Below, piece after piece: positions 1 through 30,143 of a DNA stretch of 30,143 bases. The DNA lies in IMG/VR virus record IMGVR_UViG_3300017781_000073, positions 1 to 30,143 of that record; one strand, 5' to 3'. Origin of the DNA: a virus. The translations under genes were made by a program, and so were the position numbers. The notes under the pieces are model-generated. The model ran no database searches, was not told the origin of the DNA, and was given only the letters and a program-made list of their open reading frames with translations. Position 1 is the first letter of the stretch. Each line of letters opens with the position of its first letter.

Positions 1-3000
1 GTTACCAACGAAAGCGTCAACAAACATACCACCTCTAAATGCTTGTCTGTTTAGTGATCTTGAAAAACTCGAACCTGTTTGACAGTATGGTGACTTAGTA
101 AGAACTTGACCATCTGGATCAAGTACCATCATAAATCCACCGTGTCCTGTAACAGAACAGTTTCTTACAATAGTTCCATCGTTACACAAGAACACATCAA
201 GTTCATTATTGTTTCTAGGTGTGTTAATGCTTGCGTTAAATGCAAATGCTACACAATCAACAAGTGCATCTAAGTTTGTGTATGCTGTTGCTTCAGCAGT
301 TAATGATGGGTCAATGATTTGCGGTTCAATTGCTTGTGTTGCTGTGACTGTATTATTTTGTAAAATAGTATTTGCAAGTGTACTAATGTAACGTATTGCC
401 GCTTCTGTTTCTGTTTCTTGTCCAGCAACTGCACCTTGATAATACATACCTTGGTTTGTTAATGAAGTCTCACGTCCACCATAAACTAAGTCTGCCGCTA
501 GTCCTTTAACAATTAGTCTTGTATCTCTTCTACATTTTGTTGCATTGTAAACATGCGAAGGATATGTTGTGTTAACAAAACTTATAACTTCTTCAACTAT
601 AAATTCTATGTTATTTTTTAAAATCTTTGCGGCTTGTGAAAATTTACCTGGATTTGAAATACCAAAGTTACTTACGTTTGTATCTTTAGTTGGATCAGTT
701 AAGTAGTGTTTACCAAACCAACCAATTGGGTTACCTGTTAATGGGTTAACATAACGTGAACCACTTAGTGGTATGTTTGTATCTGCTACTCCTGTTACAC
801 TAGTTGCCGCATCACCAGTTAGTCCATCAAAATTATCATCACGATAGAAGTATACGTTTGCCCATGGAGATTGTGAAGGACCTAATTTAGGTTTAATAAT
901 TACTCGTCTAAACTCATCACCTTTTAGTGATACGTTTGCAGGTAATCTAATTGGAAAATGTTCTTCGTACGTACCAGACTCAATTCTAATACTAATTTGA
1001 TTAAATTTAATTGTGTTTGCATATTCAAGTTGTTCGCCTGGAATAAATTCTACAGGTTCAAGTAGTTGTAATTCTAAAATATCTGTATTAGTTGGATTAG
1101 TTGGATTTAAATTTTCACTAAGATATTCAACAACTCTACCTAGAGCACCTGATTCTTTACCACGTATAACTTTGCCTGGCAAAATATCTGTATTGTCTGG
1201 ATCACCTTGATCAACAAAACTGTTATCGTTACCGTTGCCCATTGTAATTTTGTATGTGCTACCATCAACAATAGCAGGCGCATCAAACACATTTCCATCA
1301 TTGATAATACTAACAATAATATCAAATTTAGCATCTACAGAATTTCTTGCTGTAGCATCTGTTGCAAATCCTGAATTAATATATTGTGTATAAACTGATT
1401 GGTATGTTGTGCCTGGACTAATATTTTGAAGGACAATATTAGTAAGTGCTTTTACAAATGCAATACCAGCAAGTGTTTCTGTTTTTTGTGTTGTAATTGC
1501 CGCTGTTGCACTTGCGTTAGCATAATATCTAATACCTGCTCGTCTTGATAAAAAGTTAGCGTTGTTACCAGTAAGAACATCAAGCACTACTGCATCAACC
1601 ATTAACCCGATGTCACGCTGACATATATCTTGATCGTATACAAAATTAGGGAATGTTTCATTTATATATGCAACAGTTTCAGCCTGTATAAATTTTTTAT
1701 TTTCATTTAATAATGATCTTACGTTTCCACGACCTGATGGAATAGTTTTAACATCAGCAGTTCCGACACTAGTTGGAGTAGAAAAAGGTCTTCCTCCTGT
1801 TGAATGTGTAATTGTTTGTGCATAGTTACCTAATTCAAATTTAGAAGCAATTTGTAATTCTTCTGCTCTACGTGCCGCCGCTCCTATCGAAGCAAACGCA
1901 AACGATGCACTTCTACCTGCTTTGCCTGGATTGGTAGTTGCAAATCTATCATCACCGTTTGGCGAAACATATAAGTTAGATGAACTTATACCTTCTTGTT
2001 GATCAACATATAATTTTGTTGCAACTTGTAGTGCTTCTGGATCTGCTGAAGTTACACCTGCTAATCCTCCTGGATGATCGCTTGCAAACAAAGGTCCAGT
2101 CATTGTATCGCCTGCTCTGCGAACAGTACTCTTACGTGGTAATGCTTCGTTTGCTAGATAAAATCCTGCAAGAGTTGTATCTAATCCTTGATCAACAATT
2201 TTGTGTACTCCTGCTACAACTGTACCAGTAATGTTAAGATCGTTTGTTTTGTTAATAGCATCTGCAGAACTATTATGTAAACTAATTGTATTGTCGTCAA
2301 TAACACTAACGTAATAAATTTGATCTTTTACAAGACCTGTTAATGCTGAGCCTGTTGATGTATATTTGTAACTTTGACCGTTACTTGCTCTGTCTAGTCC
2401 GTGTGCTAAAACTTGTAAATCTTGTGTTGATACAAGTCCTGTAATATCTAAAGTATATTCTGATGCATCTGCTGGTTCATCTCTTAGTCCGCCCATTTTA
2501 CCAGGGTTCATTGCTTTTGCGTAACGCTGGTCAGTATATTCTTTATCCGGCACTAGGTCATGTATTGAATAATTACCACCATACTTACTAGTAAATGCCG
2601 CGGCACTTGCTGTTGATATATCTAAGTTACCAATTGCATATCCGTCAGCATTAAGATGTCCGCCTAGTTGTGGACTAGTGTCACCTTTTACATTTGTTCT
2701 ACCTGCTTGTATTAAAAGTTTGCCTGCTTGTGTAACATTAAACACAATAGTATCATCTGCTGGATCGCCTGTAATTGCTCCATTAGATACAAGTTCTAAT
2801 GCTTCAACACCTGTTTCGCTTGTATTAACAGCAAGTACTCTGCTTGCTAGTCCTGTGTAGTCATCGGGCGTATCACTTAAACTTCTAAAGTTAATTTGTC
2901 CGCCGATACCAAATACTGCGTATAGTTCCTGAAAGTTTTCATTCGATTTACGAAACGATTCACGTAAACTATCACCGGTACCGTCGTTACCTTCTACACC

Positions 3001-3024
3001 AATATCAATAATTTCTCTTGCCAT
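1..3024 (-). CDS. Large virion structural protein, 3' end beyond the window
   Basis: This minus-strand frame starts at ATG 3024 and stays open to base 1, giving about 1008 residues with the C-terminus missing. It begins MAREIIDIGVEGNDGTGDSL, a start typical of long structural proteins of T4-like marine phages. The N-terminal third alternates glycine- and threonine-rich stretches. The middle holds the segments RIESGTYEEHFPIRLPANVS and SLKGDEFRRVIIKPK, which resemble the entry of a right-handed beta-helix (pectate-lyase-like) fold. Two similar helical stretches around 'IQAETVAYINETFPNFVYDQ' and 'EFIVEEVISFVNTTYPSHVY' suggest an internal repeat. The site GGAG lies 8 bases before the ATG, and the gene follows the Fe-S carrier by 11 bases, so the two probably share the late promoter near 3422. 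The likely role is a tail, fibre or baseplate component. The exact part is not determined. Confidence 0.8.
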   Translation of the reverse strand, partial: MAREIIDIGVEGNDGTGDSLRESFRKSNENFQELYAVFGIGGQINFRSLSDTPDDYTGLASRVLAVNTSETGVEALELVSNGAITGDPADDTIVFNVTQAGKLLIQAGRTNVKGDTSPQLGGHLNADGYAIGNLDISTASAAAFTSKYGGNYSIHDLVPDKEYTDQRYAKAMNPGKMGGLRDEPADASEYTLDITGLVSTQDLQVLAHGLDRASNGQSYKYTSTGSALTGLVKDQIYYVSVIDDNTISLHNSSADAINKTNDLNITGTVVAGVHKIVDQGLDTTLAGFYLANEALPRKSTVRRAGDTMTGPLFASDHPGGLAGVTSADPEALQVATKLYVDQQEGISSSNLYVSPNGDDRFATTNPGKAGRSASFAFASIGAAARRAEELQIASKFELGNYAQTITHSTGGRPFSTPTSVGTADVKTIPSGRGNVRSLLNENKKFIQAETVAYINETFPNFVYDQDICQRDIGLMVDAVVLDVLTGNNANFLSRRAGIRYYANASATAAITTQKTETLAGIAFVKALTNIVLQNISPGTTYQSVYTQYINSGFATDATARNSVDAKFDIIVSIINDGNVFDAPAIVDGSTYKITMGNGNDNSFVDQGDPDNTDILPGKVIRGKESGALGRVVEYLSENLNPTNPTNTDILELQLLEPVEFIPGEQLEYANTIKFNQISIRIESGTYEEHFPIRLPANVSLKGDEFRRVIIKPKLGPSQSPWANVYFYRDDNFDGLTGDAATSVTGVADTNIPLSGSRYVNPLTGNPIGWFGKHYLTDPTKDTNVSNFGISNPGKFSQAAKILKNNIEFIVEEVISFVNTTYPSHVYNATKCRRDTRLIVKGLAADLVYGGRETSLTNQGMYYQGAVAGQETETEAAIRYISTLANTILQNNTVTATQAIEPQIIDPSLTAEATAYTNLDALVDCVAFAFNASINTPRNNNELDVFLCNDGTIVRNCSVTGHGGFMMVLDPDGQVLTKSPYCQTGSSFSRSLNRQAFRGGMFVDAFVGN

Positions 3025-3035
3025 ATTTTACTCCG

Positions 3036-3398
3036 TTAAGCAGGTATTGCTAATTTGTCTATATCAAAATTTACACTAACGCCACATCCACAACTGCTTT
3101 TTGCGTTAGGGTTTATAAGTTCAAACATAGATCCCATAATATCTTTTTTATAATCAATTACTGTACCAAACAAAAACATTAAACTTGCTCCGCCTATTAC
3201 AAATGTACAACCTGTATCTGTTTTAAATACTTCGTCATCATCTAGTAATTCGTCTGGTTTTGCGTAAGTTCCCCATTCGTATTCGAATCCTGCACAACCA
3301 CCACCTTTCATGTTTAGCGTAACTGCATAAACTTCATTTTCCTTGCAAATAGTGTCAATTTGCTGTTTTGCGGCATCTGTAAGTGTACAAATAGTCAT
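3036..3398 (-). CDS. A-type iron-sulfur carrier (IscA/ErpA/SufA family)
   Basis: The 120-residue protein has the full size of the HesB/IscA family and keeps the three ligand cysteines: C35 in GGGCAGFEYEW and C103 and C105 in SSCGCGVS, matching the C35/C99/C101 pattern of bacterial IscA. Family members take Fe-S clusters from the IscU scaffold and pass them to target proteins in the cytoplasm. A strong AAAGGAG lies 6 bases before the ATG, and a GATAAATA late-type motif lies about 20 bases upstream. The gene directly precedes the large structural gene in the same transcript, so it is probably made late, which is unusual for a metabolic gene. An iscU gene is present about 12 kb away at 15015-15395. 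Confidence 0.9.
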   Translation of the reverse strand: MTICTLTDAAKQQIDTICKENEVYAVTLNMKGGGCAGFEYEWGTYAKPDELLDDDEVFKTDTGCTFVIGGASLMFLFGTVIDYKKDIMGSMFELINPNAKSSCGCGVSVNFDIDKLAIPA

Positions 3399-3418
3399 TG
3401 GAACTCCTTTATTAATGT

Positions 3419-3426
3419 TATTTATC
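3419..3426 (-). promoter_or_regulatory. Late-type promoter motif GATAAATA
   Basis: GATAAATA on the minus strand differs by one base from the T4 late promoter TATAAATA. The expected start site lies about 15 bases before the ATG at 3398, leaving room for the AAAGGAG site. It would drive the Fe-S carrier and the structural gene. Confidence 0.55.
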
Positions 3427-3446
3427 TTAGCGTTTTGTAATCCGAA

Positions 3447-3454
3447 TGTAAATA
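3447..3454 (+). promoter_or_regulatory. Late-type motif TGTAAATA 5 bases before an ATG
   Basis: TGTAAATA is followed by 5 bases and the ATG at 3460. It diverges from the minus-strand motif at 3419-3426, so about 60 bases may hold two back-to-back late promoters. If used like a T4 late promoter, the transcript would start at or next to the ATG. Confidence 0.4.
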
Positions 3455-3459
3455 TAGTT

Positions 3460-3750
3460 ATGTTCTTAGAAGAATTTAAAAAGAAAAGTCGGCATACAAG
3501 GAAGTCTAAAAACGGTACTGAACATCAGTATGTTAAGACAAAAACCTTTGCTAGATTACGCTGTGATAGTTGTAATACAGAGTTTGTACGTCCACGTGGA
3601 AGTATGGACCCTAAACGCCTAAATAACAACTATTTTCATGTATGTGGTGATTGTGATGCAAAGAGATTTGCACAGAAAGCAGGAGTAGACCAGAAGCAGA
3701 AATGGAATAACCTCTCTGCTTCTAGTAATATTCCTATTGGTAAGTTATAA
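3460..3750 (+). CDS. Small zinc-finger-like basic protein
   Basis: The 96-residue product starts MFLEEFKKKSRHTRKSKNG. Two pairs, CDSC (about residues 35-38) and CGDC (about 62-65), form a likely C-x2-C...C-x2-C zinc site. The protein is rich in Lys and Arg, so nucleic-acid binding is possible, but no named family is recognised. The frame is open further upstream, but the ATG at 3460 was chosen because the open part overlaps the start of the Fe-S carrier gene. There is no Shine-Dalgarno site. Its stop abuts the stop of the next minus-strand gene with no gap. Confidence 0.75.
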   Translation: MFLEEFKKKSRHTRKSKNGTEHQYVKTKTFARLRCDSCNTEFVRPRGSMDPKRLNNNYFHVCGDCDAKRFAQKAGVDQKQKWNNLSASSNIPIGKL

Positions 3751-3915
3751 CTATTCTGATTTCCAGATAGTCCATGCACCATATGCTACTGCTAAACCAG
3801 CGGCAATTTTTGCTAGTGGTGCAAGAAATAGTACCATAAGTCCTAGTAGTACTAAAGCGGCGCCATCCCATGATGTACGCTCTTTCATTCTTGAGTTAAT
3901 CCATGATTTAATCAT
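3751..3915 (-). CDS. Small membrane protein
   Basis: The start at 3915 (MIKSWINSRMKER) is preferred over an in-frame ATG at 3933 because AAGGAG lies 7 bases before it. The 54-residue protein has a charged N-terminus and one long hydrophobic segment from about residue 18 to 48 (LVLLGLMVLFLAPLAKIAAG and onward), enough for one long or two short membrane spans. It follows the 84-residue protein gene by 14 bases. Function is unknown. Confidence 0.7.
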   Translation of the reverse strand: MIKSWINSRMKERTSWDGAALVLLGLMVLFLAPLAKIAAGLAVAYGAWTIWKSE

Positions 3916-3929
3916 TGTTTTCTCCTTTA

Positions 3930-4184
3930 TCAACGTAGTGCTTGCTTAGCCTTTAAAGCGGCTCTTTTCTTTTCAGTTTCAATTGCTTGTCTAACTTTTC
4001 GTCCCCAAGGTAGTTTTATTTTATCTACTATTTCTTTACCTTTTTTACTAATGTATTCTACACTAATAAATCGGTCCTTGAAGTCACCTTGTACAGATTT
4101 TACTGCTCTATGTAGACTCAATTGTTCTGTGTCTTTTTCATCACCCTTTTCATTCCAGAAATGGAACTTTCTCATTTTTGGCAT
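3930..4184 (-). CDS. Small basic protein, unknown function
   Basis: The 84-residue protein starts MPKMRKFHFWNEKGDEK and ends in a Lys/Ala-rich helix (KKRAALKAKQALR). The core 'RFISVEYISKKGKEIVDKIK' may be a short beta-alpha unit. GGAGG lies 4 bases before the ATG. The first 35 bases overlap the end of uvsE, so translation is probably coupled. No family is recognised. Its compact size and charge suggest binding to nucleic acid or another protein, which is inference only. Confidence 0.7.
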   Translation of the reverse strand: MPKMRKFHFWNEKGDEKDTEQLSLHRAVKSVQGDFKDRFISVEYISKKGKEIVDKIKLPWGRKVRQAIETEKKRAALKAKQALR

Positions 4185-5226
4185 AAGCCTCCGTTGTTAC
4201 ATATTTATTGTATTGATCTAGCAGTTCTATGCTTGCTAAATTCTTCATCTTGCTCTCACACATAATATCAGCATATTGTAAGAACGAAAGTGCCCATGCA
4301 TTTACTTTCTCGTTAGGGTAAAAGTCGCTATGGGCTCGTAATTTTGCTTTCTTGTAGCCTGCTTCGAGTAGTGCTGGCATATCAGGCATAGTATCATGTT
4401 TAAAGTCTGCAGGTAAATGTTCGTCTCTGCTGTAAGAGTAATGTATTACTGGACGTACACCACGCCATGAATCTATTACGCGAGAAAATCTATCGTCGGT
4501 GGGACGTATATACTCACCTTCACGGCACCAGTGATGGTGTATGTCGAGAACCAATGCGCAGGTGTCGACAAGTTCGAGACTGTGTTCGAGTCCCCACTTG
4601 TTCTCGTCGTTTTCGATCGTAATTGTGTTTCTCGCCTCCGGAGATAGTCTTGTGTCAACTGCGTGTTTAATACCGGCTGGACCTTGGCGACCGGATATGT
4701 GGACGTTGCATTTAAAGTCTTGGAACGATTGGCCATAGCCCATCCATCTGATGCAATCAACATGATATTCAAACTCCTCTATAGATCTTTCGACAATGTC
4801 TGGATTGTCGCTTGCAAGTACAGTAAATTGGCCTGGGTGCATCGAAAGTCGGACATCGAGGGCTCTTGCCGTGTCGCCGACTTTTGCGAATTCTCTTTCG
4901 CAGTAAATTCTAACATCTGGCTTACGCCAAAAATAAGACCAAGTAGGCTCGGTATACACAGGAAGTACATCACTACCCAGTCTGACCATTCTAAGTTCGT
5001 TTGGAAGACCTCCAACATATCTAATCAATCTCATGTATGACGCTATGTTATGGACCATGATGTCCCATAAGCGTTGCTCTGCTACCTCAACAGTTTGTCT
5101 ATTGAGCCATTGTACTGTTGTACTACGGGTATTTAGCGGTCGTTGAATTTCTTCTAGCAGTTTCTTCTTCTGCGTTTGATCTGCTGTCATATATTTACAA
5201 GCAAAGCCTATGCGTTTAGTTACCAT
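4150..5226 (-). CDS. uvsE: UV-damage endonuclease (UvdE/UvsE)
   Basis: The 358-residue protein is a full-length UVDE-family TIM-barrel enzyme. It carries the metal-site motifs in order: SMHPGQF (about 128-134), HISG (176-179), ENDE (205-208), DIHHHWC (228-234) and a late HSDF. Family members nick DNA 5' of UV photoproducts and other lesions and start an excision pathway. That suits a phage of sunlit water. The gene is visibly richer in G and C than its neighbours, with many CGA/TCG words between 4440 and 4980, which suggests separate acquisition. The start overlaps the end of a 50-residue ORF by 7 bases and has no good ribosome site of its own, so coupling is likely. Confidence 0.95.
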   Translation of the reverse strand: MVTKRIGFACKYMTADQTQKKKLLEEIQRPLNTRSTTVQWLNRQTVEVAEQRLWDIMVHNIASYMRLIRYVGGLPNELRMVRLGSDVLPVYTEPTWSYFWRKPDVRIYCEREFAKVGDTARALDVRLSMHPGQFTVLASDNPDIVERSIEEFEYHVDCIRWMGYGQSFQDFKCNVHISGRQGPAGIKHAVDTRLSPEARNTITIENDENKWGLEHSLELVDTCALVLDIHHHWCREGEYIRPTDDRFSRVIDSWRGVRPVIHYSYSRDEHLPADFKHDTMPDMPALLEAGYKKAKLRAHSDFYPNEKVNAWALSFLQYADIMCESKMKNLASIELLDQYNKYVTTEAYAKNEKVPFLE

Positions 5227-5372
5227 TCTCTATAATTCCCATTGATTTCGTGTGTGCCTGAATTGTGTATTGCACACCAAAAACTTTGCCATATGCCATA
5301 CTGCTGTCGTAATTTTTTGTACCATTGTCTGTATAGTATAACACGTTTTTTGAAGTTTGTCAAGACGTTCAT
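5220..5372 (-). CDS. Small Trp-rich basic protein
   Basis: This 50-residue ORF starts MNVLTNFKKRVILYRQWYKK and ends NGNYREW. It has five Trp and many Arg and Lys. Its ATG overlaps the TGA of the upstream oxygenase (ATGA), and its end overlaps the uvsE start by 7 bases, the usual pattern of a real coupled phage gene. A host-type promoter lies within its 5' part. No family is recognised. The alternative is that this stretch is only the uvsE leader, but the amino-acid composition and the tight overlaps favour a gene. Confidence 0.6.
   Translation of the reverse strand: MNVLTNFKKRVILYRQWYKKLRQQYGIWQSFWCAIHNSGTHEINGNYREW
5335..5363 (-). promoter_or_regulatory. Host-type promoter for uvsE, inside a small ORF
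   Basis: TTGACA (5363-5358), a 17-base spacer and TATACT (5340-5335) point toward uvsE. The elements fall within the 50-residue ORF. They match the other promoters in this window closely enough to be taken seriously. Confidence 0.55.
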
Positions 5373-5959
5373 TTTAGATAGTTTGTGTTAAAACTAATTG
5401 TTACCCTATTGTCAGTAGTATTATCATCTGTATAATGTTCTAACCAACTAGGAAAAAGAACAAGAGTTCCTTGCTCACAAGGTGTTTCCATCATAGCCGC
5501 ATTATAAAATGTTTCTTGTGCAGTATATTCAAACATCTTATATACTTGCAATGGACTTTTAAATACTAAAGGTGTACTACCTTTATCTGCTATTGGATAA
5601 AAAGCACCACTTAGCACACTAACTTCGTGTCTGTGAGCCTTTACTGCGCCACCTTTACCTACTCTATTCATCCAACTGTTGCCAATAGTTAATTTAGGAA
5701 GACCATATTCTAAACAATAATCTTGTACACAGTCTTCTAAAGTTTGTTTAAACTCTACTAATCCTAATTTATCTAACCATCTGTTTCCTGTACTTTCGTC
5801 ATATGTACTTTCTGCATCTTTCATTATAGCATGCCAACTTGTTTTTGTTTTGTTTACAACATCAAGCATTCTACTGTAATGTGGGTGTTTACTTAAATCA
5901 AATCTCATAATTGTTGTAGGAAAGAGTTTTTCAATACTACAAGGATAATGTTCACGCAT
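5369..5959 (-). CDS. 2OG-Fe(II) oxygenase-like protein, second of a tandem pair
   Basis: The start at 5959 (MREHYPCSIEKLFP) is preferred to the longer frame because AGAGG lies upstream and the extra 41 residues run into the previous gene. The 196-residue product has the features of the phage family near PF13759/TIGR02466: NSWMNRVGKGG, then HRHEVSVLSGAFYP with the iron-site histidines, and LFPSWLEHYTDD followed by NRVTISFNTNY with the distal His and the 2OG-binding Arg. Family members are predicted iron and 2-oxoglutarate dependent hydroxylases of unknown substrate. It overlaps its upstream paralogue by 8 bases. Confidence 0.8.
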   Translation of the reverse strand: MREHYPCSIEKLFPTTIMRFDLSKHPHYSRMLDVVNKTKTSWHAIMKDAESTYDESTGNRWLDKLGLVEFKQTLEDCVQDYCLEYGLPKLTIGNSWMNRVGKGGAVKAHRHEVSVLSGAFYPIADKGSTPLVFKSPLQVYKMFEYTAQETFYNAAMMETPCEQGTLVLFPSWLEHYTDDNTTDNRVTISFNTNYLK

Positions 5960-6575
5960 TGTCTTGCCTCTGATATACAGGATATGCTGTATTAAAACTA
6001 ATTGTTGTTCTGTTATCACAGTCAATAGTAGGAACAAAATGTTCCATCCAACTAGGATACAGTAATAAATCTCCAGTTTCAACTTCTTCTAAATGTGCAT
6101 ATGTTGTGCTAGGGTTTGTAGCATTTTGCCTTTCCATCATTCTATAAGGAATAGTAGGATTAGCAAATGCAAGTCCGTGACTGCCTTTTGGTGCGTTTAC
6201 ATAAAGTGTCCCGCTCCATACACTATTTTCATGTCTATGTCTTTGTATTCTACTACCTTTGTGCATAATAGTATACCAACTGTCGTCTATAATAACATTT
6301 TCAATACTATTAACAAAACAAAAGTTTGTAGTACATGATAAAAGTAAAGACTTCAAATCAGGAAATTGATCTAATACAAAACTACGTTTATCCCAATCTT
6401 CAATAAAACTAGTTTGTCCAGATCCTTCTAGTATAGACTTTTCTGTTTGTTCTGCATCAAGAAGCAAATTCATAACATTATCCCAATGGTCGTAATGATC
6501 AAATAATTTAAACTTCATAATGTTAGTAGGAAATAATCCTGTAACTTTTGCTCCTGTAAATATTCCGCCTGCCAT
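5952..6575 (-). CDS. 2OG-Fe(II) oxygenase-like protein, first of a tandem pair
   Basis: The ATG at 6575 overlaps the TAA of the glycosyltransferase gene (TAATG), so it was chosen over a TTG at 6584. The 207-residue protein parallels the following gene along its length: DSWYTIMHKGS, HRHENSVWSGTLY, LLYPSWMEHF and NRTTISFNTAY. The shared order of iron-binding His, 2OG-binding Arg and flanking words shows a duplicated pair that has since diverged. Substrate is unknown. The position next to a glycosyltransferase suggests modification of a sugar, a virion protein or a surface component, but this is inference. Confidence 0.8.
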   Translation of the reverse strand: MAGGIFTGAKVTGLFPTNIMKFKLFDHYDHWDNVMNLLLDAEQTEKSILEGSGQTSFIEDWDKRSFVLDQFPDLKSLLLSCTTNFCFVNSIENVIIDDSWYTIMHKGSRIQRHRHENSVWSGTLYVNAPKGSHGLAFANPTIPYRMMERQNATNPSTTYAHLEEVETGDLLLYPSWMEHFVPTIDCDNRTTISFNTAYPVYQRQDNA

Positions 6576-7525
6576 TAGTACCAATTCTCCTTACACCACG
6601 GGTCTACACAATTATGCGGATTAGGTTCACCGTGAAATACTGCTATACTTGTATCTGGTGCAATCTCAGGTACTCCTGGTGTAGCAAAATTTCTTACTCC
6701 GTCTAATCGTGTCATCGTTGGTTTGTTTCTCATTTCCCATTTGTAACTTTGTAACCATTCATCTGGCCAAAATACATAATTGTCCTTAACTTGGTCATAT
6801 AACCAATCTTGGTCTCCGTGAAACTTTCTACTATTTACAACTGGATTTTGCATAAAGTTATTGTATACATAATCATGTTGTCCTATTTCTAATCTAAAAC
6901 AACTGCTGTTAAATTTATTCCATGAAGGATTATTTTTTCTGTTAAAGTCTCTAATTACACAAAACTGTCCTGGTTGGTATGTAAACAATTTATCAATGTT
7001 TCTAAATATAATTACATCTAAGTCTATAAACAATACTGTTCCTTGTAATACAAGATCAGGATTGAAGAACATAGGCTTGTACCACCAACCTTGTAAACCT
7101 ACGTGTTGCGGTAAAGGCTCTACTCTAATGTCTTTATCTAAGTCTGTTGGATTTTCTGTAAAGCAAACAAATTCAAAAGGCAGTGTCATATTTCTTTTAC
7201 ACATGTTAAACAATGTGTTTACATAAAGTCCGTCATATTTGTTACCATGTTTCAAACAAGCAATATACCTTTTCGCTTGTGGTTCAAAACCTTTGCTCCA
7301 TCTGTCAGGATCACCTAAATCAGTCTTATCTGCAATAGGTGGAATAACTTTAGGTTCCGGCTGTATTAAAGGAGGCTTTGGTGTAGGTGGCGGAGACTTT
7401 TTAGGCTCCCGCACTGTTGTTGTCTTAGGGAAAGGCATCTTAACTTTTTTGCCTGTAGTCTTTTCTGCGAGTTTACGTGCTTTACGTTGCTCTTTAGACT
7501 CTCCTGGATAATATTTTTTAACCAA
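6575..7525 (-). CDS. Glycosyltransferase-like protein with proline-rich N-terminus
   Basis: The 316-residue protein has a basic, proline-rich tail of about 70 residues (SPPPTPKPPLIQPEPK), then a GT-A fold resembling family GT8: GWWYKPMFF, FIDLDVIIF with the metal-binding D168-x-D170, HGDQDWLYDQ and VFHGEPNPH. It probably transfers a sugar from a nucleotide donor to a virion or host-surface acceptor. The start is TTG at 7525: GAGG in the end of the upstream gene sits 8 bases before it, and no nearer ATG fits. It is 2 bases downstream of the QueD-like gene. Confidence 0.8.
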   Translation of the reverse strand: MVKKYYPGESKEQRKARKLAEKTTGKKVKMPFPKTTTVREPKKSPPPTPKPPLIQPEPKVIPPIADKTDLGDPDRWSKGFEPQAKRYIACLKHGNKYDGLYVNTLFNMCKRNMTLPFEFVCFTENPTDLDKDIRVEPLPQHVGLQGWWYKPMFFNPDLVLQGTVLFIDLDVIIFRNIDKLFTYQPGQFCVIRDFNRKNNPSWNKFNSSCFRLEIGQHDYVYNNFMQNPVVNSRKFHGDQDWLYDQVKDNYVFWPDEWLQSYKWEMRNKPTMTRLDGVRNFATPGVPEIAPDTSIAVFHGEPNPHNCVDPWCKENWY

Positions 7526-7527
7526 TG

Positions 7528-7974
7528 TTATGCCTCATAGATTGCTGAATTGGCACCATGCTCTGAACATTCAACACTTACACAATAACAACGATTATTT
7601 GTTTTTTCTCTAATTAAATCGTTCGCAAAGTTAAATGCATGTTCTGCAAACTTCTCTGCTCCGACACCATCAAACTCTCTTACTTCACACAGGTCTTTGT
7701 CTTGCAAGTCATAGAAGTCTTGCTTGTGTGGATCGTTAACGTCTACACATGTTTTGTGATCAAAACTATCTTCAAGCCATGCTTTCAACGGCTTTAGTCC
7801 GCCAAAGTCAACTGCCCAGTTTTTATTATCTAAATCAATACATCCAAATGTAAATTTAAATGCTAGGCTGTAACCATGTAGTAAATGACAATGCGAATGA
7901 TCCGCATTGGGTTGACGGAACACCGCTGATAGTCCGATGTTGTGTCCGTATGTTTTAGTGCTATAATAAGCCAT
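7528..7974 (-). CDS. queD: 6-carboxytetrahydropterin / 6-pyruvoyltetrahydropterin synthase-like
   Basis: The 148-residue protein has the T-fold family signature: a zinc site from HSHCHLLHGY plus an earlier His, DFGGLK with FDHKTCVD, and the C-terminal catalytic VECSEHGANSAIYE. Family members turn dihydroneopterin triphosphate into 6-carboxytetrahydropterin (QueD, for queuosine and other 7-deazaguanines) or 6-pyruvoyltetrahydropterin (PTPS). No queC, queE or DNA-modification partner is seen here, so the pathway is open. AGGAGA lies 5 bases before the ATG and a perfect host-type promoter lies about 70 bases upstream. Confidence 0.85.
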   Translation of the reverse strand: MAYYSTKTYGHNIGLSAVFRQPNADHSHCHLLHGYSLAFKFTFGCIDLDNKNWAVDFGGLKPLKAWLEDSFDHKTCVDVNDPHKQDFYDLQDKDLCEVREFDGVGAEKFAEHAFNFANDLIREKTNNRCYCVSVECSEHGANSAIYEA

Positions 7975-8038
7975 ATTTTCTCCTATATAATAGCGGCAGA
8001 ATTAGGAGGGTTGACGCTAAGTCCTCTTGTTTATACTT

Positions 8039-8067
8039 ATTATACTATATATTATTGATGCTGTCAA
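8039..8067 (-). promoter_or_regulatory. Consensus host-type promoter for the queD-like operon
   Basis: TTGACA (8067-8062), 17 bases, TATAAT (8044-8039) form a perfect sigma-70-type promoter. It overlaps the last codons of the upstream gene and would start the queD-like, glycosyltransferase and oxygenase operon. Confidence 0.85.
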
Positions 8068-8611
8068 CTGAAACATTTGGCAATTCCCACTCTTTTGGCA
8101 ACTTCCAGTCTGTTTGATATATGGTGAAATGCTTTTGCGGATATATTTTCATCAGTACACCTATCTGATGTATCCAATATCTTGGGTCTATAAAATGATG
8201 ATCACTTTTATTATAGTTTTGTGTATCTTTGTATATATTATTCATATACTGATCTTTACTATGTAAATCAAAACCTATCATTTTTATTTTATTGCTTAGA
8301 TTACATGCAAGTAAAACTGCATACGGGCCGCTACCCCATTGAAAGGGTTCGTCTGGTCTTTCTTTGCCTTTGTAAGGAAGTTCCGGCACAGTCATAACTC
8401 CATATGCCTTGAATTCATCTATCCAATTATTGCGTGTGTATATGTTTGATTTATATTTTGCTGTAATTGCTTCTCGCACCATCTTGCGATCTACACATAT
8501 CAAATGCTCAACAAGATAATCACGTAATATTGCATTACATCCTATCTTTGTATCGTTTATTGCATCAACATCAATGTGTTTACGACTTTCACCGTTTCCA
8601 ATTACTAACAT
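8045..8611 (-). CDS. Sialyltransferase/DUF115-like protein
   Basis: The 188-residue protein starts MLVIGNGESRKHIDVDAIN. The GNGxSR opening, the later WGSGPYAVLLAC and the MIGFDLHSKD segment resemble the order of motifs in bacterial GT42 sialyltransferases and in DUF115 proteins (GNGPS..., SGxY..., GxDF). It may therefore bind a nucleotide sugar. The catalytic residues cannot be confirmed by eye. There is no Shine-Dalgarno site. An AATAAATA motif ends 5 bases before the ATG, as in several other genes here. Confidence 0.6.
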   Translation of the reverse strand: MLVIGNGESRKHIDVDAINDTKIGCNAILRDYLVEHLICVDRKMVREAITAKYKSNIYTRNNWIDEFKAYGVMTVPELPYKGKERPDEPFQWGSGPYAVLLACNLSNKIKMIGFDLHSKDQYMNNIYKDTQNYNKSDHHFIDPRYWIHQIGVLMKIYPQKHFTIYQTDWKLPKEWELPNVSVDSINNI

Positions 8612-8615
8612 AAAT

Positions 8616-8942
8616 CTATTTATTAGGTTTAGTGTCGTGTACTTCTCTACTAATTTGTTTGAACTCTTCTCTGACTTCGTGTAAATTTTTACTTGCCCTA
8701 TGTAGTGTATGTACTAAGTGCCTTATAGTATAAATTGTCCAGAACCACCAAGTTACTGCTGTTACAGCAAAAACTCCTAGTGCCGTCCAGAATGCCTGTT
8801 TATAATCAATCACGCCTAAGCATATTAACACTAGAGAAATCCCTAGAAATACTATTGGAACGATTCGTGCGAACCAATCCCAGCGTTCGACTTGCCTTTC
8901 AACTTTTTGTATGTTTGCCTGTTTTTGTTTTTCGTTTGTCAT
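8616..8942 (-). CDS. Small two-span membrane protein
   Basis: The 108-residue protein (start MTNEKQKQANIQ) has hydrophobic spans at about residues 27-45 (IVPIVFLGISLVLICLGVI) and 51-72 (FWTALGVFAVTAVTWWFWTI). A charged amphipathic tail (ASKNLHEVREEFKQISREVH) could form a coiled coil. An in-frame ATG at 8945 is also possible, but AAAGG gives better spacing to 8942. It lies downstream of the tail-fibre gene. Function is unknown. A lysis or envelope role would be speculative. Confidence 0.7.
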   Translation of the reverse strand: MTNEKQKQANIQKVERQVERWDWFARIVPIVFLGISLVLICLGVIDYKQAFWTALGVFAVTAVTWWFWTIYTIRHLVHTLHRASKNLHEVREEFKQISREVHDTKPNK

Positions 8943-8955
8943 CATAACCTTTCAA

Positions 8956-8971
8956 GTGTAAATTTTTACAC
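8956..8971. promoter_or_regulatory. 16-base palindrome between genes
   Basis: GTGTAAA, two bases, TTTACAC form an inverted repeat just downstream of the tail-fibre gene. It could be an operator or a weak hairpin. There is no U-rich tail typical of a terminator. Confidence 0.3.
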
Positions 8972-9010
8972 AATATTTAATGTCTTTACTATTTGAATTA
9001 AATTGGACTA

Positions 9011-10114
9011 TTATGAACTAATTTGTCCGAAGGCTTTCCACAAGCCTGGTGTACCGTCTCTTGTACACACCCAACCTACATACCCTGTTGGAACAGGACT
9101 TGTATTCCATACAATATCGCCTACTGCATAAACACCTGCTGTAGGTGCCGCCGCTCCGTTTTCCATTTTTCGTCCATCAAACTTAATTGGTCCTGAAGCA
9201 CTTAAACTAACGTCTGAATCAATGTTTGCTACACCAACTCCTAGTTTACCATGGATATGTACTCTTGCATTATCACTGCCTTGTGTGCCAACAATAATAT
9301 TTCCATTTGCTTTTACAGTCAATCTTGTTGTATCATCTGTTACTACTTGTAAATCATCGTTTGTCCAAGTACCAATTCTAATACCACTATCGTGTTCGCT
9401 ATCGATAATAAATTCTGCATCTAGGTTTGCAATAGAAAGTGTAGCATTTGGTGTTTGTGTTCCTATGCCTAGTCTATTGCTTTCTGCTTCCCAGAATAAG
9501 TAACCGTCAAAATCAACATTACCTACAACTGACAAGTTATCTAATACACCTAAATTAGTTAGGCTACTGTTAATAATAGTAGAACCTAAATCTGTTTCTG
9601 TAATTACAGGAACAGTACCAATACTAAGATGTTTTGTACGAGCGATATCAATGTTTTCTGATGAAAACATTCTGTGTGGATTTTCGTGATAAACAAACTG
9701 TCTCGATACTTCAGAAGTTCTCCACACTAATCCTTTACCAGCAACACTATCACCTTCAAATTCTAAACTAGTTGAACGTTCATTTCGTATATCTGCTGTA
9801 AGTTCATTTACATGTAAACTTTTTGCAGTAATACTACCTGCTACATCTAAGTCGCCTGTTGTAGAAACATTACCTTGAAGTGTATCAACATCAATAGTGT
9901 CTACTGTAATACCATCATCATCAACCATTAGTATCATACGTGATGCTTGGTCGCTTATTCCACTACTTGTGAAATTAGTAATTAATCCACCATTAATTTT
10001 ATTACCACTTAAACTGCGGTCATTTATAACAGGTGCTGGCGCCTCACGGTCTGCAAGGTTTTGTATTGCTGTACCTAGTCCATCTAGGCTGTTTTGAAGA
10101 TCTTCTGTGCTCAT
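9011..10114 (-). CDS. Tail-fibre-like virion protein
   Basis: The 367-residue protein (start MSTEDLQNSLDGLGTAIQN) has the low-complexity beta-rich composition of marine T4-like phage fibres. It includes NGNIIVGTQGSDNARVHIHG and LGVGVANIDSD, words of the kind seen in trimeric fibre shafts. The C-terminus YVGWVCTRDGTPGLWKAFG resembles the tip ending shared by many phage fibre proteins. It probably forms part of a fibre that meets the host surface. The ATG at 10114 was chosen over an upstream frame start at 10129. It has no ribosome site but has GATAAATA 5 bases before it. Confidence 0.8.
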   Translation of the reverse strand: MSTEDLQNSLDGLGTAIQNLADREAPAPVINDRSLSGNKINGGLITNFTSSGISDQASRMILMVDDDGITVDTIDVDTLQGNVSTTGDLDVAGSITAKSLHVNELTADIRNERSTSLEFEGDSVAGKGLVWRTSEVSRQFVYHENPHRMFSSENIDIARTKHLSIGTVPVITETDLGSTIINSSLTNLGVLDNLSVVGNVDFDGYLFWEAESNRLGIGTQTPNATLSIANLDAEFIIDSEHDSGIRIGTWTNDDLQVVTDDTTRLTVKANGNIIVGTQGSDNARVHIHGKLGVGVANIDSDVSLSASGPIKFDGRKMENGAAAPTAGVYAVGDIVWNTSPVPTGYVGWVCTRDGTPGLWKAFGQISS

Positions 10115-10119
10115 ACAAG

Positions 10120-10127
10120 TATTTATC
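10120..10127 (-). promoter_or_regulatory. Late-type motif GATAAATA 5 bases before the tail-fibre ATG
   Basis: The motif is followed by exactly 5 bases and the ATG. With T4 late-promoter geometry, transcription would begin at the A of the ATG. It overlaps the stop codon of the preceding gene. Confidence 0.5.
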
Positions 10128-11418
10128 AAACAACTTTGAGAAGCACAGTTTCAGGATTACAGCGACCGTTTAATTTAGTATCTGTAGTCTTGATATCATC
10201 TAAGAATGTACGCAATTTTACCTTACCCGAATCTTTGAACTCTTTGATTTGATCTAACGGTTTGCGTAGGGTTTTCTGCATACTTAATTCTTCATTATAT
10301 CCTATAATTGTAGTACCTTTAACACTAAGACCACTGCCTTCTCGCATCATTCCTTTCGGATCAATGTTCTTTGCAATGTATTTTCCTAATTTACGTGTTT
10401 TTGTATTGAATACCCAAAGTTCATTTGCACCAACTATGTCAGTTGGATTAATACTTGCAAGTTTAAACTTGTCATCAGTTACACAATACTTTAATTTAGA
10501 TACTATTTTATCTGCACTATAAACTTTAGGTTTACGTGGTTTACGTGTTGCCTTTGCACTATCAATCACAAAATCTAATGCTATCATAAGTTCATCAATA
10601 GCAGTGGTAAAGTTTTTTATATCTGCTTTTTTAAGATGTGCATATCCTTCTTTAAGTTGAGCCCACATATCTTGTTCATGTTCGCTCATCTTCTTTAACT
10701 GTCCGGCAGTAGGAAAGCGTTCTAATGCTTTAAAATCATCTAGTTCATGTTCGTAAAAAGTTTTTAGTTTTCTAGCATGTGCCTGTGTTACATTCATTTC
10801 ACGGAAGTGTGTCTTAAAATCAAACCCTTTAGGATCAAAGTTTTTCTTATCACTAATAAATCCATCAAGCCATTCTTCTAGTTTTTCGCTTTGCTTATAT
10901 GCTTGATCTCTAATACGTTCTTGGATAGTAGGAACGTATACATCTTTCTTTTCTTCTGCTATTTCTGCTTTTTCTTCTACAATTACTTTGCCTGCGACTA
11001 TACAATCTTCAATACGTTTTCTAAGGAATGCATCTGCTGGTTGTGTTGTACCCATTGTTCCAGGTAAACTTTGCCAGTATTCATCTTCTTTAGGATTGTA
11101 AAGCGGCATTCCGCAAAGCAACATCTTTGCAGTAATTGCGGCTGTAACACTTAATGTAAAGCCAGGTGCGGCTTTTGCTTGTTTAATTTGTTCTTTAGTA
11201 TAACCATTTTGTCCCATCCAAGTCCAAGTATATTGGTATAGGTCTGCTGGTTTAAAATTTTGATAATAAAATTCTCTAGTTGCTGATGCAAAACGATGAT
11301 ATCTTTGACCATCCCATTCTTCCCAACCATCCCAACTGGGATCAGCAAGTTTGCCGCCTCGCTTAATGCGTGGAGCCGCTCGGACCGTCTTCTTTTTAGT
11401 TCTTTTCGGTAAAGCCAT
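10126..11418 (-). CDS. Phage protein of unknown function, 430 residues
   Basis: The protein starts MALPKRTKKKTVRAAPRIKR, a very basic tail that could bind nucleic acid. Residues around 130-300 are rich in Glu, Lys and Ala and look helical (EKAEIAEEKKDVYVPTIQER, FYEHELDDFKALERFP). The C-terminal third has 'LASINPTDIVGANELWVFNT', which I associate with conserved proteins of T4-like marine phages. No enzyme motif is seen. A host-type promoter lies 27 bases upstream and AGGAG precedes the ATG. A second ATG at 11423 opens a different frame and was rejected. Confidence 0.75.
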   Translation of the reverse strand: MALPKRTKKKTVRAAPRIKRGGKLADPSWDGWEEWDGQRYHRFASATREFYYQNFKPADLYQYTWTWMGQNGYTKEQIKQAKAAPGFTLSVTAAITAKMLLCGMPLYNPKEDEYWQSLPGTMGTTQPADAFLRKRIEDCIVAGKVIVEEKAEIAEEKKDVYVPTIQERIRDQAYKQSEKLEEWLDGFISDKKNFDPKGFDFKTHFREMNVTQAHARKLKTFYEHELDDFKALERFPTAGQLKKMSEHEQDMWAQLKEGYAHLKKADIKNFTTAIDELMIALDFVIDSAKATRKPRKPKVYSADKIVSKLKYCVTDDKFKLASINPTDIVGANELWVFNTKTRKLGKYIAKNIDPKGMMREGSGLSVKGTTIIGYNEELSMQKTLRKPLDQIKEFKDSGKVKLRTFLDDIKTTDTKLNGRCNPETVLLKVV

Positions 11419-11444
11419 CTCATAAATCTCCTACTGTTTTACTT

Positions 11445-11473
11445 AATATATAGCAAAGGTTGTAATTTGTCAA
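11445..11473 (-). promoter_or_regulatory. Host-type promoter
   Basis: TTGACA (11473-11468), 17 bases, TATATT (11450-11445) precede the 430-residue gene. Confidence 0.7.
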
Positions 11474-11483
11474 GTATTAATGA

Positions 11484-12143
11484 TTAATTATACTTCTTTT
11501 TCTTGTGGAATAAATCTTTATAACGCAATTCTTCAGTCATTGCAGGGGTGTAAGTTTCTGTAAACTCCATTGACATTTTCCAGTCGTCTCTTTTAAAAGG
11601 TATCACTTGTATCAAAGGATCGCCTGCTTTTATGATATGGTCTTTAACAATCCATCCTGGAAATTCTACAGGTAAGTCAAACGTATCTGTATCAACAATG
11701 CCTGATAATAATCTTAGGTTAGGATTAAATTCATATATAGGTTGTATAAACAAACAACTATAACCGGGCGGTGTTCTTACTAACCAAGGATTCTTAAGTT
11801 TTATCCAATGTTGTTTATCTGGATTTTTTACAGGACACATTTCAAATCTATGTGCTTCAGGTGCATATGTATTATTTTTAACCTTAAGTTTATTTTCAAC
11901 AAAGTTGCCTGCACCTTTTTGTTGAATTACATCAATGTCTGTTGGATTTTGTATAATGTATCCACTAGTCAACATATCTGTTGCTGGCATACATTTTTTG
12001 ATAGTTGGTAATGTAGAGCCTAATGGATAAACAAACTTCTCTGCAGGTAAGTCTTTAAACCATTTAGGCAATGACTTCTTGGCTGGAAGAACAGGATAGT
12101 TATCTATAACATCCTGATCCATTGATATGAACTTTATGTTCAT
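11484..12143 (-). CDS. Conserved-type phage protein, unknown function
   Basis: The 219-residue protein starts MNIKFISMDQDVIDNYPVLP and continues AKKSLPKWFKDLPAEKF. Later words include RTPPGYSCLFIQPIY, LPVEFPGWIVKD and AGDPLIQVIPFKRDDW, which suggest a beta-rich fold with a cupin-like end. It may belong to DUF6065, but that is from memory and uncertain. The ATG overlaps the ligase stop (ATGA), so it is translated together with DNA ligase. No catalytic motif was identified. Confidence 0.7.
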   Translation of the reverse strand: MNIKFISMDQDVIDNYPVLPAKKSLPKWFKDLPAEKFVYPLGSTLPTIKKCMPATDMLTSGYIIQNPTDIDVIQQKGAGNFVENKLKVKNNTYAPEAHRFEMCPVKNPDKQHWIKLKNPWLVRTPPGYSCLFIQPIYEFNPNLRLLSGIVDTDTFDLPVEFPGWIVKDHIIKAGDPLIQVIPFKRDDWKMSMEFTETYTPAMTEELRYKDLFHKKKKYN

Positions 12144-13471
12144 ATCTTTTCGCCAGCATCAAATCCGCGAAATGTTTTGAATCTTGGAAAACGCAAACTG
12201 TATGTATCACTGTCTTGTGATTTAGTTCTTGCGTCTGCTCTTATTTCAATTAACTGACCAACGAGATCAGCACGTTTAGTCCAGAACTCATCACGTTGAG
12301 AGTCAGTGAAACCGCTCCCACAGTTAAGGCGATAATTGTATCCATCGTCTTCTCCTTCTACTATTACGGCACCTAGTCTTCCCGCATTACGTCCAGTGCC
12401 TTCCTCGACGTCAACGACTTTTAATGTAATTTCAATAAAAGGTTTTGCTTTAAGCCAAGCATGTGTACGTTTACATTCATATGGTGCATCAATGTCTTTG
12501 ATCATTACACCTTCGTAACCACCGTCTACAGCCGCTTTATTCAGCCCTACAAAGCGTTCTTGTCCTTCAGTAGTACTTAGGTCTACCTCTTCCCAATCTA
12601 ACGCTTGTACGTGCTTTAAAATGCTTGCATGTTGCTCTACCCAAGCCTTTGTTGCCGCACTTCTAAATGACTGTGGTTTGTCCCACTTACCTAGTTTGAA
12701 ATCAGATAGTGGACAAATATCAAACAAGTGTAGTACTGCGTCTGTTGATTGCTTACCATCTTTACGATGTACTTGCTTCATAAGGTCTTGAAAGTTAGCA
12801 CTCATTACTTCTCCATCTAACACTAGGTCATATGGTGCTTGGTTGTCTTTTAGTACCTCTTCGATCTCCGTAATAATATGTCCGAAGTTATGAAACTGTT
12901 TACCATTACGTGAAAACATTTCTACTTTTTTGCCACGTATAATTGTTAGTACTCTTACTCCGTCTAATTTAATTTCAATTTGCTTTTTGCCTACCATCTT
13001 CTTTTCATGGTTAGCACTGTCATGTGCAAGTGAACAATTAAAAACAGGTATGCTATATTTGCCGTTGAACTTTTTAGAAACTTTGTTTACAGTCTTTTCA
13101 CTACAACCACAACGTAAATCTTTAATTAAGATACGTCTATAAAAACCATTCCATTGCTCTGCGGTAGCAGTATTCATAACAAGTTCAATTGCATCACGTG
13201 CCGCATGTCCTGTAAGTTCTCTTGCAATTAATTTGTCTGCAAGTTCTTTAAATACTGGCCAAGCACATCCTTGTGCTGACAATACTTCATTCTCTGCTTT
13301 CTCTGGGACTTGTTTTACACCAAATGTTACAAGTGGGTCGAGTGCCATTCGCACTCCTTCAAAAAATTCGTCTAGCCCTTCTTCCATAGCACCGTACAGG
13401 ATTTCTTCTTTGTCTAATCGACTGTTGTGTGCTTCTAATTGCTTAATTACTTCTTGTGGTTGTGTTCTCAT
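12140..13471 (-). CDS. ATP-dependent DNA ligase
   Basis: The 443-residue protein has the nucleotidyltransferase motifs in order: IEIKLDGVRV with the adenylated Lys at about 168, FSRNGKQF, VLDGEVM, EGVMIKD and WLKAKPF. An OB-fold region follows with YNLNCGSGFTD-like spacing, as in T4-like phage ligases. It seals nicks in replication and repair. Length is close to that of T4 ligase. GAGG lies 7 bases before the ATG, and the same leader AGAGGCAAACATGAG recurs before the gene at 22946, suggesting a shared design. A host-type promoter lies 30 bases upstream. Confidence 0.93.
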   Translation of the reverse strand: MRTQPQEVIKQLEAHNSRLDKEEILYGAMEEGLDEFFEGVRMALDPLVTFGVKQVPEKAENEVLSAQGCAWPVFKELADKLIARELTGHAARDAIELVMNTATAEQWNGFYRRILIKDLRCGCSEKTVNKVSKKFNGKYSIPVFNCSLAHDSANHEKKMVGKKQIEIKLDGVRVLTIIRGKKVEMFSRNGKQFHNFGHIITEIEEVLKDNQAPYDLVLDGEVMSANFQDLMKQVHRKDGKQSTDAVLHLFDICPLSDFKLGKWDKPQSFRSAATKAWVEQHASILKHVQALDWEEVDLSTTEGQERFVGLNKAAVDGGYEGVMIKDIDAPYECKRTHAWLKAKPFIEITLKVVDVEEGTGRNAGRLGAVIVEGEDDGYNYRLNCGSGFTDSQRDEFWTKRADLVGQLIEIRADARTKSQDSDTYSLRFPRFKTFRGFDAGEKI

Positions 13472-13500
13472 GTTTGCCTCTATTGCCTAATTATATATAC

Positions 13501-13528
13501 ATTATAGCATAATTATTTACTTTGTCAA
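13501..13528 (-). promoter_or_regulatory. Host-type promoter for DNA ligase
   Basis: TTGACA (13528-13523), 16 bases, TATAAT (13506-13501). It sits just downstream of the tRNA-Arg gene. Confidence 0.8.
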
Positions 13529-13534
13529 GCATTT

Positions 13535-13611
13535 TGGTGGACCCGAAGAGATTCGAACTCCTGACCTCCGGTTCCGCAAACCGGCGTTCTATCCTGCTGA
13601 ACTACGGGTCC
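13535..13611 (-). tRNA. tRNA-Arg, anticodon GCG
   Basis: The full cloverleaf can be drawn: acceptor GGACCCG/CGGGTCC, D-loop with A20 in GGATAGA (an Arg identity base), anticodon stem CCGGT/ACCGG with loop TTGCGGA, T-loop TTCGAAT, and an encoded 3' ACCA. The anticodon reads CGC and CGU. Most bacteria decode this box with ACG, converted to ICG, so GCG is uncommon. The base after the anticodon is G rather than the usual A. It is preceded by its own promoter at 13711-13739 and by a structured leader. Confidence 0.93.
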
Positions 13612-13616
13612 ATGTA

Positions 13617-13703
13617 TAATAAGGGCCGACACTTGGTACGCAACTGTTCGGTGTCTGGTTTAATGCAACGTTGCCTAGGACTAACCATTCACAACCCTTA
13701 TTA
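13617..13703 (-). ncRNA. Possible three-way-junction RNA upstream of tRNA-Arg
   Basis: A perfect 9-base closing helix pairs 13703-13695 with 13625-13617 and extends one more pair. Inside it, two adjacent helices can form: TGGTT/AACCA-type at 83-87 with 56-60, and GACAC/GTGTC-type at 51-55 with 28-32 (last digits of 136xx). The loops contain complementary GCAAC and GTTGC, so a loop-loop contact is possible. The promoter at 13711-13739 would start transcription at 13704-13705, exactly at the closing helix. No known riboswitch or ribozyme core was recognised. A 28-codon ORF in the same stretch is the alternative. Confidence 0.45.
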
Positions 13704-13710
13704 TCTTTAC

Positions 13711-13739
13711 AGTATATAATAGTTTATGAACTTTGTCAA
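13711..13739 (-). promoter_or_regulatory. Host-type promoter inside the tRNA cluster
   Basis: TTGACA (13739-13734), 17 bases, TATACT (13716-13711). It drives the structured RNA and tRNA-Arg. Confidence 0.8.
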
Positions 13740-13745
13740 GTGTTT

Positions 13746-13819
13746 TGGACACGTAGGCCGGAATCGAACCGGCATAAACGGAGTTGCAGTCCGTCGCATA
13801 GCCATTCTGCCACTACGTG
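13746..13819 (-). tRNA. tRNA-Cys, anticodon GCA
   Basis: Acceptor CACGTAG/CTACGTG, anticodon stem ACGGA/TCCGT with loop CTGCAAC, T-arm CCGG-TTCGATT-CCGG. The discriminator is U73, the Cys identity base, followed by encoded CCA. Two bases separate it from tRNA-Pro. Confidence 0.95.
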
Positions 13820-13821
13820 AT

Positions 13822-13899
13822 TGGTCGGGGATGCAAGATTCGAACTTGCGATCTTCTGCTCCCAAAGCAGACGGATTAACCAGACTTTCCTAATCCCCG
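13822..13899 (-). tRNA. tRNA-Pro, anticodon TGG
   Basis: Acceptor CGGGGAT/ATCCCCG, anticodon stem TCTGC/GCAGA with loop TTTGGGA, T-loop TTCGAAT, discriminator A and encoded CCA. C1-G72 and A73 are typical of tRNA-Pro. Confidence 0.95.
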
Positions 13900-13901
13900 T
13901 T

Positions 13902-13976
13902 TGGTGCGCCCGGAAGGATTCGAACCTCCAACTTAACCGTTATGAGCGGTTGGTTCTACCATTGAACTACAAGCGC
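13902..13976 (-). tRNA. tRNA with anticodon CAT (Met elongator or Ile2)
   Basis: Acceptor GCGCTTG/CGGGCGC with two G-U pairs, D-arm GTTC/GAAC, anticodon stem AACCG/CGGTT with loop CTCATAA, A73 and encoded CCA. It lacks the three G-C pairs of an initiator. Elongator Met and lysidine-modified Ile2 cannot be told apart by eye. Confidence 0.92.
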
Positions 13977-13982
13977 CAAATT

Positions 13983-14056
13983 TGGCACAGGTGAAGGGAA
14001 TCGAACCCCTATCTTCAGTTTTGGAGACTGACGTGTTACCATTACACCACACCCAT
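13983..14056 (-). tRNA. tRNA-Trp, anticodon CCA
   Basis: Anticodon stem TCAGT/ACTGA with loop CTCCAAA, T-arm AGGGG-TTCGATT-CCCTT, discriminator G73 as expected for Trp, encoded CCA. The acceptor pairs ATGGGTG with CACCTGT through two G-U pairs. It starts directly after the U-run of the terminator at 14057-14093. Confidence 0.92.
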
Positions 14057-14093
14057 AAAAAAAGCCCCTAATAAAATTAATTACTAGGGGCTT
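14057..14093 (-). terminator. Rho-independent terminator
   Basis: A 9-pair stem (AAGCCCCTA with TAGGGGCTT, minus strand) with an A/T-rich loop is followed by seven U in the minus-strand RNA. It closes the microgene transcript and stands just before the tRNA block, which would then depend on readthrough. Confidence 0.88.
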
Positions 14094-14111
14094 GTCTAAA
14101 ATAACTTTTGG

Positions 14112-14186
14112 TTATAAAGTCATGTCAAAACATACCCCGGGACCTGGAGGCCAACATATTATACATATTGTATTAGTCTTGATCAT
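14112..14186 (-). CDS. 24-residue Cys-containing microprotein
   Basis: This short ORF reads MIKTNTICIICWPPGPGVCF then DMTL. AAAGGA lies 8 bases before the ATG. It has its own consensus promoter (14212-14240) about 20 bases upstream of the site and a strong terminator 20 bases after the stop, so it is a complete one-gene unit of about 150 bases. The C-x2-C pair, the WPPGPG turn and a third Cys could hold a metal or a redox link. No family is recognised. The alternative is a small non-coding RNA with a chance ORF. Confidence 0.55.
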   Translation of the reverse strand: MIKTNTICIICWPPGPGVCFDMTL

Positions 14187-14211
14187 GTTAAAATTCCTTT
14201 ATTGTCTTTAC

Positions 14212-14240
14212 AGTATACTACAGTTATTTAGCAGTGTCAA
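14212..14240 (-). promoter_or_regulatory. Host-type promoter for the microgene
   Basis: TTGACA (14240-14235), 17 bases, TATACT (14217-14212). The start site is expected near 14205. Confidence 0.85.
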
Positions 14241-14244
14241 CCTT

Positions 14245-14940
14245 TTATTTAATTCTTTTGAGTGAAACATTTTTATATGTTTGTGTAATATCACAATTAC
14301 TGTTCATACGATACACACCAAACTTAATAAATAATTTTGTAAAGCCTTTGGCATCTACTTTCTCACCACCAAGAAATTTACCATCTATCCAATAGTCAGT
14401 TTTTATATAATCTTCTTCAACCCACTCTGTCTGCATACGAACATGAAATGGTTGTACAGGAACTTCAGTATCTCCTGGACCTACGTGCCAAGATGAACGC
14501 CCGTTACTAAATGGACCGTATGCTCCTCTAAATTTGTTAGCATAATTTACTGCAAGAAAACTAGGAGGACCATCTGGCTTAGTAGCAGTATTGTGTCCGC
14601 CATGAACTTGTACTATTGTACTTCTTAAAGCAGGTTTACAAGCACGGTCAATATTTACAGTTGCACTCCATTCCCATTTACCGAATTCATTTTGATTTGC
14701 TTTCCAAGAGGGTTTAGACCAAACTTCTTGCCGTTCTGCAAAATCCCACTTTCCTGAAAAATGCTTTTTACTGTCATCTTCACATCCACCTATTTCACCT
14801 TTACGTACTGTAAAAGTATAATTTGGTTTGAAAAACTCTTTAGACCAATTACTACTACCACAACTAGATACCCATTGTTGTGCTTGTACTGAAGTTGCAG
14901 TTAATGTTGCAAATGCTAATCCAAGTAATATTTTCTTCAT
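14245..14940 (-). CDS. Secreted polysaccharide-lyase-like protein
   Basis: The 231-residue protein has a clear signal peptide (MKKILLGLAFATLTATSVQA, cut near residue 20). The mature part looks like a concanavalin-type jelly roll: KWEWSATVNIDRACK, TIVQVHGGHNT, GPPSFLAVNY, TDYWIDGKFLGGE and FIKFGVYRMN. The QVHG and KFGVYR words resemble the polysaccharide-lyase family PF14099 and alginate-lyase-like folds. It may cut or bind a host polysaccharide, but the catalytic residues are not proven. AAGGA precedes the ATG and a host-type promoter lies upstream. A phage protein with an export signal and no lysis features is unusual. Confidence 0.6.
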   Translation of the reverse strand: MKKILLGLAFATLTATSVQAQQWVSSCGSSNWSKEFFKPNYTFTVRKGEIGGCEDDSKKHFSGKWDFAERQEVWSKPSWKANQNEFGKWEWSATVNIDRACKPALRSTIVQVHGGHNTATKPDGPPSFLAVNYANKFRGAYGPFSNGRSSWHVGPGDTEVPVQPFHVRMQTEWVEEDYIKTDYWIDGKFLGGEKVDAKGFTKLFIKFGVYRMNSNCDITQTYKNVSLKRIK

Positions 14941-14968
14941 AATAGTTCCTTTTCCAGTTTATCATACT

Positions 14969-14997
14969 ATTATAAAGGATTTTTTACGATAAGTCAA
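14969..14997 (-). promoter_or_regulatory. Host-type promoter for the lyase-like gene
   Basis: TTGACT (14997-14992), 17 bases, TATAAT (14974-14969). Confidence 0.8.
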
Positions 14998-15014
14998 TAG
15001 ACTATTTTACCAAA

Positions 15015-15395
15015 TTAGATAATAGTTTTTGACTTATAATCTGCTATTGCAGATTTAATAGCATCTTCGGCTAGAACTGAACAATGTATTTTAACTGGCG
15101 GTAAAGCAAGTTCTTCTACAATGTCCATATTCTTTACTGCTGATGCTTGGTCTAGTGTCATACCTTTAACCATTTCAGTTACTAAACTTGAACTTGCTAT
15201 TGCACTACCGCAACCATAAGTTTTAAATTTAGCATCTTTTATTACGCCTTCTTCAACTTCTATTTGTAGACGCATAACATCACCACATGCTGGTGCGCCT
15301 ACCATTCCTGTTCCTATATTATCTTTCTTGGGATCAAATGTTCCGACGTTGCGTGGGTTTTCGTAATGGTCAAGTACCTTTTCGGAGTATGCCAT
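15015..15395 (-). CDS. iscU: Iron-sulfur cluster scaffold IscU
   Basis: The 126-residue protein is a complete IscU: GAPACGD with C37 and D39, YGCGSAIASSS with C62, and the HscA-binding LPPVKIHC with C105. IscU is the scaffold on which cysteine desulfurase and a reductant build [2Fe-2S] clusters. No desulfurase or chaperone gene is seen in the window, so it would have to use host IscS and HscAB. It works in the same pathway as the A-type carrier at 3036-3398. An exact TATAAATA late motif lies 27 bases before the ATG. Confidence 0.93.
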   Translation of the reverse strand: MAYSEKVLDHYENPRNVGTFDPKKDNIGTGMVGAPACGDVMRLQIEVEEGVIKDAKFKTYGCGSAIASSSLVTEMVKGMTLDQASAVKNMDIVEELALPPVKIHCSVLAEDAIKSAIADYKSKTII

Positions 15396-15421
15396 ATTAG
15401 TCTCTGTAGTTATACTACACT

Positions 15422-15429
15422 TATTTATA
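15422..15429 (-). promoter_or_regulatory. Late promoter motif TATAAATA for iscU
   Basis: Exact match to the T4 late promoter on the minus strand, with an expected start about 20 bases before the iscU ATG. Confidence 0.6.
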
Positions 15430-15434
15430 ACTTA

Positions 15435-16499
15435 TTACTGATAAGGATCTAGATCAAGGTACTTACCCCATTCACTGTAGTAATGACGCATACCTACTTC
15501 ATCATGGATAGTTCCGTTCTCGTGTCTACCATGTAGTATGTTACGTGCTTCAGTGCCTTCACGCATTGTTGTTCCTTGTCCTGCTACACCAATTAGGTCT
15601 TCGTGTAGGTTACGTCCGAACGGTCCCCATATGCTGTTGTGATGGTTGATGCGTGTGCGTCTTTCTTCTGGTGTGTCTTTGCGTAGTCCATAACCTCTAA
15701 ACTCAATAAGAACTTTGTTAGGTCCTAATGGAGTTACTGAGTCACTTCTATATGCACTACCACGCAAGTTAAAGTTATAGCCTGGAAACAAGTCTACCAT
15801 GTACCATTGGTTGGGTGGTAGATTAGGAAAACTTAATTCTCCTCTATCCTCAAAGCCATCATACTCTTCATAGTTTACAGTAAATGAACTTACATTTACG
15901 TGTCCGTTATCAAACGGTATGTTCTTACGTGCAAAGTATTCATCGTTAAATCCACTTACTCTATTAAAGTAATGCATGAAGTCGTGATAGAACTCACTGT
16001 TCGTATCATGCCACAGTTTGTAGTTTGTATCTATTACTGCTTTATGATAATGGAACACTTCCATTTCTTCTGTATCAATAGCATCAGCAATACAATCAAA
16101 TGCACCTGCCGTCCATTGTTCTACAGTTTGCGTTGGATTTTTATTTAATGTAGTCCATACCATTCCGCCGTGTTTAACTTCTGTGTATAACGGAGTATAG
16201 TCATCCATTAAGAATTCTACTCTAGTCATTGTTCCTGAAGGTGTATTAAACTTACCTGTATTCAAATAAGATTTAATTGAATCTCCGTTATTAACTGCAA
16301 TAACATTTTGACCTGCAATTTGTGTTGTTCTAAAACTACCTGGCTCCGGCATTTCTGATTTGTGACACATAGGTACCCAAACCTTACTAAAGATTTGTTC
16401 TTGTTCTTGTGCAAATATCTCTTGGCTGTTGTAGGCTGTGCTACTAATTGATTCTACGTTTGGTTGTGCTAACCAATTCTTATGATTACGTGGTGGCAT
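15435..16499 (-). CDS. Rieske-type ring-hydroxylating-oxygenase-like protein without Rieske ligands
   Basis: The 354-residue protein follows the alpha-subunit layout of Rieske oxygenases: an N-terminal FSKVWVPMCHKSEMPEPGSF, then a catalytic domain with the mononuclear iron site YHDFMH (H172, H176) and a likely carboxylate in NLHEDLIG (D301). The Rieske cluster needs C-x-H and C-x2-H. Here the expected N-x-C-x-H place reads YLNTGKFNTPSG, the second pair is missing, and the whole protein has only two Cys (45 and 136). It thus appears to have lost the cluster but kept the iron site. AAGGAG precedes the ATG and a host-type promoter lies upstream. Substrate is unknown. Confidence 0.78.
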   Translation of the reverse strand: MPPRNHKNWLAQPNVESISSTAYNSQEIFAQEQEQIFSKVWVPMCHKSEMPEPGSFRTTQIAGQNVIAVNNGDSIKSYLNTGKFNTPSGTMTRVEFLMDDYTPLYTEVKHGGMVWTTLNKNPTQTVEQWTAGAFDCIADAIDTEEMEVFHYHKAVIDTNYKLWHDTNSEFYHDFMHYFNRVSGFNDEYFARKNIPFDNGHVNVSSFTVNYEEYDGFEDRGELSFPNLPPNQWYMVDLFPGYNFNLRGSAYRSDSVTPLGPNKVLIEFRGYGLRKDTPEERRTRINHHNSIWGPFGRNLHEDLIGVAGQGTTMREGTEARNILHGRHENGTIHDEVGMRHYYSEWGKYLDLDPYQ

Positions 16500-16526
16500 G
16501 ACTTCTCCTTATGATATATTTAAACT

Positions 16527-16555
16527 AATATAACACAGAAAAACAGTACTGTCTA
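16527..16555 (-). promoter_or_regulatory. Host-type promoter for the Rieske-like gene
   Basis: TAGACA (16555-16550), 17 bases, TATATT (16532-16527). Confidence 0.65.
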
Positions 16556-16571
16556 ATAGGTTGTACCTATT
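16555..16571. repeat. Short inverted repeat after the GTT tRNA
   Basis: AATAGGT, TGT, ACCTATT form a 7-pair hairpin. It overlaps the palindrome CTATTACGTAATAG (16567-16580). It may help end or process the tRNA transcript. No U-run follows, so it is not a standard terminator. Confidence 0.4.
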
Positions 16572-16581
16572 ACGTAATAGT

Positions 16582-16682
16582 TGGCTCTGGGGGAAGGACT
16601 CGAACCTCCACGATAAATAATTTGCAGTATATCTATCATATGATTAACAGTCATACGTGTCTACCAATTTCACCACCCCAGA
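16582..16682 (-). tRNA. Aberrant tRNA with Asn anticodon GTT and long variable arm
   Basis: Acceptor TCTGGGG/CCCCAGA, three-pair D-stem GTG/CAC with D-loop AAATTGGTAGA, anticodon stem TATGA/TCATA with loop CTGTTAA (GTT), T-arm GGAGG-TTCGAGT-CCTTC, discriminator G73, encoded CCA. U1-A72, G73 and GUU agree with tRNA-Asn. However, the D-arm resembles tRNA-Leu and the variable region (16638-16610) is 29 bases and folds into an 8-pair stem with one G-U pair. Long variable arms belong to Leu, Ser and bacterial Tyr tRNAs, not Asn. It lies 8 bases after the synthetase-like gene and probably comes from the same transcript. Charging by host SerRS, or by the neighbour, are both open. Confidence 0.85.
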
Positions 16683-16690
16683 TTATATCC

Positions 16691-17521
16691 TTATATCTTG
16701 CCGATTTTTTCTAGTGCAGGAATCATACGTGTAATACCTATGCCTCCACCAACTCTTTGAAAGAAATCAAACTCTAAAAACTTTTCAAGTTCTGCCTCTA
16801 CTCTATCTTTGCCGAACAGTTCGAACAGTAGTTTTGAGTAAGCACCGTCTGTAATACTATGAAATGTATCACGCATCATATCAACATTGCAACTGCGTTC
16901 TGCTGATCCAATAGTTTCCATTCCACCTAAGATAACGTCCATCTTCTTTGCAGTATTTCCGTCATCGTTTCTAGCCATGTTCCAGAACGGTGAAGTCATT
17001 TCAGGAAAGTTAGTAATGATAGTTTGTCCAAATTCTTCTTCCATTGCAAGTTCGTGTTTCGCATCCATTTCAACATCTACAGGCAGATCAAAATGTGCTT
17101 GCCAGTCACCGTATGTTTTTTCTGTAAGTGTACCAAAGCCTAAGTATTCACATAGTTCATACTCCATTGCTTTTAGATCATCTACACTACCTGGCATTTC
17201 AAATTCAAACATTGGAAATATTATATCGTGTCTACCTGGTATTGCATTAGGCTCTTGTCTGTAGGAAGTGGAGACACAAAAAAACCCCTTACTATCGGGG
17301 CTACTTAATAATTCATGTTCTAGCCACATCTGGCCTGTTTGCGGTAAGGGCCATACCTGGCCTGCGTAATTGTATGTTGCTACATTGAATGGATCTTCAC
17401 ATGCGGCAAGTATGCTTAGTCTGTTTTGGGTATGGACTTCTAAGAATCCTTTATCCAAAAAAAATGACCTTAAAAGGCCAACTGTGTTTGTAAATTTACT
17501 TGGGTTTATTAGTTGCGTCAT
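16691..17521 (-). CDS. Class II aminoacyl-tRNA-synthetase-like catalytic core (AsnRS/AspRS type)
   Basis: The 276-residue protein keeps class II motif 2 (YRQE at 87-90, RHD at 97-99, FPMFEFE) and motif 3 (GGGIGITR, R265), plus KMDVILGGMETIGSAERS, which parallels the AsnRS segment ending in GGSQRE. The N-terminal OB-fold anticodon-binding domain of AsnRS, AspRS and LysRS is missing: motif 1-like sequence starts within 30 residues. Relatives of this shape include archaeal truncated AsnRS-like asparagine synthetases and bacterial AsnA, which make free asparagine. It could therefore make asparagine, charge the tRNA next to it, or modify an RNA. AAAGGA lies upstream of the ATG, and a terminator-like hairpin at 17552-17582 separates it from the zinc-ribbon gene. 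Confidence 0.8.
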   Translation of the reverse strand: MTQLINPSKFTNTVGLLRSFFLDKGFLEVHTQNRLSILAACEDPFNVATYNYAGQVWPLPQTGQMWLEHELLSSPDSKGFFCVSTSYRQEPNAIPGRHDIIFPMFEFEMPGSVDDLKAMEYELCEYLGFGTLTEKTYGDWQAHFDLPVDVEMDAKHELAMEEEFGQTIITNFPEMTSPFWNMARNDDGNTAKKMDVILGGMETIGSAERSCNVDMMRDTFHSITDGAYSKLLFELFGKDRVEAELEKFLEFDFFQRVGGGIGITRMIPALEKIGKI

Positions 17522-17551
17522 CTTTCTTTTTCCTTTTTCGAGTTTCGACCT

Positions 17552-17582
17552 AAAAAAAATTTGCTCAAAAAAAAATTGAGCC
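17552..17582 (-). terminator. Terminator or attenuator before the synthetase-like gene
   Basis: GCTCAA (17581-17576) pairs with TTGAGC (17568-17563) around a U-rich loop and is followed by AAA and eight U. The stem has only six pairs. It stands between the Asn-rich end of the zinc-ribbon gene and the synthetase-like gene. Confidence 0.55.
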
Positions 17583-17585
17583 TGT

Positions 17586-17753
17586 TTAGTTCTTCTCGTT
17601 ATTTATCATCGCATTACCTTTTTTGCCACAATGCGGACAATGGAAGGTATACCTTTCAATACAAAGTTTATCTTCCATTGTCGCATATGTGAACCAGTTA
17701 GAACAACTGGTGCAAGTTAAATGCCATATTATTTCTTTAACGGCTTTGAACAT
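17586..17753 (-). CDS. Small zinc-ribbon protein with Asn-rich end
   Basis: This 55-residue ORF starts MFKAVKEIIWHLTCTSCSNW and carries CTSC (14-17) and CPHC (39-42), a standard zinc ribbon. It ends GNAMINNEKN, with four Asn in the last nine residues, and the stop lies 4 bases before the terminator-like stem that precedes the synthetase-like gene. No ribosome site is seen. AATAAATA ends 7 bases before the ATG. It could be a regulator or only a leader ORF. Confidence 0.65.
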   Translation of the reverse strand: MFKAVKEIIWHLTCTSCSNWFTYATMEDKLCIERYTFHCPHCGKKGNAMINNEKN

Positions 17754-17760
17754 CTTGCAG

Positions 17761-17768
17761 TATTTATT
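17761..17768 (-). promoter_or_regulatory. Late-type motif AATAAATA
   Basis: It ends 7 bases before the ATG of the zinc-ribbon gene. It may drive that gene, the synthetase-like gene and the GTT tRNA. Confidence 0.35.
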
Positions 17769-17771
17769 TGA

Positions 17772-18008
17772 TTACTTAAAGCCATCTGGATAACTGGGCG
17801 TTTCTTCTTGATCAGGATGCCAGTGAGTTACATCACCAGTTAGAAATCCATAATCACAATAGAAGATACTCATGCTTGGCCAAACCTTTCCTTCTTCGTC
17901 TTCGTATAGTCCTCCATAGAATCCTCTATGGGCTCCTACTAAATCAAAGAAATACCAACATGGCTCTCCTAATTCGGGTAGTCTTTCGTCAACTTGAATC
18001 CATTCCAT
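17772..18008 (-). CDS. DUF551-like small protein
   Basis: The 78-residue protein starts MEWIQVDERLPELGEPCWYF and ends with GDVTHWHPDQEETPSYPDGF. The WxxVxExLPE opening and the THWxP ending are the hallmarks of DUF551, a small phage-associated domain of unknown function. AAAAGGAG lies 7 bases before the ATG. Confidence 0.75.
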   Translation of the reverse strand: MEWIQVDERLPELGEPCWYFFDLVGAHRGFYGGLYEDEEGKVWPSMSIFYCDYGFLTGDVTHWHPDQEETPSYPDGFK

Positions 18009-18063
18009 AATAAACTCCTTTTAAATAGATTATTGTGTTTGTTGTTTGTTATGGAATTATTTT

Positions 18064-18576
18064 TTATTCGTGTTCGCCACCTGGGTCGCCAGCGTCTAAC
18101 GGAACTTTTTTTGCATTTCCTTTTGCATCTCTCCAAATGGTATAAGTTCTTGCTCTACCATGTGAGTTATATCCGTTCATAAAATTAAATGCATGAGGTT
18201 TCTTTTTAGCAGTTTCAAATGTTGCAACTGTAACTGCTATAGCACCTAGTAATAGAACGTGTAGTACCATGCTGAATATACCTAAATACATGCTACCTAC
18301 AATGATACCAAATACTGTACACCACATCCATGCTAGTACCTGCATAATCATATGCCTTGTACTGAAGTCTGGAATTTTGCTAAGTGGATTTCTTTGGTCA
18401 TCCATTACACTATTCCAACAATCATAAACCCATTCTCTCATATCTATTACCTTTTCAAACGTTACTTTTTTAGGATAGTTAGCATCAGCACTATCTTTAA
18501 AATCTATTGCATCATATAAGTCATGAAACTTTTCTACAACTTTATGATTTCTAAAATATGCTGTTACTTTATACAT
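18064..18576 (-). CDS. Membrane protein of unknown function
   Basis: The 170-residue protein starts MYKVTAYFRNHKVVEKFHDL, has two hydrophobic spans between about residues 78 and 122 (WMWCTVFGIIVGSMYLGIF and LHVLLLGAIAVTVATF), and ends with a soluble tail containing NGYNSHGRARTYTIWRD and DAGDPGGEHE. There is no ribosome site: the -10 hexamer of the upstream host-type promoter is followed by 6 bases and the ATG, which would give a leaderless mRNA. Function is unknown. Confidence 0.75.
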   Translation of the reverse strand: MYKVTAYFRNHKVVEKFHDLYDAIDFKDSADANYPKKVTFEKVIDMREWVYDCWNSVMDDQRNPLSKIPDFSTRHMIMQVLAWMWCTVFGIIVGSMYLGIFSMVLHVLLLGAIAVTVATFETAKKKPHAFNFMNGYNSHGRARTYTIWRDAKGNAKKVPLDAGDPGGEHE

Positions 18577-18582
18577 ACTATT

Positions 18583-18611
18583 AATTTAACACCTTTCTAA
18601 GTGTTTGTCAA
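18583..18611 (-). promoter_or_regulatory. Host-type promoter giving a leaderless start
   Basis: TTGACA (18611-18606), 17 bases, TAAATT (18588-18583), then 6 bases to the ATG at 18576. Confidence 0.7.
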
Positions 18612-18621
18612 CAATTTTTGG

Positions 18622-18648
18622 TAAAGAAGTTGAGTTTCCTCAACTCCT
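18622..18648 (-). terminator. GNRA-loop hairpin after tRNA-Thr
   Basis: An 11-pair stem (AAGGAGTTGAG with CTCAACTTCTT, one G-U) closes a GAAA tetraloop. The U-run after it is short, so it may be a terminator or an RNA-processing barrier. Confidence 0.6.
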
Positions 18649-18654
18649 TAAATG

Positions 18655-18730
18655 TGGTGCTGATGGAGAGACTCGAACTCCCAACCTATTGATTACAAAT
18701 CAATTGCACTACCAATTGTGCTACATCAGC
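18655..18730 (-). tRNA. tRNA-Thr, anticodon TGT
   Basis: Acceptor GCTGATG/CATCAGC, D-arm GCAC/GTGC, anticodon stem ATTGA/TCAAT with loop TTTGTAA, T-arm GGGAG-TTCGAGT-CTCTC, A73 and encoded CCA. It lies 6 bases after the small gene at 18737. Confidence 0.94.
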
Positions 18731-18736
18731 GTCTTT

Positions 18737-18931
18737 CTACTTAGTTAACTTGAAATAGATAACTTCGTTTTGTGAAGCATCAAGGACAGTTAAAGCGGGG
18801 ACACCTGAAGGTTTTGTTTTACCAACATATTCCCAGCCATAGCCAGCCTCTACTTGTTTTTCTGCGGTTCCGAAAAATGTTTGATTGTCCCACATAAACA
18901 TTCCAAACATTATTGCTAGTGTTGTTCCCAT
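18737..18931 (-). CDS. Small exported or membrane-anchored protein
   Basis: The 64-residue protein starts MGTTLAIMFGMFMWDNQTFF, a short hydrophobic N-terminus that could act as a signal anchor, and continues with a polar domain (YGWEYVGKTKPSGVPALTVL, EVIYFKLTK). GGGAG lies 7 bases before the ATG. It lies between tRNA-Ser and tRNA-Thr on the same strand. No family is recognised. Confidence 0.65.
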   Translation of the reverse strand: MGTTLAIMFGMFMWDNQTFFGTAEKQVEAGYGWEYVGKTKPSGVPALTVLDASQNEVIYFKLTK

Positions 18932-18952
18932 TATATTCTCCCTCTATGTAAA

Positions 18953-19042
18953 TGGCGGAAGTGGTAGGATTCGAACCCACGGTAGAGTCACCCCTACGAC
19001 GGTTTAGTAAACCGCTCCTTTAAACCACTCAGGCACACTTCC
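18953..19042 (-). tRNA. tRNA-Ser with unusual anticodon ACT
   Basis: Class II cloverleaf: acceptor GGAAGTG/CACTTCC, anticodon stem GCGGT/ACCGT with loop TTACTAA, a variable arm (GTAGGGGTGACTCTAC), T-loop TTCGAAT, G73 and encoded CCA. The body and G73 fit Ser. The anticodon position reads ACT, while bacteria normally decode AGU/AGC with GCT. If A34 stays unmodified it would favour AGU; if deaminated to inosine it could also reach AGA, an Arg codon. Confidence 0.88.
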
Positions 19043-19050
19043 GTATAATT

Positions 19051-19479
19051 TTATTTATGAAACTTGATGCGATGGTGTTTACCATTTGCCCAGAAAGTCA
19101 TAATACTGTGACTGTAAACTTCTTTCTGTGTTTCATTGTAACGTGTTTCAATACTGCATTGTCTTTCTGTTCTAGAAGGACCATTGTTCTTTCCGCCTTG
19201 AATTGCCCCAATCAAAGCACCCACGCCAGTTGCGGCTTCTTTGCCACTACCTTTACCAAACTGATTACCAATTACGCCTCCTATGATACCTCCTAGGATT
19301 GCACCTTCTGTATTTGTGCCTCCACCTACAGTTACATCTCTACAAATCTCAACGTTGTATGGTGTTTGCGAAATTACAGTTTTAAAATGATCTGTTACTT
19401 CACCTGTTACAGTTTCAGCAACTGCTGATGAACAACTGACGGCAGTGATAAAGCCTACTGTTAGTAGTTTTTTAAACAT
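19051..19479 (-). CDS. Glycine-zipper outer-membrane-type protein
   Basis: The 142-residue protein has an N-terminal export signal (MFKKLLTVGFITAVSCSSAV); C16 could serve as a weak lipobox cysteine. The centre is a glycine zipper, GAILGGIIGGVIGNQFGKG and ATGVGALIGAIQGG, of the kind found in 17-kDa-antigen-like envelope proteins (PF05433 type). Family members insert in or bridge bacterial envelopes. In a phage it could act in lysis, superinfection exclusion or envelope change. GGAG lies 7 bases before the ATG, and it is the last gene of the ClpP operon. Confidence 0.75.
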   Translation of the reverse strand: MFKKLLTVGFITAVSCSSAVAETVTGEVTDHFKTVISQTPYNVEICRDVTVGGGTNTEGAILGGIIGGVIGNQFGKGSGKEAATGVGALIGAIQGGKNNGPSRTERQCSIETRYNETQKEVYSHSIMTFWANGKHHRIKFHK

Positions 19480-19482
19480 ATT

Positions 19483-19797
19483 TTACTCCTTAATGATATT
19501 GACGGTACCACCGCCTGTGACTTTAGTTACTCTATCGTATTTAAACGATCTCCAACCTTTTGCATTTAGGTCCCATACTGTAATAGTACCTTCTTTAATA
19601 ACTTTTTCTGTTTTAGGACGCATGTCTTCTGGAATATGCTCATTGTTCTTTGTGCAAGTCATTACACGTTCGTCACCGTCTAGTTTGTTAAACGTAACAA
19701 TGAGAACTCCTGTTTTCAAAATGTCAAGCAACTCATCTTGCTTAGGAATACCTTTTAACTCAGCGATTTTATCTTTTGCTTCCATTAAGTCTACCAT
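19483..19797 (-). CDS. DUF2693/WYL_2-like SH3-fold protein
   Basis: The 104-residue protein contains GVLIVTFNKLDGDERVMTCT, IPEDMRP and ITVWDLNAKGWRSFKYDRV. The TFxKxDGxxRVMxCT and VWDxxxxGWRSF pattern is that of a small Sm/SH3-like family common in T4-like marine phages (PF10902). Its role is unknown; an RNA- or protein-binding role is plausible. The start overlaps the stop of the upstream gene (TAATG). Confidence 0.72.
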   Translation of the reverse strand: MVDLMEAKDKIAELKGIPKQDELLDILKTGVLIVTFNKLDGDERVMTCTKNNEHIPEDMRPKTEKVIKEGTITVWDLNAKGWRSFKYDRVTKVTGGGTVNIIKE

Positions 19798-20051
19798 TAC
19801 AGTTCCTCCAAAATACCTAAAATTTCTGCCATTACAAAAGCACTACCGGAAAACATCATCAAATATCCTGGATATGCAATTACAATATCAGTGTAATCAT
19901 TTGCTGACCAAAATTCATAACCTGCGTATGCAAGTACGCCGCCTGCTAATATCCTTACTGCACTTTTAATTAAACTAATATAGAAATGCTTCTTGCTAGG
20001 ATCTTTAGGTTCAGGCGCACCTGGCATAGTAATTCTTTCTGGAATAGGCAT
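19797..20051 (-). CDS. Small two-span membrane protein
   Basis: The 84-residue protein starts MPIPERITMPGAPEPKDPSK and has two hydrophobic segments, ISLIKSAVRILAGGVLAYAG (about 25-44) and VIAYPGYLMMFSGSAFVMAE (about 57-76). Both ends overlap neighbours by TAATG. Function is unknown. It belongs to the same operon as ClpP and the glycine-zipper protein, together with another tiny membrane protein. Confidence 0.7.
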   Translation of the reverse strand: MPIPERITMPGAPEPKDPSKKHFYISLIKSAVRILAGGVLAYAGYEFWSANDYTDIVIAYPGYLMMFSGSAFVMAEILGILEEL

Positions 20052-20200
20052 TATTGCATGTCCTTGAGCATAATGTTCATTTGCTCAATTTGTGTTTCCA
20101 TTTTTTCAAGTCTGTTTTCAAGTTGATCTGTCGCTATAAATGTTAGAGCACCTGCAACAATTAACATTGAATAAAAAATTATACTAAAATATTTGTTCAT
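20051..20200 (-). CDS. 49-residue single-span coiled-coil protein
   Basis: The ORF starts [20 protein letters not shown], a single membrane span, and ends in a heptad-like helix (LENRLEKMETQIEQMNIMLK). Its ATG overlaps the ClpP stop and its stop overlaps the next ATG, both as TAATG, so it fits exactly between two genes. The layout (short anchor plus coiled coil) resembles small spanin-like or regulatory membrane peptides, but this is inference. Confidence 0.7.
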   Translation of the reverse strand: MNKYFSIIFYSMLIVAGALTFIATDQLENRLEKMETQIEQMNIMLKDMQ

Positions 20201-20787
20201 TATCTTTTCTCCACAATAGTATCTGCTAGTCCGTATGCAACTGCTTCTTCAGCATTCATAAACTTATCACGATCCATGTCACGTTCAAAATCTTCATAAG
20301 TTTTTCCGGCTGTGTTGTGCTTAACATACAACTTTGTTAAATTTTCTTTTAGATATTGAATCTCTTTGAAACGAATTTCAATATCACTTGCCATACCCTG
20401 AGCACCACCGCTTGGTTGATGAATCATTGTACGGGCATTGGGTAACAACTTACGTTGTCCTGGTTCGCCTGCTTGTGCAAGGAAAGATCCCATTGAACAT
20501 GCTTGGCCCATCACCATTGTGTGAACAGGTGATTTAATAAATTGCATTGTATCGTAAATACTCATGCCTGAAGTAATTACACCGCCTGGTGAGTTAATAT
20601 AAAAATTAATTGGCTTTTCAGGATTTTGTGATTCTAAAAATAACAACTGTGCAACGACTACGTTAGCACTAGCATCATCAACTTGACCATTTAACATTAC
20701 AATACGATCTTTAAGAAGTCTACTGTAAATATCCCATGAACGTTCGCCTCTTGACTCTTGTTCAACTACCATAGGAATTAACGGCAT
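20200..20787 (-). CDS. clpP: ClpP-type serine protease
   Basis: The 195-residue protein matches full ClpP length after processing. The catalytic triad is complete: S98 in [10 protein letters not shown]123 in MIHQPSGG and D174 in DMDRDKF, with the oxyanion segment NSPGG at 65-69. ClpP forms a double heptamer that degrades proteins fed by a ClpX or ClpA unfoldase. No unfoldase gene is seen, so a host partner is implied. It lies in an operon of coupled small genes. A second, distant ClpP-like protein is encoded at 23009-23572. Confidence 0.93.
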
Positions 20788-20981
20788 TATTTGACCTCCA
20801 TCAAAGGTTCTACACTACTTACATCGTGCCAGTTTGTTTGATCACTGTTAAATCTACGTGTAGTTGTTTCTTTACGTAACTGTCCGTCTTTGACTCTGTA
20901 CGTAATTAATTCTTGTTTGATAACACCTACAGGGTCACCCTCAAATGCACTTACAAGTGGTCCGTCAAAATTACTGTTCAT
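20787..20981 (-). CDS. Small phage protein, unknown function
   Basis: The 64-residue protein starts [20 protein letters not shown] and contains [20 protein letters not shown]. It is polar with no membrane span. Proteins with the [10 protein letters not shown] pattern occur in T4-like marine phages, as far as I recall. Both ends overlap neighbours (TAATG), so it is translated with ClpP. Confidence 0.7.
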
Positions 20982-21205
20982 TATCTTCCTTCCTTAACAT
21001 TATATGATTCTGGTCCAGGAGTTGTAAACTCATAACCGAATGCATTACCAACATAAACTCTTCCGTTGTATTTCATATGGATTTTATTAGTAGCCATAAA
21101 AATATTCATTGATTCGTTTACCCTAAAGTTGTCAACTTCTGCTTCTGCAACTTTATCATTATTTGTGCATGTTACTATACACTTATTTTCGAATACTTCT
21201 TTCAT
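20981..21205 (-). CDS. Small phage protein, unknown function
   Basis: The 74-residue protein starts MKEVFENKCIVTCTNNDKVA and is probably a small beta barrel or sheet (FRVNESMNIFMATNKIHMKY, GRVYVGNAFGYEFTTPGPES). GGAG is embedded in the end of the upstream gene 7 bases before the ATG, and the ATG overlaps that stop (ATGA). A host-type promoter lies 46 bases upstream within that gene. Confidence 0.7.
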   Translation of the reverse strand: MKEVFENKCIVTCTNNDKVAEAEVDNFRVNESMNIFMATNKIHMKYNGRVYVGNAFGYEFTTPGPESYNVKEGR

Positions 21206-21420
21206 TTTACTCCTAATAGTTTTAAATTTAAAACAAAGTTCTCTACCATTAGTTTAACACATATTGCCTTTAATGTCAAGTGATTTTTGTCCAATTCAGC
21301 AACATGCATAGCCATAAGATTAAACGCTTCATCTTCTGATATATTCAGTTGACCCCAATCAATAGGGTCAACTGTATCTGCTTCTAGTGCAAGTTCTTTT
21401 AGTATCTTCCAATCATCCAA
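21202..21420 (-). CDS. Small helical phage protein
   Basis: The 72-residue protein starts MDDWKILKELALEADTVDPI and is mostly acidic and helical, with no membrane span. It overlaps the phosphoesterase end by 8 bases and the next start by 4. No family is recognised. The 21251-21279 promoter is embedded in its coding sequence. Confidence 0.65.
   Translation of the reverse strand: MDDWKILKELALEADTVDPIDWGQLNISEDEAFNLMAMHVAELDKNHLTLKAICVKLMVENFVLNLKLLGVK
21251..21279 (-). promoter_or_regulatory. Internal host-type promoter for the ClpP operon
   Basis: TTGACA (21279-21274), 17 bases, TAAACT (21256-21251). Confidence 0.6.
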
Positions 21421-21928
21421 CGTTTATTTCCTCTACGTCTAATGGTGTGAAGTTAATTTGCTCAACACTAACACACTTGTATGGACCTGGAGGACAAGCA
21501 TTAGTATGAATGTGTCCATGGACGTTTAAGATACCATCTTTGAATCTGTGTGACTCATTAAGAGTTTGCTCATGCATCGGAGCATGACTTAAAACCATTC
21601 CTGGTAATTCAGTCCATAACTTGATGCTTTTGAAAAACGGAGCAAGAAACTTTGGGTTATCGTGGTTACCTAATATTAAATGTTTCTTACCAGGCAACTT
21701 TGCAAAGTTTGCTTCTAACCAGTCAACTTTGTTTTCACCAAACAATACATCACCTAAGTGAATAATAGTATCTTCAGGCTTCACAACACTTACCCAGTTG
21801 TCCATCATACACTCGTTCATTTGCTCTACAGAGTCAAAGTTCCTTACAGGCTTACCAATGTAATCCTTGAATGAAAGTATAAGTTCGTGGTTAAAGTGAG
21901 TATCACTAATTACGAATGTTTTAGGCAT
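21413..21928 (-). CDS. Calcineurin-like metallophosphoesterase
   Basis: The 171-residue protein carries the five signature blocks: SDTHF near the start, HLGDV, LGNHD, SHAP and HGHIH. The fold binds two metal ions and cleaves phosphomono- or phosphodiesters. Short relatives in bacteria (YfcE type) and phages act on nucleotides or cyclic nucleotides. A cyclase is encoded at the other end of the window, so a role in cyclic-nucleotide turnover is possible but not shown. A host-type promoter lies 34 bases upstream. Confidence 0.9.
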   Translation of the reverse strand: MPKTFVISDTHFNHELILSFKDYIGKPVRNFDSVEQMNECMMDNWVSVVKPEDTIIHLGDVLFGENKVDWLEANFAKLPGKKHLILGNHDNPKFLAPFFKSIKLWTELPGMVLSHAPMHEQTLNESHRFKDGILNVHGHIHTNACPPGPYKCVSVEQINFTPLDVEEINVG

Positions 21929-21961
21929 AGTGGGTTGACCTTCTATTAAATGTATAACTTT

Positions 21962-21990
21962 ATTATACCATCACTATAGTTGAAAGTCAA
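21962..21990 (-). promoter_or_regulatory. Host-type promoter for the phosphoesterase operon
   Basis: TTGACT (21990-21985), 17 bases, TATAAT (21967-21962). Confidence 0.8.
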
Positions 21991-22005
21991 CCACTATTGG
22001 TTAAA

Positions 22006-22218
22006 TCAATGTAAAGTATTTTCTTGATAGTCTTGTGTTACGTCAATGCCAAAAACTGAAACGCACATATTTACAATCTGTTCTGGCACATCTTCTTCTT
22101 CTTTACCGTCAGGTATAAACAAACCTTTAAGTTCACCGGATGATGAAATTATCAATCCCCAGTCGTCGTCTTCTAATGCATCTTCAAATTCTATTTTCTT
22201 AGTTATTTGCTTAGTCAT
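22006..22218 (-). CDS. Small acidic protein
   Basis: The 70-residue protein starts MTKQITKKIEFEDALEDDDW and is strongly acidic in its first half, with GLIISSSGELKGLFIPDG in the middle. GAGGAG lies about 9 bases before the ATG. A CATAAATA motif lies 27 bases before the ATG. No family is recognised; small acidic phage proteins often bind host polymerase or nucleases, but there is no direct evidence here. Confidence 0.65.
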   Translation of the reverse strand: MTKQITKKIEFEDALEDDDWGLIISSSGELKGLFIPDGKEEEDVPEQIVNMCVSVFGIDVTQDYQENTLH

Positions 22219-22245
22219 AAGATTTCTCCTCTGTGGCTTATATTG

Positions 22246-22253
22246 TATTTATG
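22246..22253 (-). promoter_or_regulatory. Late-type motif CATAAATA
   Basis: It lies about 27 bases before the ATG of the small acidic protein and after the end of the upstream gene. Confidence 0.35.
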
Positions 22254-22259
22254 GATTGA

Positions 22260-22946
22260 TTAAACTTTATAAAGTTTAACGTAATTTAGTTTTGTTTCGT
22301 TTACTTGAAATAAACGATTCTTATCATGAGCCTTTACTTTGGCTTTGAACTTTCTATGTTCTCCTACTGGAATTTCAAACTTATTCCAAAAACTTATAAG
22401 ATTGCCCATAACATTAGCAGTATAAGCATGACGCTCATAGTGACTACTGTAGTAACCAGACATGATTTCGCAAACACCTTCAACTGATTCACCTATACCT
22501 CCTATATATTGACTGTCTCGATATTCTGTACGAATTTTTTTCTTAAGAGTATTTTCGCCTGTTTCTCTAGAGACAAATTCAGGAACATATGCTAGTATTC
22601 CTAATTTGTTAAAATCAACTTCTTCAATTGTTGCTGATTGTACAATATCTTTTTGGAAGTCTGACAATGTATCGCCAATGATTCCAAAAGCATATCGCTT
22701 AAAATGTTTGACAGCATCGTTGACAGCCTCGTAGTCTTCGCTAGTTACTGTAAACGGTTTAAAATCATTAGGGCGAAATTCTGGACGTAATTGAAACTTC
22801 AACATTTCTTTATTACTAAAAATTGTAGGATTGTCTTCTGAAAACCTACGTGTATCTTTTACATAACTACCGTTAATACGTTGTGCGGCATATGCATTTG
22901 CTAGTACATCTTGTGTTCTATATAATACCGGTGCGTGATCTCTCAT
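22260..22946 (-). CDS. Phage protein of unknown function, 228 residues
   Basis: The protein starts MRDHAPVLYRTQDVLANAYA and has a mixed charged composition with no signal peptide or membrane span. Later words are SGYYSSHYERHAYTANVMGN and FEIPVGEHRKFKAKVKAHDK. The C-terminal half looks beta-rich and could be an OB-like fold, but this is not certain. Its leader matches that of the ligase gene (AGAGGCAAACATGAG). The gene ends in an 18-base perfect palindrome, TAAACTTTATAAAGTTTA (22261-22278). Confidence 0.65.
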   Translation of the reverse strand: MRDHAPVLYRTQDVLANAYAAQRINGSYVKDTRRFSEDNPTIFSNKEMLKFQLRPEFRPNDFKPFTVTSEDYEAVNDAVKHFKRYAFGIIGDTLSDFQKDIVQSATIEEVDFNKLGILAYVPEFVSRETGENTLKKKIRTEYRDSQYIGGIGESVEGVCEIMSGYYSSHYERHAYTANVMGNLISFWNKFEIPVGEHRKFKAKVKAHDKNRLFQVNETKLNYVKLYKV

Positions 22947-22970
22947 GTTTGCCTCTTTTTGCCTAATTGT

Positions 22971-23000
22971 TATATACGATTATATACGATTATATACGGT
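22971..23000. repeat. Three tandem 10-base repeats at a promoter
   Basis: TATATACGAT, TATATACGAT and TATATACGGT (plus strand) overlap the -10 region of the promoter at 22979-23007. A similar array lies at 26425-26448. Confidence 0.7.
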
Positions 23001-23007
23001 TTGTCAA
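22979..23007 (-). promoter_or_regulatory. Host-type promoter with iterated -10 repeats
   Basis: TTGACA (23007-23002), 17 bases, TATAAT (22984-22979). The spacer and -10 lie in the 10-base repeat. Confidence 0.8.
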
Positions 23008-23008
23008 C

Positions 23009-23572
23009 CTATAAGATGTCGTCTGCTACACCTAGGTCAACCAATTGCTTGGCTGTGTAGTATTGATCTGAAGGATTTTTAATAAACTTGTTACGCACTT
23101 CTTGTACAGTCATGCCTGTTGCTTCTTTTAAAATTTGCAAACATCTTGCTTCACAGTTTTGATTCTCTTTCATTTGTGCTCTTATGTCATGCATCTTAGC
23201 ATCTAAGTTATCACTATGCTGATGATTCATAACACCTGTATTCTTACCTATGAAACGATAACCTTGTGAACCACTTGCAAATATTAAAAAGCCTGCACTC
23301 ATAATAGAACCTATGCCAACTGTGCTAATATGATGATAACTTGTTTTCATTATATCTATTAATGCAAACATCTCGTATAAGTCGCCGCCTGGTGTATTAA
23401 GATATAGTTCTAGTACACGTTTAGGTTTTTTTACAAGGTTAGCACTAATGATCCATTTAATTGCTTCGCTTACATTTTCATTTGTAAGTTCACCATGAAG
23501 ATAGTGAATATCATTGTCCAGTAAACTTCTGTCTACTGCATCTACACTAGTCCAACTTTCATATTTAGGCAT
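23009..23572 (-). CDS. Second ClpP-like serine protease
   Basis: The 187-residue protein keeps the crotonase/ClpP fold pattern: NTPGGDLYE (59-67), GSIMSAGFL with likely nucleophile S92, MNHQHS with H117, and NPSDQYYTA with D169. It diverges strongly from the ClpP at 20200-20787. It may form mixed rings with that ClpP, act alone as a virion-assembly or regulatory protease, or be an inactive partner. The start has AATAAAT just upstream and no ribosome site. Confidence 0.82.
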   Translation of the reverse strand: MPKYESWTSVDAVDRSLLDNDIHYLHGELTNENVSEAIKWIISANLVKKPKRVLELYLNTPGGDLYEMFALIDIMKTSYHHISTVGIGSIMSAGFLIFASGSQGYRFIGKNTGVMNHQHSDNLDAKMHDIRAQMKENQNCEARCLQILKEATGMTVQEVRNKFIKNPSDQYYTAKQLVDLGVADDIL

Positions 23573-23593
23573 AATTTATTATATACGTATTTA

Positions 23594-24028
23594 TTATATT
23601 TGGGTCCATTTATACTTACTTAGATTATTTGCTTCGCAATAACGTACAAAAAGACCTATTTCTCTACCGTGTGCTTCGATTTCCCATGGTAGATCCCAAT
23701 AGTTTGTTTCGTCTGGATTATATGTCTTACCCATCCAAAGATGCTTGTCAGGACTAAGTTCACGTTTAGCATATTGCTTAACATGTACCATTTCATGAGC
23801 AACTGTTTCTAGCACTGCTCGTAGAGATTGTGTTTTGTCAATTTCTAATTCAAATGTTCTATTGTTATCTTCTTCTAAACAATATCCCATTGCACCAGTA
23901 GGTTTACATAAATTTACAGTAATATCTAAATTCATTCTTGGCATAAGTGTTTTCACACAAAATTCGACCATACCTTGGACATGCTTTTTTTGTGATTTAG
24001 AACCGCCATTTACATCGACAAATATCAT
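23594..24028 (-). CDS. Zinc metalloprotease-like protein
   Basis: The 144-residue protein has HEMVH (78-82), a classic HExxH zinc site, inside a helix (LRAVLETVAHEMVHVKQYA), followed by WDLPWEIEAHGRE, where E116 or E118 could be the third ligand. The layout fits SprT-like or small phage metallopeptidase domains. The substrate is unknown. A host-type promoter with iterated GTATATACT words lies upstream. Confidence 0.8.
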   Translation of the reverse strand: MIFVDVNGGSKSQKKHVQGMVEFCVKTLMPRMNLDITVNLCKPTGAMGYCLEEDNNRTFELEIDKTQSLRAVLETVAHEMVHVKQYAKRELSPDKHLWMGKTYNPDETNYWDLPWEIEAHGREIGLFVRYCEANNLSKYKWTQI

Positions 24029-24053
24029 GTTTTCTCCTACTGTATATACTAAT

Positions 24054-24082
24054 AGTATATACTAAAATAGGGTGAATGTCAA
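24054..24082 (-). promoter_or_regulatory. Host-type promoter for the metalloprotease
   Basis: TTGACA (24082-24077), 17 bases, TATACT (24059-24054). A second GTATATACT copy lies 13 bases further down (24042-24050). Confidence 0.75.
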
Positions 24083-24096
24083 GTGTTTTGGTTGTA

Positions 24097-24309
24097 TCAA
24101 ATACGGTAAGTTACGCGGCCTTTTGTAAGATCATATGGAGTCATTTCAATTTTTACTCTATCACCTGCTACAATACGTATTTTATTTTTACGCATTTTGC
24201 CGCCAGTATAGCAAGTTATTACATGACCGTTGTCAAGTCCTATCTTAAACATTTGGTTTGGTAAAATCTCAAGGACTTTGCCTTCTGCTTCAATTATATC
24301 TTTGCTCAT
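24097..24309 (-). CDS. infA: Translation initiation factor IF-1
   Basis: The 70-residue protein is a full-length IF-1 OB fold, with [45 protein letters not shown] and KGRVTYR matching bacterial IF-1 block by block. IF-1 occupies the A site of the 30S subunit and helps IF-2 and IF-3 select the initiator tRNA. The ATG overlaps the stop of the AbrB-like gene (ATGA). A phage-encoded IF-1 is notable alongside a tRNA set and several genes that appear to lack leaders. Confidence 0.95.
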
Positions 24310-24536
24310 TCAGGTTGGGTAATGACAACTACGTTTTGATCTTCTTCTTTAGCCTCTTCTGGCTTTGTAATAATAATGGTACCTTTGTCGCCTACATCAA
24401 ATTTTAATTTATCACCGACTTTCCATCCTTGTGATTCTAAAATTTCTGGGGGTATTACCATATTAACATTTTTCTTGTCTCCTGGGATATCTTGAAAAAT
24501 GTCTTCTGCTTTGTATTCATATGTTTTTAATGCCAT
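24306..24536 (-). CDS. AbrB/MazE-type DNA-binding-fold protein
   Basis: The 76-residue protein contains [20 protein letters not shown], which resembles the swapped-hairpin barrel of AbrB and MazE (small residue, P-x-x-hydrophobic, then GxxxGD). The tail [17 protein letters not shown] is acidic. It could be a small transcription regulator or structural adaptor. No toxin partner is present. GGAGG precedes it and GGTAAATA ends 4 bases before the ATG. It shares an overlap with the IF-1 gene. Confidence 0.72.
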
Positions 24537-24543
24537 ACTGTAT

Positions 24544-25110
24544 TTACCTCCATTGCGGTCCTCTTACCCAGCCTACTAAACTGTGTCGCATACCTTTAGT
24601 TACAGGTCTTACTCTGTGCCATGTATAACTAGGAAATAAAAGAACATCGCCTTTCTTAATTTTTAATGTGTGTACACGAGGTTCAGCAACAGGAGAGCCA
24701 CACTCTATTTCAAACTCGCCGCCTTCATAATCTTCAGATAGTAAAATACTAAAACTAATTTTTCTAATGGTTTCTTCTAATTCGCCAATGAAATGATCTA
24801 CATGCCAATCATACTTTTGTTCTTTCTCACCATCATACTGTGTAAACTGTAGAGGTTCAATTACTTGATGTTCAAATCCCCACTGGGCTTGTTCATTGGC
24901 TGAGTGTACTATGTCAAAAATATGTTGAAAGAGTGGTTCTGATTTTTCATTTGCGTCAATCCAACTTACATCACTGTGTCTTTTATTCTTTGGATCTTTT
25001 TCTGCTGACTTTGCTTTTTCTACTTCTGGTGCCAAGTCGTAAACCATGTCTATCCATTTTTGTTCAAATGGTTGTTCGTTAAAATGGATAAAAGCCTGTT
25101 GTCGTAACAT
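24544..25110 (-). CDS. 2OG-Fe(II) oxygenase (prolyl-hydroxylase/PiuC-like)
   Basis: The 188-residue protein has a full double-stranded beta-helix signature: YDWHVDHF with H103 and D105, SILLSEDYEGGEFEI, FPSYTWHRVRPVTKG with H165, and RHSLVGW with the 2OG-binding R175. This is the P4H-like class, close to PiuC/YbiX. Members hydroxylate proteins, nucleic acids or small molecules using Fe(II), oxygen and 2-oxoglutarate. It overlaps the upstream small gene by TAATG. Confidence 0.88.
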   Translation of the reverse strand: MLRQQAFIHFNEQPFEQKWIDMVYDLAPEVEKAKSAEKDPKNKRHSDVSWIDANEKSEPLFQHIFDIVHSANEQAQWGFEHQVIEPLQFTQYDGEKEQKYDWHVDHFIGELEETIRKISFSILLSEDYEGGEFEIECGSPVAEPRVHTLKIKKGDVLLFPSYTWHRVRPVTKGMRHSLVGWVRGPQWR

Positions 25111-25313
25111 TAAGTTTCCTTTACTAATTTAGGGTGAGGTTCTCGATCGTTGTAAATATCCCCTGCCAATGCTTGTAAATCTATAACAAGAGAATCAATC
25201 TCATGATTATCTCGTTCTTGTTTTGGTGTGTCATATTTTAAACGTCTAAGTTTCATACTTTTCTCATACATCACTGAAACTTTATCGCATAGTTGACTTA
25301 TCTTATGTTGCAT
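25110..25313 (-). CDS. Small helical protein between two oxygenases
   Basis: The 67-residue protein starts MQHKISQLCDKVSVMYEKSM and is mostly helical and charged. It has GGAG upstream and overlaps the oxygenase start. No family is recognised. Its position between two oxygenase-like genes suggests a shared pathway only by context. Confidence 0.6.
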   Translation of the reverse strand: MQHKISQLCDKVSVMYEKSMKLRRLKYDTPKQERDNHEIDSLVIDLQALAGDIYNDREPHPKLVKET

Positions 25314-25314
25314 A

Positions 25315-25863
25315 TTAAAACTCCATATCTGCCGCTACAATGTAACGATTTTGTTCTGATTGTAATATACCAGGACGGTGCCAGCACTTACCTGGATATA
25401 TCATCCAGTGTCCTGTTTTCCAAGTTGTTATCATTTGTCCATCTTTGTCTATACCATTTGGTGCAAGTTCGGTACCTGCTGTTTCGTAACTATTAACATC
25501 ATCAGGTAAATGTAAATAATACACTCCGCTGATTGTTTTAGTTTGTGGATTATGATTGTGATGATGCCAAAGTTTATCTCTATCTTCTCCAGGCAAGCAT
25601 GTTTGAAATGCCCACGACTGTACTTGCTTGATACTTACTTCCATTTTTAAATAAGAAAAGCAAGACCATATAAAACTCATTTTAAGATTTACAAAGTCTT
25701 GTGTAGGAGTACCAAAAACATTCCAATCGGTTTGATACTTAGGACTGTTCTTCCAATAGCGTCCTGCTTCAATGCCTGTGTTAATTTCAAGCATCATTCG
25801 TTCACGAGAACTTTGATCAATTAATGCTGACCAATCATAGTATTCGTGAACGTTAAAACTCAT
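25315..25863 (-). CDS. 2OG-Fe(II) oxygenase-like protein
   Basis: The 182-residue protein has HHHNHNPQTKTISGVYYLHL, HWMIYPGKCWHRPG and NRYIVAADMEF, the pattern of a distal His with an Arg four to five strands from the iron site in phage oxygenase-like families. It resembles the tandem pair at 5369-6575 more than its neighbour at 24544. The assignment of the first iron ligands is uncertain because there is a run of His. It overlaps the peroxiredoxin stop by TAATG. Confidence 0.7.
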   Translation of the reverse strand: MSFNVHEYYDWSALIDQSSRERMMLEINTGIEAGRYWKNSPKYQTDWNVFGTPTQDFVNLKMSFIWSCFSYLKMEVSIKQVQSWAFQTCLPGEDRDKLWHHHNHNPQTKTISGVYYLHLPDDVNSYETAGTELAPNGIDKDGQMITTWKTGHWMIYPGKCWHRPGILQSEQNRYIVAADMEF

Positions 25864-26408
25864 TAAGAGATTCCTAAATACTTACAACAGTTCTCTGGAG
25901 TTGATTCAATATAAGGATCATCATCTTCGCCATCATTATTAATTCCCGGTTCTTGCCACCATTTCTCAACAACGCCATCGTTGATAATAGCCATGTATCT
26001 CCATGAACGCATTCCAAAACCTAAATGATTTTTACCGATAAGCATACCCATAAATCTTGTAAAGTTTCCAGAACCATCTGGAATAAATTTTACATTCTTA
26101 ATGCTTTGCTGATTTGCCCAAGCATTCATAACAAAGGCATCATTAACACTCATACAATATATGTCGTCAATATCTTTGTTACAAATCTTAGTATAATTTT
26201 CTTCAAAGCCTGGAAGTTGTTGTGAAGAACAAGTTGGTGTAAATGCTCCTGGGAGACTAAACAATACTACCCTCTTACCTTTAAAGTAATCATCTGTAGT
26301 CTTATTAATCCATTCTCCGCCGATAGAACATCCTTCTACTCCGTCAACTTCTTCATCGCCTTCTCGTGTTCTAAAAGTTACATAAGGTACCCTAAAACCT
26401 TCAATCAT
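25863..26408 (-). CDS. Peroxiredoxin (Prx5-like)
   Basis: The 181-residue protein (start MIEGFRVPYVTFRTREGDEE) has the peroxiredoxin active site PGAFTPTC with peroxidatic C60, plus GFEENYTKI and VNDAFVMNAWANQQ, typical of the Prx5/AHP E-type group. It reduces hydrogen and alkyl peroxides. The longer frame start at 26450 was rejected because the promoter lies in it, and AAAGGAG sits 8 bases before the ATG at 26408. Confidence 0.92.
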   Translation of the reverse strand: MIEGFRVPYVTFRTREGDEEVDGVEGCSIGGEWINKTTDDYFKGKRVVLFSLPGAFTPTCSSQQLPGFEENYTKICNKDIDDIYCMSVNDAFVMNAWANQQSIKNVKFIPDGSGNFTRFMGMLIGKNHLGFGMRSWRYMAIINDGVVEKWWQEPGINNDGEDDDPYIESTPENCCKYLGIS

Positions 26409-26424
26409 AAATTTTTCTCCTTTA

Positions 26425-26448
26425 ATACGATTATATACGATTATATAC
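26425..26448. repeat. Tandem 10-base repeats at the peroxiredoxin promoter
   Basis: TACGATTATA occurs twice, followed by TACAAT. About 22 bases match the array at 22971-23000. Confidence 0.7.
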
Positions 26449-26458
26449 AATTAGTCAA
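26430..26458 (-). promoter_or_regulatory. Host-type promoter for peroxiredoxin
   Basis: TTGACT (26458-26453), 17 bases, TATAAT (26435-26430). Confidence 0.8.
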
Positions 26459-26815
26459 CTATTTTTTTGTTCGAACTTTAGATTTCGGTCTGGTTACTGC
26501 TACAGTTGCACCTTTACGTGCTTTCTTTTGTGCTTTTTCTTTGGTTTTTGCTGTCTGTGCGTTTTCATCATATTGATGATCAATTCTGCCACCAGGTAAA
26601 TCTGGTGCAAATAGTGTTTCAGTAGTTGTTTTGTTATATCCCCAACGTTCATGCGAAGCCCCTGATTGCACTTTAGGTTTTTGTGGTACACCTAGTAACC
26701 TTTTTAAATCCTTCTTTTCTCCACATTCAGGGCATTCATCTGGCTTTTCTTCGTAACGAAGTACCTCGTCCCAGAGGTTGTTACACTGCTGGCAATGATA
26801 TGGATAAATTGGCAT
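26459..26815 (-). CDS. FmdB-like zinc-ribbon protein
   Basis: The 118-residue protein starts MPIYPYHCQQCNNLWDEVLR and has CQQC and CPEC pairs, a standard FmdB-type zinc ribbon opening. A long basic tail (TKEKAQKKARKGATVAVTRP) suggests nucleic-acid binding. Many T4-like marine phages carry a copy of this domain with unknown role. GGAGG lies 5 bases before the ATG. Confidence 0.8.
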   Translation of the reverse strand: MPIYPYHCQQCNNLWDEVLRYEEKPDECPECGEKKDLKRLLGVPQKPKVQSGASHERWGYNKTTTETLFAPDLPGGRIDHQYDENAQTAKTKEKAQKKARKGATVAVTRPKSKVRTKK

Positions 26816-26847
26816 AGTTCCTCCTGTATATATATGTGTATTTAATT

Positions 26848-26855
26848 GATAAATA
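26848..26855 (+). promoter_or_regulatory. Late-type motif GATAAATA for the plus-strand block
   Basis: It lies 17 bases before the ATG of the first plus-strand gene, with GGAGG in between. The start site is expected at about 26861. Confidence 0.55.
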
Positions 26856-26872
26856 TAGTTGGAGGGCTTAGA

Positions 26873-27151
26873 ATGGACTTTTTAGGATTAGTTAGTGATG
26901 TAGGATTTCCGATCGCAGGGGCGATAGCATCGGGTATCTTTGTATTCACTACTTTAAAGTTTATACTAAGCGGAGTTACTGGATCCGTAAAAAGTCTTAA
27001 GGGCATTATAATGGGACTTGATAATCGTGTTCAAACTATGAACAACGACCTAGTTAAAATAGATACACTTATGAGTTATGCTTTGAGTGTAAAGCCTAAT
27101 GTAGACAGAATTGCCGCAAACGAAGGTAAGGATGATGCACGTCGTGATTAA
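26873..27151 (+). CDS. Small membrane protein, paralogue of 27386-27715
   Basis: The 92-residue protein starts MDFLGLVSDVGFPIAGAIAS, one membrane span, then a helix with DNRVQTMNNDLVKIDTLMSY. GGAGG lies 7 bases before the ATG, so a TTG start at 26846 is not needed. The same layout (GFPIxxA, span, then RxxxMxxD) recurs in the gene at 27386. Possible roles are membrane anchoring or lysis control; none is shown. Confidence 0.75.
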   Translation: MDFLGLVSDVGFPIAGAIASGIFVFTTLKFILSGVTGSVKSLKGIIMGLDNRVQTMNNDLVKIDTLMSYALSVKPNVDRIAANEGKDDARRD

Positions 27152-27162
27152 GGAGAAAAACA

Positions 27163-27408
27163 ATGATGTGGGTAGACTATACAGTAGATCAAGCAGGAGA
27201 GAATTTTACCGTTAGAGGTGATTGGCCCGGAGAAGTAATGGGTCTAATGAAAGACGGTTCTAAAAAAGAAAATTTTTTATATAAGCCAGGTGATGTTTTC
27301 GTAGTAAATGATAGTGGTTGGCTAATTAAAACAAACGAACTTGCCGTGTTTATGGCAAAATACGAAGAAAGTAAAAAGAACAAGAATGGATCTAGCAACA
27401 GCGATTAG
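27163..27408 (+). CDS. Small soluble protein, unknown function
   Basis: The 81-residue protein starts MMWVDYTVDQAGENFTVRGD and is probably a beta-rich domain (SKKENFLYKPGDVFVVNDSG). AAGGAG lies 6 bases before the ATG. It lies between two paralogous membrane-protein genes in one transcript and overlaps the second by 23 bases. Confidence 0.7.
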   Translation: MMWVDYTVDQAGENFTVRGDWPGEVMGLMKDGSKKENFLYKPGDVFVVNDSGWLIKTNELAVFMAKYEESKKNKNGSSNSD

Positions 27409-27715
27409 TGAGTACGGATTTCCCATCATAGCGGCAATGGGTCTCGGCTATTTTGTCTACTATGTTTGGAAATGGGTAACTACTGAAATCGATCCTGTCT
27501 TAAACGATGCAAGCAAAACATTAATTGGTTTGATTGATCGTATTCGTATGTTAGATAATGATATGATACGTCTAACACAGAAGTTAAATATGGTATTAGA
27601 GTTTAAAGAACAGTATGAAAAAATGACTGGGAAAAAACTTGATTTAGATCTTGACACTATAGAGAGAGTGAAAAAGGAAATTCAAGATGTCAAAGTCACT
27701 AAGCGACGAAAATGA
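27386..27715 (+). CDS. Small membrane protein, paralogue of 26873-27151
   Basis: The start at 27386 (MDLATAISEYGFPIIAAMGL) is preferred to 27341 by similarity to the first gene. The 109-residue protein has one span, then a coiled-coil-like helix (LIDRIRMLDNDMIRLTQKLN and KKLDLDLDTIERVKKEIQ). It shares GFPI, RI/RV and an asparagine-aspartate pair with its paralogue, consistent with a duplication. Confidence 0.72.
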   Translation: MDLATAISEYGFPIIAAMGLGYFVYYVWKWVTTEIDPVLNDASKTLIGLIDRIRMLDNDMIRLTQKLNMVLEFKEQYEKMTGKKLDLDLDTIERVKKEIQDVKVTKRRK

Positions 27716-27818
27716 ATGTGAAACGTGTGGCCACAAGTGCCATAGAGACAAAGACTGTCCAGAGTGTGCTAACGATGTATGCTTCAGATGTAAGTGCAAA
27801 GATTGTGTAACTGATTAG
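27687..27818 (+). CDS. 43-residue Cys-rich zinc-finger-like protein
   Basis: This short ORF starts MSKSLSDENECETCGHKCHR and has nine Cys and two His, including CETC, CPEC and CFRCKCKDC. AAGGAA lies 7 bases before the ATG. It overlaps the previous gene by 29 bases in another frame and meets the minus-strand gene tail to tail. The metal-binding pattern and ribosome site make a real gene likely. No family is recognised. Confidence 0.62.
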   Translation: MSKSLSDENECETCGHKCHRDKDCPECANDVCFRCKCKDCVTD

Positions 27819-28072
27819 TCTACTGGCTTGTAAAAATCTTTATCACGTTTTCCTAATAACTTTTCTCTTATTAATTCTATTTCAGTTTTAGGCTTTTCGA
27901 TAATTTGTTGCTTAGGTATATCGAAACTAGGTTCTTTTTTATTTCCAACACGATTTTCATGTGCTAATTGTGCATCTGCAATTCTACGTTTCAAACTATC
28001 TACACGATGTTCTAGTTGTAAACAGTACTCTTCCATTTCCCAATTTATTTGTTTTTTAAACCAACCAAACAT
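27815..28072 (-). CDS. Small coiled-coil protein coupled to the cyclase gene
   Basis: The start at 28072 (MFGWFKKQINWEMEEYCLQL) overlaps the cyclase stop (TAATG), so the longer frame to 28105 was rejected. The 85-residue protein has a heptad-like helix (LEHRVDSLKRRIADAQLAHE) and a second helix (IELIREKLLGKR). It is cotranslated with the cyclase and may bind it or its membrane partner, which is inference from context only. Confidence 0.7.
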   Translation of the reverse strand: MFGWFKKQINWEMEEYCLQLEHRVDSLKRRIADAQLAHENRVGNKKEPSFDIPKQQIIEKPKTEIELIREKLLGKRDKDFYKPVD

Positions 28073-30120
28073 TATTTTGTTGTGGCGATGAATACGCCAT
28101 TCCAATCTTTAGGTAAATCTTGTGTTTTCATATACTCACACCTTTCAATCCACATTTTATAGTAACCTTCCATTTTTCCATCAAAGTGTCTCATTAGTTT
28201 TTCACAAATCCATATTGCTTCATCAAACTTTTGTGCTTGATATGCTTCGTGCATATCTTGATGCTGACGTTGTGCTGTGCGCCATGCAGGACGTCTTTGA
28301 TCCAACACTGTCCATATCCCAATGCCGACTGTTTTACCTTTAACTGCTAGGTCATCTATTTTCAAGTAGAAGAAGTCTGACTTTGTACGTTGATATGTCG
28401 CATCTCCAATAAGAAGTACACATCCGTATTCCTTACATTTGCTTTCAATACGAGCGGCTGTACTGACTGAGTCTCCAAGGACATCGTAACTGTGTCTTTG
28501 TGTACTACCCATTTCGCCCAGATAACCAAGACCAGTATTAATGCCAGCCCCCATCCCAACGGGTGGCCTGCCTTCGCTAGTAATTTTTTCATTAAATATC
28601 TCCACTGCTTTTAGCATATCTAATCCACACTGCACTGCTGTACGAGGATGATCGGGATCATCAATAGGTGCATTGTGTACATGCATACTTGCATCGCCAA
28701 TATATTTAATGACCATGCCGTCTGCATCTAGTATAGGTTGCGTAATTGCATCCATATAGCCATTCATAATTTTTGTTAGGCCTTTTACATCATCGCCAAA
28801 TGATTCACCTAATGGTGTAAAGCCTCTAAGGTCTGAAAAACAAATTGAAACTTCTTTTTTCATTCCTTCTTTTATAAGTGCAGGATTTTCTTGTAACATA
28901 CGCACTACTGTTGGACTTGCGTAACCTGCAAACTGTTTTTTAATTTCTTGCTTTTGAAAGTATTCACTTACAAAGCGATTAAACACTGCATGTAAACCTA
29001 CAATCAGAACCGTAAGGACCGGAAAAGTGACATCCAGCAAATAAAGGTGGTTTTGCCAAGCGTATAATGCACTGTAAGCAAGGCCTCCGGAAAACAGAAC
29101 AATAGCACCACCAACTATGTAGTAGGGCGTAAAACGTGCTAACAAGACTAAAAGAAAACCTATAACTGCTGTTGTTAGTAGTTCTGCTAACAACGCCCAA
29201 TAAGGTCTTTGTATTTGATCTCCGTCAATTACTGTTTGTAGGGTTACTGCCGCAGGAATATAGTTAAATTGAGGCCCTGTTGGGCTTGCAATCATGCCTC
29301 CTATTCCTTCTGCCTGTGCTCCTATAATAACTGTCCGGCCAGTGACCATACTTAAATCATCACTGGCCGCACTAATAGTTTCAAATTGCTTGTTCCAACG
29401 CAACCAAATCTGTCCGTTTGGATCAGTTTTAATAATAGGATAGCCTGGTACTCGTATTGCTTCAATGCCGCCACCTGCTTCTTTAACTTGATAACTTGGT
29501 GCGCCAGTTGAAACACGAATTACTTCTACTGCTAAAGCAGGATACGTATCATCCTGGATACGCATAATGAGAGGAACACGGCGTATAACGCCATCAATCT
29601 CAGGTGATGTGTTTATAACCCCAACACCGTCTGCATTGTCTCCTAGCAGTGGTATAGGTCCCAACATTCCCGGCCATTCAAACATATATGGCAGTGGGTC
29701 TCCTATCTTCGCAATACCTCGCGGGACCGAGTTGCGATTGACTTGGGTAGTTCCTGCTTGTGCAATTACTACTCCGTTGCCCGCAAGTGCTTGAGCCAAG
29801 TCCATGTCGCCGCCTAACCTATCGACCTCTGACATTAGAATTGGGAGTACTATAATACCCGCACCTGCTTCTCGAAGTTTCCAGATTATATCTGCCAGTA
29901 CTTCTCGCTTCCAAGGCCATTGCCCATACTTTTCAATGGCTGTTTCATCGATAGCGACTACTACAATATCTTGGGACACTTGTGGTTGATCAGTGGTTTG
30001 TAGTATATCGAATTGCTTCAACCGGAGCGTTTGGACAATGGTGCTATCACCATAATGTATGCTGATCATAACTATAGCCGTGATAAAGGCTACTGCCCAA
30101 TGGGTGATATACTTGCTCAT
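28072..30120 (-). CDS. CHASE2-domain class III adenylate cyclase
   Basis: The 682-residue protein has one N-terminal span (about 8-22), a CHASE2 sensor outside the membrane (about 45-300, with VVVAIDETAIEKYGQWPWKR and VGVINTSPEIDGVIRRVP), three spans (about 309-380), a linker and a class III cyclase domain (425-605). In the domain both metal Asp are kept (D430 in FSDLRGFT, D476 in YIGDA), as are the purine Lys K472, Asp D546 and transition-state Arg R557. The usual Asn in GDxVN is Ser (S553). A helical tail (610-660) resembles that of bacterial CHASE2 cyclases. It would make cAMP in the host membrane. The region is richer in G and C than most of the window. No ribosome site is seen; GATAAATA ends 4 bases before the ATG. 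Confidence 0.9.
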   Translation of the reverse strand: MSKYITHWAVAFITAIVMISIHYGDSTIVQTLRLKQFDILQTTDQPQVSQDIVVVAIDETAIEKYGQWPWKREVLADIIWKLREAGAGIIVLPILMSEVDRLGGDMDLAQALAGNGVVIAQAGTTQVNRNSVPRGIAKIGDPLPYMFEWPGMLGPIPLLGDNADGVGVINTSPEIDGVIRRVPLIMRIQDDTYPALAVEVIRVSTGAPSYQVKEAGGGIEAIRVPGYPIIKTDPNGQIWLRWNKQFETISAASDDLSMVTGRTVIIGAQAEGIGGMIASPTGPQFNYIPAAVTLQTVIDGDQIQRPYWALLAELLTTAVIGFLLVLLARFTPYYIVGGAIVLFSGGLAYSALYAWQNHLYLLDVTFPVLTVLIVGLHAVFNRFVSEYFQKQEIKKQFAGYASPTVVRMLQENPALIKEGMKKEVSICFSDLRGFTPLGESFGDDVKGLTKIMNGYMDAITQPILDADGMVIKYIGDASMHVHNAPIDDPDHPRTAVQCGLDMLKAVEIFNEKITSEGRPPVGMGAGINTGLGYLGEMGSTQRHSYDVLGDSVSTAARIESKCKEYGCVLLIGDATYQRTKSDFFYLKIDDLAVKGKTVGIGIWTVLDQRRPAWRTAQRQHQDMHEAYQAQKFDEAIWICEKLMRHFDGKMEGYYKMWIERCEYMKTQDLPKDWNGVFIATTK

Positions 30121-30124
30121 ACTG

Positions 30125-30132
30125 TATTTATC
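30125..30132 (-). promoter_or_regulatory. Late-type motif GATAAATA before the cyclase ATG
   Basis: It ends 4 bases before the ATG at 30120, close to the geometry seen at 10120-10127. Confidence 0.4.
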
Positions 30133-30143
30133 GGTGCTACTTA

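Follow-up and report, generated by a model that had tools for sequence, protein, structure and literature searches.

A phage-borne CHASE2 class III cyclase that may act with FecR to report on curli export

The closest described relative of the locus reported here is the type VIII secretion module of pelagiphages, in which curli genes, a FecR gene and an adenylate cyclase gene occur together in both Myo- and Podoviridae (Wittmers et al. 2022, PMC9599517). That study gave the module an alphaproteobacterial origin and took FecR to be an iron-related regulator, and its main text contains the term CHASE2 nowhere (PMC9599517). The curli pore of such phages was also discussed by Zaragoza-Solas (2020, PMC7029224), without the cyclase or FecR, and by Buchholz (2022, PMC9004378), where the CsgGF pore was proposed as a lysis regulator and neither the cyclase nor FecR was considered. 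Thus, both the module and the presence of the cyclase in phages were already known. In bacteria, the biofilm-linked BiofilmReg operon of Burkholderia contaminans places a periplasmic FecR/LysM protein beside a CHASE2 sensor, but with a histidine kinase rather than a cyclase as the output (PMC5192318). As for the catalytic domain, the class III adenylyl cyclase Ma1120 of Mycobacterium avium combines a Lys/Asp substrate pair and the usual Arg with Ala in place of the transition-state Asn; it is active, and introducing Asn lowers its activity (PMC4215837). Another active class III cyclase lacking the usual transition-state Asn is XC_0250.

The cyclase described here lies at the end of a 30143-base viral contig, IMG/VR record IMGVR_UViG_3300017781_000073, the whole of which was analysed and is referred to as the window. 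The gene (28072..30120, minus strand) runs from an ATG at 30120 to a stop codon at 28072-28074 and encodes 682 amino acids with no internal stop. Its predicted periplasmic sensor is a CHASE2 domain (residues 16-323, 29152..30075, minus strand; Pfam PF05226, E=1.9e-39), and its C-terminal part contains a class III catalytic domain (residues 421-597, 28330..28860, minus strand; PF00211, Guanylate_cyc, E=5.2e-16), which also matches PDB entry 6fht by sequence (8e-24). The AlphaFold model places a predicted helix at residues 7-24 (30049..30102, minus strand) and three further ones at 309-330, 333-358 and 365-397, which together with the linker span residues 309-397 (28930..29196, minus strand); this arrangement fits four membrane spans, one before the sensor and three after it. 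CHASE2 thus sits between one N-terminal and three further predicted membrane helices, as in other receptors of this layout, and Pfam and the model bear out the original prediction of a CHASE2 sensor, four spans and a cyclase. Mean pLDDT of the model is 80.6, with about 84-95 in the CHASE2 block and values <50 in the active-site stretches 417-433 and 539-548, where confidence is low. Searched against the PDB with Foldseek, the model finds class III cyclases as its best matches. A full-length match to phrog_35576 (E=1.4e-198) is annotated as being of unknown function. The catalytic domain is also hit by the Pycsar cyclase profiles of PADLOC (best E=2.8e-15), a similarity that any class III cyclase should show.

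Only 23 bp separate the cyclase ATG from the end of the contig, and the window itself carries no curli or FecR genes; the original prediction therefore missed the module of which this gene forms the end. It had proposed a search of phage databases for CHASE2-cyclase fusions, and a viral scan of IMG/VR found at least 417 related stretches, 80 of which were kept for comparison. Two isolates also carry the gene, Melnitz, which infects OM43 (66% identical), and the Pelagibacter phage HTVC008M (45% identical), so that its description as a phage-borne CHASE2 cyclase stands. In both isolates the order is csgF, csgG, a curlin-repeat gene, a FecR gene, a second gene annotated as curlin or hypothetical, and then the cyclase; genes and order are those of the published pelagiphage module, whose 'AC' is the HTVC008M-type cyclase, as far as the module is described in PMC9599517. 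Among viral loci with >7 kb of upstream sequence, csgF, csgG and FecR adjoin the cyclase in all 54, on the same strand in 53 (the exception being L025), and Pfam confirms CsgF, CsgG, Curlin_rpt and FecR domains in the module proteins. In L025 and L027 the curli/FecR genes lie opposite and divergent to the cyclase, unlike in the other loci covering this region. A chimeric contig with a bacterial gene at its end is ruled out by neighbours shared with independent contigs and isolate genomes; one contig, L005, has 10 of the 24 genes of the window that were compared. Nor does the gene look like a late arrival, as its base composition had been taken to suggest: its GC3 of 0.31 resembles that of other window genes, a mild GC excess recurs in 56 of 57 relatives, and silent sites are near saturation, all of which speaks against recent acquisition.

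On the other side of the cyclase, the window encodes two small membrane proteins with coiled coils, of 92 amino acids (26873..27151, plus strand) and 109 amino acids (27386..27715, plus strand), which are paralogues, both in PHROG 18771, the longer with a weak holin-like match. Between them lies a gene for an 81-amino-acid protein (27163..27408, plus strand), a relative of Melnitz gene 105, which adjoins the cyclase there. All 47 loci in which both flanks are present keep the two paralogues by the module, either ahead of csgF or behind the cyclase, and Wittmers et al. may have described them as short 'HK' genes. A small gene for a coiled-coil protein (85 aa; 27815..28072, minus strand) shares one base with the stop codon of the cyclase (TAATG) and had been put forward as its partner; it is not conserved, a relative occurring only in L037 among 82 viral loci. 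The phosphoesterase at 21413-21928, cast as an opponent of the cyclase, shows no specific link to it: relatives of the phosphoesterase occur in 1592 phage records, the cyclase in 9.

The closest bacterial counterparts were sought in a genome scan that yielded 80 loci, five of which (L084-L088) were set aside as phage-like contigs; about 62 of the remainder encode class III cyclases with CHASE2. A FecR-domain gene is found no more than about 400 bp away from the cyclase in 26 of these about 62 loci, as in Hyphomonadaceae (L107) and Salaquimonas (L100), where a cyclase of the same layout stands beside FecR. FecR with a CHASE2 cyclase is thus a common bacterial pair, newly recognised here; neither this pairing nor the catalytic residues appear to be discussed in PMC9599517. 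The L100 FecR protein is adhesin-like, with Ig-like, cadherin-like and VWA domains, and the Burkholderia biofilm operon likewise has FecR and CHASE2 together (PMC5192318). The bacterial pairs differ from the phage locus in that no csgG or csgF was found in the about 62 loci, using phage-built profiles that could miss distant bacterial CsgG/F. Taken together, the bacterial pairing supports FecR as a candidate sensor partner of CHASE2 rather than an iron regulator. Distances between FecR and CHASE2 lend this weak support, since they correlate (Spearman 0.61, or 0.39 with CsgG controlled, and 0.09 between the catalytic domain and FecR), a correlation that shared ancestry could explain. The five excluded contigs were assigned to Pirellulales, Rhodobacteraceae and Flavobacteriaceae assemblies. 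Their cyclases are of phage type, and module genes are present in every one except L087, which breaks off at the cyclase; because most of them carry the phage module, they are probably phage contigs misbinned into bacterial assemblies.

Most catalytic residues of class III cyclases are retained, and the numbering of all those named in the original prediction is right. The metal-binding Asp430 (28831..28833, minus strand) is Asp in 81 of 81 viral sequences, and the stretch from Lys472, the base-specifying residue, to Asp476, the second metal-binding Asp (28693..28707, minus strand), is invariant in 80 of 80; both metal ligands of the class are thus invariant. At the other base-specifying position, Asp546 (28483..28485, minus strand) is Asp in 78 of 80 viral sequences, so that Lys472 and Asp546 make up a pair of the ATP-specifying kind (Lys plus Asp, Thr or Ser). 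The transition-state pair is incomplete: Arg557 (28450..28452, minus strand) is Arg in 80 of 80, but an AGT codon (28462..28464, minus strand) puts Ser553 in the place of Asn, and Ser stands here in 78 of 80 viral sequences. Since active members of the class lack this Asn, its loss is not counted against class III membership, which the homologous catalytic domain supports by PF00211 and by sequence and fold matches in the PDB. All aligned bacterial relatives have Ser or Thr at position 546 and Asn at 553, giving D-K-D-(S/T)-N-R in all ~62 versus D-K-D-D-S-R in the window type; close to the active site, the alignment has SMHVHNAP in the window type versus IMAFWNAP. Canonical Asn does occur in some phage proteins, those of HTVC008M, L060, L064, L086 and L087.

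In a typical class III cyclase, replacing this Asn with Ser is expected to lower activity. Several patterns nevertheless point to constraint on the phage type. Most Ser-type relatives have catalytic domains 75-96% identical, even where CHASE2 is only 34-38% identical, in which case the catalytic domains still reach 83-89%. Median dN/dS is about 0.06 in the catalytic domain and 0.09 in CHASE2, and in distant relatives synonymous sites are saturated (pS 0.78-0.89 versus pN 0.11-0.125). A dead remnant would hardly stay so conserved while silent sites saturate, and chance decay through loss of Asn is ruled out by Ser in 78 of 80 sequences and by purifying selection. In the catalytic-domain tree the Ser type forms one group with a long stem (2.42) and short inner branches. 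By CHASE2, Asn-type phages are instead scattered within the Ser-type ones, and a tree that unites the Asn types in one clade is rejected (AU p=0.0003). Catalytic domains have thus been exchanged among phages, with Ser-type and Asn-type domains taking each other's place in one and the same context. The Asp546/Ser553 combination is specific to the phage clade, fixed and under strong purifying selection. Because it is fixed, constrained and exchanged with canonical domains, Ser553 probably marks a working but altered active site, for which Ma1120 is the precedent.

A cyclic-nucleotide signal would require a reader, and the standard one is scarce. The cyclic-nucleotide-binding domain PF00027 was found in none of 15 module-bearing phage records, two complete genomes among them; neither a phage-encoded CRP-like receptor nor a nearby effector of the Pycsar kind was thus found in those records. 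SAR11 is the likely host group; a DNA ligase search made to trace the host of the window returned distant phages only. SAR11 genomes were found with the 16S probe SAR11-732R, in the sequence that we take to be that of the probe; two genomes matched, and the family of one of them, 117 genomes, was used. Among these 117 genomes, whose completeness is not reported, PF00027 occurs in 5 and is absent from 112; of 386 Alphaproteobacteria sampled, by comparison, 294 have it. Class III cyclases scoring above the cut-off occur in 2 of the 117. The absence of a CRP-type receptor domain from 112 of 117 genomes of the likely host group also weighs against an effect on catabolite control, which the original prediction had suggested, and the literature searched yielded no cAMP receptor from SAR11. 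Thus, the best-known hosts seem to have no standard cyclic-nucleotide receptor protein, and the signal is one for which no reader is known. Published work leaves both the altered active site and this missing receiver unexplained.

We regard the protein as a FecR-coupled adenylate cyclase that reports on phage-made curli export, a reading to which we give a probability of roughly 0.58. The infecting phage would make a curli-type (type VIII) pore of CsgG and CsgF, curlin-repeat proteins and a secreted FecR-domain protein. CHASE2 in the periplasm would read the state of FecR, presumably by contact, and through FecR the export or assembly of curlin, and would relay what it reads across the membrane to the class III cyclase domain, a homodimer in the cytoplasm. 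There, Lys472 and Asp546 would select ATP, Asp430 and Asp476 would bind the metals and Arg557 would stabilise the transition state, with cAMP as the most likely product; any step after the nucleotide is conjecture. The cyclase would then provide the output of a surface-export module that the phage brings with it. The catalytic domain might instead be kept for dimerising or nucleotide binding and make no second messenger, the work being done by FecR/CHASE2 contacts and the pore. Ser in place of the transition-state Asn across the clade with its long stem, the further odd residues near the active site, and a receptor domain found in no phage record and rare in SAR11 would all fit such a receptor. 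It is nonetheless unlikely, given metal-binding Asp, Lys and Arg residues invariant in about 80 sequences (Asp546 nearly so), strong purifying selection, canonical catalytic domains that can substitute, and the activity of Ma1120 without Asn (PMC4215837).

Suppose that the domain is active but makes cGMP, cCMP or cUMP, or that its cAMP counters a nucleotide-based defence, Pycsar-like or other, as a decoy or competitor. We consider either improbable: the Pycsar profile matches and the altered active site could be read in this way, but Lys472/Asp546 is an ATP-type pair, as in Ma1120 (PMC4215837), and the pyrimidine-specifying residues of PycC are lacking, with Lys472 where the cytidylate cyclase EaPycC has Arg142, as judged by spacing from the second metal-binding Asp (PMC11224242). 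An anti-defence gene would hardly show such strict curli/FecR linkage, SAR11 mostly has no CNBD effectors, and nothing in the analysis points to a role in nucleotide-based defence, which the original prediction had raised. Still less probable is a role in lysis timing, in which the cyclase would report the state of the envelope and act together with the curli pore and the two small holin-like proteins. This would extend the lysis-regulator proposal for CsgGF made in the Melnitz paper (PMC9004378), and the two paralogous small membrane proteins beside the module would suit it; but the holin PHROG match of one of them is marginal (E=0.009), the curlin and FecR genes would go unexplained, and the bacterial FecR/CHASE2 pair, which can accompany secreted adhesins, has no known link to lysis. 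Returning to the FecR-coupled reporter of export, this reading recasts FecR and the cyclase as a FecR/CHASE2 sensing pair and would have them report on export at the envelope instead of serving iron regulation, in a module widespread among the phages of streamlined marine bacteria. It also raises a question, namely what reads the signal of a conserved, altered cyclase in hosts seemingly without a cAMP receptor, or whether the signal is something else. A tentative answer, which we hold as possible but doubtful, is that the phage-specific Asp546/Ser553 cyclase does signal in hosts without the standard receptor domain and that a phage or host protein without a CNBD reads it, within a phage-encoded system for envelope sensing and curli export.

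The rest of the window holds further genes of interest. A tRNA at 16585-16682 (minus strand) was found by Rfam (54 bits) and missed by ARAGORN, and it is directly adjoined by a short gene resembling class II (D, K, N) aminoacyl-tRNA synthetases (16691-17521, minus strand). Two different ClpP-type proteases are encoded in this one phage contig, at 20200-20787 and 23009-23572 (minus strand). Other minus-strand genes encode a UvdE-type UV endonuclease (4150-5226), a protein similar to the alpha subunit of Rieske-type ring-hydroxylating oxygenases (15435-16499), a 2OG-Fe(II) oxygenase (24544-25110) and a redoxin-like protein (25863-26450).
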